From Flavobacterium swingsii (lineage in GTDB: Bacteria; Bacteroidota; Bacteroidia; Flavobacteriales; Flavobacteriaceae): DNA of 64,000 bases. Below are positions 1-64,000 of this stretch, piece after piece; the stretch's first letter is position 1; every line of letters starts with the position of its first letter. The position numbers and the translations under genes are program-made. The notes below the pieces were generated by a model that was not told where the DNA came from, did not search any database, and saw only the letters and a program-made list of their open reading frames with translations. Location of the stretch: the NCBI RefSeq assembly GCF_900111965.1, contig NZ_FOJT01000001.1, positions 1 through 64,000 on the forward strand, in the 5' to 3' direction.

Positions 1-61
1 TTTTCCGTTTTCTTATCGTTTCTCAACCAGTCTTTCAATGAACTTACTCTCTTGCGGGCTG

Positions 62-92
62 CAAAGGTAATCGCTTTTTATCGTTTTCCAAA
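62..92 (-). promoter_or_regulatory. rRNA-type promoter, proximal copy, pointing off the left edge
   Basis: On the minus strand TTTG (92-89) is followed after exactly 19 bases by TACCTTTG (69-62), a full match to the Bacteroidota consensus TTTG-N19-TAnnTTTG. The transcript would begin near the CAGCCCGC that follows and run off position 1. No gene lies between it and the edge. The strength of the match, the tandem arrangement and the GTTCATTGAAAG-like leader suggest the start of an rRNA operon, but the rRNA gene itself is not in the window, so that assignment is inference. Confidence 0.7.
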
Positions 93-173
93 TCTTTTTA
101 TAAAAATTTTCGTTTTATTTTTTTAGACCCTTTTTTCAATATATTTCGATGAACTTCTCTGCCAATGCGGGTG

Positions 174-204
174 CAAAAGTAACACTTCTTTTCAATCTCA
201 CAAG
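174..204 (-). promoter_or_regulatory. rRNA-type promoter, distal copy
   Basis: On the minus strand CTTG (204-201) is followed after 19 bases by TACTTTTG (181-174), then CACCCGC. It differs from the consensus -33 box by one base. The sequence just downstream (CACCCGC, then GAGAAGTTCATCGAAA) resembles the start of the proximal unit (CAGCCCGC, then GAGTAAGTTCATTGAAA). The two promoters and their first roughly 30 transcribed bases therefore look like a tandem duplication 112 bp apart. Confidence 0.65.
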
Positions 205-465
205 TGCTTTTTTAATCTTTTTTGAAAGTATTTTTTAGTGCTTTGGTTTTCTGGAAGTTAGAATGAAAAGTTTTTTTAGTTGTTTCTCACAAAGCCCCTA
301 TCACCCAATTTATTTCAACCCTATAAGGCAAATAAGAACATGCAAGACTTGCTCCTTATATATTATATTGGCTTTTTGGAACGCGGATTACGCGGATTTA
401 TTTAGTTTGTGAGGAATTTTGAAAGGTTGAATGTTGAATAACCAATATTGAACATGATGTTCTCT
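205..465. other. Intergenic stretch with no recognisable gene
   Basis: No credible coding frame or structured RNA was seen between the leftward promoters and the repeat element upstream of thrS. It holds a 9-bp tandem duplication ACGCGGATT at 381-389 and 390-398 and AT-rich low-complexity sequence. It separates leftward transcription from the rightward thrS cluster. Confidence 0.5.
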
Positions 466-568
466 GCGTGAGGGATAGTAGTGGAAAGCCCACAGTCTCG
501 TCTTTCGGGACGAGACGAGGACTTGGAACGGATAGCCCGACCCGAAGCTTTTGCGAAGGGCCACGCCC
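466..568 (+). repeat. Interspersed modular repeat, copy 1
   Basis: One of four copies of an intergenic element. The left module (GCGTGAGGGATAGTAGTGG) and right module (GGAACGGATAGCCCGACCC, ending CCACGCCC) match the other copies at 4019-4106, 17891-17950 and 36767-36856. The centre is copy-specific: here an 8-bp stem GTCTCGTC/GACGAGAC closed by TTTCGG. The frame running through it into thrS is an artefact, since the thrS start lies at 651-654. Confidence 0.75.
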
Positions 569-602
569 AAAAAATAAAAAACAGAAAACATACCTTATAT
601 AT

Positions 603-634
603 ATTGTATGTTTTTTGCGAAACTGCTATATTTG
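603..634 (+). promoter_or_regulatory. Promoter of the thrS cluster
   Basis: TATATTTG at 627-634 matches the -7 box TAnnTTTG exactly; ATTG at 603-606, 20 bases upstream, fits the -33 TTTG box with one mismatch. The -7 box ends 20 bases before the preferred thrS start, giving a very short leader with no Shine-Dalgarno sequence. Confidence 0.65.
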
Positions 635-653
635 CATTCACAAAATTATAATG

Positions 654-2600
654 ATGATTAAGATTACATTACCTGATGGTTCGGTTAAAGAGTTTGAGAA
701 TGGCGTAACTCCTATGGATGTCGCTAAGAGTATTAGTGAAGGTTTGGCTAGAAACGTGATTTCGGCGGCTTTTAATAACAATACAGTAGAAACTTCGACG
801 GAATTAACGACGGACGGTTCACTTATTTTATATACTTGGAATGATAAGGAAGGAAAGAAAGCTTTTTGGCATTCGACTTCGCATGTAATGGCACAAGTTT
901 TGGAGGAAATGTATCCTGGCCTGAAATTAACTCTTGGCCCTGCGATTGACAATGGTTTTTATTATGATGTAGATTTTGGCAATACTAAAATTGTAGAAGC
1001 TGATTTCAAAAATATTGAGAATCGTATTCTAGAGATTTCGAAAGAAAAGCATGAATTTAAATTACACCCTGTTTCGAAAGCAGATGCTTTAGCATTATAT
1101 AAGGACAATGAATATAAGACCGAACTAATTTCGAATTTGGAAGATGGTACGATTACTTTTTGTGATCATGCTACTTTTACCGATTTGTGTCGTGGTGGAC
1201 ATATTCCCAATACTGGAATTATTAAAGCTGTAAAAATCATGAGCATTGCTGGTGCTTACTGGCGTGGTGATGAGAAAAATAAACAATTGACTCGCGTTTA
1301 CGGAACTTCGTTTCCTAAGCAAAAGGATTTGACTGATTATTTAGAGTTGCTTGAAGAAGCAAAACGTCGTGATCATAGGAAACTAGGTAAAGAATTAGAA
1401 TTATTCGCTTTTTCTCAAAAAGTAGGTCAAGGTTTGCCATTGTGGTTACCTAAAGGTGCTGCTTTGAGAGATCGATTGGAACAATTTTTGAAAAAAGCTC
1501 AGAAAAAAGGTGGTTACGAGCAAGTGGTTACACCTCATATTGGTCAGAAAGAATTGTATGTTACTTCTGGACATTATGCAAAATACGGAGCAGATAGTTT
1601 TCAACCCATTTCAACTCCAGCTGAAGGTGAAGAGTTTTTGTTGAAACCTATGAACTGTCCTCACCACTGTGAAATATATAATGTAAGACCTTGGTCATAT
1701 AAGGATTTACCAAAACGTTATGCAGAATTTGGAACTGTATATAGATACGAACAAAGTGGCGAATTGCACGGTTTAACTCGTGTTCGTGGATTTACTCAAG
1801 ATGATGCACATATATTTTGTACACCAGATCAGTTAGATGAGGAATTCAAAAAAGTAATCGACCTTGTATTATATGTATTTGGTTCTTTAGGTTTTGAAAA
1901 TTTTACAGCGCAAATATCATTACGTGATAAAGAAAATAGGGATAAGTATATAGGTAGCGACGAAAATTGGGAAAAAGCAGAAAATGCGATTATCAATGCT
2001 GCTCGTGATAAAAATTTAAATACAGTTATAGAATATGGCGAAGCGGCTTTTTATGGTCCTAAGCTAGACTTTATGGTTAAAGACGCTTTAGGCAGAAGCT
2101 GGCAATTGGGAACAATTCAGGTAGATTATAACTTACCTGAGCGTTTCGAATTGACATACAAAGGCTCTGACGACCAATTACACAGACCAGTAATGATTCA
2201 CCGAGCGCCTTTTGGTTCGATGGAAAGATTTATAGCAATTTTACTAGAGCATACAGCAGGAAATTTCCCACTTTGGCTAATGCCAGAACAAGCTACAATC
2301 TTGTGTTTGAGTGATAAATATGAAATATATGCGAAAAAAGTTTTAAATCTGCTAGAAAATCACGAAATTCGCGCCCTAATTGACAACAGAAATGAGTCGA
2401 TTGGAAGAAAAATTAGAGATGCAGAAATGCAAAAAACCCCGTTTATGCTGATTGTAGGCGAGGAAGAAGAGAAGAATAACACCATTTCTATACGTCGTCA
2501 CGGACAAGAAGGAAAAGGAAATATTACGGTTACAATAGAAGAATTTGCTAGAATTGTAAACGATGAAATAAGCAAAACATTAAAAACATTTGAAGTTTAA
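654..2600 (+). CDS. thrS: Threonine-tRNA ligase
   Basis: Charges tRNA-Thr with threonine in the cytoplasm. The 648-residue product has the full family architecture: an N-terminal TGS domain, the editing domain with HSTSH and CRGGH, a class II catalytic core with zinc cysteine in LKPMNCPHH and motif 3 [11 protein letters not shown], and a C-terminal anticodon-binding domain. ATG codons lie at 651 and 654; the second gives the usual start MIKITLPDG, and the promoter TATATTTG at 627-634 rules out the longer upstream frame through the repeat. It heads a cluster with infC, rpmI and rplT. The cognate tRNA-Thr(UGU) is also in this window at 10134-10207. Confidence 0.97.
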
Positions 2601-2616
2601 CTAAAAATTAAGAGCC

Positions 2617-3171
2617 ATAGCAATTAGAAACAGTAGAGGTTACCAGCCTCGAGTAGAAAAAAAAGACGAACACAGAATAAACAACTTTATTCGTGTTCCA
2701 GAAGTACGTCTTGTAGGAGAAAATGTTGAGCCAGGAGTTATAAAAACTTCTGAAGCAATGAAACTTGCCGATCAATTAGAATTGGATTTAGTTGAAATTT
2801 CTCCAAACGCAGAACCGCCTGTGTGTAAGATTATGGACTATAAAAAGTTCGTTTACATGCAGAAGAAACGTGAAAAAGAGCTAAAAGCTAAATCTACTCA
2901 AATTGTAGTTAAAGAAATTCGTTTTGGCCCTCAAACAGATGAGCATGATTACGAATTTAAAAGAAAAAATGCCGAAAAGTTCCTTAAAGAAGGTTCTAAA
3001 CTAAAAGCATTTGTATTCTTTAAAGGTCGTTCTATTATCTATAAAGATCAAGGGCAAATCTTATTATTAAGACTAGCAACAGATCTTGAAGAGCACGGTA
3101 AAGTAGAAGCTATGCCAGTTCTAGAAGGAAAAAGAATGATTATGTTTATTGCTCCGAAAAAGAAAAAATAA
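2617..3171 (+). CDS. infC: Translation initiation factor IF-3, with an apparent AUA start
   Basis: IF-3 binds the 30S subunit, prevents premature 50S joining and rejects non-canonical start codons. Conserved sequence ([47 protein letters not shown]) begins well upstream of the first in-frame ATG at 2758. The frame opens after a TAA at 2602-2604 and contains no ATG, GTG or TTG before the conserved N-terminus. ATA at 2617 is the best start and gives 184 residues, the normal IF-3 length. A rare start codon fits the known IF-3 autocontrol in E. coli, where infC starts with AUU. The choice of 2617 over the in-frame ATT at 2623 is inference. It lies 16 nt after thrS, consistent with one transcript. 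Confidence 0.9.
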
Positions 3172-3250
3172 GTTATTCCTTCTCAAGTGAAAGCTTTAGA
3201 ATTTATAGCAAAAAGATAGTAAGTAAGAATAAATTAAAAATCTAGGAAAA

Positions 3251-3448
3251 ATGCCTAAAATGAAAACCAAATCTAGTGCCAAGAAACGATTTAAAGTTAC
3301 TGGTTCTGGAAAGATTAAAAGAAAACACGCTTTTAAAAGTCATATTTTGACTAAAAAATCTAAAAAACGTAAATTAGCTTTGACACACTCAGCGTTAGTT
3401 CACAAAACAGATATGAAAAGCATCAAACAACAATTAAGAATTATCTAA
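3251..3448 (+). CDS. rpmI: 50S ribosomal protein L35
   Basis: Small basic ribosomal protein of 65 residues, starting [18 protein letters not shown], with the lysine-rich composition and HSALVHK region of the family. It follows infC and precedes rplT, the usual bacterial order. Its length is standard and the ATG at 3251 is the only sensible start. Confidence 0.97.
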
Positions 3449-3581
3449 TCGACAATTTCCAATTGTCAATTAACCAAAAATAATTCTTTAGGTTAAAATT
3501 ATTTAAAAATAACCTTGGAGTGGGCCATTAAGTACCTTCGATTTAATTCAGGTCGCCTTACTACAAAAAAACATTAAAATT
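3449..3581 (+). promoter_or_regulatory. Leader between rpmI and rplT, possibly structured
   Basis: This 133-nt gap is long for an operon of this kind. It contains a possible hairpin AGGTTA...TAACCT (about 3490-3515) and a GC-richer block around 3515-3565 unlike the surrounding AT-rich spacer. L20 represses its own operon by binding mRNA in E. coli and in Bacillus, so an autoregulatory site here is plausible. No known L20-leader fold was verified. Confidence 0.35.
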
Positions 3582-3926
3582 ATGCCAAGATCAGTAAATT
3601 CAGTTGCTAAAAGAGCAAGAAGAAAAAAGATAATGAAGCAAGCCAAAGGTTTCTTTGGTCGTCGTAAAAACGTTTGGACAGTTGCAAAAAATGCGGTGGA
3701 GAAAGCAATGTGCTACGCTTACCGTGATAGAAAAGTAAATAAGAGAAATTTCCGTGCATTATGGATTCAACGTATCAACGCTGGAGCAAGATTGGAAGGA
3801 ATGTCTTATTCACAATTCATGGGGAAAATGAAAAAGCATGATATCGAATTGAACCGTAAAGTTCTTGCAGATTTAGCTATGAATCACCCAGTAGCTTTCA
3901 AAGCAATACTTAACAAAGTAAAATAA
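3582..3926 (+). CDS. rplT: 50S ribosomal protein L20
   Basis: 114-residue basic protein starting [16 protein letters not shown], with conserved [12 protein letters not shown] and [19 protein letters not shown] segments. It binds 23S rRNA early in 50S assembly and in several bacteria represses its own operon. Last gene of the thrS-infC-rpmI-rplT cluster, followed by an intrinsic terminator. Confidence 0.97.
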
Positions 3927-3965
3927 ACGTTTTATCAACAATAAATTTATATTACTTACTATAAG

Positions 3966-3996
3966 AAAATCCCAGTCGAAAGATTGGGATTTTTTG
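3966..3996 (+). terminator. Intrinsic terminator after rplT
   Basis: The stem AAAATCCCAGTC/GATTGGGATTTT, with one G-T pair and a GAAA loop, is followed by a T run. It ends the thrS-rplT cluster. Confidence 0.85.
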
Positions 3997-4018
3997 TTTT
4001 TATACATCAGTTTTTTTT

Positions 4019-4106
4019 GGCGTTACCACAAGGGTCGGGCTTTCCGTTGCAATCTTTTTTTCGGAGAAAAACCTCAAAAAAGGATTTCCACTACAATCCC
4101 TAACGC
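4019..4106 (-). repeat. Interspersed modular repeat, copy 2
   Basis: Minus-strand copy of the same element as 466-568. Reading the minus strand, GCGTTAGGGATTGTAGTGG is followed by a core with T6 and A7 arms around GAGGTTTTTCTCC, then TTGCAACGGAAAGCCCGACC and GGTAACGCC. It is close to identical to copy 4 (36767-36856) over most of its length. Confidence 0.8.
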
Positions 4107-4172
4107 AAAATCGATCTAAAAATCCAACCGCATTTTTAACATAACTTTCAGAAAATTACTATATCGTTTTCC

Positions 4173-4180
4173 TATTTTTG
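4173..4180 (+). promoter_or_regulatory. -7 box of the M16 peptidase gene
   Basis: TATTTTTG matches TAnnTTTG and ends 18 bases before the ATG. No convincing -33 TTTG was found at the usual distance. Confidence 0.5.
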
Positions 4181-4197
4181 AGACAAACAAAAAACAA

Positions 4198-7116
4198 ATG
4201 AAAATAATAATCTTAACCACTTGCTTAATGCTAGGTATCTCTACAATGAATGCACAAAAAATCACTACCGAAAAAAAGAAAGACTCCCAAGGTTACTCTT
4301 ACGAAGTAGTAAAAAATGACAAAACTGGCGTTCGAGTTTACACATTACAAAACGGACTAAAAGTATATTTAGCACAAAATAAAGACGAACCAAGAATTCA
4401 AACTTATATTCCAGTAAGAACAGGTTCTAATAATGATCCCGCCGATAATACTGGATTGGCTCACTATTTAGAGCACATGGTTTTTAAGGGAACTAGCAAA
4501 ATCGGAACTCAAAATTGGGAAATCGAGAAAGAACTAATAGCACAAATTTCCGATTTATACGAACAACACAAAGCAGAAACTGATCCAGAAAAGAAAAAAG
4601 CATTATACAAACGTATCGATGAAGTTTCGCAAGAAGCATCAAAATATTCGGTGGCAAATGAATATGACAAACTTATCTCTTCATTAGGAGCAAAAGGAAC
4701 CAATGCCCACACTTGGCTAAACGAAACCGTTTACAAAAACAATATTCCAGCAAACGAACTAGAAAAATGGATGATTGTCGAAAAAGAACGTTTCTCAGAA
4801 TTGGTTCTACGTCTTTTTCACACAGAATTAGAAGCAGTTTACGAAGAATACAACCGTGCACAAGACAACGACGGGCGTTTAGTAAATTCCCAATTAATGA
4901 AAGATTTGTTTCCAACAACACCTTACGGACAGCAAACAACGATTGGAAAATCAGAACACCTAAAAAATCCATCTATGGTGGCAATTCATAATTATTTCGA
5001 CACTTATTATGTTCCTAATAATATGGCAGTTGTTTTAGTTGGTGATTTAGAGTTTGACAAAACCATCAAAATGGTTGATACTTATTTTGGAACAATGAAG
5101 TATAAGGAACTTCCAAAATTCAAATTAGTAGCTGAAAAACCAATGACATCAATCGTAAGAAGCGAAGTAAAAAGTCCAACCGCAGAACGATTAATGCTTG
5201 CTTGGAGAACTGCAGGAGCTGGTACAAAAGAAGCTTTGTTATCTGATATCACTTCTAGCATTTTATCAAATTCTGGTGACGTTGGTCTAATCGATAGTAA
5301 TATCAATCAAAAACAATTGGCGTTAAGTGCTGGTGCATTTTCAACCGCTTTCAACGATTATGGTTACCAAGCTTTAACTTTATCCGCAAAAGATGGACAA
5401 ACATTAGAAGATGGCGAAAAAATGTTACTTACCGAAATTGACAAAGTAAAAAAAGGAAACTTCGACGAAATGATGATTCCAGCTATCATTAATAATATGA
5501 AGCTAGATGTTATGAAAACTTTTGAAACTGGAGATGGCTTGGCAACTACAATTTACCAATCATTTATACAAGGTAGAAACTGGAGCGATATTATTGCAGA
5601 AACTGACGAAGCATCGAAAATTACTAAAGCTGATGTAGTACAATTTGCCAATGATTTTTACAAAAACAACTATGTTGCGGTATACAAAACCAAAGGTGTA
5701 AATGATAAATTAGTTCGTGTTTCTAATCCTGGCATCACTCCTATTCAACTAAACAGAGAGGCGCAATCAGAATTTTACAAAACATTTTCTAAAATAAATT
5801 CTGGAGATTTAGCACCTGTTTTTGTCGATTTCAAAAAAGAAATTCAAACTAAAAAGCTAAAAAATACAACAGTTAGTTTTGTGAAAAATAAAACTAATGA
5901 GATTGCTAAGCTGTATTATATTTTTAATATGGGTTCTGATAACAACAAAAAAACACCGTTGGCTATCGAAATGTTAGATTATCTAGGAACTGATACGATG
6001 AGTGTTGAAGATATTAAAAAAGAGTTTTACAAAATTGGAGTTAGCTATTCGGTAAGTGCCGGAAACGATTTAAGCTATATTTATCTTTCTGGTTTAGAAA
6101 GTAATTTACCAAAAGGAGTTGCCTTACTAGAAAACTTATTAAAAAATGTAAAACCAGACCAAGAAGTATATAATACAACGGTTACTACACTTTTGAACAC
6201 TCGAAGCAATGCCAAAAAACGCAAAGAAAACATCATGAACGCATTGACAAATTATGCGAAATATGGGGCTAATTCTCGTTTTAGAGATATTGTTTCTGAA
6301 AAAGAGCTAAAAGAAATGAAAGCTTCGGAATTGACGGATTTGCTAAAAGACATCAACAATTACGAACATCAAATTTTCTTTTACGGAAACGATTTGAAAC
6401 CAATTCTTGCTTCGTTAGAAAAAAATCATAATCTAAATGCAAACAAAGCCATTCCTATAGCAAAAGAATATGCAGAACCTGTAACACAAGACAAAGTATA
6501 TTTTGCAAATTATGACATGGTGCAAACCGAAATGACTAGAGTTGCAAAAGGCGAAAAATACAATTTTGCCAATTCAGGAACGGTAAATGTTTTTAATAAC
6601 TACTTTGGTTCTGGATTATCATCTATCGTTTTTCAAGAAATTAGAGAATCTAAATCGCTTGCTTATTCTGCAAATGCCATTTACAGAATGCCTGCCAACA
6701 AAATTCTAAGCGATTATATGCAAGTTTCTATTGGTACGCAAGCCAACAAATTACCACAAGCGGTTGATGCTATTTCGGTTTTACTAAACGAAATGCCAAA
6801 AATAGAAAGACAATTTAACAACGCAAAAGAGTCCAGTTTAAAGCAAATTGCTTCTGCAAGAATAGGTAAAACAAATATTTTCTTTACCCAATTAGCGCTC
6901 AAAAAACTAGGTTTCGATTATGATAACCGAAGCGATATCTACAAAAATATTCAGAATCTTACTCTAGAAAACACTACTGATTTCTTTAATAAAGAAGTAA
7001 AAACCAAAAAATACAATACTGCTATTATTGGTAAAAAAGAAAGTTTAGATTTTGAAGCCTTAAAAAAATTAGGAACAATTGAAGAAGTTACATTAGAAGA
7101 AGTTTTTAATTATTAA
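4198..7116 (+). CDS. M16 family zinc metallopeptidase, secreted
   Basis: 972-residue pitrilysin/insulinase-like peptidase. Residues 1-19 form a signal peptide ending MNAQ. The inverted zinc motif HxxEH is at residues 89-93 (HYLEH), with a downstream acidic ligand region EAVYEEYN near residue 215. The length fits two M16 halves in one chain; the second half lacks an obvious HxxEH and is probably the inactive partner. Such proteins degrade peptides in the periplasm or at the outer membrane; the substrate cannot be read from the sequence. It has its own -7 box and terminator, so it is probably monocistronic. An M61 peptidase follows. Confidence 0.9.
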   Translation: MKIIILTTCLMLGISTMNAQKITTEKKKDSQGYSYEVVKNDKTGVRVYTLQNGLKVYLAQNKDEPRIQTYIPVRTGSNNDPADNTGLAHYLEHMVFKGTSKIGTQNWEIEKELIAQISDLYEQHKAETDPEKKKALYKRIDEVSQEASKYSVANEYDKLISSLGAKGTNAHTWLNETVYKNNIPANELEKWMIVEKERFSELVLRLFHTELEAVYEEYNRAQDNDGRLVNSQLMKDLFPTTPYGQQTTIGKSEHLKNPSMVAIHNYFDTYYVPNNMAVVLVGDLEFDKTIKMVDTYFGTMKYKELPKFKLVAEKPMTSIVRSEVKSPTAERLMLAWRTAGAGTKEALLSDITSSILSNSGDVGLIDSNINQKQLALSAGAFSTAFNDYGYQALTLSAKDGQTLEDGEKMLLTEIDKVKKGNFDEMMIPAIINNMKLDVMKTFETGDGLATTIYQSFIQGRNWSDIIAETDEASKITKADVVQFANDFYKNNYVAVYKTKGVNDKLVRVSNPGITPIQLNREAQSEFYKTFSKINSGDLAPVFVDFKKEIQTKKLKNTTVSFVKNKTNEIAKLYYIFNMGSDNNKKTPLAIEMLDYLGTDTMSVEDIKKEFYKIGVSYSVSAGNDLSYIYLSGLESNLPKGVALLENLLKNVKPDQEVYNTTVTTLLNTRSNAKKRKENIMNALTNYAKYGANSRFRDIVSEKELKEMKASELTDLLKDINNYEHQIFFYGNDLKPILASLEKNHNLNANKAIPIAKEYAEPVTQDKVYFANYDMVQTEMTRVAKGEKYNFANSGTVNVFNNYFGSGLSSIVFQEIRESKSLAYSANAIYRMPANKILSDYMQVSIGTQANKLPQAVDAISVLLNEMPKIERQFNNAKESSLKQIASARIGKTNIFFTQLALKKLGFDYDNRSDIYKNIQNLTLENTTDFFNKEVKTKKYNTAIIGKKESLDFEALKKLGTIEEVTLEEVFNY

Positions 7117-7154
7117 TGAGAACTGTTTTATCAATATAATTTAATCTTATTTTA

Positions 7155-7188
7155 TAAAAAAATCCCAATCGAAAGGTTGGGATTTTTG
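7155..7188 (+). terminator. Intrinsic terminator after the M16 peptidase gene
   Basis: The stem AAATCCCAATC/GGTTGGGATTT is followed by a short T run. Its loop and stem resemble the terminator after rplT (3966-3996). Confidence 0.8.
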
Positions 7189-7305
7189 TTTATTATTTAA
7201 GTCAAAAATCTAATTGAAACAATGAAATTGTTAAATAATACTATTTAAACGTAACTTTTTTTTACTTTTATAGACTTATATAAGAAACTTTCAAATTAGA
7301 AATTA

Positions 7306-9165
7306 ATGAAAAAAATAATTTATACACTTGCTTTTGCGAGTGTAATACTAGGTTGCAAAACAGGACAAACAAGCTCAACGACTGTAAATCCTGAAGTTAA
7401 TGTTTCTATCGATTTAAATACTATCAAAGATGATAAAGTAATGGTAACATTATTGCCAACGCCAACTAATCTCGATATAGTAACTTTTAGTATTCCAAAA
7501 ACAGTTCCTGGAACTTACTCTACAGATAATTACGGAAAATATATCGAAAATGTAAAGGCTTTTGATGCCAAAGGAAATGAATTAGTTTTAACAAAAATTG
7601 ATGAAAATTCTTGGAAAATTACCAACGCTAAAAAACTACAAAAAGTAACCTATTGGGTAAATGACACTTATGATACCGAAACTGGTGGTGGCGATTTTGG
7701 TGGTGGAGATGTATTCTCACCAGCAGGAACAAACATTTCGCCTGAAAATTTTATGCTAAACACACACGGATTTGTAGGTTATTTTTCAGATAAATTAGAA
7801 GTTCCATACACTACAACTATTTCGCATGCTGCAACCTTATTTGGAGCAACTTCTATGACTGATACAGATGCGAGCAGCACACAAGATGTCTATAAATCTT
7901 ACCGTTATGCGGATTTAGTAGAACACCCAATCATGTATTCTAAGCCCGATTACGCAACTTTTAAGGTTGATGATATGGAAATCTTAATCAGTCTTTACTC
8001 GCCAAACGGAGCTTATAAAGTAGCCGATATTGCTCCAGCAATGGAAACCATGATGCGTGCACAAAAGAAGTTTCTAGGTGCCATAAATAGCACTAAAAAA
8101 TATGCTGTTTTATTGTATTTATCTGACATGAAAAAAGCTGATGCAAAAGGTTTTGGAGCATTAGAACACCCAACATCAACAACAGTTGTCATGCCAGAAA
8201 TGATGCCAAAAGAAGCCATGGCAGAACAGCTTAAAGATGTGGTTTCCCACGAATTTTTTCATATTGTAACACCACTTGGAGTTCACTCTAAAGAAATTCA
8301 GTATTTTGATTTTAATGCACCTAAAATGTCTAAACATTTGTGGATGTATGAAGGTGTAACCGAATATTTTGCAAATTTATTTCAAGTAAATCAAGGATTA
8401 ATCTCGGAAGAAGATTTTTACAATCGTATGTCAGAGAAGGTAAGCAATGCTTCAGCAATGAACGACACCATGCCATTTACAACCATGAGTTCAAATGTTT
8501 TAGACAAACCATACAAAGACCAATACTTAAATGTATATGAAAAAGGAGCATTAATTGGTATGTGTTTGGATATTATTATAAGAGAAAACAGCAATGGCGA
8601 AAGAGGAATTTTAGATTTAATGCAAAAATTGACTAACGAATATGGTGTAACAAAACCGTTTAATGATGAGGAATTATTCGACAAAATAGTTTCATTTACT
8701 TATCCTGAAGTAAAAATATTTTTAGAAACTTATGTAAGTGGTCCTACTCCTATTCCTTACGATAAATATTTCGCAAAAGTTGGCGTAACACAATCTAAAC
8801 GTAAAATTCCAGGAAATGTATTCTTAAAAGGACAAGTGCCTTATATTACCGTAAATCAGGAAACAAAAGAAATAATGGTACTTCCTTCGATCGAATTACC
8901 ATCATTTTATGCTACTTTAGGAATAAAAAATGGTGATATTCTAAAATCAGTAAATGATACAAATTATAATCTAGACAATATCTACGACTTAATCATGGTA
9001 AGCCAAAATTGGAAAGAAAACGACGCTATTACTGTAAAAATAAAGCGAGACGGAAAAGAAAGTGAACTAAAAGGTACAGTAAAATTACCTTATGATGAAG
9101 CAGAAGGATTACAAGCCACTGATGCAAGTAAAAATACTATTAAAAATGCTTGGTTAAAAGGTTAA
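7306..9165 (+). CDS. M61 family (glycyl aminopeptidase-like) lipoprotein
   Basis: 619 residues. The N-terminus ends in a lipobox with C17 (VILGC), so the mature protein is probably membrane-anchored outside the cytoplasm. Catalytic features are HEFFH at 315-319, the downstream acidic ligand region WMYEGVTEYFA (346-356), and the family motif GALEHPTSTT (284-293). The C-terminal 110 residues look like a PDZ domain, the usual M61 arrangement. Known members remove N-terminal glycine or alanine from peptides. No consensus promoter was seen in the 117 bp before the hairpin-flanked start; a terminator follows. Confidence 0.9.
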   Translation: MKKIIYTLAFASVILGCKTGQTSSTTVNPEVNVSIDLNTIKDDKVMVTLLPTPTNLDIVTFSIPKTVPGTYSTDNYGKYIENVKAFDAKGNELVLTKIDENSWKITNAKKLQKVTYWVNDTYDTETGGGDFGGGDVFSPAGTNISPENFMLNTHGFVGYFSDKLEVPYTTTISHAATLFGATSMTDTDASSTQDVYKSYRYADLVEHPIMYSKPDYATFKVDDMEILISLYSPNGAYKVADIAPAMETMMRAQKKFLGAINSTKKYAVLLYLSDMKKADAKGFGALEHPTSTTVVMPEMMPKEAMAEQLKDVVSHEFFHIVTPLGVHSKEIQYFDFNAPKMSKHLWMYEGVTEYFANLFQVNQGLISEEDFYNRMSEKVSNASAMNDTMPFTTMSSNVLDKPYKDQYLNVYEKGALIGMCLDIIIRENSNGERGILDLMQKLTNEYGVTKPFNDEELFDKIVSFTYPEVKIFLETYVSGPTPIPYDKYFAKVGVTQSKRKIPGNVFLKGQVPYITVNQETKEIMVLPSIELPSFYATLGIKNGDILKSVNDTNYNLDNIYDLIMVSQNWKENDAITVKIKRDGKESELKGTVKLPYDEAEGLQATDASKNTIKNAWLKG

Positions 9166-9187
9166 TAACTGAAATTATAAATAATAT

Positions 9188-9222
9188 AAATCCTCATTTT
9201 GTACTGCAAATTGAGGATTTTT
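9188..9222 (+). terminator. Intrinsic terminator after the M61 gene
   Basis: The stem AAATCCTCA/TGAGGATTT, with a 17-nt loop, is followed by a T run. It lies just before the start of the next gene. Confidence 0.75.
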
Positions 9223-9247
9223 TTATTATTTTGCGGCAAATTAAAAT

Positions 9248-9961
9248 ATGATGAACAAAATAATTATTGCACTATTATCTATCACAATGCTTACTTCTTG
9301 TGGTGACGAAAAAAAATCGGAAAACACCTTAGAAATCACAGGGAATATAAAAGGTCTTAAAAAAGGGAAATTATACATTCAGAGAGTACAAGACTCTACA
9401 CTGGTTGTTCTTGACAGTATTATTATAAACGGAAAATCTACTTTCGAAAGTACAATAAAACTAGATTCGCCAGAAATGTTATATCTATATGTTGATCGTG
9501 GTGTTTCAAATTCAATCGATAATAATCTGTTGTTCTTTGCAGAACCTGGAAAAATGAATATTGATACTGATTTAGAATTTTTCTTAGCCAAAGCTAAAAT
9601 CACTGGTTCAAAAAACCAAGAACTTTATGAGCAATACAAAGACATTATTTCTAAATTTAATGACCAACAATTAGATTATCTAAAAGATGAATTATTAGCA
9701 CTAAAAGCAAAAAAAGATATCTCAGAAGAAAACACTAAAAAACAAGATGCTCTTTTAAAACGTAGGTATTTATATGCTGGAAACTTTGCCTTAACAAATG
9801 CGAATTACGAAGTGGCACCTTATATCGTTTTGACTGATATTTATGATATTAATATTAAATATCTAGATACAATTGCAAAATCGATGTCACCTAAAGTAGC
9901 AAAATCTAAATACGGAAAGAAATTGAATGATTATCTAGCTGAAAGAAAAAAGCAAGAGTAG
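9248..9961 (+). CDS. DUF4369-type lipoprotein without a thioredoxin domain
   Basis: 237 residues. A lipoprotein signal ends at TSC near residue 19. The following beta-rich segment (EITGNIKGLKKGKLYIQRV, then LDSIIINGKSTFE) is typical of the DUF4369 domain, which in Bacteroidota usually precedes a thioredoxin fold in extracytoplasmic redox proteins. Here the C-terminal part is a charged helical region and no CxxC is present, so a redox role is unlikely for this copy. Two ATG codons (9248, 9251) are possible starts. Function unknown. Confidence 0.75.
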   Translation: MMNKIIIALLSITMLTSCGDEKKSENTLEITGNIKGLKKGKLYIQRVQDSTLVVLDSIIINGKSTFESTIKLDSPEMLYLYVDRGVSNSIDNNLLFFAEPGKMNIDTDLEFFLAKAKITGSKNQELYEQYKDIISKFNDQQLDYLKDELLALKAKKDISEENTKKQDALLKRRYLYAGNFALTNANYEVAPYIVLTDIYDINIKYLDTIAKSMSPKVAKSKYGKKLNDYLAERKKQE

Positions 9962-9980
9962 TTTTTTTCTGAACCTTTAT

Positions 9981-10032
9981 AAAAAGGCACAAAGTTCACA
10001 TAATATAGTTTGTGAACTTTGTGCCTTTTTTC
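9981..10032 (+). terminator. Long terminator hairpin, part of a short repeat
   Basis: A perfect 20-bp stem begins AAAAAGGCACAAAG and is mirrored at 10010-10030, followed by a T run. The right arm and the next 25 bases (TTTGTGTATTTTGTGGTTAA) are shared with 61395-61433, so this is also a dispersed repeat. Confidence 0.8.
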
Positions 10033-10093
10033 TTTGTGTATTTTGTGGTTAAATTAAAAAATATTGAAGTTGAACACGAAGGTTTAAAAACAA

Positions 10094-10125
10094 AAAAACC
10101 ATCACAAGTAAATGTGATGGTTTTT
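10094..10125 (-). terminator. Terminator of tRNA-Thr
   Basis: The stem AAAAACCATCACA/TGTGATGGTTTTT lies just downstream of the leftward tRNA gene. T runs on both strands make it usable in both directions. Confidence 0.75.
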
Positions 10126-10133
10126 ACAAAAAG

Positions 10134-10207
10134 AGCCGGCGGAGGGACTCGAACCCACGACCTGCTGATTACAAATCAGCTGCTCTAGCCAACTGAGCTA
10201 CGCTGGC
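10134..10207 (-). tRNA. tRNA-Thr (anticodon UGU)
   Basis: 74-nt cloverleaf: acceptor GCCAGCG/CGCCGGC, D arm GCTC/GAGC, anticodon arm GCTGA-TTTGTAA-TCAGC with anticodon TGT, and T loop TTCGAGT. The discriminator base is U and CCA is not encoded. Two non-Watson-Crick positions are visible, A4-C69 in the acceptor and T50-T64 in the T stem. It reads ACA and, through U34 wobble, other threonine codons. A consensus promoter precedes it and a terminator follows. Confidence 0.97.
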
Positions 10208-10223
10208 GACTTTAATTCTGGTG

Positions 10224-10254
10224 CAAATATAATTCTGAAATTCTAATTTCCAAA
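10224..10254 (-). promoter_or_regulatory. Promoter of tRNA-Thr
   Basis: On the minus strand TTTG (10254-10251), 19 bases, then TATATTTG (10231-10224): a perfect consensus match. The tRNA begins 17 bases downstream of the -7 box. Confidence 0.85.
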
Positions 10255-10286
10255 ATAAATTAGCACTTTTTTGCAATTATTTTTAA

Positions 10287-10553
10287 CTATAATGCGTTGA
10301 TTTTTTCAACCATTTGATTTGCAACTTGTTCCAATTCTACATTGATTTGTTTGAAGTGTGCTTTTTTGTTTTCAACGTTTTTTGCGTTTACTTTTACAAT
10401 TAAAGCATCAAAAGCTGCAATAGCTTGATCGATTAAACCGTTTGTAGCATCTGTAGGTTTTCCTGTAGTTGTCATTTCGTACAAGTAAACTGCTTCAATA
10501 ATATCTCCTAATACGTAGTTGATGTCTTTTTTTAAATTCTTAACGTTTGCCAT
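10287..10553 (-). CDS. Small conserved-looking protein of unknown function
   Basis: 88 residues starting MANVKNLKKDINYVLGDIIE, predicted almost wholly alpha-helical, mildly acidic, with no signal peptide or membrane segment. I do not recognise a family. It has a strong promoter box at 10606-10613 whose sequence and first transcribed bases (TACTTTTGCACCCG) are identical to the distal rRNA-type promoter at 174-181, which suggests high, growth-linked expression. The gene lies between tRNA-Thr and manA, both also leftward. Confidence 0.8.
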   Translation of the reverse strand: MANVKNLKKDINYVLGDIIEAVYLYEMTTTGKPTDATNGLIDQAIAAFDALIVKVNAKNVENKKAHFKQINVELEQVANQMVEKINAL

Positions 10554-10605
10554 TTTATTTTATTTTTGAAATTTTATTATTCTATTGAATGTTATAATTC
10601 GGGTG

Positions 10606-10613
10606 CAAAAGTA
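10606..10613 (-). promoter_or_regulatory. -7 box of the 88-residue protein gene
   Basis: TACTTTTG on the minus strand, followed by CACCCG, is the same 14 bases as at the rRNA-type promoter (181-168). No good -33 box lies 19-21 bases upstream. Confidence 0.6.
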
Positions 10614-10635
10614 CGCATAATCTTTATAATATAGA

Positions 10636-11604
10636 CTATGAAATGTAAATTTCTAATACAGATGCTTTTCCAACCAAAATATAATCCGTAATTACTGCCG
10701 GAAGTAGTACTGTTTCTCCTTTTTTGAATGATTGTTTTTCTTTGTTGTAAACCAAATCGAATTCACCTTCAATACACATAAATACCTTAAATGAGTTTGA
10801 ATTTTCTTTAAAAGTCATTTCTCCATCGAGCGGAATAAAATTAGTCGTGAAATAAGGGCAATTTACCGCTTCATTTGAAGTGTTAGTTGTTTTATTGTAC
10901 TTTTTCTTTACTTCAACTTTATTGTAGTTTATAGCTTCAAGAGCCATACTTATATGTAGCTCTCTTGCATTTCCATTTGCATCTAACCTGTCCCAATCGT
11001 AAACTCGATAGGTAATGTCTGAGGTTTGCTGAATCTCAGCTATAACAATCCCTGCTCCTATGGCATGAATTGTACCTGTTTCAAGAAAAAACACATCTCC
11101 TTTTTTAACTGGAATTTCTTCTAGAATTGTGGTCAATGTTTTATTTTCTAAATGTTGTAAATATTCATCTGATGAGGATCCTTCTTTAAATCCTAAGATT
11201 ACTCTAGCTCCTTCATCGGCTTGCATAACATACCACATTTCGGTTTTTCCGAAGGAATTGTGGCGTTTTTTTGCTAACTCATCATTGGGATGTAGTTGTA
11301 TTGATAAGTCTTCACGAGCATCTAGAAATTTAAATAACAAAGGGAATTGTTTGCCAAATTGCTCGTAAACTTTTTTTCCTAATATTTCTTCAGGATATTT
11401 TTCTAGCAATTCGTTTAGTGTTTTTCCTTCTAGGAAACCATTTTTAATGACACTCACATCTCCTGAAACTGTTGATATTTCCCAACTTTCGCCTGTTGTT
11501 TGTGAGCTAATTTTTTTTCCGAGAATTGATTGTAACTTGATACCTCCCCAAATTCTATCTTTTAGAATGGGTTCGAAAACAAGCGGGTACCAATTTGTAC
11601 TCAT
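10636..11604 (-). CDS. manA: Mannose-6-phosphate isomerase, class I
   Basis: Interconverts mannose-6-phosphate and fructose-6-phosphate, feeding GDP-mannose or mannose use. 322 residues from the ATG at 11604 (MSTNWYPLVFEPILKDR); an in-frame ATG 7 codons upstream adds residues the family lacks. Zinc ligands fit Q103 and H105 (IQLHPND), E122 (KTEMWYVM) and H180 (ETGTIHAIGAG); the arginine segment TYRVYDWDR follows. It is the short, Bacillus-type class I form. The next upstream gene, bcp, is 230 bp away with repeats between, so it is probably separately transcribed. Confidence 0.93.
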   Translation of the reverse strand: MSTNWYPLVFEPILKDRIWGGIKLQSILGKKISSQTTGESWEISTVSGDVSVIKNGFLEGKTLNELLEKYPEEILGKKVYEQFGKQFPLLFKFLDAREDLSIQLHPNDELAKKRHNSFGKTEMWYVMQADEGARVILGFKEGSSSDEYLQHLENKTLTTILEEIPVKKGDVFFLETGTIHAIGAGIVIAEIQQTSDITYRVYDWDRLDANGNARELHISMALEAINYNKVEVKKKYNKTTNTSNEAVNCPYFTTNFIPLDGEMTFKENSNSFKVFMCIEGEFDLVYNKEKQSFKKGETVLLPAVITDYILVGKASVLEIYIS

Positions 11605-11648
11605 ATTTATAATATTATTGTGCAAAAATGCAAAAAATTATTCAATTA

Positions 11649-11686
11649 TCCCGAAAATTCGGGACTGATATCCCGAATTTTCGGGA
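11649..11686. repeat. Perfect inverted repeat, two nested hairpins
   Basis: TCCCGAAAATTCGGGA (11649-11664) and its exact reverse complement (11671-11686) are separated by CTGATA. Each arm is itself a near-palindrome. No T run follows on either strand. It lies in the bcp-manA spacer next to a core-only copy of the modular repeat. Confidence 0.8.
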
Positions 11687-11695
11687 GTGAAAATA

Positions 11696-11727
11696 CTTTT
11701 TTGAGGTTTTTCTACGAAAAAAGATTA
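11696..11727 (+). repeat. Core-only copy of the modular repeat
   Basis: The segment CTTTTTTGAGGTTTTTCTAC and its continuation CGAAAAAAGATTA match the central hairpin of copy 2 (4019-4106, minus strand) with very few changes. The conserved left and right modules are absent. This suggests the core can move or persist on its own. Confidence 0.6.
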
Positions 11728-11834
11728 CTTCACTTAACATTAATTTCAATTGGAGTTCAGTGAACTTCGTTCGCAATGACAGCAGGAAATAGGATTACCT
11801 AGAAAGCTCAAGCAATTACACTACTAAAAAATAT

Positions 11835-12293
11835 TTATTTTAGTTTTTGGATTGCTTCGAGCGATTTGGGTATGTGTTGGCTAGCGTCCATGCTGTTGTA
11901 AACCATTTTTACGATGCCTTTTATATCTATTACATAGGTTACTCTTCCCGGAATTAGTCCTAACATGACACTAGGTACCCCAAAAAGTTTTCGGATACTT
12001 TTGTCGCTGTCTGACAATAGAATATAGGGCAATTTGTGATTTTGCGCGAATTTTTTGTGCGATTTTGTACTGTCACCACTTATCCCGATGACTTCGGCTC
12101 CCGCATTTTTTATGTCTTCATATTCATCTCTAAACGAACAGGCTTGTCTTGTGCAACCTGGTGTTTCGTCTTTTGGGTAAAAATATATTACTAATATTTT
12201 TTTGTACAGTACAGATTCAATATAAAAATCGTTTCCGTCTTGGTCTTTTGCTCCAAATATGGGCATTTTATCTCCTACTTTTAGTATTTCCAT
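11835..12293 (-). CDS. bcp: Thioredoxin-dependent peroxiredoxin, Bcp/PrxQ type
   Basis: Reduces hydrogen peroxide and organic peroxides using thioredoxin, in the cytoplasm. 152 residues with the active-site motif TPGCTRQACSFRD: peroxidatic C47 and resolving C52, the five-residue spacing typical of Bcp. The start overlaps the queD stop by one base (TAATG), so it is probably translated by coupling in a queD-bcp operon. Confidence 0.95.
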   Translation of the reverse strand: MEILKVGDKMPIFGAKDQDGNDFYIESVLYKKILVIYFYPKDETPGCTRQACSFRDEYEDIKNAGAEVIGISGDSTKSHKKFAQNHKLPYILLSDSDKSIRKLFGVPSVMLGLIPGRVTYVIDIKGIVKMVYNSMDASQHIPKSLEAIQKLK

Positions 12294-12703
12294 TATTCTC
12301 CTTTGTAGGTTACAAAATTGCGTGGTGTTTCGTATAATATTACTTCTAAATCCATTTCTGGGTTGATTTTTTTTCGAATTTTATTCCAAATCACGACTAC
12401 TATATTTTCGGCAGTTGGATTTAAATCTTCAAATTCTGACACGTCGAGATTTAAGTTCTTGTGGTCAAATTTATCTTCTATCTCTTCTTTTATGATCTCT
12501 GAAAGCAATTTTACATCCATTACATAACCTGTTTCTGGGTCTATTTCGCCCGTAACACTTACGGTTAGGTCGTAATTATGTCCGTGAAAATTTGGATTGT
12601 TGCATTTTCCGAAAACGGCATCATTTTTTTCGAAAGTCCAATCTTTTCGATACAAACGATGAGCTGCATTAAAATGTGCTTTTCTGCTTATGGTTACTTT
12701 CAT
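12293..12703 (-). CDS. queD: 6-carboxytetrahydropterin synthase / PTPS family
   Basis: 136 residues. The QueD/PTPS family converts 7,8-dihydroneopterin triphosphate, in bacteria mostly to 6-carboxytetrahydropterin for queuosine. Zinc histidines fit H15 (FNAAHRLY), H40 and H42 (NFHGHNY); the catalytic cysteine fits C34 (GKCNNP), and FDHKNLN and LYETPRNFVTY follow. The CxxxxxHGH pattern favours QueD over folate-pathway variants, but assignment within the family is by inference. First gene of a two-gene unit with bcp. Confidence 0.88.
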   Translation of the reverse strand: MKVTISRKAHFNAAHRLYRKDWTFEKNDAVFGKCNNPNFHGHNYDLTVSVTGEIDPETGYVMDVKLLSEIIKEEIEDKFDHKNLNLDVSEFEDLNPTAENIVVVIWNKIRKKINPEMDLEVILYETPRNFVTYKGE

Positions 12704-12707
12704 TCAA

Positions 12708-12737
12708 TTTTAGATTTTAGACTTTAGATTTTAGATT
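12708..12737. repeat. Heptamer tandem repeat
   Basis: About four copies of TTTAGAT (one TTTAGAC) lie in the idi-queD spacer immediately upstream of queD. Simple heptamer repeats can vary in copy number and here would change promoter or leader spacing; that consequence is inference. Confidence 0.7.
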
Positions 12738-12768
12738 TCTTACTGCGAAACCTAATACCTTTTAATCT

Positions 12769-13296
12769 CTATAGTTTATGATCTTCTAGGTAATGGTAAA
12801 ATTCGTCGAAAATGATTTTGAACCAAACGGTATAAATATCTGGATTTAGATTCATATCCTTTTTAATGTTTTCGATACTCATCCATTTCCAACTTTCTAC
12901 CTCATCGTTATTTATGATTGGTTCTTCGTTATAATAACCTATCATAACGTGATCTAGCTCATGCTCCGTAAGTCCATTATCGAAAGGTGCTTTGTATATA
13001 AAATGGAATAATTCTTTTAGTTGGGTTACAAAACCCATTTCTTCTTGCAAACGACGTGTTCCTGCCTGAATATTTGTTTCGTCTTCTCGCTGGTGACTGC
13101 AACAGGTATTTGTCCATAATAACGGAGAATGATACTTGTGGTGTGCACGTTGTTGCAACATGATTTCGTTCTTGCTATTTAGCACAAAAACGGAAAAAGC
13201 ACGATGCAAAACTGCTTTTTCGTGTGCTTCGAGTTTTGGCATTAGCCCGATTACCTCATCTTTTTCGTTTACTAAGATTACCTTTTCTTCTGTCAT
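12769..13296 (-). CDS. idi: Isopentenyl-diphosphate delta-isomerase, type 1
   Basis: Nudix-fold enzyme interconverting isopentenyl and dimethylallyl diphosphate in isoprenoid synthesis. 175 residues. Visible motifs: LQQRAHHKYHSPLLWTNTC with the catalytic cysteine in NTCCSH, the Nudix-like segment RRLQEEMGF, and the acidic ENIKKDMNLNP region. Start MTEEKVILVNEKDEVIGL at 13296. Leftward, 65 bp upstream of queD. Confidence 0.94.
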   Translation of the reverse strand: MTEEKVILVNEKDEVIGLMPKLEAHEKAVLHRAFSVFVLNSKNEIMLQQRAHHKYHSPLLWTNTCCSHQREDETNIQAGTRRLQEEMGFVTQLKELFHFIYKAPFDNGLTEHELDHVMIGYYNEEPIINNDEVESWKWMSIENIKKDMNLNPDIYTVWFKIIFDEFYHYLEDHKL

Positions 13297-13421
13297 ACTT
13301 TTTTATTGCGTTGTAAAAATACAAAAAAAGAAGGGATTTTATAAAGGATTTTGAGTTTATGATAAGTTTAACTAGTGTTTGATATTTGGAATTATTTTAC
13401 CGCAAAATAAAAGCATCTTTT

Positions 13422-13492
13422 TGTCATTCCGACGAAAGAGGAATCTCATAATCCAAATAACTTGATGAGATTCCTCCTTCGTCGGAATGACA
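13422..13492. repeat. Large inverted repeat with 28-base arms
   Basis: Arms 13422-13449 and 13465-13492 are complementary with one mismatch and begin TGTCATTCCGACGAA. The loop is 15 bases. Such TCATTCCGACGAAG-type hairpins are, to my knowledge, common intergenic repeats in flavobacterial genomes. No coding content. Confidence 0.8.
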
Positions 13493-13512
13493 GTTCTGGG
13501 AAAATAACTCAC

Positions 13513-13541
13513 AAAAAAAGTCCCGATTACTCGGGACTTTC
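13513..13541 (-). terminator. Terminator of rpsA
   Basis: On the minus strand the stem AAAGTCCCGA/TCGGGACTTT is followed by a T run, 23 bp past the rpsA stop. Confidence 0.85.
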
Positions 13542-13563
13542 TATATTCAAAAAAACTAGAAAA

Positions 13564-15354
13564 TTATTTTTTCTCTGATTTTTCCATTTTAGCTTTCAAA
13601 GCAGCCAATACATCATTATTATCTCCTAACGTTGCAGCAGCTGCATTGTTGTTAGATGAAGATGTGTTAGAGTTAGAATTGTTATCTGAAGCTGTTTTCA
13701 CATTTTTCTCTTCTTCCTCACGGAAAATAGCAGTATGTGAAGCTACAACTCTTTTAAATTCTTTATTGAATTCGATAACTTTGAAGTCAGCAGTATCGCC
13801 TTTTTTCAATTTCTTACCATCTTCTTTTTCAAGGTGACGTGTAGGAATAAAAGCAACAACATCATCTCCAAAATCTACAGTAGCACCTTTTTCAACGATT
13901 TCAGCGATTTCACCGTTATGGATAGTTCCAACAGCAAAAGCAGCTTCATGTTTGTCCCAAGGATTTGCAGTAGTTTGTTTGTGACCTAAAGATAGTTTAC
14001 GAGCATCTACATCAAGTTCTAGAACTACGATGTCTAATTTTTCACCTACAGTGATAAATTCTGATGGATGCTTGATTTTTTTAGTCCAAGATAAATCTGA
14101 AATATAAACCAATCCGTCGATTCCTTCTTCTAATTCTACGAAAATTCCGAAGTTTGTAAAGTTTCTAACTGTACCTGTATGTTTAGAACCTACTGGGTAT
14201 TTAGAAGTAATATCTGTCCATGGATCTTGCGTCATTTGCTTGATACCAAGAGACATTTTACGTTCGCTTCTGTCAAGAGTTAAGATAACACCTTCAACGA
14301 TATCACCAACTTTTACGAAATCTTGAGCAGAACGCAAGTGCGTAGACCATGACATTTCAGAAACGTGAATTAAACCTTCAACACCTTCAGCAACTTCGAT
14401 AAATGCACCGTAATCAGCGATTACAACTACTTTACCTTTTACTTTGTCTCCAATTGCTAAGTTAGCATCTAGAGCATCCCATGGGTGAGCGTTTAATTGT
14501 TTTAATCCTAATTGAATTCTTGTTTTCTCATCATCGAAATCAAGGATTACAACATTTAATTTTTGATCTAATTCAAGAACTTCACTTGGATGGTTAATTC
14601 TAGACCAAGAAAGGTCAGTAATGTGAATTAATCCATCAACTCCACCTAAATCAATAAACACACCATAAGAAGTAATGTTTTTAACAACACCTTCTAATAC
14701 TTGTCCTTTTTGTAATTGACCGATGATTTCTTTTTTCTGAACTTCGATATCCGCTTCGATAAGCGCTTTATGAGAAACAACAACATTCTTGAATTCGTGG
14801 TTGATTTTCACAACTTTAAATTCCATCATTTTGTTTACATACTGATCGTAATCTCTAATTGGTTTCACATCGATTTGAGATCCTGGTAAGAAAGCTTCAA
14901 TACCAAAAACGTCAACGATCATACCACCTTTAGTTCTACATTTAACAAAACCGTTTACAATTTCTCCAGTTTCATTTGCAGAAATTACTCTATCCCATGC
15001 TTTGATAGTACGAGCTTTTCTGTGAGATAAAACAAGTTGTCCAGTTTTGTCTTCACGAATGTCGATTAAAACTTCAACTTTATCACCTACTTTAAGTGAT
15101 GGATTGTAACGGAATTCGTTCAAAGAAATAACACCTTCAGATTTAGCGTTGATATCAACGATAACGTCTCTGTCAGTAATTCTAACAACTACACCTTCTA
15201 CAACTTCCTCTTGATCCGTTGCGATAAATGTTTTTGCTACTAATTCTTCGAATTCTCTTAAGTTTGCTGCATCAACTGGATCTATTCCTTCAGAATAATT
15301 GTGCCAGTTAAAATCTGCTAAAAACTGTTCTTGTGATTTTAATGTTTCAGACAT
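13564..15354 (-). CDS. rpsA: 30S ribosomal protein S1
   Basis: 596 residues from the ATG at 15354 (MSETLKSQEQFLADF); the frame extends 19 codons further but those residues are not family-like and lie in the leader. The protein contains about six S1 RNA-binding repeats, seen as recurring GxVxxITxYGxFVxL-like units such as VVKNITSYGVFIDLGGVDGL, and ends in a low-complexity Asn/Ser/Ala tail. S1 recruits mRNA to the ribosome; in Bacteroidota, which lack strong Shine-Dalgarno sequences, it may be especially important (inference). A perfect rRNA-like promoter lies 118 bp upstream, leaving a long leader by local standards. Confidence 0.96.
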   Translation of the reverse strand: MSETLKSQEQFLADFNWHNYSEGIDPVDAANLREFEELVAKTFIATDQEEVVEGVVVRITDRDVIVDINAKSEGVISLNEFRYNPSLKVGDKVEVLIDIREDKTGQLVLSHRKARTIKAWDRVISANETGEIVNGFVKCRTKGGMIVDVFGIEAFLPGSQIDVKPIRDYDQYVNKMMEFKVVKINHEFKNVVVSHKALIEADIEVQKKEIIGQLQKGQVLEGVVKNITSYGVFIDLGGVDGLIHITDLSWSRINHPSEVLELDQKLNVVILDFDDEKTRIQLGLKQLNAHPWDALDANLAIGDKVKGKVVVIADYGAFIEVAEGVEGLIHVSEMSWSTHLRSAQDFVKVGDIVEGVILTLDRSERKMSLGIKQMTQDPWTDITSKYPVGSKHTGTVRNFTNFGIFVELEEGIDGLVYISDLSWTKKIKHPSEFITVGEKLDIVVLELDVDARKLSLGHKQTTANPWDKHEAAFAVGTIHNGEIAEIVEKGATVDFGDDVVAFIPTRHLEKEDGKKLKKGDTADFKVIEFNKEFKRVVASHTAIFREEEEKNVKTASDNNSNSNTSSSNNNAAAATLGDNNDVLAALKAKMEKSEKK

Positions 15355-15471
15355 GCTGATAAAAATTTGTATTTTGTTTTTCGTGGGTTTCTTTACGCGA
15401 TAGAAAAACAAAAGTGTTTTACATATAAATTTTTAATTTCCAAACGAAACCCTACTCTGCATTTTGGACTG

Positions 15472-15502
15472 CAAAAGTACTATTTTTTTATTTAATTGCA
15501 AA
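15472..15502 (-). promoter_or_regulatory. Promoter of rpsA
   Basis: On the minus strand TTTG (15502-15499), 19 bases, then TACTTTTG (15479-15472) followed by CA: a perfect consensus with the same -7 box as the distal rRNA-type promoter. Confidence 0.85.
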
Positions 15503-15572
15503 TAGTTGACCAACTTATTATTAGGAGCAAGAAACTGTTCGCTTTTTAGGAAACATTCTCCCGCTTTCGCCT

Positions 15573-15642
15573 ATATCTTTTTGTTTTATGCTTCGACAAT
15601 CCCGATAGCTATCGGGACAGCATGACAAAACAAAAAGGATAT
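15573..15642. repeat. Imperfect inverted repeat with an inner palindrome
   Basis: Outer arms start ATATCTTTTTGTTTT and end AAAACAAAAAGGATAT. The inner stem CCCGATAGCTATCGGG is a perfect 16-bp palindrome. No gene lies between 15412 and 15830; this and the next hairpin fill most of that gap. Confidence 0.75.
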
Positions 15643-15697
15643 TTGGCTCTATCGGGGCTATACAGCTTGTTAGTTTTTCTTAAGTAACGAAAAATCG

Positions 15698-15750
15698 GTC
15701 TCATTCTACACCTGACAGGTTTTAAAAACCTGTCAGGTGTAGAATGAGAC
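15698..15750. repeat. Perfect inverted repeat with 26-base arms
   Basis: Arms 15698-15723 and 15725-15750 are exact complements around one unpaired base; each contains CACCTGACAGGTTTT or its complement. The dyad has no T tail and is much longer than a typical terminator. It resembles dispersed repeats known to me in flavobacteria. Confidence 0.85.
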
Positions 15751-15772
15751 ATTACACTTTTTCAGAAAGCAA

Positions 15773-15804
15773 AAAACCTTTCAGTGTTTGAAAACTGAAA
15801 GGTT
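15773..15804 (-). terminator. Terminator of the nucleoside transporter gene
   Basis: The stem AAACCTTTCAGT/ACTGAAAGGTTT with an 8-base loop is followed on the minus strand by a T-rich run, 27 bp past the stop. Confidence 0.8.
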
Positions 15805-15830
15805 TGAATTATATTTTATTTTAAATAATC

Positions 15831-17084
15831 TTAGTGCACAATACTTTCCACATCTTTTGGGTTGTGTTTGTGCTTAAATAAAACTGCGAAAGCTATAGCA
15901 ACTACAAGAGCATATCCTGCGAAAGCAAGCCAAATGTTGTGCCAATCTCTTTGTCCGTTAATTGTAAAATATTTATCAATTACAAATCCGCTAATTATTC
16001 CGCCAAAAAAAGCACCAAAACCATTAGACATCATCATAAATAATCCTTGAGCCGAAGAACGCATTTTAGAATCGGTTGTAGTTTCTACAAATAATGAACC
16101 TGAAATATTAAAGAAATCGAATGCCATTCCGTACACAACACAAGACATAATAATCATCCACAAACCATCTGTTGGATTTCCGTAAGCAAATAATCCGAAA
16201 CGCAAAACCCAAGCCAACATACTAATTAACATCACTTGTTTGATACCAAAACGCTTTAAGAAAAACGGAATGGCAAGAATAAACAAGGTTTCAGATATTT
16301 GAGAAATCGACATAATTATAGTCGAATATTTAACTACGAATGAATCGGCATATTGAGGAACTTTAGCAAATTCCGATAAATAAGTATCTCCGTACATATT
16401 AGTTAATTGCAAAGCACCTCCTAAAAACATAGAGAAAATAAAAAACAATGCCATTTTGTATGTTCCAAATAACTTGAATGCATCTAATCCTAATTTTTTA
16501 AGAAATGAATCGCTTTCAGAGATTAATTTTTGCGGTGGACATTTAGGCAATGTGAATGAGTAAATTCCTAAAACCATTGCAGCAAAAGCAGAAATGTAAA
16601 ACATATTTACAGATGCTTTATTTCCTGATAAATTTGTTAACCACATCGCAGCAATAAAACCTATTGTTCCCCAAACTCTAATTGGTGGAAAAACTTTTAC
16701 GACGTCATATTTATTGTCTTTAAGAATATTGTATGCTACCGAATTAGATAATGAAATCGTTGGCATATAACACATCATAGCGGCAAAAATAACCCAATAA
16801 AAACTAGTTGGATTCTCAACTTGAGGTAAATAAGCAATCGCTAAACCACCTAAAATGTGAAGTATTCCGTATAATTTTTCGGCATTTATCCATTTATCGG
16901 CTATAATACCAGTAAGTGCTGGCATAAGAATAGAAGAAAGTCCTAAAGTAGAAAATATAGCTCCAAACTCTGCTCCGCTCCATTGTTTTGTAGCAAACCA
17001 ATAGTTTCCAACCGTAATTAACCAAGCTCCCCAAACAAAAAACTGGAGAAAACTCATGATTGTTAATCTATTTTTTATGTTCAT
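15831..17084 (-). CDS. MFS transporter, nucleoside:H+ symporter (NupG/XapB) type
   Basis: 417 residues with about 12 hydrophobic segments. The N-terminus RLTIMSFLQFFVWGAWLITV, the segment FPPIRVWGTIGFIAA and the C-terminal FMMMSNGFGAFFGG resemble the nucleoside:H+ symporter family, which imports nucleosides across the inner membrane. Its position next to cmk (CMP/dCMP kinase) is compatible with nucleoside salvage but the spacing (84 bp) does not prove an operon. Exact substrate is not readable. Confidence 0.8.
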   Translation of the reverse strand: MNIKNRLTIMSFLQFFVWGAWLITVGNYWFATKQWSGAEFGAIFSTLGLSSILMPALTGIIADKWINAEKLYGILHILGGLAIAYLPQVENPTSFYWVIFAAMMCYMPTISLSNSVAYNILKDNKYDVVKVFPPIRVWGTIGFIAAMWLTNLSGNKASVNMFYISAFAAMVLGIYSFTLPKCPPQKLISESDSFLKKLGLDAFKLFGTYKMALFFIFSMFLGGALQLTNMYGDTYLSEFAKVPQYADSFVVKYSTIIMSISQISETLFILAIPFFLKRFGIKQVMLISMLAWVLRFGLFAYGNPTDGLWMIIMSCVVYGMAFDFFNISGSLFVETTTDSKMRSSAQGLFMMMSNGFGAFFGGIISGFVIDKYFTINGQRDWHNIWLAFAGYALVVAIAFAVLFKHKHNPKDVESIVH

Positions 17085-17168
17085 TTTTTAGTTTTTAAAT
17101 TCGGTTAAGTATTTTTTTTTTTAGAATCGTAAAACTAACATAAAAAATAACTTTACAAATAAATTTTT

Positions 17169-17849
17169 CTAAATATTATTAACCAAATCAAGGACAACCT
17201 GAAATTGTTCTTCTCTAGACAAATGAGAATTGTCTATTTCGATAGCATCATCGGCCATAACAAGTGGGGAATCCTCACGATGGGTATCTATATAATCTCG
17301 TTGTTGGACATTTTCTAACACAGTTTCGTAGGAAACTGGCTGCCCTTTTTCGACCATTTCGTCATAACGGCGTTGGGCACGTGTTTGTGCGCTGGCTGTC
17401 ATGAATATTTTGAGCTCTGCCTCTGGAAAAACTACGGTTCCTATATCACGACCGTCCATCACGATGCCTTTGTTTTTGCCCATTTCTTGTTGCTGCTCTA
17501 CTAGTTTAGCTCTTACTTGCGATACTTCAGCGACTTTACTTACAAAACGAGACACTTCGATGGTGCGAATTTCATTTTCGACATTAACATCATTTAGATA
17601 CATTTCGGCAAAGCCTAGATTTGGATTAAACTGAAATGTAAGTGTAATTTTAGACAAATCGTTTATTAGTGCTTGCTGATTAAATTCCTCGTGATTGATG
17701 TAGTTATTTTGCATTGCATAATAGGTTACGGCACGATACATCGCGCCAGTATCTACATATATATAGCCTAACTCTTTAGCTAATTGTTTGGCTAATGTGC
17801 TTTTTCCTGTTGAGGAAAATCCGTCGATGGCAATGGTTATTTTTTTCAA
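17169..17849 (-). CDS. cmk: Cytidylate kinase
   Basis: Phosphorylates CMP and dCMP. 226 residues starting at TTG 17849, giving MKKITIAIDGFSSTGKST, where the P-loop is GFSSTGKST. Further motifs: YVDTGAMYRAVTYYA, VMDGRDIGTVVFP and AQRRYDEM. An in-frame ATG at 17915 would add 22 residues, but those codons run into the modular repeat at 17891-17950 and are not family-like, so TTG is preferred. porQ is immediately upstream on the same strand. Confidence 0.93.
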   Translation of the reverse strand: MKKITIAIDGFSSTGKSTLAKQLAKELGYIYVDTGAMYRAVTYYAMQNNYINHEEFNQQALINDLSKITLTFQFNPNLGFAEMYLNDVNVENEIRTIEVSRFVSKVAEVSQVRAKLVEQQQEMGKNKGIVMDGRDIGTVVFPEAELKIFMTASAQTRAQRRYDEMVEKGQPVSYETVLENVQQRDYIDTHREDSPLVMADDAIEIDNSHLSREEQFQVVLDLVNNI

Positions 17850-17890
17850 TTTTTTAAAATGTTTAATAGAAGCCGAAAAGTTTGTATTTA

Positions 17891-17950
17891 GCCCCGATAG
17901 TAGTGAAAATCCCACGTTTTTTTTGCGTGGATTGTAACGGATAGCGGGAA
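17891..17950 (+). repeat. Interspersed modular repeat, copy 3 (short)
   Basis: GCCCCGATAGTAGTGAAAATC and GGATTGTAACGGATAGCGGG match the left and right modules of copies 1, 2 and 4; the centre is a copy-specific stem CCACG/CGTGG with a T8 loop. The terminal GGTAACGCC module is missing. It lies between porQ and cmk. Confidence 0.7.
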
Positions 17951-17993
17951 TATTGTTTCCTAAAACACCTTTTGTTTCTGCTTCAAAAAAAAA

Positions 17994-19025
17994 TTATTTT
18001 TCGTTGTTATACAAATTGATAGTTAGTCCGAATAAGCTTGTATTGGCGGCTAATGTGTATCGTGAGTAGGAATAATCGAAGCGGAATTTTCGGAAACGGA
18101 TTCCGAATCCTGCCGATATTCCTGAGAATGTTCGTTGTTCTAGGATTTTGAGTTCGGCGGCACGACGGAAATTATAACTTAATCGCAAACTAAAAGCTTT
18201 TTTCGGAAAAATTTCGGCGCCAAATATGACGTGCCTAAAGGTGTTTCCTAGAAATCCTACTTTTTCTTCGATTGCTTCTCCGTCGATAGTTTGTTGGCTT
18301 CTGGCTGGATTGGCAAAGGAAACGTTCCAATGTTGCAGATTTTCTAGCGTTAAGTGCCAGCGAACGGGTACGTTTTCTAGTTCTTGTGAGATTCCTGCAA
18401 TGACTTCGAACGGTAATTTTTCTTTTGTCCCGTCGTAGCTTGTGATTTGTGTTCCGAAATTTCGAACTACGAGTCCGTAATTTATATCGTTTTTGTCATC
18501 GACATATAAAGCAGCTAAATCGGCAGCGACGCCAAATGAGTTATAACTTTCGAGTGTTGACGAAATGAATTTTGCGTTTCCACCGAGATATAATTTTGTC
18601 CAAGGAACATTATAAGCGTAACCTAATGATAGTGCTATTTCGCTTCCTGTAAATTGTCCTGTTGCTGCTCCGTACTCATCTCGGCCATCAAATTTTCCGT
18701 AATTTATATAGGTAATCCCGCCGTGTAATGTTTGTACATGTCTGTCATATGTATAAGCAAAAGCTCCTGTTCCGTAGGTCACATCGCCAAAATAGTTTCC
18801 GTAGTTTACAGCTAAACGTCCGTCCATTTCGGTATTTATACTCGCTGGATTAAATAATGGTTGATTGACATCGTAATCGTAATTTGTAATCGTTTTTCCT
18901 CCTAATGCGGCTTGTCGTGGCGAGGAAATTAGGTTTAGAAATTGATATACGCCTTGCCCTCCTATTTGACTATAAGTCGAAGTATAGATTGTAAATAATA
19001 AGAGAATTAGGTGTTTTTTTTGCAT
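17994..19025 (-). CDS. porQ: Type IX secretion system protein PorQ
   Basis: 343 residues with a signal peptide of about 19 residues (ending YTSTYSQ). The mature start GGQGVYQFLNLISSPRQAAL, the segment NYDYDVNQPLFNPASI and repeated amphipathic beta strands with terminal aromatic residues fit PorQ, an outer-membrane beta-barrel of the type IX secretion system that works with PorU, PorV and PorZ in processing and anchoring cargo. Presence of PorQ implies a functional T9SS elsewhere in the genome. The porQ-cmk neighbourhood is, to my knowledge, conserved in flavobacteria. Confidence 0.9.
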   Translation of the reverse strand: MQKKHLILLLFTIYTSTYSQIGGQGVYQFLNLISSPRQAALGGKTITNYDYDVNQPLFNPASINTEMDGRLAVNYGNYFGDVTYGTGAFAYTYDRHVQTLHGGITYINYGKFDGRDEYGAATGQFTGSEIALSLGYAYNVPWTKLYLGGNAKFISSTLESYNSFGVAADLAALYVDDKNDINYGLVVRNFGTQITSYDGTKEKLPFEVIAGISQELENVPVRWHLTLENLQHWNVSFANPARSQQTIDGEAIEEKVGFLGNTFRHVIFGAEIFPKKAFSLRLSYNFRRAAELKILEQRTFSGISAGFGIRFRKFRFDYSYSRYTLAANTSLFGLTINLYNNEK

Positions 19026-19110
19026 TTATTTTTGGCGTTTTGAAAACTATATAACGCAGAAGCGAAGATATTATTTTTTCTGACTATCCCGTTTATTGAA
19101 TACTATTTTT

Positions 19111-19668
19111 TTATACTAAGGAATCTATTAAATCTGATGCTAAAATTGCATAACCGTAATTATCAGACCAACCCGTTCTTAATGGCAATAATTTTCTTGT
19201 ATGTGCTTCTCTCAACATTCCAACTTTTTCTAAAACACTTATTGATCCAATATTTTCGATTGCACAACCCGCTTCAATTCTGTGAAGTTTCAAAGTTTGA
19301 AAACCAAATTTTATTATCTTTTTTAAACTTTCCGTTGCAAATCCTCTATTCCAATAATTGTAGTCATATTTAAACCAAACTTCGGCGTTTCGATATTTTT
19401 CTTTTCCCAGATTTATTCCAATTAACCCAATAAATTCTTTTTCTTCATTTAATTCGACTGCAAAAGTAAAACTCTTATTGTTGTCTAAATTATTTTCAAA
19501 AATCCATTTTTCAACAATATTTTTTGTTTCATTAATATTACTTGGAATCCCAGACGTATTAAACCTATCAGTTTCATCCAAACAATGCAATTTGTGAATA
19601 TTCTCAATATCATTTTCTGAAATTGGTCGTAAAATGAGTCTTTCAGTTTTTAAATTTGTTTTATTCAT
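19111..19668 (-). CDS. GNAT family N-acetyltransferase, RimJ/RimL type
   Basis: 185 residues. Starts MNKTNLKTERLILRPISEND, the usual opening of RimJ/RimL-like acetyltransferases. The acetyl-CoA region is seen in WNRGFATESLKKIIKFGFQ and the end in HRIEAGCAIENIGSISVLEKVGM. It probably acetylates an amino group of a protein, small molecule or antibiotic; the acceptor is unknown. It stands between lon and porQ, all leftward. Confidence 0.87.
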   Translation of the reverse strand: MNKTNLKTERLILRPISENDIENIHKLHCLDETDRFNTSGIPSNINETKNIVEKWIFENNLDNNKSFTFAVELNEEKEFIGLIGINLGKEKYRNAEVWFKYDYNYWNRGFATESLKKIIKFGFQTLKLHRIEAGCAIENIGSISVLEKVGMLREAHTRKLLPLRTGWSDNYGYAILASDLIDSLV

Positions 19669-19721
19669 TTTGGGTTAATTTCTACTTTTGATATTATGAC
19701 TTTCAAACCTTCAACTATTGT

Positions 19722-22172
19722 TTATAATGTTTTAGCGTTTTTTACCTTATCTTTTGTAATCGCAATAGCTAAAACCTCGCTCATTTCCTTCACATAATGA
19801 AAGGTTAAACCAGTAAGATATTCAGCTTTTATTTCGTCGATATCGCTTTTGTTTTCGTGACACAAAATAATTTCTTTGATATTGGCACGTTTTGCCGCTA
19901 GAATTTTCTCTTTGATTCCACCAACTGGTAATACTTTTCCACGCAAAGTGATTTCGCCAGTCATAGCCAAACTTTTCTTGATTTTTTTCTGTGTAAATAC
20001 CGAAACCAAAGACGTTAGCATTGCAATACCGGCACTTGGTCCATCTTTTGGCGTTGCGCCTTCCGGAACGTGCAAGTGAATGTTATATTTCGCTAACATT
20101 TCAGAGTTCAGTCCTAATAGTTCAGCATTAGCTTTAATATATTCTAAAGCAATTGTTGCCGATTCTTTCATGACTGTTCCTAGATTTCCAGTAATAGTCA
20201 TGGTTCCTTTTCCCGGAGAAATTAAGGATTCTATAAATAAAATATCGCCTCCAACTGATGTCCAAGCCAATCCTGTAACTACTCCTGCTACATCGTTATT
20301 TTCTGATTTATCTCTTTCTAATCTTGGAACTCCTAGGATTTTGACAATATCCTCATCGGTAACTTTTATGTTATATTCTTCTTCCATAGCCACGCATTTG
20401 GCAGCATTTCGGATTACTTGTGCAATTTTATTTTCTAGTCCACGAACACCTGACTCACGTGTGTAACCTTCTACTATTTTTTCTAATTGTTTTTTACCAA
20501 TTTGTAAATGTTTTGATGTTAGCCCATGAACTGCTAATTGCTTTGGGAACAAATGTTGTTTGGCGATTTCAACTTTTTCTTCGATCGTATAACCAGACAT
20601 TTTGATGATTTCCATTCTATCTTTCAACGCAGGTTGTATGGTTGCCATATTGTTTGAAGTGGCAATAAACATGACTTTCGATAAATCGTAACCCATTTCT
20701 AAGAAATTATCATAGAATTCGCCGTTTTGCTCAGGATCTAAAACTTCTAATAAGGCCGATGATGGATCACCTTGATTGCTTGTTGACAATTTATCTATTT
20801 CATCTAAAACAAAAACTGGGTTTGATGTTCCTGCCTTTTTTAAACTTTGAAGGATTCTTCCCGGCATCGCGCCAATATAGGTTTTACGATGTCCTCGAAT
20901 TTCGGCTTCATCACGCAAACCACCCAGAGAAACTCGCACATATTCTCTTCCTAAAGCTTCGGCAATAGATTTTCCGATAGATGTTTTTCCAACTCCCGGA
21001 GGTCCTGTAAGACATAGAATTGGAGATTTCATATCATTTCGCAATTTTAGCACTGCAAGATGTTCTATCATTCTTTTTTTGACATCTTCTAAACCAAAAT
21101 GGTCTCTGTCGAGGATTTTTTCTGCTTTTTTTAAATCGAATTTATCTTTAGAATATTTTCCCCAAGGTAAATCTAAAAACAATTCTAAATAATTTCTTTG
21201 AATGCCAAAATCTGGTGATTGTGGGTTAGAACGTTGCATTTTTGACAGTTCTTTATCAAAATGCTTTTGCGTTTTCTCGTCCCAAATCTTAGTTTTAGAT
21301 TTTGTACGCAACTCTTCTATTTCTTCTTCTTGCGAAACTCCACCCAATTCTTCTTGAATGGTTTTCATTTGCTGATGTAAGAAATATTCACGTTGCTGCT
21401 GGTCTAAATCGAAACGCACTTTAGATTGTATGTCATTTTTAAGTTCCAATTTCTGAAACTCTAAATTCATAAATTTCAAAGTTGCTAAAGCTCTTTCTTT
21501 TAGGTTATTTATTTCTAATAAATCTTGTTTCTCAGTAACTGTAAGATTCATATTAGAAGAAACAAAATTGACAAGAAACGAATTGCTTTCAATGTTTTTG
21601 ATTGCAAAAGTAGCTTCAGTTGGAATATTTGGGCTTTCAGTAATAATTTGTATCGCCAAATCACGAACAGATTCGATTATTGCCGAAAATTCTTTGTCTT
21701 TTTTTGTTGGTCTTTCTTCTTTAACTTCTTTAATAGAAGCTTTCATGTAAGGTTCTGTAGCCGTTACTTTATCTATTTCGAAACGTTTTTTTCCTTGTAG
21801 AATTACGGTTACATTTCCGTCAGGCATTTTTAAAACACGAAGAATTCTAGCAACTGTTCCTACTTTATTAATATCGTTTTCGGTTGGATCTTCGTCTTCT
21901 TCATTTTTTTGAGATACAACTCCAATAATTTTATCACCAGAATTGGCAGCATCAATTAGTTTTATTGATTTATCTCTTCCTGCTGTAATGGGAATGACTA
22001 CTCCTGGAAAAAGTACGGTATTTCGAAGCGGAAGAATTAACAATTCTGATGGTAATTCTTCATTATTCATTTCTTCCTCGTCTTCTGGCGTGAGAAGTGG
22101 GATTAAATCTGCTTCAGAATCGAATTCTTGTAGTGACAAATTGTCAATGGTAATTATTTTTTGTTGAGACAT
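19722..22172 (-). CDS. lon: ATP-dependent Lon protease
   Basis: 816 residues. Cytoplasmic AAA+ protease degrading misfolded and regulatory proteins. N-terminal substrate domain (LPLRNTVLFPGVVIP), coiled middle region, AAA+ module with Walker A GPPGVGKTSIGKS and Walker B VFVLDEIDKL, and C-terminal Ser-Lys peptidase with serine in PKDGPSAGIAM and lysine in GGIKEKILAAKRA. Full length. A -7 box is present at 22219-22226; no heat-shock-specific operator such as CIRCE was seen. Confidence 0.97.
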   Translation of the reverse strand: MSQQKIITIDNLSLQEFDSEADLIPLLTPEDEEEMNNEELPSELLILPLRNTVLFPGVVIPITAGRDKSIKLIDAANSGDKIIGVVSQKNEEDEDPTENDINKVGTVARILRVLKMPDGNVTVILQGKKRFEIDKVTATEPYMKASIKEVKEERPTKKDKEFSAIIESVRDLAIQIITESPNIPTEATFAIKNIESNSFLVNFVSSNMNLTVTEKQDLLEINNLKERALATLKFMNLEFQKLELKNDIQSKVRFDLDQQQREYFLHQQMKTIQEELGGVSQEEEIEELRTKSKTKIWDEKTQKHFDKELSKMQRSNPQSPDFGIQRNYLELFLDLPWGKYSKDKFDLKKAEKILDRDHFGLEDVKKRMIEHLAVLKLRNDMKSPILCLTGPPGVGKTSIGKSIAEALGREYVRVSLGGLRDEAEIRGHRKTYIGAMPGRILQSLKKAGTSNPVFVLDEIDKLSTSNQGDPSSALLEVLDPEQNGEFYDNFLEMGYDLSKVMFIATSNNMATIQPALKDRMEIIKMSGYTIEEKVEIAKQHLFPKQLAVHGLTSKHLQIGKKQLEKIVEGYTRESGVRGLENKIAQVIRNAAKCVAMEEEYNIKVTDEDIVKILGVPRLERDKSENNDVAGVVTGLAWTSVGGDILFIESLISPGKGTMTITGNLGTVMKESATIALEYIKANAELLGLNSEMLAKYNIHLHVPEGATPKDGPSAGIAMLTSLVSVFTQKKIKKSLAMTGEITLRGKVLPVGGIKEKILAAKRANIKEIILCHENKSDIDEIKAEYLTGLTFHYVKEMSEVLAIAITKDKVKNAKTL

Positions 22173-22218
22173 ATTGTATTTAGGTCATTTTGTCATTAAA
22201 CATGGAACGCTTACTATG

Positions 22219-22226
22219 CAAAGTTA
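22219..22226 (-). promoter_or_regulatory. -7 box of lon
   Basis: Minus-strand TAACTTTG matches TAnnTTTG and is followed by CATAG. It lies 47 bases before the lon ATG. No clear -33 box. Confidence 0.45.
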
Positions 22227-22317
22227 TTACATAATAAACTATCATTTAGCTGAAAATCAATAAATAACAAAATTATTTACATCAAATTCATTCTAATAAG
22301 TCAAGGATTGTGCCATA

Positions 22318-22343
22318 AAAAAATCCCGAATTGCTTCGGGATT
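22318..22343 (-). terminator. Terminator of the 244-residue lipoprotein gene
   Basis: The minus-strand stem ATCCCGAA/TTCGGGAT with a 4-base loop is followed by seven T residues. Confidence 0.8.
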
Positions 22344-22369
22344 GTATCTGTTCTATAAAATGCTTTTGA

Positions 22370-23104
22370 TTAATTCAAAATATATGAAACTAAATCTTGA
22401 ATATAAGTTGTTGTTCCTGATGTTGTTTCAATTTTAATAGGCCCAACATTTTTAGCATACCAATAATAAGATGTTGAGACGGAGCTCTGTCCGGAAAATG
22501 TAATATTCTGTACTACTTTTACTTTAATTACATCATTAAAAGTTTGACCATTGACATTTAAAGTTGACCCTTTTTCTAAAATAGTTGAAACTATATTAAA
22601 ATCAGTAGTTACAACTGGATATATTGGATCAGTATATGTTGTAGTCTGAACATAGTCCGCAGTCCAAGTTCCACCTACAGCTAAGTAATCTTTTAAAAGT
22701 ATTCTTTCAGTACCGGTTGATGTAGAGCCTGGCATTCCTCCTTGAGCTGCAACTATAACATCTTCACTTTTCAAATAATAATCTCCATTTGATTTTCTTA
22801 ACCTCGTTACTTGACTTGCTCCTCCGTTAGATTGAGAATTAAATGTATAGTAGCTATTTCCTCCAATAACATCTACAGAAACCATTTTAAGTGGCGCTTG
22901 ATTAACTCCATTTAAACTAAAAACCCATTGATTATTAATAGCTGAAGGCCAATAATCAGTAGTAGATGAATTTCCATTTCCACCATTATTTGTTGAATCT
23001 CCCGAACTAGGCATTGGTCCTTCATAAGGTTCTACAGTACAAGAAGTGAAAATTACTGCTGAAAATAACAATATAAACGCCCAAATATTTTTTAGTTTAT
23101 TCAT
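22370..23104 (-). CDS. Lipoprotein of unknown function
   Basis: 244 residues from ATG 23104 (MNKLKNIWAF); an in-frame ATG nine codons earlier precedes a less typical signal peptide. Lipobox FTSC, then a Gly/Ser/Asn-rich linker (SSGDSTNNGGNGNSS) and a beta-rich domain starting DYWPSAINNQWVFSLNG. The architecture suggests a surface or periplasmic lipoprotein. No catalytic motif recognised. It has its own promoter inside the 3' end of the upstream transporter gene, and a terminator. Confidence 0.8.
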   Translation of the reverse strand: MNKLKNIWAFILLFSAVIFTSCTVEPYEGPMPSSGDSTNNGGNGNSSTTDYWPSAINNQWVFSLNGVNQAPLKMVSVDVIGGNSYYTFNSQSNGGASQVTRLRKSNGDYYLKSEDVIVAAQGGMPGSTSTGTERILLKDYLAVGGTWTADYVQTTTYTDPIYPVVTTDFNIVSTILEKGSTLNVNGQTFNDVIKVKVVQNITFSGQSSVSTSYYWYAKNVGPIKIETTSGTTTYIQDLVSYILN

Positions 23105-23128
23105 TTTGTAGGTATTAGTTTTTTTTGA

Positions 23129-23158
23129 CAAATATAATATTAATTCTTGCTTAACAAA
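23129..23158 (-). promoter_or_regulatory. Promoter of the 244-residue lipoprotein gene
   Basis: Minus-strand TTTG (23158-23155), 18 bases, TATATTTG (23136-23129). The -33 box lies inside the last codons of the upstream transporter gene. Confidence 0.7.
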
Positions 23159-24450
23159 TAATTTTTCGGAATTCTTAATAGTAAAATCACTCCTATTATA
23201 AAGAAAATAGCTAAAAATACTATCGAATTTCTCATAGAACCAGTAACTTGATCTATGATTCCGTAAATAGACATTCCGATGACGATTCCTATTTTTTCGG
23301 TCACATCATAAAAACTGAAATACGAGGCTGTATCTTCCGTTTCTGGCAATAATTTTGAGTAAGTAGAACGAGCCAACGATTGTATTCCTCCCATAACCAA
23401 TCCTACAAAACCTGCTACGATATAAAACTCATTAGGTTCTGTAACAAAATAAGCAAACACGCAAAGTATCGCCCAAAAAGCATTTAGAAATATTAGGGTG
23501 TTAATGTTTCCGAATTTCCCTGATGCTCTCGAAGTAAGAAAAGCGCCTAAAACAGCAACCAATTGAATAACTAATATACTAATGATTAATCCTGTAGTTT
23601 TCTGACTTGGTGTTGTCCAATTTATTTCGGTAGCACCAAAATAAGTAGCTACTAACATTACGGTTTGTACCGCCATGATGAAAACGAAATAGCTTGACAA
23701 ATATCTTTTTAAGGTAATATTTTGTTGTAATTGCTTCCAAACTAATTTTAATTCTTTAAATCCATCAAAAAGGACTGCTTTTGTCACTTTATGACCTGTT
23801 GATGCTCCTTTGGGTAAATAATAATAGGTTACATGACTGAAACCTATCCACCAAACACCTACCATTATAAAGGAGTATTTCATACATTCTAATCTTTCCG
23901 CATCGTTTATTGCAGACATAACCATCGCAAGATTTATGATTAGCAATATCGTGCTTCCTATATATCCCATCGAAAATCCTCTTGCACTAACCTTATCTTG
24001 TTGCTCAGGGTAAGCAATATCTGGTAAGTACGAATTATAAAAAACCAAACTCGCCCAGAAACCTATTAATCCTAATAAATAAGCGGTGTAACTTAAAAAT
24101 AAACTTTCTAAATTAAACCAATATAAAGAAATACAAGACAAACCGCCTAGATAACAAAAGAACCTCATAAACGCTTTCTTGTTTCCTACGTAATCTGCAA
24201 TTCCTGATAAAAAAGGCGAAATAAACGCAACTATTAGAAAAGCTAATGCCGTAACAAAAGTGATCATTGCGGTGTCTTTAATTTGATAACCAAAAATAAA
24301 AACTACATTATTGCCTCTGTTTTTGAAAATTAATTCATAAAAAATAGGAAAAATAGCCGAAGCAATGACCAAGCTATATACCGAGTTTGCCCAATCGTAA
24401 AACGCCCAAGCATTTAATAACTTTTTATCTCCTTTTTTAAGTATTTCCAT
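23140..24450 (-). CDS. UMF1/Atg22-like MFS transporter
   Basis: 436 residues with about 12 membrane segments. The N-terminus LLNAWAFYDWANSVYSLVIA is characteristic of the UMF1 family, related to the yeast vacuolar effluxer Atg22; DIAYPEQQDKVSARGFSMGY and GGIQSLARSTYSKLLPE are further family segments. Bacterial substrates are unknown, possibly amino acids. It has its own promoter upstream. Confidence 0.88.
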   Translation of the reverse strand: MEILKKGDKKLLNAWAFYDWANSVYSLVIASAIFPIFYELIFKNRGNNVVFIFGYQIKDTAMITFVTALAFLIVAFISPFLSGIADYVGNKKAFMRFFCYLGGLSCISLYWFNLESLFLSYTAYLLGLIGFWASLVFYNSYLPDIAYPEQQDKVSARGFSMGYIGSTILLIINLAMVMSAINDAERLECMKYSFIMVGVWWIGFSHVTYYYLPKGASTGHKVTKAVLFDGFKELKLVWKQLQQNITLKRYLSSYFVFIMAVQTVMLVATYFGATEINWTTPSQKTTGLIISILVIQLVAVLGAFLTSRASGKFGNINTLIFLNAFWAILCVFAYFVTEPNEFYIVAGFVGLVMGGIQSLARSTYSKLLPETEDTASYFSFYDVTEKIGIVIGMSIYGIIDQVTGSMRNSIVFLAIFFIIGVILLLRIPKNYLLSKN

Positions 24451-24493
24451 ATATTTTATTTGTTAGTTCTGAATCGATTTGGAATATATTTTT

Positions 24494-24525
24494 CAAATAT
24501 AACTAAAAAAAAAAGCCACTTCAAT
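24494..24525 (-). promoter_or_regulatory. Promoter of the UMF1-type transporter gene
   Basis: Minus-strand ATTG (24525-24522), 20 bases, TATATTTG (24501-24494). One mismatch in the -33 box. Confidence 0.6.
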
Positions 24526-24556
24526 CGAAATGACTTCTAAATATTTTTATTTTATT

Positions 24557-25372
24557 TTACTTAAATGAAGTAACTCCAAATTTTGCTGCTTCGGCTTTTG
24601 CTTGTGGCAATAATGCTTTTAAACTAGCAATACGTGTTTCGTTTGATGGGTGTGTACTCATAATTTCTGGCGGTGCGCTTCCTCCTGCTAAAGCAGACAT
24701 GCGTTCCCAAATTAAGACTGCATTATCTGGATTATAACCTGCAATTGCCATTAGTGTCAGACCAATCATATCCGCTTCACTTTCGTGATTACGACTAAAC
24801 GGCAGCATTCCTCCTACTTGACTTCCCACACCATAAGCTTGCATTATCATTTGTTGTGTTTCTGGGCTTTTATTTCCTGTAGCGACCGCCACACCAACAC
24901 CACCAAGTTGTTGCAACATTCCTGCACTCATACGTTGTTGTCCATGATTTGCTAATGCATGTGCTACTTCATGTCCCATAACGGCTGCCATTCCTGCATC
25001 GTCTTTCATAATGGGCAAAATACCTGTATAAACTACAATTTTTCCTCCTGGCATACACCAAGCATTTACTTCTTTGCTATCAACTAACTTATATTCCCAT
25101 TGATAATTTACTAAATATGTTGGTTTTCCGTTGGCAGTTAGCCATCTTTCGGCGGCAACTTTTATTTTAGTTCCTACATTTTCTACTCTTTGGGCATCTT
25201 TAGTTCCTGAAATTACTTTGTTTTCTGCTAAGAACTGACCATATTGCTGAAATGCCGATGGAAAAATTTCGCTATCCGGCACTAAAGCCATTGTACTTTT
25301 CCCTGTAAATGGATTTGTAGCACAAGCAGTTACCAACACTCCTATTGCTGAAATTATTAAAACTTTTTTCAT
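24557..25372 (-). CDS. M48 family zinc metallopeptidase lipoprotein
   Basis: 271 residues. Lipobox at C17 (LVTAC) places it in the envelope. Zinc motif HEVAH at 134-138 and third ligand in ESEAD at 197-201 are intact; NAWCMPGGKIVVYTGIL is the usual strand region before the active site. It resembles LoiP/BepA-like peptidases, which clean up misassembled outer-membrane proteins; that role is inferred from the family. A Gly/Met-rich loop (160-190) between the motifs is typical. Confidence 0.9.
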   Translation of the reverse strand: MKKVLIISAIGVLVTACATNPFTGKSTMALVPDSEIFPSAFQQYGQFLAENKVISGTKDAQRVENVGTKIKVAAERWLTANGKPTYLVNYQWEYKLVDSKEVNAWCMPGGKIVVYTGILPIMKDDAGMAAVMGHEVAHALANHGQQRMSAGMLQQLGGVGVAVATGNKSPETQQMIMQAYGVGSQVGGMLPFSRNHESEADMIGLTLMAIAGYNPDNAVLIWERMSALAGGSAPPEIMSTHPSNETRIASLKALLPQAKAEAAKFGVTSFK

Positions 25373-25527
25373 TCTTATTTTAATTTGATTGTTGTAGTAA
25401 AATTAATCCATTTTTCTTAATTGCGACCATAAATTTCACAAAGTATTTTTATGATTAATTTATGATTCAATTTTCATACCAAAAAAAATTAAAAACTTAA
25501 ATTGCACTATATTAAAAATGATATATT

Positions 25528-26382
25528 TTGAAAGCAAAAAAACCAAAAGATACGCAAATACGTAAATCAATTTTATACACCGTTAAAATCACTCAGTTTT
25601 TCTCTGTTGATTTGGTTACAAAATTGGCTTCTATGATATTTACAACACCTATAAAACACAAAACGCCAAATAGAGAATTGGCTATGGATAAGAATACGAA
25701 ACAAGAAACTGTTTTCATACCAAAAATTAATAAAAAAATAGTCGTTTATCATTACGGAAATAGCCCAAAAAAAGTATTATTAGTACATGGTTGGTGTGGT
25801 CGTGGAACGCAATTGGTAAAGTTTGCAGATGAATTAATCAAATTAGGTTATTCTACCATAAGTTTTGATGCACCAGCACACGGAAAATCTGGAACAAAAA
25901 CAACCTTGATGCCTGAATTTATTGCATCAATACTAGAATTAGAAAAATTACATGGTCCTTTCGAATTTGCTATCGGACATTCTTTAGGAGGAATGGCATT
26001 ATTAAATTCAGTAAAACAAGGATTGCAACTAAAAAAATTAGTAGTGATAGGAAGTGGTGATAAAATTGAAGACATTCTTACTGAATATGTCAAAAAATTA
26101 GAACTAAAGCCAATCGTGGCCTCTAAAATGAGTCAACTTTTTGAAAAACGATTTGGAGAACCTATGGAAAACTACGCCGCACATCTTGCAGCAAAACAAG
26201 TAAATATACCAACACTAGTTATTCATGACGAAAACGATTATGAAGTTCCTATTTTTTGTGGAAAAAATGTATTTAAACATCTTCCGAACGGAGAAATGTA
26301 TGTTACACAAAAATTAGGGCACAGAAAAATTCTTGGAGATACAAATGTCATTAACAAAGCACTTGATTTTATCCACAATTAA
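25528..26382 (+). CDS. Alpha/beta hydrolase
   Basis: 284 residues from a TTG start at 25528; the first in-frame ATG (residue 36) would remove the family-like segment VKITQFFSVDLVTKLASMIF. Nucleophile motif GHSLGG, acid in HDENDYEVP, and histidine in LGHRKIL complete the triad; the oxyanion-side HGWCGRG is also present. No signal peptide, so cytosolic. Substrate unknown. It precedes two msrB genes by 10 bp, so it may share a transcript with them. Confidence 0.83.
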   Translation: MKAKKPKDTQIRKSILYTVKITQFFSVDLVTKLASMIFTTPIKHKTPNRELAMDKNTKQETVFIPKINKKIVVYHYGNSPKKVLLVHGWCGRGTQLVKFADELIKLGYSTISFDAPAHGKSGTKTTLMPEFIASILELEKLHGPFEFAIGHSLGGMALLNSVKQGLQLKKLVVIGSGDKIEDILTEYVKKLELKPIVASKMSQLFEKRFGEPMENYAAHLAAKQVNIPTLVIHDENDYEVPIFCGKNVFKHLPNGEMYVTQKLGHRKILGDTNVINKALDFIHN

Positions 26383-26392
26383 AATATTAAAA

Positions 26393-26881
26393 ATGAAAAA
26401 AACAATCTTTTTGTTAGCCTTTATTTTAAGTTTAGCTTCTTGTCATAGCCAAGAAAAGAAAACAGAAAAAGTAAGTCCTAAAAATAAAATATCTAAAACC
26501 GATGCACAATGGAAAACTGAACTTACTCCAGAACAGTATCAAGTTTTAAGAAATAAAGGAACCGAAGCTTCTTTTTCAGGAAAATATTGGAATCATTTCG
26601 AAAAAGGATATTATGCTTGTGTAGCTTGCAAGAATCCTTTGTTTACTTCCGATGCAAAATTTAATTCAGAATGTGGTTGGCCATCATTTGACCAAGCAAT
26701 CAAAGGAAGTGTTATTTATAAAGATGATTCCACTTTTGGTATGCAAAGAACTGAAGTAATGTGTTCCAATTGTAACGGACATTTAGGTCATGTTTTTGAT
26801 GACGGTCCATCAGAAACAACAGGAAAGCGTTTTTGCACTAATTCAGTTTCTATACTATTTATTCCAAAAAAGAAAAAATGA
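26393..26881 (+). CDS. msrB: Peptide-methionine (R)-S-oxide reductase, lipoprotein form
   Basis: 162 residues from ATG 26393; lipobox LASC at C17 makes it an envelope lipoprotein. It reduces methionine-R-sulfoxide in proteins. Zinc cysteine pairs CVAC and CSNC, substrate motif CGWPSF, GHLGHVFDDGP, and catalytic C148 in RFCTNSVSI are all present. The stop overlaps the start of a second, cytosolic msrB (ATGA), so the two are translationally coupled and repair both compartments. Confidence 0.93.
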   Translation: MKKTIFLLAFILSLASCHSQEKKTEKVSPKNKISKTDAQWKTELTPEQYQVLRNKGTEASFSGKYWNHFEKGYYACVACKNPLFTSDAKFNSECGWPSFDQAIKGSVIYKDDSTFGMQRTEVMCSNCNGHLGHVFDDGPSETTGKRFCTNSVSILFIPKKKK

Positions 26882-27264
26882 AATATCCAATAGAAAAAAC
26901 CGAAGCCCAATGGAAAATAGAACTTGGTGAAGAAAGATATAGAATCCTTCGAGAAAAAGGAACAGAATATCCGCATTCTGGAACCTATAATTTACACGCC
27001 GAAAACGGAACTTATGTTTGTGGCGGATGCAAAGAACCATTGTTTGAAAGTAATTCAAAATTCGACGCGCATTGTGGTTGGCCATCTTTTGACGAATCCA
27101 TTCCAGAAAAAGTACGATATATAAAAGACAATACGCATGGTATGATTCGAACCGAAATTGTATGTGTCAATTGTGGCGGACATTTAGGTCATGTTTTCGA
27201 TGATGGACCTACAAAAACTGGAATCAGATATTGCGTAAATTCGCTTTCTATCGACTTTAAATAA
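26878..27264 (+). CDS. msrB: Peptide-methionine (R)-S-oxide reductase, cytosolic form
   Basis: 128 residues, no signal peptide. Zinc pairs CGGC and CVNC, CGWPSF, GHLGHVFDDGP, and catalytic C119 in RYCVNSLSI. It is clearly paralogous to the preceding lipoprotein gene (shared W-x-E-L-x-E opening and near-identical core), and overlaps it by four bases. Confidence 0.94.
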   Translation: MKYPIEKTEAQWKIELGEERYRILREKGTEYPHSGTYNLHAENGTYVCGGCKEPLFESNSKFDAHCGWPSFDESIPEKVRYIKDNTHGMIRTEIVCVNCGGHLGHVFDDGPTKTGIRYCVNSLSIDFK

Positions 27265-27326
27265 TCAAAAATTGTAATTCTAGGTATTTTTTATTAATTT
27301 GCATAAAAATTAACCACCTATTTAGA

Positions 27327-29099
27327 ATGACCAAGATTACAAGATTATTCGACTTCCCTTATTACCAGTTAGATAAACAAAATTTGCCCGATGCTTTAGT
27401 CACAAAGCAAAATGGCGTTTGGGTAAAAACTTCTACACAAGAATATATAGACAAAGCAAATACCATTTCGAGGGCATTGCTTCGAATGGGCATTCAAAAA
27501 AATGATAAAATTGCTGTAATATCAACTAATAATAGAACCGAATGGAATATTATGGATATTGGTGTTTTGCAAACTGGTGCTCAAAATGTCCCAATATATC
27601 CTACTATTTCAGAAGATGATTATCAATATATTTTAAACCATTGTGAAGCAAAATATTGTTTTGTTTCCGATGCAGAAGTACTTCGAAAAGTAAATCTGAT
27701 TAAAAATAATGTTCCAAATCTTAAAGAAGTTTTTTCTTTTAATGATATTGAAGGTTGCAAAAGCTGGAAAGAACTACTTAAACTTGGTGAAGACAAAACG
27801 AATCAAAACGAAGTTGAGGACAGGAAAGATGACGTTCAAACTACAGATTTAGCTACCATAATATACACTTCAGGTACAACAGGAAAACCAAAAGGTGTGA
27901 TGCTTTCGCACCAAAATATAGTTTCGAATGCTTTAGATAGTTCTAACAGGATTCCTTTTGATGCTACAAATAGTAAAGCATTAAGCTTTTTACCAATATG
28001 TCATATTTTCGAACGAATGATACTGTATTTATACCAGTATTATGGAGTATCAATTTATTTCGGAGAATCTATCGATAAAATTAGTGATAATCTAAAAGAA
28101 GTAAAACCAACAGTAATGTCAGTCGTTCCTAGACTTTTAGAAAAAGTGTATGACAGTATTTATGCAAAAGGAACAGCACTTACAGGAATAAAAAAGAAAC
28201 TTTTCTTTTGGGCAATCGATTTAGGGTTGAAATATGAACCTTACGGAGCCAACGGTTTTTGGTATGAATTTCAACTAAAAATCGCAAGAAAACTAATTTT
28301 TAGTAAATGGAAAGAAGGCTTAGGCGGAAATTTAGACCTTATGGTTTCTGGAAGCGCTGCTTTACAACCAAGACTAACTAAAGTTTTTGCAGCAGCAGGA
28401 ATTCCCGTTATGGAAGGTTACGGACTAACCGAAACTTCTCCAGTAATATCCGTAAACGATATGCGAAACAAAGGTTTCAAAGTAGGAACTGTCGGAAAAG
28501 TAATAGATTATGTTGAAGTGAAAATTGCTGAAGACGGAGAAATACTTTGCAAAGGACCAAACGTCATGATGGGCTATTATAAAGATGATGTTCAAACAAA
28601 AGAAGTTCTCAAAGATGGTTATTTTCATACGGGCGACATTGGAGAATTTGATAGCGAAGGATTTCTAAGAATTACCGATCGCAAGAAAGAAATGTTTAAA
28701 ACCTCTGGCGGAAAATATATTGCACCACAATTGTTAGAAAACACAATGAAACAATCTCGTTTTATCGAGCAAATTATGGTAATTGGTGATGGACAAAAAA
28801 TGCCTGCAGCCTTCATTCAACCAAATTTCGAATTTGTAAAAGAATGGGCAACATTACACAATGTACCATTGGGAAGTACAAATGAAGAAATAATTGCAAA
28901 CCCAAAAGTTATCGAACGTATTCAGCAAGAAGTTGATTTATTAAACGAAAAATTTGGTAATTGGGAAAAAATAAAACGTTTTGAGCTTACACCAGATTTA
29001 TGGACAATTCCTGCTGGTCATCTTACACCAACATTAAAACTTAAACGAAAAGTGGTTTTAGAGAAATACCACGGATTGTACGAGAAAATTTATAACTAA
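27327..29099 (+). CDS. Long-chain fatty-acid CoA ligase (AMP-forming)
   Basis: 590 residues. Activates fatty acids to acyl-CoA through acyl-AMP. ATP/AMP signature IIYTSGTTGKPKGVMLSH, second motif EGYGLTETSPV, YFHTGDIGEFDSEGFLRITD and the catalytic-lysine region near the end (AGHLTPTLKLKRK). No membrane segment. It would supply acyl-CoA for the beta-oxidation operon 3.5 kb downstream. FadD-like by domain, but chain-length preference is not readable. Confidence 0.92.
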   Translation: MTKITRLFDFPYYQLDKQNLPDALVTKQNGVWVKTSTQEYIDKANTISRALLRMGIQKNDKIAVISTNNRTEWNIMDIGVLQTGAQNVPIYPTISEDDYQYILNHCEAKYCFVSDAEVLRKVNLIKNNVPNLKEVFSFNDIEGCKSWKELLKLGEDKTNQNEVEDRKDDVQTTDLATIIYTSGTTGKPKGVMLSHQNIVSNALDSSNRIPFDATNSKALSFLPICHIFERMILYLYQYYGVSIYFGESIDKISDNLKEVKPTVMSVVPRLLEKVYDSIYAKGTALTGIKKKLFFWAIDLGLKYEPYGANGFWYEFQLKIARKLIFSKWKEGLGGNLDLMVSGSAALQPRLTKVFAAAGIPVMEGYGLTETSPVISVNDMRNKGFKVGTVGKVIDYVEVKIAEDGEILCKGPNVMMGYYKDDVQTKEVLKDGYFHTGDIGEFDSEGFLRITDRKKEMFKTSGGKYIAPQLLENTMKQSRFIEQIMVIGDGQKMPAAFIQPNFEFVKEWATLHNVPLGSTNEEIIANPKVIERIQQEVDLLNEKFGNWEKIKRFELTPDLWTIPAGHLTPTLKLKRKVVLEKYHGLYEKIYN

Positions 29100-29134
29100 T
29101 ATTTCAAATAAAAAGATAATAAATACTCCTATTT

Positions 29135-30181
29135 ATGAAAATAAAAACCTTCCTATTATCAGTATTTATTATCTTTTTATTCAATAATTGCAAAAACAAT
29201 CAAGATGATTCTGTAAAAGCAAATTATCTTGATTTCTCCAAACGAGACGATCAATTTACTGGCGGAATAAAAATGATTCCTATATCAACACCAGTTGGAA
29301 AATTTAAAGTTTGGACAAAAACCGTAGGGAATAATCCAACCATAAAAGTACTTTTACTTCATGGCGGACCAGGATTAACACACGAATGTTTCGAAAGTTT
29401 TGATGGTTATTTCCCAAATCAAAGTATCGAATACATTTATTACGACCAGCTTGGTTCTTATTACAGCGACCAACCAAATGACAACCGCTTGTGGACAAAC
29501 GAACGTTTTGTAGAAGAAGTAGAACAAGTCCGAAAAGCATTAAAACTAGACAACACTAATTTTTACTTACTAGGGCAATCATGGGGAGGAATTCTCGCTA
29601 TGGAATATGCCTTAAAATATCAAAAAAATCTAAAAGGTCTCATCATTTCAAATATGATGGCCAGCGCACCCGAATATAACAAATATGCCGAAGAAGTACT
29701 TGGGCCGCAACTTCCGCCCGAAGTTTTCAATCAAATTAAAACATTCGAAAAAAATAAAGATTATACCAATCCAAAATACACTGAATTACTCTTCAAATAT
29801 TATTATACCGAGCATATTCTGAGAAAACCGTTAAACGAATGGCCAGAATCTATCAACAGAGCATTCAAACATATAAATTCAAATGTGTATGTATTTATGC
29901 AAGGTCCGAGTGAATTTGGAATCACCGGAAACGCTACGCTAAAAAATTGGGACATCAAATCGAAACTCAAAACCTTAACTGTTCCTACTCTAACCATTGG
30001 TGCAAAATACGATACCATGGATCCTGAACACATGAAATGGATTGCTAACGAAGTACAAAACGGACGTTTCTTATTTTGTTCAAATGGAAGTCATCTGTCT
30101 CAATATGATGATCAAAAAAACTATTTTTCTGGCGTAATTCAGTTTTTAAGAGATGTAGATAGTGGTGATTTCAAGAAATAA
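29135..30181 (+). CDS. S33 family proline iminopeptidase-like lipoprotein
   Basis: 348 residues. A short lipoprotein signal ends NNC near residue 19. HGGPG oxyanion motif, GQSWGG nucleophile, aspartate in GAKYDTMDPEHM and histidine in NGSHLSQYDD fit proline iminopeptidases of peptidase family S33, which release N-terminal proline. Envelope location suggests peptide scavenging. It follows the acyl-CoA ligase by 35 bp and may be co-transcribed, without functional link. Confidence 0.87.
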   Translation: MKIKTFLLSVFIIFLFNNCKNNQDDSVKANYLDFSKRDDQFTGGIKMIPISTPVGKFKVWTKTVGNNPTIKVLLLHGGPGLTHECFESFDGYFPNQSIEYIYYDQLGSYYSDQPNDNRLWTNERFVEEVEQVRKALKLDNTNFYLLGQSWGGILAMEYALKYQKNLKGLIISNMMASAPEYNKYAEEVLGPQLPPEVFNQIKTFEKNKDYTNPKYTELLFKYYYTEHILRKPLNEWPESINRAFKHINSNVYVFMQGPSEFGITGNATLKNWDIKSKLKTLTVPTLTIGAKYDTMDPEHMKWIANEVQNGRFLFCSNGSHLSQYDDQKNYFSGVIQFLRDVDSGDFKK

Positions 30182-30302
30182 ATCACTAACATATTAATTA
30201 TCAACAATTTCAATTAAGAATAGTTAACAATTTTAACAATTATTTTAAATAACTACTTTATTTTTTAATACTTTTATTAGATAACCAATTAAAAACTAAA
30301 TT

Positions 30303-30689
30303 ATGAATGTAAAAAACTTTATTATTGGAGGAATTGTCGGAGGAATTGTAGACTGGCTCTTAGGATGGCTCTTTTACGGAATCATTTTTAAAGACACTTT
30401 TCCAAGCGGAGAAACCATGAATATGATAATGATTACGCTAGGCTGTTTTACAGTAGGATTCTTTATTTCCTACATTTTTGCACAATGGGCAGCAATTTCA
30501 AATGTTGTGACTGGACTTAAAGCTGGAGCAGTAATAGGAATATTTATGGGATTAACTTCTGGTTTTTTTGGAAGCGAATCTATGGCGATACCAGATTATA
30601 AAATAATTGCAATAGGAGTATTTATTTCAATTATAATGTGTGCTTGTGTAGGTGCATCTATCGCGTTTGTAAACAGTAAGTTAAAATAA
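30303..30689 (+). CDS. Small four-helix membrane protein, function unknown
   Basis: 128 residues with four hydrophobic segments (about 5-27, 38-62, 68-92, 101-125), rich in Gly/Ile. The opening FIIGGIVGGIVDWLLGWLFY is glycine-zipper-like. No family recognised with confidence; similar short integral membrane proteins are common in Bacteroidota. A terminator follows before the marR promoter. Confidence 0.8.
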   Translation: MNVKNFIIGGIVGGIVDWLLGWLFYGIIFKDTFPSGETMNMIMITLGCFTVGFFISYIFAQWAAISNVVTGLKAGAVIGIFMGLTSGFFGSESMAIPDYKIIAIGVFISIIMCACVGASIAFVNSKLK

Positions 30690-30709
30690 CCCTCGAAAAT
30701 ACATTCTTA

Positions 30710-30740
30710 AAACTCCTCTAAATTAGAGGAGTTTTTTTTT
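30710..30740 (+). terminator. Intrinsic terminator upstream of the beta-oxidation operon
   Basis: The stem AAAACTCCTCTAA/TTAGAGGAGTTTT is followed by a T run. It insulates the MarR operon from upstream genes. Confidence 0.88.
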
Positions 30741-30763
30741 AACATAAAATAATTTAAATTTAT

Positions 30764-30775
30764 TATGCATGCATA
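30764..30775. promoter_or_regulatory. Candidate MarR operator
   Basis: TATGCATGCATA is a perfect 12-bp palindrome covering the -33 region of the marR promoter. MarR-family repressors bind such palindromes and usually repress their own operon. The link is by position and symmetry only. Confidence 0.55.
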
Positions 30776-30787
30776 GTATTTTTTTAT

Positions 30788-30795
30788 TATCTTTG
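30788..30795 (+). promoter_or_regulatory. -7 box of the marR/beta-oxidation operon
   Basis: TATCTTTG matches TAnnTTTG and ends 18 bases before the marR ATG. TATG at 30764-30767, 20 bases upstream, is a weak -33 box and is part of the palindrome. Confidence 0.65.
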
Positions 30796-30812
30796 ATTTT
30801 CAATTAACTAAA

Positions 30813-31271
30813 ATGAAAGACAAAACAATCGATTATGTACTTCGCGCAACTTGGCAAGCTGTTGCCAGAATGTATAATGAAGAAGCTGCAAAATTCGATG
30901 GTACCATGGCAACTGGGTTTGCATTGTTAAGTATCGATAAAGAAGGCGGAACACCATCTACAACGCTAGGTCCAAAAATGGGAATGGAAGCCACAAGCCT
31001 TACCAGAACGCTAAAATCGATGGAAGAAAAAGGGTTAATATACAGAAAACCAAACCCAAACGATGGTCGAGGTGTTCTTATATATTTAACCGAATTTGGA
31101 AAAGAAAAAAGAGAATTATCTAAAAATACCGTATTAAAATTTAATGAAGCCGTAAGACAAAATGTATCTGTCGAGCAACTTCAAAATTTTATGGAAGTTT
31201 CCGAGATCATAAACGAATTAATACAAGAGAAAAGAATATTCAATCACACGAGCGCCAGCGAACTGGCGTAG
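30813..31271 (+). CDS. MarR family transcriptional regulator
   Basis: 152 residues with a winged helix-turn-helix in the middle: GPKMGMEATSLTRTLKSMEE is the recognition region and IYRKPNPNDGRGVLIYLTEFG the wing. It heads an operon with fadB-, fadA- and acyl-CoA dehydrogenase-type genes, 19 bp upstream of the next. By analogy with fatty-acid-responsive regulators it probably senses acyl-CoA and represses this operon; the ligand is inference. Confidence 0.9.
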   Translation: MKDKTIDYVLRATWQAVARMYNEEAAKFDGTMATGFALLSIDKEGGTPSTTLGPKMGMEATSLTRTLKSMEEKGLIYRKPNPNDGRGVLIYLTEFGKEKRELSKNTVLKFNEAVRQNVSVEQLQNFMEVSEIINELIQEKRIFNHTSASELA

Positions 31272-31290
31272 CAAACCGAAAATTAAAAAA

Positions 31291-33681
31291 ATGAAGCGTA
31301 TTATTAAAAAAGTTGCAGTCATTGGATCCGGAATTATGGGTTCAGGAATTGCTTGCCATTTTGCCAACATTGGTGTAGAAGTTTTACTTTTAGACATTGT
31401 ACCGAATGCTTTAACAGATATTGAAGCAAAAAAAGGTCTCACTTTAGAAAGCAAAATTGTAAGAAACAGAATTGTAAACGAGCATTTGGCCAACTCATTA
31501 AAATCGAAGCCCTCTCCTATTTACAGTCAAAAATTCGCCAGCCGAATCACCACTGGAAATACTACGGATGATATGGCTAAAATTGCCAATGTAGATTGGA
31601 TCATCGAAGTGGTTGTGGAGCGTTTGGACATCAAAAAATTGGTTTTTGAGCAAATTGAAAAATTCAGAAAACCAGGAACTTTGGTAACATCAAACACTTC
31701 TGGTATTCCAATTCACTTTATGAGCGAAGGACGTAGCGAAGATTTCCAAAAGCATTTCTGCGGTACTCACTTTTTTAACCCAGCGCGTTACTTAAAATTA
31801 TTCGAAATTATTCCTGGTCCACAAACTTCAAAAGAAGTATTGGATTTCTTAACAATATACGGAGAGAAATTCTTGGGTAAAACTTCGGTTGTTGCCAAAG
31901 ATACTCCAGCCTTTATCGGAAACCGTATTGGTATTTACGGAATTCAAAGTTTATTCCACTTGGTAAAAGAATTGGGATTAACTATTGAAGAAGTAGATAA
32001 ATTGACAGGCCCGGTTATTGGTCGACCAAAATCGGCTACTTTCAGAACTGTCGATGTCGTTGGATTAGACACTTTGGTACATGTTGCCAACGGGATCTAC
32101 GAAAACTGCCCAAATGACGAACAACACGAATTGTTCAAGTTACCAGATTTCGTCAATAAAATGATGGAAAACAAATGGCTGGGAAGCAAAACTGGTCAAG
32201 GTTTCTACAAAAAAGAAGGAAAAGACATTCTTTCATTAGATTTGGATACTTTAGAATATCGTCCTGCAAAAAGAGCTTCTTTTACTACTTTAGAATTAAC
32301 CAAAACAATTGATAAACCTATTGATCGTTTTAAAGTTTTGGTAAAAGGAAAAGACAAAGCAGGTGAGTTCTACAGAAAAAGTTTCTCTGGAATGTTTGCT
32401 TACGTTTCGAACAGAATTCCTGAAATCTCTGATGAATTATACAAAATAGACGATGCCATGAAAGCTGGTTTTGGATGGGAAAATGGTCCATTCGAAATTT
32501 GGGATGCTATTGGTGTTGAAAAAGGAATTGAAATTATGAAAGCCGAAGGTCAAGAGCCTGCAGCTTGGGTTTCTGAAATGATTGCTTCTGGAAATAAAAG
32601 TTTTTATTCTATAAAAGAAGGAGCTACTTATTTCTACAATATTCCAACCAAATCACAAACTAAAGTTCCTGGTCAAGACAGTTTTATCATCTTGAACAAC
32701 ATTCGCGAAAGCAAAAAAGTATGGAGCAATAGTGGGGCAATTATTCAAGATTTGGGAGACGGAATCTTGAACTTAGAATTCCAATCTAAAATGAATACTA
32801 TTGGTGGTGATGTTTTACAAGCTATCAATAAAGCAATTGATTTATCTGAAAAAGAATACCAAGGTTTGGTTATTGGAAACCAAGCAGCGAATTTCTCTGT
32901 TGGTGCCAATATCGGAATGATATTCATGATGGCAGTGGAGCAAGAATATGATGAGTTGAATATGGCCATCAAAATGTTCCAAGACACAATGATGCGTGTG
33001 CGTTATTCTGGAATCCCAGTAGTAGTTGCTCCTCACGGAATGACTTTTGGTGGTGGTTGCGAAATGAGCTTACATGCTGATAAAGTGGTTGCCGCTGCAG
33101 AAACCTATATGGGATTAGTTGAATTTGGTGTTGGGGTTATTCCTGGCGGTGGAGGTTCGAAAGAATTGGCGTTGCGCGCATCAGATTTATTCCGCAAAAA
33201 CGATGTGGAATTGAATGTTTTACAAGAATACTTCATGACCATTGCTATGGCAAAAGTATCGACTTCGGCTTACGAAGCTTTTGATACTGGACTTTTACAA
33301 CACGGTAAAGATATTGTGGTGGTAAATAAAGACCGTCAAATTGCAGAAGCTAAAAAACATGCTTTATTAATGGCGGAAGCTGGTTATACACAACCAATCC
33401 GTAGAACTGATGTAAAAGTTCTAGGAAAACAAGCTTTGGGAATGTTCTTGGTAGGAACCAATCAAATGGTTGCTGGAAAATACATCTCAGAACACGATTT
33501 GAAAATCGCTAATAAACTAGCTTATGTTATGGCTGGAGGCGATTTATCTGAAGCTACATTAGTATCTGAGCAATATTTATTAGATATAGAACGTGAAGCT
33601 TTCTTATCACTTTGTACTGAAAGAAAAACGTTAGAAAGAATACAGTTTATGTTAACCAAAGGGAAACCACTAAGAAACTAA
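31291..33681 (+). CDS. 3-hydroxyacyl-CoA dehydrogenase / enoyl-CoA hydratase fusion
   Basis: 796-residue bifunctional beta-oxidation enzyme. The dehydrogenase is N-terminal (VIGSGIMGSGIACHFANIG, then AFIGNRIGIYG) and the hydratase C-terminal (ANFSVGANIG, MTFGGGCEMSLHADKVV, GVIPGGGGSKELA). This order matches Bacillus FadN and differs from E. coli FadB, where the hydratase comes first. It lies 3 bp before the thiolase, with which it should form a functional complex. Confidence 0.94.
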   Translation: MKRIIKKVAVIGSGIMGSGIACHFANIGVEVLLLDIVPNALTDIEAKKGLTLESKIVRNRIVNEHLANSLKSKPSPIYSQKFASRITTGNTTDDMAKIANVDWIIEVVVERLDIKKLVFEQIEKFRKPGTLVTSNTSGIPIHFMSEGRSEDFQKHFCGTHFFNPARYLKLFEIIPGPQTSKEVLDFLTIYGEKFLGKTSVVAKDTPAFIGNRIGIYGIQSLFHLVKELGLTIEEVDKLTGPVIGRPKSATFRTVDVVGLDTLVHVANGIYENCPNDEQHELFKLPDFVNKMMENKWLGSKTGQGFYKKEGKDILSLDLDTLEYRPAKRASFTTLELTKTIDKPIDRFKVLVKGKDKAGEFYRKSFSGMFAYVSNRIPEISDELYKIDDAMKAGFGWENGPFEIWDAIGVEKGIEIMKAEGQEPAAWVSEMIASGNKSFYSIKEGATYFYNIPTKSQTKVPGQDSFIILNNIRESKKVWSNSGAIIQDLGDGILNLEFQSKMNTIGGDVLQAINKAIDLSEKEYQGLVIGNQAANFSVGANIGMIFMMAVEQEYDELNMAIKMFQDTMMRVRYSGIPVVVAPHGMTFGGGCEMSLHADKVVAAAETYMGLVEFGVGVIPGGGGSKELALRASDLFRKNDVELNVLQEYFMTIAMAKVSTSAYEAFDTGLLQHGKDIVVVNKDRQIAEAKKHALLMAEAGYTQPIRRTDVKVLGKQALGMFLVGTNQMVAGKYISEHDLKIANKLAYVMAGGDLSEATLVSEQYLLDIEREAFLSLCTERKTLERIQFMLTKGKPLRN

Positions 33682-33684
33682 AAG

Positions 33685-34869
33685 ATGAAAACAGCATATA
33701 TAGTAAAAGCGTATAGAACTGCCGTTGGTAAAGCACCAAAAGGAGTTTTTAGATTTAAACGTCCTGATGAATTGGCAGCAGAAACCATCGAATTTATGAT
33801 GAATGAATTGCCAAATTTCGACAAAACTCGTATTGACGATGTTATGGTTGGAAATGCCATGCCAGAAGCAGAACAAGGTCTAAATGTAGGTCGTTTAATT
33901 TCATTAATGGGATTAAAAATTGAAGATGTTCCGGGTGTAACTGTCAATAGATATTGTGCTTCAGGAATAGAAACTATTGGTATGGCAACTGCCAAAATCC
34001 AATCAGGAATGGCACATTGTATCATTGCTGGTGGAGCCGAAAGCATGAGTTTTATTCCAATGGGTGGTTACAAACCAACTCCGGATTATGCTGTTGCAAA
34101 AGCAGGAAATGAGGACTACTATTGGGGAATGGGATTAACATCGGAAGCGGTGGCAAAACAATTTAATATTTCTCGTGCAGACCAAGATGAATTTGCTTTT
34201 CAATCACATAATAAAGCTTTGAAAGCACAAGCTGAAGGTAAATTTGACAAACAAATTGTTCCTATTACAGTAGAGCAAACTTTTATCAATGAAAATGGTA
34301 AAAAAGAAACAAAATCTTATGTTGTAAACAAAGATGAAGGCCCAAGAGCTGGAACTTCTTTGGAAGCTTTAGCAAATTTAAAACCTGTATTTGCTGCCGA
34401 TGGAAGCGTAACTGCTGGAAACTCTTCACAAATGAGTGATGGTGCAGCTTTTGTATTGGTAATGAGCGAAGAAATGGTAAAAGAATTAAACCTTGAACCA
34501 ATCGCAAGATTAGTAAACTTCGCTTCTGCAGGTGTTGAACCAAGAATTATGGGAATTGGTCCAGTAAAAGCAATCCCAAAAGCGTTGAAACAAGCGGGAT
34601 TAACTTTAAATGATATCGATTTAATTGAATTGAACGAAGCGTTTGCATCTCAAGCATTAGCAGTTACTCGTGAGCTTAATTTGAATCCTGATATTATCAA
34701 TGTAAATGGTGGAGCTATAGCATTAGGTCATCCATTAGGGTGTACTGGAGCAAAACTTTCAGTTCAACTTTTTGAAGAAATGAGATTAAGAAAAAGCAAG
34801 TACGGAATCGTTTCTATGTGTGTAGGAACTGGTCAAGGAACTGCAGGAATTTACGAATTATTAAATTAA
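33685..34869 (+). CDS. Acetyl-CoA C-acyltransferase (thiolase)
   Basis: 394 residues. Last step of beta-oxidation, cleaving 3-ketoacyl-CoA. Nucleophile cysteine in VNRYCASGIET, histidine in GGAIALGHPLGCTGAK, second cysteine in SMCVGTGQGTAG. Third gene of the marR operon, adjacent to the dehydrogenase/hydratase gene. FadA-type by context; a biosynthetic thiolase is unlikely here. Confidence 0.95.
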   Translation: MKTAYIVKAYRTAVGKAPKGVFRFKRPDELAAETIEFMMNELPNFDKTRIDDVMVGNAMPEAEQGLNVGRLISLMGLKIEDVPGVTVNRYCASGIETIGMATAKIQSGMAHCIIAGGAESMSFIPMGGYKPTPDYAVAKAGNEDYYWGMGLTSEAVAKQFNISRADQDEFAFQSHNKALKAQAEGKFDKQIVPITVEQTFINENGKKETKSYVVNKDEGPRAGTSLEALANLKPVFAADGSVTAGNSSQMSDGAAFVLVMSEEMVKELNLEPIARLVNFASAGVEPRIMGIGPVKAIPKALKQAGLTLNDIDLIELNEAFASQALAVTRELNLNPDIINVNGGAIALGHPLGCTGAKLSVQLFEEMRLRKSKYGIVSMCVGTGQGTAGIYELLN

Positions 34870-34888
34870 CGATAAAAAATATATTGTG

Positions 34889-36679
34889 ATGGAAGACATA
34901 ACAAGAGGTGGACAGTTTTTAGTAAAAGAAACAAAATGTGAAAACGTATTTACACCAGAAGATTTCTCAGAAGAGCAAATCATGATGCGTGATATGGTTA
35001 AAGAATTTACAGACAAACAATTGTGGGCAAATAAAGATCGTTTTGAGAAAAAAGATTATGCATTTACCGAAGAAAGTATGCGTAAAGCTGGTGAATTAGG
35101 ACTTTTAGGAGTTGCTGTTCCTGAAGAATATGGCGGATTAGGAATGGGATTTGTATCTACAATGCTAGTTTGCGATTATATTTCGGGTGCAACGGGTTCA
35201 TTTTCTACTGCTTTTGGAGCACACACAGGAATTGGAACGATGCCAATAACTCTTTATGGAAGCGACGAACAAAAGAAAAAATATGTACCAAAATTAGCCT
35301 CAGGCGAATGGTTTGGTGCTTATTGCTTAACAGAACCAGGAGCAGGAAGTGATGCTAATTCTGGAAAAACCAAAGCAGTTTTATCAGAAGATGGAAAATA
35401 CTATTCGATCACTGGACAAAAAATGTGGATTTCTAACGCAGGATTTTGCTCAGTATTTATAGTTTTTGCAAGAATTGGTACTGATAAAAACATTACTGGT
35501 TTTATTGTTGAAAATGATCCAGAAAACGGAATTACAATGAACGAAGAAGAGCACAAATTAGGTATTCGCGCCTCTTCTACTCGTCAGGTTTTCTTCAATG
35601 AAACCAAAGTTCCTGTTGAAAATATGTTATCTGAAAGAGAAAACGGATTCAAAATAGCTATGAATGCTTTAAATGTTGGACGTATCAAACTAGCAGCAGC
35701 TTGTCTAGATGCACAACGTAGAGTTATTTCTGGTTCAGTAAAATATGCTAACGAAAGAATTCAGTTTAACACACCAATTTCTAGTTTTGGAGCAATTCGT
35801 TCTAAATTAGCAGAAATGGCAACCAATTGTTACGCTGGAGAAAGTGCTTCTTATCGTGCTGCAAAAGGCATCGAAGACAGAATTGCTGCTCGTGAAGCCG
35901 AAGGAGCATCGCACCAAGAAGCAGAACTAAAAGGTGTTGAAGAATTTGCAATAGAATGTTCTATCCTAAAAGTAGCAGTTTCTGAAGATGTACAGTCTTG
36001 TGCCGATGAAGGAATTCAAATTTTTGGTGGAATGGGATTCTCAGAAGACACACCTATGGAAAGTGCTTGGAGAGATGCCCGTATTGCTCGTATTTACGAA
36101 GGAACTAACGAAATAAACAGAATGCTTTCTGTTGGAATGTTAATCAAAAAAGCCATGAAAGGTCATATTGATTTACTTGGACCAGCATCAAAAGTACAAG
36201 AAGAATTAATGGGAATTCCATCATTTGAAACTCCTGATTATTCTGAATTGTTTGCCGAAGAAAAAGAAATGATTGGCAAATTGAAAAAAGCATTCCTTAT
36301 GGTTGCTGGTGGCGCAGTTCAAAAATACGGCCCAGATTTAGACGCACACCAACAATTATTAATGGCCGCTTCTGATATTCTTATCGAAATTTATATGGCT
36401 GAAAGTACTATCCTTAGAACTGAAAAATTAGCCAAATCAGTCGGCGAAGACAAGGTAAAAGAGCAAATTGCCATGGCAAAATTATATTTGTACCAAGCCG
36501 TAGATATCGTAACTCAAAAAGGAAAAGAAAGCGTAATTTCTTTTGCCGAAGGCGACGAACAACGCATGATGCTTATGGGATTACGTCGTTTTACTAAATA
36601 TACAAACATGCCAAATGTTGTAGGTTTAAGAGAAACAATTACAACCAAATTAGTTGCAGAAAACGAATACTGCTTCTAA
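34889..36679 (+). CDS. Acyl-CoA dehydrogenase
   Basis: 596 residues from ATG 34889 (MEDITRGGQFLVKE); a GTG one codon earlier is less likely. First step of beta-oxidation, FAD-dependent. Seen are WFGAYCLTEPGAGSDANS, KMWISNAGF, and the C-terminal IFGGMGFSEDTPMESAWRD followed by YEGTNEINRM. It is about 200 residues longer than simple members, with a C-terminal extension like very-long-chain enzymes. Fourth gene of the marR operon; electrons would pass to ETF. Confidence 0.94.
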   Translation: MEDITRGGQFLVKETKCENVFTPEDFSEEQIMMRDMVKEFTDKQLWANKDRFEKKDYAFTEESMRKAGELGLLGVAVPEEYGGLGMGFVSTMLVCDYISGATGSFSTAFGAHTGIGTMPITLYGSDEQKKKYVPKLASGEWFGAYCLTEPGAGSDANSGKTKAVLSEDGKYYSITGQKMWISNAGFCSVFIVFARIGTDKNITGFIVENDPENGITMNEEEHKLGIRASSTRQVFFNETKVPVENMLSERENGFKIAMNALNVGRIKLAAACLDAQRRVISGSVKYANERIQFNTPISSFGAIRSKLAEMATNCYAGESASYRAAKGIEDRIAAREAEGASHQEAELKGVEEFAIECSILKVAVSEDVQSCADEGIQIFGGMGFSEDTPMESAWRDARIARIYEGTNEINRMLSVGMLIKKAMKGHIDLLGPASKVQEELMGIPSFETPDYSELFAEEKEMIGKLKKAFLMVAGGAVQKYGPDLDAHQQLLMAASDILIEIYMAESTILRTEKLAKSVGEDKVKEQIAMAKLYLYQAVDIVTQKGKESVISFAEGDEQRMMLMGLRRFTKYTNMPNVVGLRETITTKLVAENEYCF

Positions 36680-36700
36680 ATAAATTCTTTTAATTGATTT

Positions 36701-36740
36701 AAAAAAGTCACACTAACTATTTTGTTATTGTGGCTTTTTT
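36701..36740 (+). terminator. Terminator of the beta-oxidation operon
   Basis: The stem AAAAAAGTCACA/TGTGGCTTTTTT (one G-T pair) with a T tail, 22 bp past the stop. Confidence 0.75.
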
Positions 36741-36766
36741 ATTTGTAATTTTGAAATAATATTTTG

Positions 36767-36856
36767 GGCGTTACCACAAGGGTCGGGCTTTCCGTTGCAA
36801 TCTTTTTTATCGGCGAAAAGCCTCAAAAAAAGGATTTCCACTTCAATCCCTAACGC
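36767..36856 (-). repeat. Interspersed modular repeat, copy 4
   Basis: Minus-strand element: GCGTTAGGGATTGAAGTGG, core with GAGGCTTTTCGCC between T and A runs, TTGCAACGGAAAGCCCGACC, and TTGTGGTAACGCC. It differs from copy 2 mainly in the core loop. It sits between the beta-oxidation terminator and sodC. Confidence 0.8.
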
Positions 36857-36911
36857 AAATGCTATTTGCTAAGAATTTAGCCGTAATTTTATAACATAAA
36901 TAAAAAATCCT

Positions 36912-37433
36912 ATGAAAAAGTTACTCATATTATCGTGTTCACTTCTATTAATTATAATCGCTTGTAAAAGCTCGGCAGGAAATAAAAACGAAGTAAACAT
37001 AACTTTTTCTTCAAAAAGTGAAAGTACCGTTTCTGGAACTGCAAATTTTATCGAAAAAAACGGAACTGTAACAATGATTGCTAATATGAGTGGACTTACA
37101 CCAGGAGAACACGCCATTCACATTCACGAAAAATCCGATTGTTCCGCTGCTGATGGAAGTTCCGCCGGAGGACACTGGAATCCTACATTCAAAAAACACG
37201 GAAAATGGGGTTCTGCCGAACATCACAAAGGAGATATTGGTAATTTTACTGCTGATGCAAACGGAAATGCAACTGTAAAATTTTCTACTCCAGAATGGTG
37301 CATTGGTTGCGAGGACGAAACCAAAAACATACTTGGCAAAGGACTAATCGTTCACAAAGGAACTGATGACTTCACATCGCAACCAGCTGGAAATGCGGGA
37401 GCAAGAATAGCTTGTTCTGCAATTATCAAATAA
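36912..37433 (+). CDS. sodC: Copper/zinc superoxide dismutase, lipoprotein
   Basis: 173 residues. Lipobox ending in C18 (IIACK) places it in the envelope, where it removes extracytoplasmic superoxide. Copper and zinc ligands are seen in HAIHIHEKSDCSA, AGGHWNPTFKKHGKWG and HHKGDIGNFTADANG; the disulfide cysteines (SDC and ARIACS) are present. Other oxidative-stress genes nearby are oxyR (39353) and the msrB pair (26393). Confidence 0.93.
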   Translation: MKKLLILSCSLLLIIIACKSSAGNKNEVNITFSSKSESTVSGTANFIEKNGTVTMIANMSGLTPGEHAIHIHEKSDCSAADGSSAGGHWNPTFKKHGKWGSAEHHKGDIGNFTADANGNATVKFSTPEWCIGCEDETKNILGKGLIVHKGTDDFTSQPAGNAGARIACSAIIK

Positions 37434-37441
37434 TATTTTCA

Positions 37442-38011
37442 TTGAAAGAAAAAGAAATTCACTACTTCAAAAATTCCCAAGAGTGGAGAAAATGGTTACA
37501 CGAAAACCACCATTCTTCAATTGGGATTGAATTAATTTTCTATAAAGTCGACAGCCAATTCGAAAGTATGCGTTGGGAAGAGGCTGTACAAGTCGCCATT
37601 TGTTATGGCTGGATAGATTCGACCGTTCGAAAACTAGATGACGAACGACGAAAACAAACTTTTACACCAAGAAAAGACAAAAGCGTTTGGAGCAAGCTCA
37701 ATAAAACTTATGTCGAAAAACTAATTGCCAATAATTTAATGCACGAAAGTGGTTTAATTAAAATTGAAATTGGAAAACAAAATGGCTCATGGACTGCTCT
37801 CGATAACGTTGAAGATTTAATACTACCCGAAGATTTGCAAAAAGCATTTAACAACAATAAAATCGCTTTCGATAATTATACAAATTTCAGTTTTACTTAT
37901 CGAAAAAGTTTCCTTTATTGGCTAAACCAAGCCAAAAGAGAAGAAACTCGCACAAATAGAATATCTGAAATCATAAAACTTTGCGAAGCAAATATAAAAT
38001 CAAGACAATAA
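37442..38011 (+). CDS. YdeI/OmpD-associated family protein
   Basis: 189 residues from TTG 37442, 8 bp after sodC; the open frame extends 10 codons upstream into sodC but those residues are not conserved-looking. Segments WRKWLHENHHSSIGIELIFY, RWEEAVQVAICYGWIDST and FTPRKDKSVWSKLNK are typical of this family, named for E. coli YdeI. Biochemical function is unknown; a role in resistance to envelope stress has been suggested. Coupled to sodC by proximity. Confidence 0.8.
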   Translation: MKEKEIHYFKNSQEWRKWLHENHHSSIGIELIFYKVDSQFESMRWEEAVQVAICYGWIDSTVRKLDDERRKQTFTPRKDKSVWSKLNKTYVEKLIANNLMHESGLIKIEIGKQNGSWTALDNVEDLILPEDLQKAFNNNKIAFDNYTNFSFTYRKSFLYWLNQAKREETRTNRISEIIKLCEANIKSRQ

Positions 38012-38070
38012 TTATTACTCCTTTACAAAAGGATAATTTTAAGAAATAATTATGTTAATATAAAATGTCA

Positions 38071-38078
38071 TAGATTTG
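38071..38078 (+). promoter_or_regulatory. -7 box of the LETM1-related gene
   Basis: TAGATTTG matches TAnnTTTG and ends 18 bases before the ATG. No clear -33 box. Confidence 0.5.
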
Positions 38079-38095
38079 TATTTTTAAATGAAATT

Positions 38096-39295
38096 ATGAT
38101 AAATCCTTCGGCACCAAGTTGGGTTGAAAAATTTTTTACAGAACAAAACAATCAGAATCAAACTGTAATAAATAATTACGAAAAATTTTACGAAAACACA
38201 AGAGAAACAGGTTTTCTAGTTGGTTATACAACACATTTTGTTACAAATAAAAACATTGAAACAAAAGGTTTAACAAACGAAGAACTTTCTAAAATTGCCT
38301 TATTAAATACACTATTCGGAATTTATCAATTAGTAAAAAACAATCGTAATCATTCAGAATTTATATATGAATGTGTTACTTTTTATAAAAATTTACACCC
38401 AAAAGAATCTAATTTATTAAGTAAATTATTACCTCAAGATTCTAATTCTAGTAAACTCGAAAAAATAATAAACTCCAGAATTCAAACCAATGAGAATATT
38501 ATTAGCAAAAATTTTTCTAATATCCTGACCAATGCACTTATATTTATTGATGTTTTAGCTTTCCGAAAATATTTAAATGAAGGTAATATTCCTGAAAAAT
38601 ATTTAAAAAAATCAGAGGAAATTATCGTAAATATTGTTTCATTGGCTTTAAAAACCAAAGAAGTAAAAACAAAATACGACGATTTACTTCACAAACTTTT
38701 TGAATCTTCCGTTAGATATACCAAGTTTAACAAATTAGAAATTGTTTCTCTAGAAAGTTTAGATTTATCCTATTTTACTGATGATTACGAGAAATATTAC
38801 CTCATTGATATGGCGGGAATGGCCATGTGGAATGATGCCAAAATAGAAAATTCTGAACGAAATTTCCTTTTTCAATTAGCAAAAAAACTAGTTATTTCAA
38901 ATTCATTTGTAGAAAAAAGTATTTTCGATATGAATTTATTTCTATCAACAAATAAAGACAAAATACCATATTTTAGTTTTTCGAATCCTGTAAAACATTT
39001 TTATGATCAAACGACTCAAAATGTTCACACCTTAATTTCTAGAAATAAAAACAGACTCATTTTAGAAATATCTCAAAGCAAAGAACTTATGAAGCTTCTT
39101 TCGCAATCTACAAAAAGAGATTTAAGCCCAGAAGAAAAGAAAAAAGTTAGAAACCAATTGTTAGATATTTGCAAAACAATCCCATCACTAACCATTTTTT
39201 TAGTTCCGGGAGGAAGTTTATTATTACCAATTCTAATTAAATTTATCCCACAATTATTACCATCTGCATTTAACGAAAATCTAGAAAAAGAATAA
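38096..39295 (+). CDS. LETM1-related protein with a TerB-like segment
   Basis: 399 residues, largely alpha-helical and charged, no signal peptide. The C-terminal segment PGGSLLLPILIKFIPQLLPS resembles the end of the LETM1 ribosome-binding-like domain. The middle segment MAGMAMWNDAKIENSERNFL resembles TerB-like domains, which share an acidic helix pattern. A family of LETM1-related, biofilm-associated proteins is known in Bacteroidota; assignment is by similarity of these two motifs from memory. The only candidate membrane segment is the C-terminal hydrophobic stretch. Confidence 0.75.
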   Translation: MINPSAPSWVEKFFTEQNNQNQTVINNYEKFYENTRETGFLVGYTTHFVTNKNIETKGLTNEELSKIALLNTLFGIYQLVKNNRNHSEFIYECVTFYKNLHPKESNLLSKLLPQDSNSSKLEKIINSRIQTNENIISKNFSNILTNALIFIDVLAFRKYLNEGNIPEKYLKKSEEIIVNIVSLALKTKEVKTKYDDLLHKLFESSVRYTKFNKLEIVSLESLDLSYFTDDYEKYYLIDMAGMAMWNDAKIENSERNFLFQLAKKLVISNSFVEKSIFDMNLFLSTNKDKIPYFSFSNPVKHFYDQTTQNVHTLISRNKNRLILEISQSKELMKLLSQSTKRDLSPEEKKKVRNQLLDICKTIPSLTIFLVPGGSLLLPILIKFIPQLLPSAFNENLEKE

Positions 39296-39316
39296 AATTT
39301 ACTATCATTTTAAATT

Positions 39317-39349
39317 ATAGTTATTTATATTTGTATCACAAATAACTAT
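39317..39349. promoter_or_regulatory. oxyR promoter within an inverted repeat
   Basis: ATAGTTATTT (39317-39326) and its exact complement AAATAACTAT (39340-39349) flank a 13-base spacer holding most of the -7 box TATATTTG (39326-39333). The symmetry over the promoter, with ATAG and CTAT at the ends as in E. coli OxyR sites, suggests autoregulation by OxyR. The total length (33 bp) is slightly shorter than the E. coli 37-bp site. The -7 box ends 20 bases before the oxyR ATG. Confidence 0.6.
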
Positions 39350-39352
39350 CTA

Positions 39353-40306
39353 ATGACAATCACCCAATTGCAATATGTTTTGGCTGTAGCCGAACACAAA
39401 AATTTTACACTTGCTGCCGAAAAATGTTTCGTAACACAACCTACATTAAGTATGCAAATACAAAAAGTAGAAGAAGAATTGTCTATTTTAATTTTTGACA
39501 GAAGCAAAAAACCCATTCAACTTACTGATGTTGGTCAAAAAATTGTAGCTCAAGCCAAAAATATTGTCAATGAAGCCGATAGAATGCAAGATATTGTTGA
39601 CATTCAAAAAGGATTTATTGGCGGTGAATTTCGTGTTGGAATAATTCCTACTATAATGCCAACACTTTTGCCTATGTTTCTGAATAATTTTATCAAAAAA
39701 TATCCAAAAGTAAAACTAATAATCGAAGAGCTGAATACTTCCGAAATTATAAAAAAACTCAACAATGGTCAGCTTGATGCAGCGATTGCAGCGACTCCGC
39801 TAAATGAAGAAAAAATAAAAGAAATCGTTTTGTACTACGAGCCATTTATGGTTTATGTGCCCGAATATCATTCTCTTTCTTCTAAAAAAGAAATTGAAGT
39901 AAGCGATTTAGATATTGATGAGATTTTATTGCTACAAGACGGACATTGTTTTAGAGACGGAATTCTTAATCTTTGCAAAAACACAGCTATAAATAGCGAT
40001 TCGAAATTTAAAATAGAAAGCGGAAGCTTCGAAACCCTAATAAAACTAGCTGATGAAGGATTGGGAATTACACTACTTCCCTATTTGCATACATTAGATT
40101 TGAAAGAAAAAGACAAAGTAAAACTAAAACATTTTGTAGAACCAAAACCAGCTCGCGAGATAAGTTTAATTTTTCCTAAAAACGAACTCAAAATTCATAT
40201 TATTGATGCACTAAGAGGCGTTGTTTCTGGTGTTTTACGAGGAGCAATTGCTTTTCAGAATGTAGAAATTATAAGTCCTATTCAGAAGTTAGGCACAAAA
40301 TTATGA
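39353..40306 (+). CDS. oxyR: Hydrogen peroxide-sensing LysR regulator OxyR
   Basis: 317 residues. N-terminal LysR helix-turn-helix (TLAAEKCFVTQPTLSMQIQK) and C-terminal effector domain. The two redox cysteines of OxyR are present in LLQDGHCFRDGILNLCK, at C199 and C208, the same positions and spacing as in E. coli, where peroxide forms a disulfide between them. It should activate peroxide-defence genes; candidates nearby are bcp, msrB and sodC. The stop overlaps the next gene by four bases. Confidence 0.94.
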   Translation: MTITQLQYVLAVAEHKNFTLAAEKCFVTQPTLSMQIQKVEEELSILIFDRSKKPIQLTDVGQKIVAQAKNIVNEADRMQDIVDIQKGFIGGEFRVGIIPTIMPTLLPMFLNNFIKKYPKVKLIIEELNTSEIIKKLNNGQLDAAIAATPLNEEKIKEIVLYYEPFMVYVPEYHSLSSKKEIEVSDLDIDEILLLQDGHCFRDGILNLCKNTAINSDSKFKIESGSFETLIKLADEGLGITLLPYLHTLDLKEKDKVKLKHFVEPKPAREISLIFPKNELKIHIIDALRGVVSGVLRGAIAFQNVEIISPIQKLGTKL

Positions 40307-40821
40307 CAAAAAACGAAGTAAAAGAACTTATAGAAAAGTTAGAAACAAACTTTGTAATGACAAGTATATCATTAGGTTTTTTACTTGATCCTAAAACAAG
40401 AAAAGCTTCGGAAACTTGGATGGAATCTGGTTCATCAGTCAGGTTTGGAACAAAAAAACAGATACGAAATGAAAAAAAATATTATGTAGACGATACTTAC
40501 TCGAAATTCTTTAAGGAAAAAATGAATAATGTTGAATTTATGAAAATTCCAATGATGGCAATGATTTCATTAATTCATGATTCAATAAAAGATAATGGAT
40601 ATGACAAACAAACTCCTGAATTTGAATTTCTAAGACATCTAAGAAATGCAGTTAGTCATGGAAATAGATTCACATTTAGAAACAATGAACCTAAAAGACC
40701 AGCATATTATGACGAATTTATTCTTGATGTAAACATAAATGGTATGGAAAATGTCATTTTTGATTTTATTCATTTCGAAGATATTTTAAATTTGATTAAT
40801 TATATTAAAAATGATTTATAA
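40303..40821 (+). CDS. HEPN-like protein of unknown role, coupled to oxyR
   Basis: 172 residues, alpha-helical, no signal peptide. RHLRNAVSHGNRF contains the HEPN pattern R-N-x3-H (R114, H119), the catalytic motif of many HEPN ribonucleases. No MNT/nucleotidyltransferase partner gene is nearby. The ATG overlaps the oxyR stop (ATGA), so both are translated from one mRNA and the protein may be induced with oxyR. Whether it is an active nuclease or only a HEPN-fold relative cannot be decided here. Confidence 0.72.
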   Translation: MTKNEVKELIEKLETNFVMTSISLGFLLDPKTRKASETWMESGSSVRFGTKKQIRNEKKYYVDDTYSKFFKEKMNNVEFMKIPMMAMISLIHDSIKDNGYDKQTPEFEFLRHLRNAVSHGNRFTFRNNEPKRPAYYDEFILDVNINGMENVIFDFIHFEDILNLINYIKNDL

Positions 40822-40922
40822 ATTCTATAGCTAACAGCCGTTTGTAACATTCCTAGGTTTGTACTTACAATCTTCCATGATAAATTTAGACAACCACCAC
40901 ACCACAATCCACGCAACAAAAC

Positions 40923-40949
40923 AAAAAAGGAGCCTCTCGGCTCCTTTTA
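40923..40949 (-). terminator. Terminator of the first 65-residue protein gene
   Basis: The minus-strand stem AAAAGGAGCC/GGCTCCTTTT with a short loop is followed by T residues, 23 bp past the stop. Also oriented to stop read-through from the oxyR pair. Confidence 0.8.
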
Positions 40950-40971
40950 GTTTATATGGTATTTGGGGTGA

Positions 40972-41169
40972 TTATTCGCTAACAATGTATAAAAATTGCC
41001 TTAGTTCGGGTTTTTCGTTGGTGAAATATTGCAACCATTTTTTCAGGTGCTCAATCTCATAAGGGAGCAAATTCTTAACCGCTTTTTTTAGTTCTCTCAT
41101 AAAAAGTTTAGCATCAAAACTAACTTTTTCTAAAACATCTTTGGTGTAATCGTAAATCATTCTAGACAT
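40972..41169 (-). CDS. Small 65-residue helical protein, paralogue A
   Basis: 65 residues starting MSRMIYDYTKDVLEKVSFDA. It aligns end to end with the gene at 41363-41560: shared YxKxxLExVSFDxxLF, ELxKAVKxLLPxE and ExPELRQ. No signal peptide or cysteine motif. Unknown function; the conservation between the two copies and separate terminators argue that both are real genes. Confidence 0.8.
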   Translation of the reverse strand: MSRMIYDYTKDVLEKVSFDAKLFMRELKKAVKNLLPYEIEHLKKWLQYFTNEKPELRQFLYIVSE

Positions 41170-41326
41170 AATAGGTAGGATTAAAATGAGTAATATAGTT
41201 TAATAACCTATTATAAATGTAACAAAAAGAATTCAAACCATCGATAAAAAGCAGAAAATAATCGACGAAATGCATTTTCAGGGATTTTAATCAAATAAAA
41301 GTACTACAATTTGAAAAACAAAAAAC

Positions 41327-41355
41327 AAAAAAAGAGAAGCTAAATAGCTTCTCTT
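41327..41355 (-). terminator. Terminator of the second 65-residue protein gene
   Basis: The minus-strand stem AAGAGAAGCT/AGCTTCTCTT with a 4-base loop is followed by a T run. Confidence 0.8.
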
Positions 41356-41362
41356 GAGATGA

Positions 41363-41560
41363 TTATACGTTCAAATAAATTGCGCATTGCCTTAGTTCGG
41401 GTTTCTCTTTTGTGAAGTTGAAAAACCAAACTGTTAGTTCTTCAAGTTCGAAAGGCAATAATGTTTTTACAGCTTTTTCTAATTCTTTACAAAACAAAAT
41501 AGGATCAAAACTAACTCTTTCCAAAATTGATTTTGCATAATTAACCATTAATTTTGACAT
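41363..41560 (-). CDS. Small 65-residue helical protein, paralogue B
   Basis: 65 residues starting MSKLMVNYAKSILERVSFDP; paralogue of 40972-41169 with about half of the residues identical by eye. Two cysteines (LFCKEL and RQCAIYL) are not shared with the other copy, so they are unlikely to be essential. Own promoter box at 41603-41610 and own terminator. Function unknown. Confidence 0.8.
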   Translation of the reverse strand: MSKLMVNYAKSILERVSFDPILFCKELEKAVKTLLPFELEELTVWFFNFTKEKPELRQCAIYLNV

Positions 41561-41602
41561 AGTATATAATTTAAAATTGTGGTATTGTGATACTCGAATT
41601 TA

Positions 41603-41610
41603 CAAATATA
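41603..41610 (-). promoter_or_regulatory. -7 box of paralogue B
   Basis: Minus-strand TATATTTG, 43 bases before the ATG. No clear -33 box. It lies in the 75-bp spacer after mnmD. Confidence 0.5.
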
Positions 41611-41635
41611 AAATGTAAAAAATCACAATAAAGTA

Positions 41636-42301
41636 TTAATTTTTTTTAAAACTTATCATCATTTCACGTTTTCCTGGTGGTCCCGCTACTTTTTTAACAG
41701 TAAATCCAACTTCTTGCATAGATCGCTTTACGACGCCGCGAGCAGCATAAGTTACTAAGATTCCGTTATCTTTAAGGGATTCAAACATATTCTTAAAAAT
41801 TTCGGTGCTCCACAATTCTGGTTGCACTCTATAGCCAAAAGCATCAAAATAAATTAAATCGAAAGCGTTTTTGTCCTGAATATCCTGAAAAAATTGTTTT
41901 CGCTTTCTTAACGAAAAATGGGCATTAAAAACGTGTTTTTCTTCCCAAGGGCAATCGTGCATTTTTTTGTATTCGATTTCGAATTCTTCTGCCTTTAATT
42001 CTTGTAAATAATTCATTTCTAGCGCTTCTTCTTTTGCCACAGGATAAGCTTCTACACCAGTATAATCGATGTTTAAATTATTCTTTTGAGCTTCTAATAA
42101 AGTGATAAAAGCATTCAAACCAGTTCCGAAACCAATCTCTAAAATAGAAACCGTTTTTTCTTCGACTAACGAAAGTCCGTTTTTAATAAAAACATGATAC
42201 GCTTCTTGTATGGCGCCATTTTTAGAATGGTAACATTCGTCCCAATCGGGCAAGTGAATGGTTGTAGAACCGTCAAGGGTTTTTATGATTTCTCTTTTCA
42301 A
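41636..42301 (-). CDS. mnmD: tRNA (mnm5s2U34) methyltransferase MnmD
   Basis: 221 residues. Completes the wobble modification mnm5s2U34 of certain tRNAs using SAM. The opening DGSTTIHLPDWDECYHSKNG, then GAIQEAYHVFI, the SAM motif ILEIGFGTGLNAF, and the catalytic region FDLIYFDAFGYRVQPELW fit the MnmC methyltransferase domain. It is the stand-alone form without the FAD oxidase domain of E. coli MnmC. Third gene of a leftward operon after the cytochrome-like lipoprotein. Confidence 0.93.
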   Translation of the reverse strand: MKREIIKTLDGSTTIHLPDWDECYHSKNGAIQEAYHVFIKNGLSLVEEKTVSILEIGFGTGLNAFITLLEAQKNNLNIDYTGVEAYPVAKEEALEMNYLQELKAEEFEIEYKKMHDCPWEEKHVFNAHFSLRKRKQFFQDIQDKNAFDLIYFDAFGYRVQPELWSTEIFKNMFESLKDNGILVTYAARGVVKRSMQEVGFTVKKVAGPPGKREMMISFKKN

Positions 42302-42303
42302 AA

Positions 42304-42735
42304 CTACTTAATATACAATTTCTTAATTCTCACAATCGGACCGCCACATTTTACTTCGTGACATTTTACACAAGCATCGATACTTGCATTAAAATGTGCT
42401 TTTGCATTTTTAGTGTCTTTATAAATTTCTTCTTGAGCTTGTATAAATTCTGAAGCGTGTTGTTTAAAAAAAGTGTCGTTTTCTTGCTTATCAGTCATTA
42501 CCGAACTGTGAATTTTCAAGAAATGACTCGGAAATTCTCCTATCGTATCACCTTTTATAATCCTCTGTTTTAATCGTTCGTTATCTACATACATTTGCTC
42601 CATAAGCACTGCCATTTCTGACATTTCGTACATATCGAACTTTTTTTCTGACGAAGGTTTTTCACACTTTTCTTGTTTTTTATTACAAGAAAATAAGACT
42701 ATCGAAGCTAAAAATAATATTAAATATTTTTTCAT
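42304..42735 (-). CDS. Haem-binding (cytochrome c'-like) lipoprotein
   Basis: 143 residues. Lipobox VLFSC (C17) for envelope anchoring. A single C-terminal CxxCH motif in DACVKCHEVKCGGP is the covalent haem c site, placed near the C-terminus as in cytochrome c'. The rest is helical with a Met-rich segment (MYEMSEMAVLMEQMYVDNER) that could supply an axial ligand. Start overlaps the preceding stop by one base (TAATG). Electron partner unknown. Confidence 0.75.
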   Translation of the reverse strand: MKKYLILFLASIVLFSCNKKQEKCEKPSSEKKFDMYEMSEMAVLMEQMYVDNERLKQRIIKGDTIGEFPSHFLKIHSSVMTDKQENDTFFKQHASEFIQAQEEIYKDTKNAKAHFNASIDACVKCHEVKCGGPIVRIKKLYIK

Positions 42736-43235
42736 TATTTTTTGATTAAAACTCCAGTTGCTTGAAATGCATAGGTAATTTTAGGTTTTGTAATTTCATT
42801 AATTTCTTCTTGAGATTTCCCACCATCTTTTGCATAATGTCTTAATTCATCAACCGAAACAACATCAATATAAGCAATTCCGTTAACAATCGCATTTTGT
42901 TTGTCTGCATTCAACGGAACGAAAAAACCGTAATCTTTAAATCGTACGAAGGATTCTTTGCTATCGGCTAAATCCATAGACATCCAACAGCCTTTTTTCT
43001 TGCAAACTTCTTTGATATCTGACCTAAATTGAGCTTTAATTGTATCTCCTTTTTTCAAAGATTCATATTTTTTTAGCATTTGCTTGTTCGAATACACTTT
43101 TGTAGACGAAAATTTTTCACCAAATAAAACATAATCCTTTATATCAATAGATTTCTTTTTGGATGATACTTGAGCGTTAGTATTGAAACTTAAAAAAAGT
43201 ATCATTAAAAAAGGGATTATCTGTATCTTTTTCAT
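42735..43235 (-). CDS. DUF4920-type secreted protein
   Basis: 166 residues with a cleavable signal peptide (ending NTNAQ). The segment DIKDYVLFGEKF, then EVCKKKGCWMSMDLADSK with the CxxxxC-like pair, and NAIVNGIAYIDVVSVDELRHYAKDGG fit the DUF4920 family, restricted in my knowledge to Bacteroidota. Cysteines could bind metal or form a disulfide. First gene of the operon with the haem lipoprotein and mnmD; promoter at 43262-43269. Confidence 0.82.
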   Translation of the reverse strand: MKKIQIIPFLMILFLSFNTNAQVSSKKKSIDIKDYVLFGEKFSSTKVYSNKQMLKKYESLKKGDTIKAQFRSDIKEVCKKKGCWMSMDLADSKESFVRFKDYGFFVPLNADKQNAIVNGIAYIDVVSVDELRHYAKDGGKSQEEINEITKPKITYAFQATGVLIKK

Positions 43236-43261
43236 TTTTTTGAATATTAATTATTAAAGTA

Positions 43262-43269
43262 CAAATCTA
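43262..43269 (-). promoter_or_regulatory. -7 box of the DUF4920/haem lipoprotein/mnmD operon
   Basis: Minus-strand TAGATTTG, 27 bases before the ATG. No clear -33 box. Confidence 0.55.
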
Positions 43270-43452
43270 ACAAGAAAATCACAACTTAGTAAATTTAGTT
43301 TAACAATAAACTAAATTTATTACTAAAAACTCAAACAATTATTTGTGGGAATTGTTTTAAAATAAAAATTGATGTCTCGAGGTTAAATATTTACCTTAAC
43401 TTTTACAAAACACTTTGTTTTTTACTAAATTAGCCAAAAATAATTTTCTGTA

Positions 43453-44520
43453 ATGGGTTTAGATATTCAAAGCGAAATCGATGTAGTGAAAGTAGCTTCT
43501 TCAAAGATTAATCAGGTAGATTTTGAAAATCTAGCTTTTGGTAATGTTTTTACAGATCACATGCTTATGTGCGATTTTAAAGACGGAAAATGGGAAAGAC
43601 CAACTATAAAACCATACGAACCATTTTTGTTAGATCCTTCTGCCAAAGTTTTTCATTATGGTCAAGCCATTTTTGAAGGAATGAAAGCCTATAAAGACGA
43701 TAATGATGATATTTGGTTGTTTAGACCTGACGAAAATCTAGATCGTTTTAACAAATCGGCGACAAGAATGGCAATGCCAGAAGTTCCCGAGCATATCTTT
43801 ATTGATGGATTAAAAGAAATTTTAAAAATCGAAAAAGAATGGGTTAAAAAAGGTTTAGGAAATACATTATATATACGTCCGTTTATGATTGCGATTGGCA
43901 CTGGTGTTATTGCGCAACCATCTACACAATATAGATTTATGATTATTCTTTCGCCAGCAAAATCTTATTATTCTGGTGAAGTAAAAGTTATCATTGCCGA
44001 GCATTATAGTCGCGCTGCAAATGGCGGAATTGGTGCTGCAAAAGCGGCAGGAAACTATTCGGCACAATTTTATCCAACAAAATTAGCTAACGATCAAGGT
44101 TTTCAGCAAATTATCTGGACTGACGATGCAACACACACCACGCTTGAAGAAGCTGGAACAATGAATGTGTTTTTTAGAATAAATGACACCTTATATACTG
44201 CGCCAACTAGCGAACGTATTCTGGACGGTGTGACTCGAAAAAGTTTAATAGATTTAGCCAAACGCGAAGGAATAAACGTAGCTGTTCAGCCAGTTTTAGT
44301 TTCAGAAATTGTAGAAGCTGCTAAAAATGGTTCGCTAAAAGAAATTTTTGGAGCAGGAACTGCCGCAGTTGTAAACCCAATTGTAGGATTTTCTTACCAA
44401 GATGTTTACTACGAATTACCAAAAACAGAAAACTCAATCGCTTTAGAATTAAAAGAGAAACTAACTAATATTCAGCACAAACTAGCAGAAGACACTTTTG
44501 GTTGGACTGTTAAAGTTTAG
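43453..44520 (+). CDS. ilvE: Branched-chain amino acid aminotransferase
   Basis: 355 residues. PLP enzyme for the last step of Val, Leu and Ile synthesis and the first of their breakdown. The class IV fold is seen in VFHYGQAIFEGMKAYK, the PLP lysine in GIGAAKAAGNYSAQ, EEAGTMNVFF and GAGTAAVVNPIVGF. It is the longer, eukaryote-like type common in Bacteroidota. No -7 box was found at the usual distance; a bidirectional terminator follows. Confidence 0.94.
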   Translation: MGLDIQSEIDVVKVASSKINQVDFENLAFGNVFTDHMLMCDFKDGKWERPTIKPYEPFLLDPSAKVFHYGQAIFEGMKAYKDDNDDIWLFRPDENLDRFNKSATRMAMPEVPEHIFIDGLKEILKIEKEWVKKGLGNTLYIRPFMIAIGTGVIAQPSTQYRFMIILSPAKSYYSGEVKVIIAEHYSRAANGGIGAAKAAGNYSAQFYPTKLANDQGFQQIIWTDDATHTTLEEAGTMNVFFRINDTLYTAPTSERILDGVTRKSLIDLAKREGINVAVQPVLVSEIVEAAKNGSLKEIFGAGTAAVVNPIVGFSYQDVYYELPKTENSIALELKEKLTNIQHKLAEDTFGWTVKV

Positions 44521-44537
44521 ATTTCTTATATAAATAC

Positions 44538-44572
44538 AAAAAAGGCGGAAGTTTTACTTCTGCCTTTTTTTT
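44538..44572. terminator. Bidirectional terminator between ilvE and the NTP pyrophosphohydrolase gene
   Basis: The stem AAAAAAGGCGGAAGT/ACTTCTGCCTTTTTT (one mismatch) with T runs on both strands separates two convergent genes. Confidence 0.82.
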
Positions 44573-44577
44573 GCTTA

Positions 44578-44961
44578 CTACTTAAGGATTTCTTCAAAAT
44601 TTGGTTTAAAATAATTTGGTCCTTTTAGTACTTTTCCGTCTTCACGATAAATAGGTTTCCCGTCATGACCCAATTTACTCATATTACTACGCTGAATTTC
44701 GTCGAAAACAGCTTCCATTTTACTCTGTAAACCGTGCTCTATAATCGTTCCACAAAGGATATAAAGCATATCGCCAAGTGCATCGGCAATTTCTACAATG
44801 TCATTATTAGCAACTGCTTCGAGATATTCCTCGTTTTCTTCTTTCATCAAATTATAACGAAGTAAGTTTTTGTTTTCGCCTAAATCTCCAGTAGGATTTG
44901 TGTTTATTCCTAGCCCAAAAGCAGAATGAAACTCATGAACGGATTTTATTTGTTTTTGCAT
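44578..44961 (-). CDS. MazG-like nucleoside triphosphate pyrophosphohydrolase
   Basis: 127 residues, all-alpha NTP-PPase fold. Metal-binding acidic pattern EENEEYLEAV followed by EIADALGDMLYI. The C-terminal KPNFEEIL is common in these small proteins. Probably hydrolyses a non-canonical or damaged NTP; substrate unknown. A larger MazG (56228-57001) is also present. Confidence 0.82.
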   Translation of the reverse strand: MQKQIKSVHEFHSAFGLGINTNPTGDLGENKNLLRYNLMKEENEEYLEAVANNDIVEIADALGDMLYILCGTIIEHGLQSKMEAVFDEIQRSNMSKLGHDGKPIYREDGKVLKGPNYFKPNFEEILK

Positions 44962-45036
44962 TTTTTATCTTAATTAATTTAAGCTGCAAATTATTAAAAT
45001 GAAATCACAATTGATTATTTTTACAAAAAAATATTT

Positions 45037-45225
45037 ATGTTTAGTTCTGGACAATTACTTTTTGCAGCCATTTTTGCAATTAGCTTTATAATAATCATGA
45101 TTTTCGCTTACCGAAAAGATTTAAAAATTCACAAACAGTATTACAAAGGCAGTTTGTGGATATTGGTTGGGTTTATATTATTTATTAGTTTTTTATTTAT
45201 AATTAAATCATTAATGAAAGAATAG
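45037..45225 (+). CDS. Small two-helix membrane protein
   Basis: 62 residues with hydrophobic segments at about 5-24 and 39-59 joined by a basic loop (YRKDLKIHKQYYKG). Conserved-looking codon use, but no recognised family. 62 bp before the SRPBCC gene on the same strand. Confidence 0.65.
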   Translation: MFSSGQLLFAAIFAISFIIIMIFAYRKDLKIHKQYYKGSLWILVGFILFISFLFIIKSLMKE

Positions 45226-45288
45226 TTAAAATCTGACATTTTTTGAATATTTTTTTATATTTTTAACAAAAATTTTATTCATTCCTAC

Positions 45289-46317
45289 ATGAAAATTGCA
45301 AAATATATTTTCTTGTTGCTTTTATTAATTTCCATTACAATCTCTGTTTTTGTTGCCACAAAAGACGGGAATTATACGGTCACGAAAAGCAAACAAATAG
45401 ATGTTTCTAAAGAAATAGTTTTTAATTATGTATCAGATTCTAAAAACTGGGAAACTATAAATCCTTGGAAAAGAGAAAATACAAAAGTAAAATCTATTCA
45501 GAAAATTGATGGAGAAACCATTTTGCAAAACATTATTATAAATGAAGTTCCTGCCGAACTGAAGCTTACTTTCAAAGATACTTTATCTAAAAAAACAATA
45601 GTTACTTGGACCACCTGCGGGAAATTGAGTTTTAAAGATAAATTTTTAAGTATTATAAACCGTGGGACTCACAATAATTTTGCTGAAAAATTCGAGAATG
45701 GACTGACAATCTTAAATACTATTCTTACTACCGAAATTAATACTTTTTCTGTAAAAGTTGATGGTTTTGTAAATCGTGACACCGTTTTTTATATACAACG
45801 AGTTATGAGTTGCAAAGTAGAGGAATTGCCTGCAAAAATTAAAAACATTCTTCCCAAACTTAATGAGTTGCTGAAAATTACAAATACGCCTAGCAATGGA
45901 GCACCATTTATTGTTTATCATTCGGTAGATAGTTTGGCAAATAAAATCGTTGTTTCTGTTGCGATTCCGACTAAGCATAAAGTTTTCACATCGGCGGGAA
46001 GTGATATTCACACAGGACAAACCAATCCTTTTCAGGCAGTAAAAGCAACCCTTACGGGAAATTACCTTCACAAAAAAGAGGCTTTAACCCAAATATATGA
46101 CTTTATGTCTAAAAACAAATTAGAGCGAAGTGATCGTAATAAAATTTTCGAAATTATACCTATAAATAACTCAACCGAAAAATCGGCAGCAAAATGGGTT
46201 ACCGAAATTTATATTCCTGTAAGACCCATAAAAATTGCTATAAGAGTGGAACCTGTAAAAAAAGATACTGTAAATACTGTTATTGAAAGTAATATTAAGA
46301 ATTCTTCGAATCCTTAA
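45289..46317 (+). CDS. SRPBCC-domain protein with GyrI-like C-terminus
   Basis: 342 residues. One N-terminal membrane anchor (residues 5-24). The segment SKEIVFNYVSDSKNWETINPW is the opening of a SRPBCC/polyketide cyclase-like ligand-binding domain. The C-terminal half has GyrI/AraC effector-binding features (PFIVYHSVDS, VVSVAIPTKH, EIYIPVRPI). Probably binds a small hydrophobic ligand outside the cytoplasm. No DNA-binding domain, so it is not a direct regulator. Confidence 0.72.
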   Translation: MKIAKYIFLLLLLISITISVFVATKDGNYTVTKSKQIDVSKEIVFNYVSDSKNWETINPWKRENTKVKSIQKIDGETILQNIIINEVPAELKLTFKDTLSKKTIVTWTTCGKLSFKDKFLSIINRGTHNNFAEKFENGLTILNTILTTEINTFSVKVDGFVNRDTVFYIQRVMSCKVEELPAKIKNILPKLNELLKITNTPSNGAPFIVYHSVDSLANKIVVSVAIPTKHKVFTSAGSDIHTGQTNPFQAVKATLTGNYLHKKEALTQIYDFMSKNKLERSDRNKIFEIIPINNSTEKSAAKWVTEIYIPVRPIKIAIRVEPVKKDTVNTVIESNIKNSSNP

Positions 46318-46357
46318 ATTGTAACAATTTTTAAATACCCTAAATAATAGCTCCTAG

Positions 46358-47056
46358 ATGAATAAACTAAAAATTTTAATGTTTTTTTTTATAAGCTTTA
46401 TCCTGTCTTGTACTGACAACGATGATAAAAAAATCATTAATGATACTCCCGCAGAAGTAACTCTTCAACAAAGATTAGATAATGGAGAAACTCCATATCA
46501 AATATATTTAAGTAATAACTCTTTATTAAATTCATTATATGGTCTACATTATCAAGGTGGAATTATTTTTTATTTGAATACATCAAATGGTACAGGATTG
46601 ATTTCCTCTGAAATAAATCAATCCTATCAAGGCTCTGAAGTAATGCATTGGGGCTGTGAAACTTTAGATATCTCAGCTTCAGAAAACTCATCAATTGGCT
46701 TTGGACAAGCAAATACTTCAGCTGTTGTAACTAATTGCTCACAACTTGATACTGCCGCTAGTGTTTGTGATTTTTTAATATTAAATGGTTATTCCGACTG
46801 GTATCTACCAAGTAAAGATGAATTAAATCTAATGTACCAAAATCTAGATCTGAATGGCTTTGGAGATTTTAAAAACAATACTACTGTACATATAGGGAGT
46901 TCAATATATTTTTCTGCATACTACTGGTCGTCAACTCAATCATCAACAGATATAGATAAAGCATGGGTTCAAAGTTTTGAAAATGGCTTACAGCTTGACT
47001 TTGAAGTTGGTTTTAAAAGCTTTTACCATATGGTTAGAGCTGTTAGAAATTTCTAA
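46358..47056 (+). CDS. DUF1566 lipoprotein
   Basis: 232 residues. Lipobox ILSC near residue 18. The DUF1566/Lcl-like domain is seen in GYSDWYLPSKDELNLMYQN, YYWSSTQSSTDIDKAWVQSF and VRAVRNF. Such domains occur in secreted and adhesive proteins. Function unknown in this organism. Confidence 0.83.
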   Translation: MNKLKILMFFFISFILSCTDNDDKKIINDTPAEVTLQQRLDNGETPYQIYLSNNSLLNSLYGLHYQGGIIFYLNTSNGTGLISSEINQSYQGSEVMHWGCETLDISASENSSIGFGQANTSAVVTNCSQLDTAASVCDFLILNGYSDWYLPSKDELNLMYQNLDLNGFGDFKNNTTVHIGSSIYFSAYYWSSTQSSTDIDKAWVQSFENGLQLDFEVGFKSFYHMVRAVRNF

Positions 47057-47187
47057 TAAAAACTGCAAATCTGCTAAGAGTATAATTTTTTAGAACTGTT
47101 TTGTGAATGTCTCTGACTTCACAACCACAAAAAAATAGACACTGTGATATCGAAGACAATCACAGAGCCGTTTAAAATTGTATTTTT

Positions 47188-47898
47188 TTACTTCAACAAA
47201 TATCTAATTACAGTTTCTGCAGCATGTAGCCCGAAAAGTCCTGGCATATAACTATTTGTACCGTAAAATGATTTTTTGTAATTAGAACCATCAGTCATTT
47301 TTAGGCTGGTTTCATCTTGTATTTCTGACGAAGAAACTACTTTAAGTTTATCGATTTTTACCGCTTTTAATCTTTTTCTGATAGTTTTTGCCAACATACA
47401 ATTTGTAGCTTGGGTAATGCAAGAAACTTTTACTTTTGCAGCTTCCATTTTTCCACCAGCGCCCATTGATGAAATTATTTTTACACGTTTGCGCTTGGCT
47501 GCAATAATCAAATTTAGTTTTGGCGTAACACTATCTATACAGTCTAGAACATAATCGAACTCATCAGTAACAATTTCGAAAGCTCTTTCTGGAGAAAGAA
47601 ATTCCTGAACTCTGGTTAGTTTTAATTCAGGATTTATATCCATCAATCTATCACCAACAATAGTTATTTTTGGTTGCCCAACTGTAGAATGTAAAGCTGG
47701 CAACTGACGGTTTATATTGGTAATATCGACGACATCACCATCTACAATGGTCATTTTTCCTACGCCAGCACGAACTAAAAATTCGGCTGCAAATGAACCT
47801 ACACCACCTAATCCTACAACTAAAACATTTGCATTTTGTAATTTATTTAAACCTTCTTTTTTAAATAAAAGTTCTGCTCTTTCTGTCCATTCTGCCAT
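47188..47898 (-). CDS. tcdA: tRNA threonylcarbamoyladenosine dehydratase TcdA
   Basis: 236 residues. Converts t6A37 of tRNA to its cyclic form using ATP. E1/ThiF fold: GLGGVGSFAAEFLVRAGVG, DGDVVDITNINRQLPAL, the cysteine-bearing CITQATNCMLAK and GLFGLHAAETVIR. Third gene of a leftward group after DUF1684 and tatD, 7 bp from tatD. Confidence 0.93.
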   Translation of the reverse strand: MAEWTERAELLFKKEGLNKLQNANVLVVGLGGVGSFAAEFLVRAGVGKMTIVDGDVVDITNINRQLPALHSTVGQPKITIVGDRLMDINPELKLTRVQEFLSPERAFEIVTDEFDYVLDCIDSVTPKLNLIIAAKRKRVKIISSMGAGGKMEAAKVKVSCITQATNCMLAKTIRKRLKAVKIDKLKVVSSSEIQDETSLKMTDGSNYKKSFYGTNSYMPGLFGLHAAETVIRYLLK

Positions 47899-47905
47899 AA
47901 TATAT

Positions 47906-48559
47906 TTATTTTTTTATTTGAAAAACCGTTTCAAAATTATTTGTAACTAGTTCCTGTAATTCCGAAACTTTAATGTTTTTGTATTTTGCTGCTAATTCGT
48001 ACACTTCTTCCAGAGTTTCCTCGATTGTATCTGTTTCTAAGAAAAATTTATCGTTAGGAACTGATTTAAAAATGGCTTCTAATTCTGGATTTAGCAATAA
48101 ATATTTCCCAAACGAAAGATAAAATCCGTTGTCTAAAAGTGATTTTGATATTGGCAAATTTTTAGAAAATCCGTGAATAATCATTGGAACATCAACTTTC
48201 AATCGTTTTTTTATTTCAATAATTTCCTGATAAGCCGAAACGCAATGCAAAATTACAGGTTTTTTATATTTTATGGCTAATCTTAATTGCTTTTCGAAGA
48301 CTTGCGTCTGAATTTCCATCGAAATTTCAATTCTTTTATCTAATCCACATTCCCCAAGAGCCAAACAATTTTGCAGTTGTAATTTTTCTTCAATAATTTG
48401 CAAATCGGCTTCTACCCTACTTTCATTAATATACCAAGGATGAATTCCTATAGAATAAAACGGAATTTTATCATCAAATTCTTGTGGATATTGATTGACA
48501 ATTTCCAACACGTTTGCGTCATTAGTAAATTTGTGTGTATGTAAATTGATGAATTGCAT
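47906..48559 (-). CDS. TatD family metal-dependent hydrolase
   Basis: 217 residues, amidohydrolase fold. Metal ligands in NLHTHKF, ALGECGLDKR, PVILHCVSAYQE, IIHGFSK and FLETDTI. TatD-type proteins are 3'-5' exonucleases or deoxynucleases. The start overlaps the DUF1684 stop by one base (TAATG). It is shorter than E. coli TatD but retains all ligands. Confidence 0.87.
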   Translation of the reverse strand: MQFINLHTHKFTNDANVLEIVNQYPQEFDDKIPFYSIGIHPWYINESRVEADLQIIEEKLQLQNCLALGECGLDKRIEISMEIQTQVFEKQLRLAIKYKKPVILHCVSAYQEIIEIKKRLKVDVPMIIHGFSKNLPISKSLLDNGFYLSFGKYLLLNPELEAIFKSVPNDKFFLETDTIEETLEEVYELAAKYKNIKVSELQELVTNNFETVFQIKK

Positions 48560-49158
48560 TAGTCGTGAAACTTTTTTACACCTGCCAAAATCTCAATTTT
48601 CAAATCATTTTCTAGAGGAACAATTGGACAAGAATATTTGTGATTGTAGGCACAATACGGATTGTACGCTTTGTTAAAATCGATAATTACAGTTTCCGAT
48701 TTTGGAAAGCGCATATCGATATATCTTCCGCCAAGATAACTTTCCTTGCCACAAGTTAAATCTGAAAATGGTAAGAATAAATAATCTTCGTATCCTTCTT
48801 TTTTAGATAAATCGATGTTTTGATAAACATTTAATTTAAAGTTTTTACCATCAATAATAAATGATAATTCTCCGTATTTTATATATTTAGGAAGCCTTGT
48901 TGTCGATGTTTTCATTTCGAAAACTTTCTCGTTTTGAGTTCTTACGAACTTTGCTTCGATAGTAAATTTTTCATTTATCGGATAAAAATCTAATGTTTTA
49001 AAAACCTTGAAATCTTCTTCCGTAAGTGGACTTTCAGTTTTATTAGCATATTCTTTATTCAAATTATTTTGAAAATCTTGAGAAGTTTCTGCTTTTTTCT
49101 CTTGAGCAGAAGAAATTGCAAAAAACAGAATAGTAATAATTGAGAAATATTTTTTCAT
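48559..49158 (-). CDS. DUF1684 secreted protein
   Basis: 199 residues from ATG 49158 (MKKYFSIITILFFAISSAQ), a signal peptide; upstream in-frame ATG 49212 would run through the promoter. The segment GGRYIDMRFPKSETVIIDFN, then NPYCAYNHKYSCPIVPLEN, is the hallmark of DUF1684. Function unknown. First gene of the tatD-tcdA group. Confidence 0.85.
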   Translation of the reverse strand: MKKYFSIITILFFAISSAQEKKAETSQDFQNNLNKEYANKTESPLTEEDFKVFKTLDFYPINEKFTIEAKFVRTQNEKVFEMKTSTTRLPKYIKYGELSFIIDGKNFKLNVYQNIDLSKKEGYEDYLFLPFSDLTCGKESYLGGRYIDMRFPKSETVIIDFNKAYNPYCAYNHKYSCPIVPLENDLKIEILAGVKKFHD

Positions 49159-49173
49159 TGGAAGAATTTTATG

Positions 49174-49205
49174 CAAAAATAGTTTAAAAGTTGCAAAGCT
49201 ACAAA
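49174..49205 (-). promoter_or_regulatory. Promoter of the DUF1684-tatD-tcdA group
   Basis: Minus-strand TTTG (49205-49202), 20 bases, TATTTTTG (49181-49174). It ends 16 bases before the ATG. Divergent from the next promoter. Confidence 0.75.
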
Positions 49206-49217
49206 GTTGCAATTTTG

Positions 49218-49225
49218 TAACTTTG
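49218..49225 (+). promoter_or_regulatory. -7 box of the MFS transporter gene
   Basis: TAACTTTG matches TAnnTTTG and ends 20 bases before the ATG. The divergent -33 box at 49202-49205 lies only 12 bases away, so the two promoters face outward from one short region. Confidence 0.6.
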
Positions 49226-49244
49226 AAAATTATACTTCCAATTT

Positions 49245-50489
49245 ATGTTTCAAAAAATTTTTAGCCGCTACATTGATAATTTCAGAGGATTTTCGAGAGA
49301 GATTTGGATACTCACGTTAATTACTTTTATTAATAGAGCTGGAACAATGGTTTTACCATTTTTGTCTAAATATTTACACGAAGATTTGCATTTTTCGTTA
49401 TCAAAAGTTGGAACAATTATGGTCTTTTTCGGAGCAGGTTCGATGCTTGGTTCTTGGCTTGGTGGAAAATTATCCGATAAAATGGGTTTTTATCGAATAA
49501 TGCTTTTTAGTCTTTTTACAAGCGGAATATTACTCATTTGTTTACAATATATTAAAAGTTTTGAAGGATTGTGTGTGGGAATGTTTCTAATTATGGTGGT
49601 TTCTGATATGTTTAGGCCAGCAATGTTTGTTTCTATTGCAGCTTATTCTAAACCAGAAAACAGAACAAAGTCACTAACTTTAGTACGACTTGCTATCAAT
49701 CTTGGTTTTGCTGCTGGACCAGCAATTGGCGGATTAATTATTGTTAGTTTGGGCTATCAAAGTTTATTTTGGATAGACGGATTAACCTGTATTTTAGCCA
49801 TATTAATATTTTGGCTTATGGTAAAAGAAAAGAAAAAATCTACTTATTTAGACAAAGAACATCCGGGAGAAGTGCTAACCCAATCGGTTTTTAGAGATAA
49901 AATATTTTGGATATTTCTAACTTCTACACTAATCGTAGGAGTTATGTTTTTTCAACTTTTCAATACCATTCAAATTTATCATAAACATCAGTTTGGTCTT
50001 ACTGAATTTCAAACAGGATTATTACTTACTTTCAACGGAGTTTTAGTGTTTTTTATTGAAATGCCTTTGGTAAATTACATTGAAAGAAAGAAAATTGATA
50101 AAATAAAAGTAATCACATTTGGTTGTTTTCTAATGGCAATTAGCTTGTTTTTACTACTCATAAACACATGGGCAGGAATTTTATTAATTATGATGTTATT
50201 TATGACATTTGCCGAGATGTTTTCGTTTCCTTTTTCGAACGGATTTGCAATGAGTCGAGCGCCCAAACACCAACAAGGAAGATATATGGCGATTTTTACG
50301 ATGACCTATAGTTTCGCTCAAATATTAAGTCCAAAAATCGGGTTTTCAATAGTTGAAAAATATAGCTATCAGGCCAACTGGTTTTTCATGGGAACCTTAG
50401 GATTAATTGGCACACTTTTAGGAATTTGGGTTTATAAATTGGTTCAAAGTGAAAGTAAATCACATGTGATAAACTTAAAAAATAGTTAA
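49245..50489 (+). CDS. MFS transporter (drug efflux-like)
   Basis: 414 residues, about 12 membrane segments. The motif-A-like loop GSWLGGKLSDKMGFYRIML and the N-terminal NRAGTMVLPFLSKYL resemble MdtH-type MFS efflux proteins. Substrate unknown. Its stop codon lies inside the first BlaI-type operator (50482-50497), so its end and the start of the next regulatory region overlap. Confidence 0.83.
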   Translation: MFQKIFSRYIDNFRGFSREIWILTLITFINRAGTMVLPFLSKYLHEDLHFSLSKVGTIMVFFGAGSMLGSWLGGKLSDKMGFYRIMLFSLFTSGILLICLQYIKSFEGLCVGMFLIMVVSDMFRPAMFVSIAAYSKPENRTKSLTLVRLAINLGFAAGPAIGGLIIVSLGYQSLFWIDGLTCILAILIFWLMVKEKKKSTYLDKEHPGEVLTQSVFRDKIFWIFLTSTLIVGVMFFQLFNTIQIYHKHQFGLTEFQTGLLLTFNGVLVFFIEMPLVNYIERKKIDKIKVITFGCFLMAISLFLLLINTWAGILLIMMLFMTFAEMFSFPFSNGFAMSRAPKHQQGRYMAIFTMTYSFAQILSPKIGFSIVEKYSYQANWFFMGTLGLIGTLLGIWVYKLVQSESKSHVINLKNS

Positions 50490-50537
50490 ATAACTATAAA
50501 AATAGTTGTGTAACTAAAAAAACAGTTGTAAGTTTGG
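50482..50537. promoter_or_regulatory. Phased BlaI-type operator array
   Basis: ATAGTTAAATAACTAT (50482-50497) is a dyad with 7-bp arms. A second dyad ATAGTTGTGTAACTAA (50502-50517) and a third half-site ACAGTTGT (50522-50529) follow, with centres exactly 20 bp apart (50489.5, 50509.5, 50529.5). The second covers the -33 region and the third abuts the -7 box of blaI. This fits repression by a BlaI/MecI-type dimer. Confidence 0.7.
50505..50536 (+). promoter_or_regulatory. blaI promoter
   Basis: GTTG (50505-50508), 20 bases, TAAGTTTG (50529-50536). It ends 19 bases before the blaI ATG and is interleaved with the operators. Confidence 0.65.
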
Positions 50538-50554
50538 TGTGTAAAATATCGAAC

Positions 50555-50914
50555 ATGCAAAAACTAACTAATAAAGAAGAAGAAGTAATGCACATTTTAT
50601 GGAAGCTAAAAAAAGCTTTTGTAAAAGAAGTATTAGCAGAAATTACTGAAGAAAAGCCTCATTATAACACACTTTCAACCATTATAAGAAACTTAGAAGA
50701 AAAAGGATTTGTGTCTTATAATGCTTACGGAAACACACATCAATATTTTCCTGTTATAAGTATTGAAGACTACAGAAAACGTTTTATGAATACTGCAATA
50801 GACAACTATTTTGACAGTTCATACAAGAATATGGTTTCATTTTTTGCTGAAGAAAACAAAATATCTGCCGACGAATTACGTGAAATATTAGCTATTATCG
50901 AACAAAAAAAGTAA
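50555..50914 (+). CDS. BlaI/MecI/CopY family transcriptional repressor
   Basis: 119 residues from ATG 50555 (MQKLTNKEEEVMHILWKLKK); the frame extends seven codons upstream across the promoter. Winged helix seen in KEVLAEITEEKPHYNTLSTI and EEKGFVSYNAYGNTHQYFPV. In this family the sensor peptidase next door cleaves or inactivates the repressor. It lies 4 bp before the M56 peptidase gene. It should bind the phased operators just upstream (autoregulation). Confidence 0.93.
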   Translation: MQKLTNKEEEVMHILWKLKKAFVKEVLAEITEEKPHYNTLSTIIRNLEEKGFVSYNAYGNTHQYFPVISIEDYRKRFMNTAIDNYFDSSYKNMVSFFAEENKISADELREILAIIEQKK

Positions 50915-50918
50915 TATT

Positions 50919-52499
50919 ATGGAGGCCATTTTTATTTACTTATTAAAAGCAAACTTACTAATTGACATTTTTTATTTGGCCTATTATTTTTTGGTTCAAA
51001 AAGAAACATTTTTCAATAGTAACCGTTGGTTTTTGTTATCGGGCTTATTCACATCAGTATTAATTCCGTTATTTTTTATAAAAAAAATAGTAATTATTGA
51101 AGCTCCAAAATTAATTGCAACAAATTTACCATCAATAAAAAACACCAACATTAATACTGTAATTGATAAGTCAATAGATTGGTACAACATATTACTAGTT
51201 ATTTACATTTTGATTTCAATCATTTTGATATTAAAAATAACTTCCGAATTAGTTTCATTTTTCAGCTTAATAAAAAACAAAAAAATAACTGTAAACAAAC
51301 CATTTGCAATGGTTGATATCGATGAAAATATAAATCCATTTTCGTTCTTTAAGTACATTGTTTTCAATTCAACAAAATACTCCAATTCAGAATTAGAAAA
51401 TATATTAAATCACGAAAAAGTACATAGTAAAGAGAAACATTCGTTAGATGTTTTAATCGCAAAAGTATTTTGTACTCTTTTTTGGTTCAATCCATTTGTT
51501 TGGTTGTACAAAAAAGCCATAATTCAAAACCTAGAATATATTGCTGACCAAAAAGCAATAAAAAATATTGAAGATAAAAAAGCGTATCAAATGACGCTTT
51601 TAAAAGTAGTTACTGATCACAACTGCTTGTCGATTACCAACTCATTTTATCAATCATTAATCAAAAAACGAATTGTTATGTTAAACAAAAATCAATCAAA
51701 ACAGAAAAACGTTTGGAAATACGCTCTCGTAATTCCAGCATTAATTGCCTTTGTAATTTTCTTTCAGGTAAAAGTTATTGCACAAGAAAAAATAACACAT
51801 CATAAAGATAGATCTTCAGGCACAAAACAAGTCTCAGAAATGACTTGGACGAAAGATACTCCAGATGATGAAATTAAAACCGATGTTCAGTCAATGAAAA
51901 AAATCGGTGTTGAAGTTAATTATTCTGATCTTAAAAGAAATTCTCAAGGTGAAATTACAGCCATTAAAATTGCATTCAAAGATAAAAGTGGTAAAACAGG
52001 TAGTTTACTATATTCTGGTGACACACCAATTAAACCAATTGTCTTACGTAAAGAAATAGACGCAAATGACAATACTAAAGTTAGTTTAGGTGAATTAGCC
52101 GAACTGGACAATTTAAATCAAGAATTGTCAATTCCTGAACCGCCTACTCCACCAACACCACCAACTCCGCCAATAACAAAAATGGTAAATATGCCTAAAC
52201 CACCTACTCCGCCTACTTTTCCTACACCACCAAATGTAAAGGCTCCAAATGATCCTAATGATAAAAAAGCATGGCGAAAATTTGAAGAAAAAATGGAAAA
52301 GTTTGAACAAGCTTGGAATACTGAAGAGATAAAAGAATATGAAAATAATATGAAAGCTTACGAAAAAGAAATGGAAGCCTACGAGCCAGATATGACTGCT
52401 TTTGAAAAAGAAATGGAAAAATTTGAATCTAAAATGGAAAAATTCGAAGAAGAAATGGAAGCTTATCAAGAGAGAATTCATAAATCTCATAAAGATTAA
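50919..52499 (+). CDS. M56 family (BlaR1-like) membrane metallopeptidase with unusual tail
   Basis: 526 residues. Membrane segments at about 5-26, 36-59, 88-112 and 266-285; zinc motif HEKVH at 165-169 with acidic residues in ENLEYIAD (203-210), facing the cytoplasm as in BlaR1/MecR1. No penicillin-binding sensor domain. The extracytoplasmic tail instead has a beta-type domain (KKIGVEVNYSDLKRNSQGE), a proline-rich stretch of PPTPP repeats (about 405-440) and a highly charged heptad region of MEKFE/MEAYE units (450-520). It should relay an envelope signal to the repressor. Confidence 0.9.
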   Translation: MEAIFIYLLKANLLIDIFYLAYYFLVQKETFFNSNRWFLLSGLFTSVLIPLFFIKKIVIIEAPKLIATNLPSIKNTNINTVIDKSIDWYNILLVIYILISIILILKITSELVSFFSLIKNKKITVNKPFAMVDIDENINPFSFFKYIVFNSTKYSNSELENILNHEKVHSKEKHSLDVLIAKVFCTLFWFNPFVWLYKKAIIQNLEYIADQKAIKNIEDKKAYQMTLLKVVTDHNCLSITNSFYQSLIKKRIVMLNKNQSKQKNVWKYALVIPALIAFVIFFQVKVIAQEKITHHKDRSSGTKQVSEMTWTKDTPDDEIKTDVQSMKKIGVEVNYSDLKRNSQGEITAIKIAFKDKSGKTGSLLYSGDTPIKPIVLRKEIDANDNTKVSLGELAELDNLNQELSIPEPPTPPTPPTPPITKMVNMPKPPTPPTFPTPPNVKAPNDPNDKKAWRKFEEKMEKFEQAWNTEEIKEYENNMKAYEKEMEAYEPDMTAFEKEMEKFESKMEKFEEEMEAYQERIHKSHKD

Positions 52500-52579
52500 A
52501 TTTCTCAAAAAAGAGATAATTAAGAATTGAATGAAGTAATGAGTATTAAAATAATTTTTATTTTAATACTCATTAATAT

Positions 52580-52610
52580 TTTAAACAAATCTGTAAATAA
52601 ACTATTTTTG
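52580..52610 (+). promoter_or_regulatory. Promoter of ruvX
   Basis: TTTA (52580-52583), 19 bases, TATTTTTG (52603-52610). The ATG starts only 9 bases after the -7 box, so the mRNA would be almost leaderless. Confidence 0.6.
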
Positions 52611-52618
52611 TAAAAAAA

Positions 52619-53035
52619 ATGCCAAGAATTCTCGCCATCGATTACGGACAAAAACGCACAGGAATCGCCATTACCGACGAAATGCAAATCATCGCGTCAG
52701 GACTTACTACAATTGCTTCAGAAACATCGATAGCATTTCTAAAAGACTATTTTGCTAAAGAAAAAGTAGAAAAAGTACTCATAGGTGAACCTAAACAAAT
52801 GAACGGCGAACCATCACAAAGCACCGAAATTATTGAAGGTTTTGTTACCAAATTCAAAAAGAATTTTCCTGATATGGCAATAGAAAGAGTCGATGAACGT
52901 TTTACATCAAAAATGGCATTTCAAACCATGATAGATAGCGGACTCAAAAAGAAACAACGTCAAAACAAAGCATTAGTCGACGAGATTTCAGCAACCATAA
53001 TGCTTCAGGATTATTTAACTCGTAAAATGTTTTAG
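52619..53035 (+). CDS. ruvX: Putative Holliday junction resolvase / pre-16S rRNA nuclease (YqgF)
   Basis: 138 residues, RNase H-like fold. The opening MPRILAIDYGQKRTGIAITD carries the first catalytic aspartate; IGEPKQMNGEPSQST and VDERFTSKMA follow, and DEISATIMLQDYL closes the active site. YqgF is thought to trim the 5' end of 16S rRNA in E. coli; the Holliday function is less certain. Confidence 0.93.
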   Translation: MPRILAIDYGQKRTGIAITDEMQIIASGLTTIASETSIAFLKDYFAKEKVEKVLIGEPKQMNGEPSQSTEIIEGFVTKFKKNFPDMAIERVDERFTSKMAFQTMIDSGLKKKQRQNKALVDEISATIMLQDYLTRKMF

Positions 53036-53136
53036 AAAAATCAATGGCAATAGCAAAAGTCAATGTCAAAAATCAATTTCAATAAAAAAGTACATTCGAG
53101 TAATTCGTAATTCATAATTCGTAATTTATATTTTTA

Positions 53137-54627
53137 ATGGCCAGACAAAAAATAGAATCCGATATTGTTCTAATTGGTGCAGGAATCATGAGTGCTACAC
53201 TAGGATTGTTGCTCAAAGAGTTAAACCCAAAACTAAAAATAGAAATATTTGAACGTTTAGATATTGCTGCTGCCGAAAGTTCTGACGCTTGGAACAACGC
53301 AGGAACTGGTCACGCCGCTTTTTGCGAACTAAACTACACTCCAGAACTCGAAGACGGAACTATAGAAACTAAAAAGGCTGTAAAAATATCGGAAGCATTT
53401 GAAGTTTCTCGTCAACTTTGGACATATCTTGTCGAAAAAGGATTACTTCAAAATCCAGAAAACTTTATCAAAAGTGTGCCACACATGAGTTTTGTTTGGG
53501 GCGACGAAAATGTCGATTATCTAAGAAAAAGATTCGAAGCTCTGCAACAATTTCATCTGTTTAAAACTATGGAATTCTCCGATAATATCGAAAAAATCAA
53601 AGAATGGGCGCCGCTTGTTATGGAAAACAGAAACAGCAAAGACAAAATTGCTGCCACATCGATAAAGTTGGGAACTGATGTCAATTTTGGTACATTAACC
53701 AGAAATATATTCAAGTATTTAGAATCATTAGAAGGCGTTACAATGCATTTTCATCATGATGTTTATGATTTAAAAAAGCGTGATGATGGTCGTTGGAGAA
53801 TAAAAGTAAAAGATATTACAACTGGCGAAAAGAAAAAAATATACACACCATTTGTATTTATTGGTGCTGGTGGTGGCTCGTTATTATTGTTAGAAAAAGC
53901 TAATATTCCAGAAGGAGAAGGCTTTGGCGGTTTCCCAGTAAGCGGACAATGGCTAAAATGTACCAATCCAGATGTCATAAAAAAGCACAGTGCAAAAGTG
54001 TACGGAAAAGCATCGGTTGGCGCGCCACCTATGTCCGTTCCTCATATTGATACTCGCATGATTGATGGCAAAAAAGCGTTGTTATTTGGACCTTATGCCG
54101 GATTTTCGACAAAATTTTTAAAAAATGGTTCTTATTTTGATTTGATAAAATCGATAGAATTTAGCAATATAAAACCAATGCTTGGTGCTGGAGCAAAAAA
54201 TATTCCGCTCACAAAATACCTTATTGAACAAGTCATTCAATCTTCAGACGACAGACTAAAAGCACTAAAAGAATATGTTCCTTCTGCTAAAAAAGAAGAT
54301 TGGGTTCTCGAAAACGCAGGACAACGTGTTCAGGTTATTAAAAAAGACAAAGACGGTCATGGAGTTCTCGAATTTGGTACCGAAGTCGTTACAGCTCATG
54401 ATGGTTCGTTAGCGGTTTTACTTGGTGCTTCGCCGGGCGCATCAACAGCGGCTCAAATCATGATAGATTTAATTACGAAATGTTTCCCAGAAGAAGTAAA
54501 AACAACACTTTGGCAAACTAAACTCAAAGAAATGATTCCTTCGTACGGACAATCATTAAACGAAAATCCTGTTTTGTGTGACCAAATTAGAGCAAAAACA
54601 AACGAAGTTCTAAAATTGAAAGTTTAG
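53137..54627 (+). CDS. mqo: Malate:quinone oxidoreductase
   Basis: 496 residues. FAD enzyme oxidising malate to oxaloacetate and passing electrons to quinones; peripheral inner-membrane protein of the TCA cycle. FAD motif DIVLIGAGIMSATLG, NNAGTGHAAFCELNYTPE, PHMSFVWGDENVDYLRKR and LLGASPGASTAAQIM are family-typical. Complete. It stands between ruvX and def, with 224 bp of repeat-bearing spacer after it. Confidence 0.95.
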   Translation: MARQKIESDIVLIGAGIMSATLGLLLKELNPKLKIEIFERLDIAAAESSDAWNNAGTGHAAFCELNYTPELEDGTIETKKAVKISEAFEVSRQLWTYLVEKGLLQNPENFIKSVPHMSFVWGDENVDYLRKRFEALQQFHLFKTMEFSDNIEKIKEWAPLVMENRNSKDKIAATSIKLGTDVNFGTLTRNIFKYLESLEGVTMHFHHDVYDLKKRDDGRWRIKVKDITTGEKKKIYTPFVFIGAGGGSLLLLEKANIPEGEGFGGFPVSGQWLKCTNPDVIKKHSAKVYGKASVGAPPMSVPHIDTRMIDGKKALLFGPYAGFSTKFLKNGSYFDLIKSIEFSNIKPMLGAGAKNIPLTKYLIEQVIQSSDDRLKALKEYVPSAKKEDWVLENAGQRVQVIKKDKDGHGVLEFGTEVVTAHDGSLAVLLGASPGASTAAQIMIDLITKCFPEEVKTTLWQTKLKEMIPSYGQSLNENPVLCDQIRAKTNEVLKLKV

Positions 54628-54656
54628 TTTAAAAAAATAGAATTCTACACCATACA

Positions 54657-54785
54657 TTTAACACAAATTACACTAATTTACACAGATTAAAAATCTAGCT
54701 TAAATGAACTTATATGCCTTTTATGGTTCAAAAAAACATTTAAAAATCATAATGATTTGTGAAAATTCGTGAAATTTGTGTTTTA
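54657..54785. repeat. Imperfect inverted repeat of TTTGTG/CACAAA type
   Basis: A left block around 54658-54687 (AACACAAATTACACTAATTT) is nearly complementary to the right block 54757-54785 (GTGAAAATTCGTGAAATTTG). It fills the mqo-def spacer. Similar AT-rich blocks with CACAAATT words are, to my knowledge, widespread in flavobacterial intergenic DNA. Confidence 0.65.
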
Positions 54786-54798
54786 TTCTGTTAAGTTT

Positions 54799-54829
54799 TA
54801 TGACTATCATTTTAAATTATTTACTTTTG
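54799..54829 (+). promoter_or_regulatory. Promoter of def
   Basis: TATG (54799-54802), 19 bases, TACTTTTG (54822-54829) followed by CAC, the same -7 box and first bases as the rRNA-type and rpsA promoters. It ends 23 bases before the ATG. Confidence 0.75.
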
Positions 54830-54851
54830 CACTTTATATAATACATTAAGA

Positions 54852-55436
54852 ATGATTTTACCAATTGTAGGTTACGGTGACCCCGTTTTACGTAAAGTAT
54901 GCGAGGAGATTACCAAAGATTACACTAATTTAGAAGAAACCATTGCAACGATGTACGAAACGATGTACAATGCTTGCGGTGTGGGATTGGCTGCGCCACA
55001 AGTTGGGCTTCCCATTCGTTTGTTTATTGTAGATACAGATCCGTTTAGCGATAGCGACGATATTTCTAAAGAAGAAGCAGAAACATTAAAAGGTTTCAAA
55101 AAAACTTTCATTAATGCAAAAATGCTTAAGGAAGAAGGTGAATTATGGAGTTTTAACGAAGGTTGCCTTAGTATTCCTGATGTTCGTGAAGATGTTTACC
55201 GAAATCCAAATATCACAATTGAATATTACGACGAGAACTTTAACAAGAAAACCGAAGAATATAACGGATTGATTGCTAGAGTTATTCAGCACGAATACGA
55301 TCATATTGAAGGGATTTTGTTTACCGATAAAATTTCGGTATTCAAGAAGCAACTCATCAAAAAGAAATTACAAAATATCATGGAAGGCAAAGCACATCCT
55401 GATTATAGAATGAAATTAGTAACAAAAAAAAGATAG
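54852..55436 (+). CDS. def: Peptide deformylase
   Basis: 194 residues. Removes the formyl group from nascent proteins. The three motifs are intact: GVGLAAPQVG, EGCLSIP and QHEYDHIEG, with the metal cysteine and two histidines. Begins a run of four rightward genes (def, DUF5606, mazG, monooxygenase). Confidence 0.96.
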   Translation: MILPIVGYGDPVLRKVCEEITKDYTNLEETIATMYETMYNACGVGLAAPQVGLPIRLFIVDTDPFSDSDDISKEEAETLKGFKKTFINAKMLKEEGELWSFNEGCLSIPDVREDVYRNPNITIEYYDENFNKKTEEYNGLIARVIQHEYDHIEGILFTDKISVFKKQLIKKKLQNIMEGKAHPDYRMKLVTKKR

Positions 55437-55502
55437 GTTTTAATAAATAATTTATTAATTTCGATTTTTACAAATTAACGATTCAACGATTAAATAATAA
55501 AA

Positions 55503-56042
55503 ATGAATTTAGAAAAAATATTAGCGATTTCTGGAAAACCAGGATTATACTCTCTAAAAGTGCAAACAAGAACTGGTTTTGTTGCCGAATCTTTTATCGA
55601 CGGAAAAAGAATAACAGTAGGTTTACGTAGTAACGTAAGTTTATTATCGGAAGTTTCGATGTACACTACTAGCGACGAAAAGCCGTTGGTTGATGTAATG
55701 AGAAACATTGCTAAAAAAGAAAATAACGGACCAACACCAGCTTTTAAAGATGATAAAGCACAATTATCAGCTTATTTCTTAGAAGTTCTTCCAGATTACG
55801 ATCAAGAAAGAGTGTATGCTTCAGATATTAAAAAAGTATTAAACTGGTACAATATTTTGCAAGCTAGAGGATTAGTTTCTTCTGAAGAATCTGCTGCAAC
55901 TGAAGAAAAATCAGAAAAAGTAGTCGTTTCTACCGAAGCTAAACCAGCAAAAACACCTAAAACAGTTGCTCCTAAAAATGCAGGAATGGCTGCTGCCAAA
56001 AAAGCTCCAGCACAAAAAGCGACGAAGTCAACAAAGAAATAA
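55503..56042 (+). CDS. DUF5606 protein with Ala/Lys-rich tail
   Basis: 179 residues. Starts MNLEKILAISGKPGLYSLKV and contains ESFIDGKRITVGLRSNVS and DYDQERVYASDIKKVLNWYN, the conserved DUF5606 core known from Bacteroidota. The C-terminal 50 residues are low-complexity, rich in Lys, Ala and Pro, and could bind nucleic acid. Role unknown; position between def and mazG is, to my knowledge, conserved. Confidence 0.85.
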   Translation: MNLEKILAISGKPGLYSLKVQTRTGFVAESFIDGKRITVGLRSNVSLLSEVSMYTTSDEKPLVDVMRNIAKKENNGPTPAFKDDKAQLSAYFLEVLPDYDQERVYASDIKKVLNWYNILQARGLVSSEESAATEEKSEKVVVSTEAKPAKTPKTVAPKNAGMAAAKKAPAQKATKSTKK

Positions 56043-56227
56043 GTTGATTTTTAACATAATTATAAGTCCTGCATTTGAGTTTCATTTGCAGGATTTGTTA
56101 TTTTTACAGAAAATGATTATTTCAGTAATATTGTTGGTTGTTCAAAATTTAAAATTCGTTATTCACAATTCAACCTTTTTAAATTTTGAACAACGAATTT
56201 CGAACAACGAATTTTGAATTAAAAAAT

Positions 56228-57001
56228 ATGAATAACCGCCAACAACAACTCGACGCTTTCAATCGATTACTCGATGTAATGGACGAATTGCGTGAAAAAT
56301 GCCCTTGGGACAAGAAGCAAACCATACAAACTTTACGTCATTTAACTATCGAAGAAACCTATGAGTTGGGTGATGCTATTTTAGACAATGACCTAAACGA
56401 AGTTAAAAATGAGTTGGGAGATTTGTTGTTGCATATTGTTTTTTATGCCAAAATAGGAAGCGAAACCAATAGTTTTGATATGGGTGATGTTGCCAATGAT
56501 ATTTGCGAAAAACTCATACACCGCCATCCACACATTTATGGAGATGTTGTAGTTGCTGATGAAGAAGAAGTAAAACGAAATTGGGAAAAACTAAAGCTAA
56601 AAGAAGGAAAAAAATCAGTTCTGGAAGGTGTTCCCAAAAGTTTGCCTGCATTAGTTAAAGCTTCAAGAATTCAAGATAAAGTAAAAGGAGTTGGTTTCGA
56701 TTGGGAAGAACTGCATCAGGTTTGGGATAAAGTACAAGAGGAATTACAAGAATTACAGGTTGAAGTCGAAGCTGGAAATCAAGACAAAATGGAGTCAGAA
56801 TTTGGCGATGTTTTATTTTCTATGATAAATTATGCTCGTTTTCTGAACATTAATCCAGAAGATGCTTTAGAAAGAACCAATAAAAAATTTATAAAACGTT
56901 TTCAGTATTTAGAAAGTAAAGCTGGTGAATTAGGAAAAAATTTATCTGAAATGACATTGGCCGAAATGGATATTTTCTGGGAAGAAGCAAAGAAATTGTA
57001 G
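56228..57001 (+). CDS. mazG: Nucleoside triphosphate pyrophosphohydrolase MazG
   Basis: 257 residues from ATG 56228 (MNNRQQQLDAFNRLLDVMD); the frame extends 14 codons upstream into a tandem repeat. Two MazG modules: CPWDKKQTIQTLRHLTIEET and the EVKNELGDLLLHIVFY acidic motif, then the second half with EVEAGNQDKMESEFGDVLFS. Hydrolyses NTPs, including damaged ones, and lowers (p)ppGpp in E. coli. Confidence 0.94.
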   Translation: MNNRQQQLDAFNRLLDVMDELREKCPWDKKQTIQTLRHLTIEETYELGDAILDNDLNEVKNELGDLLLHIVFYAKIGSETNSFDMGDVANDICEKLIHRHPHIYGDVVVADEEEVKRNWEKLKLKEGKKSVLEGVPKSLPALVKASRIQDKVKGVGFDWEELHQVWDKVQEELQELQVEVEAGNQDKMESEFGDVLFSMINYARFLNINPEDALERTNKKFIKRFQYLESKAGELGKNLSEMTLAEMDIFWEEAKKL

Positions 57002-57030
57002 GTTTTACATTGATATTGATTTTTAAAATT

Positions 57031-57333
57031 ATGAAACCACCATATTACGCAGTAATTTTTACATCAGTAAAAACTGAAAACCTAGAAGGTTATAACGAAA
57101 TGGCTGAACTAATGGAATCATTAGCTAAAAAGCAAGATGGTTTTTTAGGTGTCGAATCGGCTAGTAATGAAATTGGCATTACAGTTTCTTACTGGAAAGA
57201 TTTAGAATCGATAAAAAAATGGAAACAAAACACGGCCCATTTAGAAGCTCAGAAAAAAGGCATCAATTCTTGGTACAAATCCTATACGACAAGAATAGCT
57301 TTGGTAGAAAGAGAATATAGTTTTGAGCTTTAA
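57031..57333 (+). CDS. Antibiotic biosynthesis monooxygenase-like protein
   Basis: 100 residues from ATG 57031 (MKPPYYAVIFTSVKTENL). Ferredoxin-like ABM fold with KQDGFLGVESASNEIGITVS and the SYWKDLESIKKWKQN segment. Small cofactor-free monooxygenases or haem-degrading relatives share this fold; no specific substrate can be given. Confidence 0.82.
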   Translation: MKPPYYAVIFTSVKTENLEGYNEMAELMESLAKKQDGFLGVESASNEIGITVSYWKDLESIKKWKQNTAHLEAQKKGINSWYKSYTTRIALVEREYSFEL

Positions 57334-57364
57334 TAATTGGAATAATTTTTGATAAATAAATGTA

Positions 57365-58033
57365 ATGAAGTTATTTTATGTATTCGTTTTTGGTATTATT
57401 TTCTCTGCAAATAGTTTTGCTCAGGAAGGTTCTTCTATTCCGTCTACTGGAATTCCTAGAGTTGATATGACTATTCCGAACACTTCAAATACAACACCAC
57501 AATATTCTATCTCGAAACCATTTGAAATCACAAAATTTAAAAAACCTTCTAAAATTTACGATGCTCCGCAGATAGAAAAACCGAACAAATTTAACGCGCC
57601 AATAAGTGATTTGAATCCTGGAAAAATGCTTGCTGATAAGCTAAATAAAAACGCTAAAATTAAAGGCGGAGAAGAAAATGGTGATTCAAAATTATATCGA
57701 AGAGATATGTTTTTGGGAGATTTTAAAACCAAAGCTGAAGTTGTTGGTATTTTTTATCGAGATTTTGGTTTGGTTGATGGCGATTTAATCAGAATTTCTG
57801 TCAACGATAAAATTGTAATTTATGAAATTTATTTAGGTGCCGATTTTAAACAATTAGATTTAAAACTAGAAAAAGGTATTAATAAAATAGATTTTGAAGC
57901 TTTAAATCAAGGATATTCTGGTCCTAACACTGCCGAATTTAAAATATTTGATGAGAAATCGACACTAATTTCAGAAAATCAATGGAATTTAGGTACAGGT
58001 TTCAAAGCCACAGTTCTTGTAGTAAAAGAGTAG
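57365..58033 (+). CDS. Secreted protein of unknown function
   Basis: 222 residues with a signal peptide (ending NSFAQ). Pro/Ser/Thr-rich region first (residues 20-75), then a beta-rich domain (DMFLGDFKTKAEVVGIFYRD to GFKATVLVVKE). No catalytic motif or CTD secretion signal recognised. It is the last gene before a set of convergent genes. Confidence 0.78.
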   Translation: MKLFYVFVFGIIFSANSFAQEGSSIPSTGIPRVDMTIPNTSNTTPQYSISKPFEITKFKKPSKIYDAPQIEKPNKFNAPISDLNPGKMLADKLNKNAKIKGGEENGDSKLYRRDMFLGDFKTKAEVVGIFYRDFGLVDGDLIRISVNDKIVIYEIYLGADFKQLDLKLEKGINKIDFEALNQGYSGPNTAEFKIFDEKSTLISENQWNLGTGFKATVLVVKE

Positions 58034-58052
58034 CATACTTTTCAGTATGCTA
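58029..58052. terminator. Hairpin between convergent genes
   Basis: GTAGCATACT/AGTATGCTAC with a 4-base loop starts at the stop codon of the secreted-protein gene and lies 12 bp from the end of the DUF4199 gene. The T run on the plus strand is weak, so its strength as a terminator is uncertain. Confidence 0.5.
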
Positions 58053-58063
58053 CTCAAATAAAA

Positions 58064-58558
58064 TTATTTTTTCTTCAAAATAAATGCTCCAATTAGTGAA
58101 ACTAAAATTCCTATTGGAAGAATTTCCATGTATGTCAATAGAATAATCATTACCGGACTTTTGTACCATTCCTTCATCTGATTCATTTCGGCAGTTTTTG
58201 AAGCAATTTCTTCAGGTTTGGTATTTTTCAAAACCATAGCACTATATTGATCTATAAAATCTGGAAAGAAATTATAGTAAACAATTAACCAAACAATTAC
58301 GTAAATTGTAGAAATCGTTAACGAAATTAATAATCCCGTTACAAATGCTTTTCCAAATGAAATTACACCATTATTAGCTTCACGTTGCTGTTTTATCCCA
58401 AGTATTACAAAGATAAAAGCTAAAAACATACTTGCAAATCCTATGACCATACTTGGTTCGCATTCTGGATTAGCTTTCATATAAAAAGTCATTCCCAACA
58501 TGACGATACTTACAACTATTCCTCCTAAAAGCCCATTTTTGATGATACTATTTTTCAT
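58064..58558 (-). CDS. DUF4199 membrane protein
   Basis: 164 residues with four hydrophobic segments (about 8-26, 38-54, 70-92, 136-159). The opening KNSIIKNGLLGGIVVSIVML and the ISFGKAFVTGLLISLTIS segment fit DUF4199, a Bacteroidota family of unknown function. Own promoter at 58582-58611, overlapping the clpB 3' end. Confidence 0.83.
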   Translation of the reverse strand: MKNSIIKNGLLGGIVVSIVMLGMTFYMKANPECEPSMVIGFASMFLAFIFVILGIKQQREANNGVISFGKAFVTGLLISLTISTIYVIVWLIVYYNFFPDFIDQYSAMVLKNTKPEEIASKTAEMNQMKEWYKSPVMIILLTYMEILPIGILVSLIGAFILKKK

Positions 58559-58581
58559 ATAAGTGTTTTTAGTTATTCACT

Positions 58582-58611
58582 CAAATATAATGAAAAATTT
58601 ATTTCACCAAT
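58582..58611 (-). promoter_or_regulatory. Promoter of the DUF4199 gene
   Basis: Minus-strand ATTG (58611-58608), 18 bases, TATATTTG (58589-58582). The -33 part lies in the last codons of clpB. Confidence 0.6.
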
Positions 58612-61202
58612 TCACTTTGATTTCTAAAAACCAATTTTTCATCAAAAGCATCTAACAAAATAATGCTATCGGTAGCTATAGTTCCTGCTAAAATTTCTTT
58701 CGATAATTGGTTCAAAACATCACGTTGGATCACTCTTTTTACTGGTCTAGCCCCAAATTGCGGATCGTATCCTTTTTCAGATAAATATTTGATAGCTTCT
58801 GGAGTTGCATCCATAGTAATTCCTTGTATCGCAAGCATTTTAGTAACCGATTTGAGCTGCAAACCTACAATTTGAGCAATATTAGCATTGGTAAGTGGCG
58901 TAAACATTACAATTTCATCAATACGATTAATAAATTCTGGACGAACTGTTTGTTTTAATAAACCTAGAACTTCTACTTTTGCGGCTTCAGTTGCAGCTTC
59001 GACACTTCCTTTTAAATTTTCGAATTTATCCTGAATTATTTGGCTTCCCATATTAGAAGTCATGATGATAATCGTGTTTTTAAAATCAGCCAAACGTCCT
59101 TTGTTGTCCGTCAAACGTCCTTCATCTAGAACTTGTAATAGAATATTAAAAGTATCAGGATGCGCCTTTTCAATTTCATCTAATAGAATTACTGAATATG
59201 GTTTTCTACGAACGGCTTCCGTAAGTTGACCTCCTTCGTCGTAACCCACATATCCTGGAGGTGCACCTACTAACCTACTCACGCTGTGGCGTTCTTGGTA
59301 TTCGCTCATATCAATTCTGGTCATGGCGTTTTCATCGTCGAATAAATATTCGGCCAAGGCTTTTGCTAATTCGGTTTTTCCCACACCAGTTGTTCCTAGG
59401 AAAAGAAAAGTTCCAACAGGTTTTTTCATATCCTGCAAACCAGCACGACTTCTGCGAACTGCATCACTTACGGCTTCTATTGCTTCTTCTTGCCCTACTA
59501 CCCTTTTGTGCAATTCTTCTTCGAGATGCAATAATTTTTCGCGTTCGCCTTGTAACATTTTCATCACAGGAATTCCTGTCCATTTGGCAACTACTTCGGC
59601 AATATCTTCTCTGGTTACTTCTTCTTTTATTAATGAAACTCCTGATTGGTTTTCAATTAATTGTTTTTGTAAAACGTCTAATCGTTCTTGCGCTTCTTTT
59701 ATTTTTCCGTAACGAATTTCGGCAACTTTTCCGTAATCTCCATCACGTTCGGCACGTTCGGCTTCGTATTTGAAATCTTCAATTTCTGTTTTTATGGTTT
59801 GAATAGTATCAACCACATCTTTTTCAGATTTCCATTTGGCATAAATTTCATTTCTTTCTTCTTTGAGATTAGCCAAATCCATTCCTAAAATTTTGAGTTT
59901 ACTCTCGTCTTTTTCTCTTTTAATGGCTTCAATTTCAATTTCGAGCTGCATAATTTTACGATCCAAAACATCGAGTTCTTCTGGTTTAGAGTTAATTTCC
60001 ATTCGCAATTTTGAAGCAGCTTCGTCCATTAAATCGATAGCTTTGTCTGGCAAAAAGCGATTGGTAATATAACGTTGTGATAATTCGACTGCAGCAATAA
60101 TGGCTTCATCTTTTATCTGAACTTTATGGTGTGTTTCGTATTTTTCTTTGATACCGCGTAAAATAGAAATCGCACTTTCGGTATCTGGTTCTTCAACCAT
60201 AATTTTCTGAAAACGACGTTCGAGTGCTTTGTCTTTTTCGAAATATTTTTGATATTCGTCGAGCGTTGTTGCTCCAATAGCACGCAATTCACCTCGAGCC
60301 AAAGCCGGTTTCAGAATATTTGCAGCGTCCATAGCACCTTCGCCTCCGCCAGCTCCAACAAGAGTATGAATTTCATCAATAAAAAGGACAATATCTCCTT
60401 CAGCTGCCGTAACTTCTTTTACAACAGATTTTAGACGTTCTTCAAATTCACCTTTGTATTTTGCTCCAGCGATTAATGCACCCATATCTAGCGAAAAGAC
60501 TATTTTATCTTTCAAGTTATCAGGAACATCACCGTCTACAATTCGATGCGCTAAACCTTCAGCAATGGCGGTTTTACCAACACCAGGTTCCCCAACAAGC
60601 ATAGGATTATTCTTAGTTCTTCTCGTTAGAATTTGCAAAACACGGCGAATTTCTTCATCACGACCAATAACAGGATCAAGTTTTCCGTTTTTAGCTAATT
60701 CGTTTAAGTTTTTAGCATATTTATTTAAAGAATTATAGGTTTCTTCGGCAGATGCAGAGGTTACTCTTTCTCCTTTTCGAAGTTCTTCGATGGCGGCCTT
60801 CAATCCTTTTTCGGTAACACCTTGGTCTTTTAAAATTTGTGCTACTTTACTTTTTGATGCAAAAATGGCTAATATTAAATGTTCGATGGAAACAAATTCG
60901 TCGTTCATTTTTTTTGCAATGATTTCCGCTTCGTTTAATGTTGTATTTGCTGTTCTAGAAAGCATAATTTCTCCTCCAGAAACTTTCGGAAAGCTCTGAA
61001 TTGTACTGTCTAAAATTTGTTCGAACAACGGAACATTTACATTTAGTTTTTTCAAAATAAATGGGGCAACATTTTCATCAACTTCAAAAATAGCCTTAAA
61101 AATGTGTTCGTTTTCTATTTGTTGCTGTCCGAAGCTTTGCGCCAATTGTTGCGCCGCTTGAATGGCTTCTTGCGATTTGATTGTAAATTTATTAATGTTC
61201 AT
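58599..61202 (-). CDS. clpB: ATP-dependent disaggregase ClpB
   Basis: 867 residues. Hexameric AAA+ chaperone that extracts proteins from aggregates together with DnaK. N-terminal Clp repeats, NBD1 with Walker [14 protein letters not shown], a long coiled M-domain (about 400-530), and NBD2 with [13 protein letters not shown] and [11 protein letters not shown]. Full length. No CIRCE-like or consensus TAnnTTTG box was found in the 236-bp upstream spacer, unlike most genes here. Confidence 0.97.
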
Positions 61203-61373
61203 ATTATTTAGATTTGTTGTTTGCCTTAAATAGTTTAATTTATTATAACGTAATCGTCAATTGTTATTCCAATGCAAAAAACAGGACAAAACGTCTGAAA
61301 ATCAGTATTTAATAGCGCCAAAATGGCTTAAAACATGACGAAATGTATGTTTTAATTGATGGTAATCAAAAAT

Positions 61374-61411
61374 AAAAAAAGCACAAAATCCTTAATGAAC
61401 TTTGTGCTTTT
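61374..61411 (-). terminator. Terminator of the DUF349 gene, part of a dispersed repeat
   Basis: The minus-strand stem AAAAGCACAAA/TTTGTGCTTTT is followed by a T run. The block AACTTTGTGCTTTT with TTTGTGTGCTTTGTGGTTAA (61395-61433) is shared with the terminator at 9981-10055. Confidence 0.7.
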
Positions 61412-61438
61412 ATTTGTGTGCTTTGTGGTTAAAAAAAA

Positions 61439-63316
61439 CTACATCTGTCTTATTTGTTTCAGTTTTTCTTTCCAAGTGGCTAATTCTTCTTTTTGATGTT
61501 CTATGTTTTTCATTACTTCCAGAACCATCGGGTTGTCTTTCTTAGCTTTAGCAAAAAACTGAATGTTATTTTCTAATTGAAAAATTTCGTTCTGAACTTC
61601 TTCTACTTTTCTAATCAAGAAAATTTTCTCGTTGTCAATTTTTCTAGTATCGTTAGACTCTGATAAACTATCCATTCTATTGCTAAAACGCATCATATCA
61701 GTATCTTTTTTGCTCAAACTTAGTTTTTCGAAAAGAACATCTAATATTTTATTAAATTTTCCTTCAATATGACGTCTTGCAAAAGGTACTTTTCCTATGT
61801 TTTTCCAAGCTTCGATATGAGATTTTATCGCATCAAGATCCGTTTTGTGTTCCCCAACTAGCTCAAATGATTTTAGTGTTTCTAAGTATTCTTTTTTCTT
61901 TTCGAAAGCAGCGACTTCAACTTCTTCATGTTCATTTTTCTCGGCATGTAATCTGTCAAAATAATGATTACAAGCTTCTTTAAACTCCTTCCAAACCGAA
62001 TCTGAATACTTTTTTGGTACATGCCCTATTTGTTTCCATTCCTCTTGAATTTTTTTCATAATAGGAGTCGAAACGTTAAAATCGGCACTTTCTTGCAATT
62101 CTTTAGCACGAGCCACCAAAGCATTTTTCTTGTCAAGATTTGTATTTTGGTCTTTTTTTATGTCTTTATAAAATGAGTTTTTGTGCACATTAAAATTACG
62201 AACTGCAGTTTTAAAATCGCTCCAAATCTGTTCATTTACTTCAGTAGGGACTTTTCCTGCGCTAAAAAAACTAGCACGCAAAGCTTCTATTTTTTCAACT
62301 TGACCTTGCCAACCTGAATGAACAGCAATTTTTTCGGTAGCAATCGCTTCAATAGCAGCAATTATTTCTTTTTTCTTTGCTAAATTTTCAACTTCAGAAC
62401 CTCTTTGTTGTGCAAAAATAAGTTCTCGTTTGTCGTGCATTTGCTTGGTTAATTCACTAAAAGCTGCCCAAATTTCCTCACGATTCTCTCTAGAAACAGG
62501 TCCAATATCTTCTTTCCAGATTTTGTGTAACGATTGTAATTCTCTAAAAGCCTTCATTACATCAGCTTCATTTACAAGTTCTTGCGCACGAGTAATGATT
62601 TTAAGTTTTGCTTCAAGATTGTGTTTGAAATCTATATCACGAGCTTCTCGGTCTAAATGCAAATAATCGTAAAAATTTTCAACATGAAAATGAAAATTAT
62701 TCCAAACATGGTTGTATTTGTCTTTAGGAATTGCTCCAGCAGTTTTCCAACGTTCTCTTAAATCATTAAATTGTTTGAGATTGTCTTTTATGTTTTCGCC
62801 AGGATTAATCAATGATTTTAGCTCTTCGATTAATGCCAAACGTGTTTGTAAATTCGATTTTAAATCAGATTCTAAACTCTTAAAATGTGTGTTTTTCTTA
62901 CTTCTGAAATTGCTGTATAACGAATCGAATTTTGATTTTAAAGGAAAATGATATTCAAATTCTTCTGTCGAATCTGGATTTTCATGAATGAATTCTTCCT
63001 TTTTTTCTTCGATAAAATGGTTGTATTTTGATAGGAAAACTGATTTTATTTCTTCGATATGGTTTTTTACAGCCATAATTTTGTCTGAAACCACAAGATT
63101 TTCTAGCTCAAGAACTAGATTTTCCATGTCCATTGCTTCATAATTTAGCATCGGAATATCGTGACTTTCGCCAACAGTTGCGTCTTCACTAACTTCAGCG
63201 TTCAAGTTTTCGATTGTTTCAATCGCTTCATTTTTAGAATCTTGAACTTCTGTTTGTGATTCTAATACTTCATTTCCATCTACCACAGGTAGGTTATCGT
63301 GTTGCTCTTCTTGCAT
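61439..63316 (-). CDS. DUF349 repeat protein
   Basis: 625 residues, almost entirely alpha-helical and highly charged. At least five DUF349-type repeats are seen, e.g. RWKTAGAIPKDKYNHVWNNF, WKEDIGPVSRENREEIWAAF, EWKQIGHVPKKYSDSVWKEF and AWKNIGKVPFARRHIEGKFN. The N-terminal 90 residues are acidic and the last 100 form a predicted coiled coil. Function is unclear; related long helical proteins have been linked to ribosome or envelope roles, which I cannot confirm. Confidence 0.87.
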   Translation of the reverse strand: MQEEQHDNLPVVDGNEVLESQTEVQDSKNEAIETIENLNAEVSEDATVGESHDIPMLNYEAMDMENLVLELENLVVSDKIMAVKNHIEEIKSVFLSKYNHFIEEKKEEFIHENPDSTEEFEYHFPLKSKFDSLYSNFRSKKNTHFKSLESDLKSNLQTRLALIEELKSLINPGENIKDNLKQFNDLRERWKTAGAIPKDKYNHVWNNFHFHVENFYDYLHLDREARDIDFKHNLEAKLKIITRAQELVNEADVMKAFRELQSLHKIWKEDIGPVSRENREEIWAAFSELTKQMHDKRELIFAQQRGSEVENLAKKKEIIAAIEAIATEKIAVHSGWQGQVEKIEALRASFFSAGKVPTEVNEQIWSDFKTAVRNFNVHKNSFYKDIKKDQNTNLDKKNALVARAKELQESADFNVSTPIMKKIQEEWKQIGHVPKKYSDSVWKEFKEACNHYFDRLHAEKNEHEEVEVAAFEKKKEYLETLKSFELVGEHKTDLDAIKSHIEAWKNIGKVPFARRHIEGKFNKILDVLFEKLSLSKKDTDMMRFSNRMDSLSESNDTRKIDNEKIFLIRKVEEVQNEIFQLENNIQFFAKAKKDNPMVLEVMKNIEHQKEELATWKEKLKQIRQM

Positions 63317-63467
63317 GGTGCAGAATATTTACAGTTATTATAACGCCGAAGGTACTAAAAACGTATGAAAACAGAAAGAATTTTATTTAAAAATAAAAAA
63401 ATAGTAAGGGAATTTCGGCTAGGATTTTTTTAGCTTTTTCATACATTTACAGCAAATTACAAAGTAA

Positions 63468-64000
63468 ATGTCATCACATCACATCGTTCGAGACGACCAA
63501 GAACCTGCATTAATCATTGCAAACGGCGCAGCTTGCAGTTCCGAATTATTAGGACAATTATTAGAATGGTCACCACTTGTCATCGTTTTAGATTCGGCAA
63601 TAGAACGCGTTTTAGAATTAGGAATTAAAGTTGATGTTTTACTGGGAGATTTCGATCGTGGTTTTGACCCAGAATATTATAAAGACCAACAATTTCCGCT
63701 CGAAATAATCTATGCTCCAGATCAAAATAAAACCGATCTCGAAAAAGCATTTGATTATCTTATAGAAAGAAAAATCCCAATGGTAAATGTTGTTTGGGCG
63801 ACAGGAAAAAGAGCTGACCACACCATTACGAACCTAACAAATATTGTTCGTTACCGAAATGCATTGAAAATTGTTATTATAGACGACCATTCAAAAATAT
63901 TTTTATTGCCTGCTAAATTCGAAAAATGGTACACGGCAAGCACCCCAATTTCACTAATCCCAATAGGTATAGTTTCTGGAATTAATTCTAAAAATTTATT
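63468..64000 (+). CDS. Thiamine pyrophosphokinase, partial at the right edge
   Basis: The open frame from ATG 63468 runs off the window with about 177 codons and no stop. Motifs: VIVLDSAIERVLELGIKVDV, LLGDFDRGF with the acidic catalytic residues, APDQNKTDLEKAFDYLIE and GKRADHTITNLTNIV, all typical of thiamine pyrophosphokinase, which makes thiamine diphosphate from thiamine. Divergent from the DUF349 gene. Confidence 0.9.
   Translation, partial: MSSHHIVRDDQEPALIIANGAACSSELLGQLLEWSPLVIVLDSAIERVLELGIKVDVLLGDFDRGFDPEYYKDQQFPLEIIYAPDQNKTDLEKAFDYLIERKIPMVNVVWATGKRADHTITNLTNIVRYRNALKIVIIDDHSKIFLLPAKFEKWYTASTPISLIPIGIVSGINSKNL

Follow-up and report, generated by a model that had tools for sequence, protein, structure and literature searches.

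Introduction

In Escherichia coli the gene for initiation factor IF-3, infC, reportedly starts at AUU and is under autocontrol by IF-3, as is said of the work of Butler and others in 1986 and 1987. In that organism IF-3 disfavours near-cognate initiation and so limits its own synthesis. The E. coli sequence included here as a control shows ATT as the infC start, as an earlier note on the DNA described below had stated, with GGAGG placed 8 bases ahead. infC is also said to be listed by Gvozdjak and Samanta among the genes that prefer non-AUG starts, in a list that may cover Bacteroidota.

Three further systems are close to the locus described here. In Staphylococcus aureus, one report shows initiation of infC at AUA by Ribo-Ret, reads it as likely autoregulation and predicts that the AUA is directed by an extended Shine-Dalgarno sequence (PMC13009471). 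AUA as the start of infC is therefore already known as such; the infC of Flavobacteriaceae shares this codon but has no such sequence. The rpsU gene (bS21) of Flavobacterium johnsoniae is likewise a translation-machinery gene with an odd initiation region in a Shine-Dalgarno-poor group, but it uses an extended Shine-Dalgarno sequence and senses bS21 (PMC9976891). Eukaryotic eIF1 resembles IF-3 in being a start-fidelity factor with a poor-looking start site of its own; its start is an AUG in poor context, and the likeness is an analogy only (PMC3434475). Searches of a literature collection with few subscription papers brought up no work on how infC starts in Bacteroidota, and infC goes unmentioned in the accessible main text of PMC6847099, PMC9976891, PMC8710568 and PMC10783764. 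In the papers searched we met neither the near-fixity of AUA in a Shine-Dalgarno-poor family nor the G-Y-C context that precedes it.

The infC locus

The window, which is the whole stretch of 64,000 nucleotides analysed, comes from Flavobacterium swingsii (contig NZ_FOJT01000001.1, positions 1 to 64,000). Its relevant features are the following.

651 to 2600, + strand: thrS, upstream of infC, with its start at ATG 651 or 654 (TIGR00418, E 1e-206)
2603 to 2606, + strand: A-motif of infC, -14 to -11 (family conservation; motif from PMC6847099)
2614 to 2616, + strand: GCC at positions -3 to -1 of infC, matching the conserved G-Y-C context (family conservation)
2617 to 2619, + strand: putative AUA start codon of infC (ATA conserved in family and genus loci)
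2617 to 3171, + strand: infC coding sequence as read from AUA, 184 codons and stop (TIGR00168, PF05198, PF00707 and relatives)
3251 to 3448, + strand: rpmI (L35), downstream; open reading frame named by sequence and place in the operon, without family search
3582 to 3926, + strand: rplT (L20), downstream; open reading frame named in the same way

The product of infC is IF-3 by family searches (TIGR00168, E 4.8e-58; PF05198 and PF00707 also match), and the nearest IF-3 locus among the matches listed, from which the genome's own record was possibly excluded, is that of F. humi, with 95% identity over IF-3. The gene sits between thrS, also assigned by family search, and rpmI-rplT, assigned by sequence and place. 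The locus shares with E. coli the order thrS-infC-rpmI-rplT and a near-cognate start codon; it differs in having AUA instead of AUU and, in Flavobacteriaceae, an A-motif without a Shine-Dalgarno core, and feedback by IF-3 is here a proposal.

Reading of the open frames places the thrS stop at 2598-2600, in a frame different from that of infC. Upstream, the infC frame meets a TAA at 2602-2604, and from 2605 it stays open as far as its stop at 3169-3171. The first in-frame ATG, GTG or TTG is ATG 2758, located 47 codons past ATA 2617; the earlier note had described the frame in the same way, with the conserved N-terminus 40-50 codons ahead of the first ATG. Although ATG 2758 is the first canonical start codon of the frame, a start there, leaving the upstream stretch untranslated, is hardly credible. 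In the translation from 2605 the match to IF3_N sets in at residue 25 and ATG 2758 is residue 52, so that part of IF3_N would be lost, and among relatives the stretch before ATG 2758, which contains the beginning of that domain, conserves the protein sequence with synonymous changes. Gene callers restricted to ATG, GTG and TTG would trim 47 residues from IF-3, and surveys relying on such starts would miss the infC initiation region.

AUA as the start codon

The family set consisted of 80 genomes, one per genus, with 79 loci counted; the eightieth (G255, locus L162) also reads ATA. In all 79 the aligned place reads ATA-GCN and in none ATG, L176 being doubtful since in its sequence, ATA GCC ATC ATA, the ATC two codons on may be the start. 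The best 80 genus-level loci by IF-3 similarity, which are close relatives, gave ATA in 79, ATC in one (L068) and ATG in none, both counts sharing ancestry and not representing independent events. Orthologues with ATG at this position, which the earlier note had regarded as evidence against a rare start, were thus found in neither set, yet a single transition would convert ATA into ATG. Besides L176, 12 of the 79 family loci have an additional ATA or ATC in frame, one or two codons earlier; here the ATA at the conserved place is preferred because it is favoured by both alignment and context.

The earlier note had left the choice between ATA 2617 and ATT 2623, and the relatives separate the two. 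ATT 2623 is in frame and is the codon used by E. coli infC. However, the corresponding codon 3 is variable in the 79 family loci (ATA 53, ATT 22, ATC 1, TTA 2, CTT 1), CAA, CAG or CTA are seen at this place in loci of f2, another family of the order, and the A-motif is six bases out of register with ATT 2623. Initiation at this codon is accordingly very improbable. Since the relatives keep ATA at the first codon while codon 3 varies and may even be Leu, the start falls most probably at ATA 2617. Which codon occupies the start place, and that it is conserved, is read directly from the sequences; that translation is initiated there we infer from them, and we hold it to be highly probable.

A last possibility is the production of IF-3 by frameshift or readthrough from thrS, whose stop lies only 11-46 bases ahead of the ATA in the 79 family loci. 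Relative to infC, however, the thrS stop occupies each of the three frames (33, 26 and 20 of the 79), which makes this route extremely unlikely. Alignments of the relatives therefore disfavour the starts at ATT 2623 and ATG 2758 as well as the thrS frameshift.

The retention of ATA exceeds what is found elsewhere in the gene. Deeper in IF-3, six Ile columns that are conserved across the family show ATA in only 6-20 of 78-79 loci, against 79/79 at the start, and in the F. swingsii genome ATA accounts for 27% of Ile codons (135 open frames of at least 150 codons, about 180 kb). Codon 3 is intermediate, with ATA in 53 of its 76 Ile codons; part of the ATA bias is thus regional, since this codon is also ATA-rich. 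Codon 2 is GCA in 77/79 loci; at seven other places where Ala is conserved, GCA is used in 17-36 of 72-79.

The initiation region

According to Baez and others, A at -3, -6, -12 and -13 promotes initiation in F. johnsoniae, enrichment of A extends from -14 to -11, and AUG is under-represented near starts (PMC6847099). In infC of the 79 family loci A is found at -14, -13, -12 and -11 in 64, 78, 73 and 71 cases, in register with the ATA. No GGAG or GAGG occurs from -24 to -1 in any of the 79 family loci or of the best 80 genus loci by similarity. ATG is absent in any frame from -16 to +33 in all 79, whereas base shuffling gave a mean of 44 loci with ATG and a minimum of 33, in a stretch that also codes for conserved protein. 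Folding of positions -40 to +60 of the same loci left the start codon mostly unpaired (mean 0.80-0.82).

The three bases preceding the ATA are mostly G-Y-C, with G at -3 in 72 and C at -1 in 73 of the 79 loci. By comparison, 67 other start regions of the F. swingsii genome, chosen for their unambiguous ATG starts, have G at -3 in about 3 (4%), C at -1 in about 4 (6%) and G-Y-C in none. The downstream genes rpmI and rplT have A at -3 in 23/30 loci each; they were located by Met-first patterns, so that their ATG starts are given by construction and are not evidence. In the F. johnsoniae EF-Tu reporter the change of A to G at -3 lowered output by 70%, an effect that the authors suspect to be due partly to folding (PMC6847099). 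Because G-Y-C replaces the favoured A at -3 and this same change lowered the output of the reporter, the start context of infC looks unfavourable. Pairing of G-Y-C with the loop of the initiator tRNA was considered and set aside, the base at -1 being C and not U.

Start codons and Shine-Dalgarno cores in other lineages

At the order level, 98 genomes gave a match, and 87 infC loci were read. ATA is found in 14/14 loci of f2, in small samples of f77, f78, f82, f85 and f86, and in 3/4 loci of f87, while CTG is used in f76 and much of f79, and f80, f81 and f83 have mostly ATC. Taking order and family loci together, the start codon was resolved in 156 of 165, eleven of them by eye, as ATA in 117, ATC in 19, CTG in 15, ATG in 3 and ATT in 2. 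A tree built on the end of ThrS and IF-3 requires at least 11 changes of start codon, all kinds of change pooled, against a mean of 38 with shuffled labels. The 70 loci of the wider class, from 98 genomes with a match, have ATA, ATT, ATC, TTG and ATG as candidates, and the phylum set yielded 41 loci from 97 genomes with a match.

Many lineages of the phylum thus have near-cognate infC starts (AUA, AUC, AUU, CUG); the earlier note had considered a rare-start control parallel to that of E. coli likely in this phylum. Of the groups represented by more than five genomes, however, just Flavobacteriaceae and f2 have AUA near-fixed, and other lineages use AUC, CUG, UUG or AUG. A weak start is not indispensable, since ATG is found in 3 of the 156 order members and TTG or ATG in many members of the class; the three ATG-starting order members begin nearer to the conserved domain.

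Bacteroidia are described as a class in which Shine-Dalgarno sequences are seldom used. GGAGG is nevertheless present near the upstream stop in 17/70 infC loci of other Bacteroidia; mock windows gave 5/70, 0/69 and 4/70, and shuffling a mean of 1.0 and a maximum of 4. Each of the 17 has it 5-11 bases ahead of an AUA (11), AUU (4) or AUC (2) in frame; the codon taken was the first start-like one that follows GGAGG by at least 3 bases, which favours near spacing. The order set outside Flavobacteriaceae has GGAGG in 5/70 loci, the same as one mock window (5/70), and the phylum set in 1/41, without excess, so that the claim rests on the class set. The results suggest that infC in some of the other Bacteroidia retains a Shine-Dalgarno core. 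In a simple history, the near-cognate start would be old, and Flavobacteriaceae would have kept it while swapping the Shine-Dalgarno sequence for the A-motif.

The loci in which GGAGG precedes AUA by 5-11 bases, all from other Bacteroidia, are L126, L137, L268, L274, L285, L286, L287, L292, L295, L296 and L300. In genome G184 (contig 15, 15175-15674) the infC match falls into two overlapping pieces, as if frame-shifted.

A model for control by IF-3

IF-3 of E. coli discriminates against codons of the AUH kind. Taking the sequence comparisons as a whole, autorepression by IF-3 through a codon against which the factor discriminates, operating without a Shine-Dalgarno sequence, is the best explanation and a reasonably probable one. 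In the model, the ribosome would be placed on infC mRNA by the upstream A-motif and the scarcity of nearby AUGs, not by Shine-Dalgarno pairing. The initiator tRNA would pair poorly with AUA, making initiation presumably weak, and IF-3 on the 30S subunit would destabilise the AUA initiation complexes. When free IF-3 is high, infC mRNA would therefore be translated less, owing to both the poor pairing and the destabilisation. A parallel to the AUU autocontrol of E. coli is by analogy the best reading, and that IF-3 feeds back on its start in this way seems to us somewhat more probable than the contrary.

Alternatively, the AUA might act as a fixed brake that holds down IF-3 production in relation to the neighbouring operon genes, with no feedback. 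A weak codon and a poor -3 base would reduce initiation on their own, and the loss of EF-Tu reporter output in F. johnsoniae, perhaps partly a matter of folding, points in the same direction (PMC6847099). Nevertheless, the codon conserved in Flavobacteriaceae is of the AUH kind, and GTG and TTG are absent at this place in the family loci; we consider a fixed brake possible but rather unlikely. More speculative, and doubtful at present, is an extension of the feedback model in which the infC start is weak twice, by its near-cognate codon and by G-Y-C, and IF-3 may sense the context too. Control of infC would then resemble that of eIF1 over its own gene by way of a poor Kozak context, here in a bacterium with Kozak-like signals.

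If the feedback is true, autocontrol by IF-3 operates without Shine-Dalgarno pairing, and infC would be a compact natural mRNA for probing what IF-3 senses on such ribosomes.

Other elements of the region

Between rpmI and rplT, at 3491-3565 of the window, there is a conserved element composed of GGTTA..AACC, GGAG, a hairpin that varies and usually CGCCTnCTACA. Its pattern was matched in 91 of the 107 loci that reach the region (159 loci given). Rfam has no match near threshold for it, and it is absent among the leaders tabulated in the available part of PMC7247131. The last helix covaries, with at least 4 bp in 15 of 24 genus-level copies, versus a mean of 5.1 and a maximum of 10 in the swapped-arm control. 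The element is a candidate L20 leader. The window also holds four copies of Flavo-1 RNA at or above the Rfam threshold (4029-4111, 15553-15663, 17886-17955 and 36777-36867) and a weaker copy, below threshold, at 460-546.
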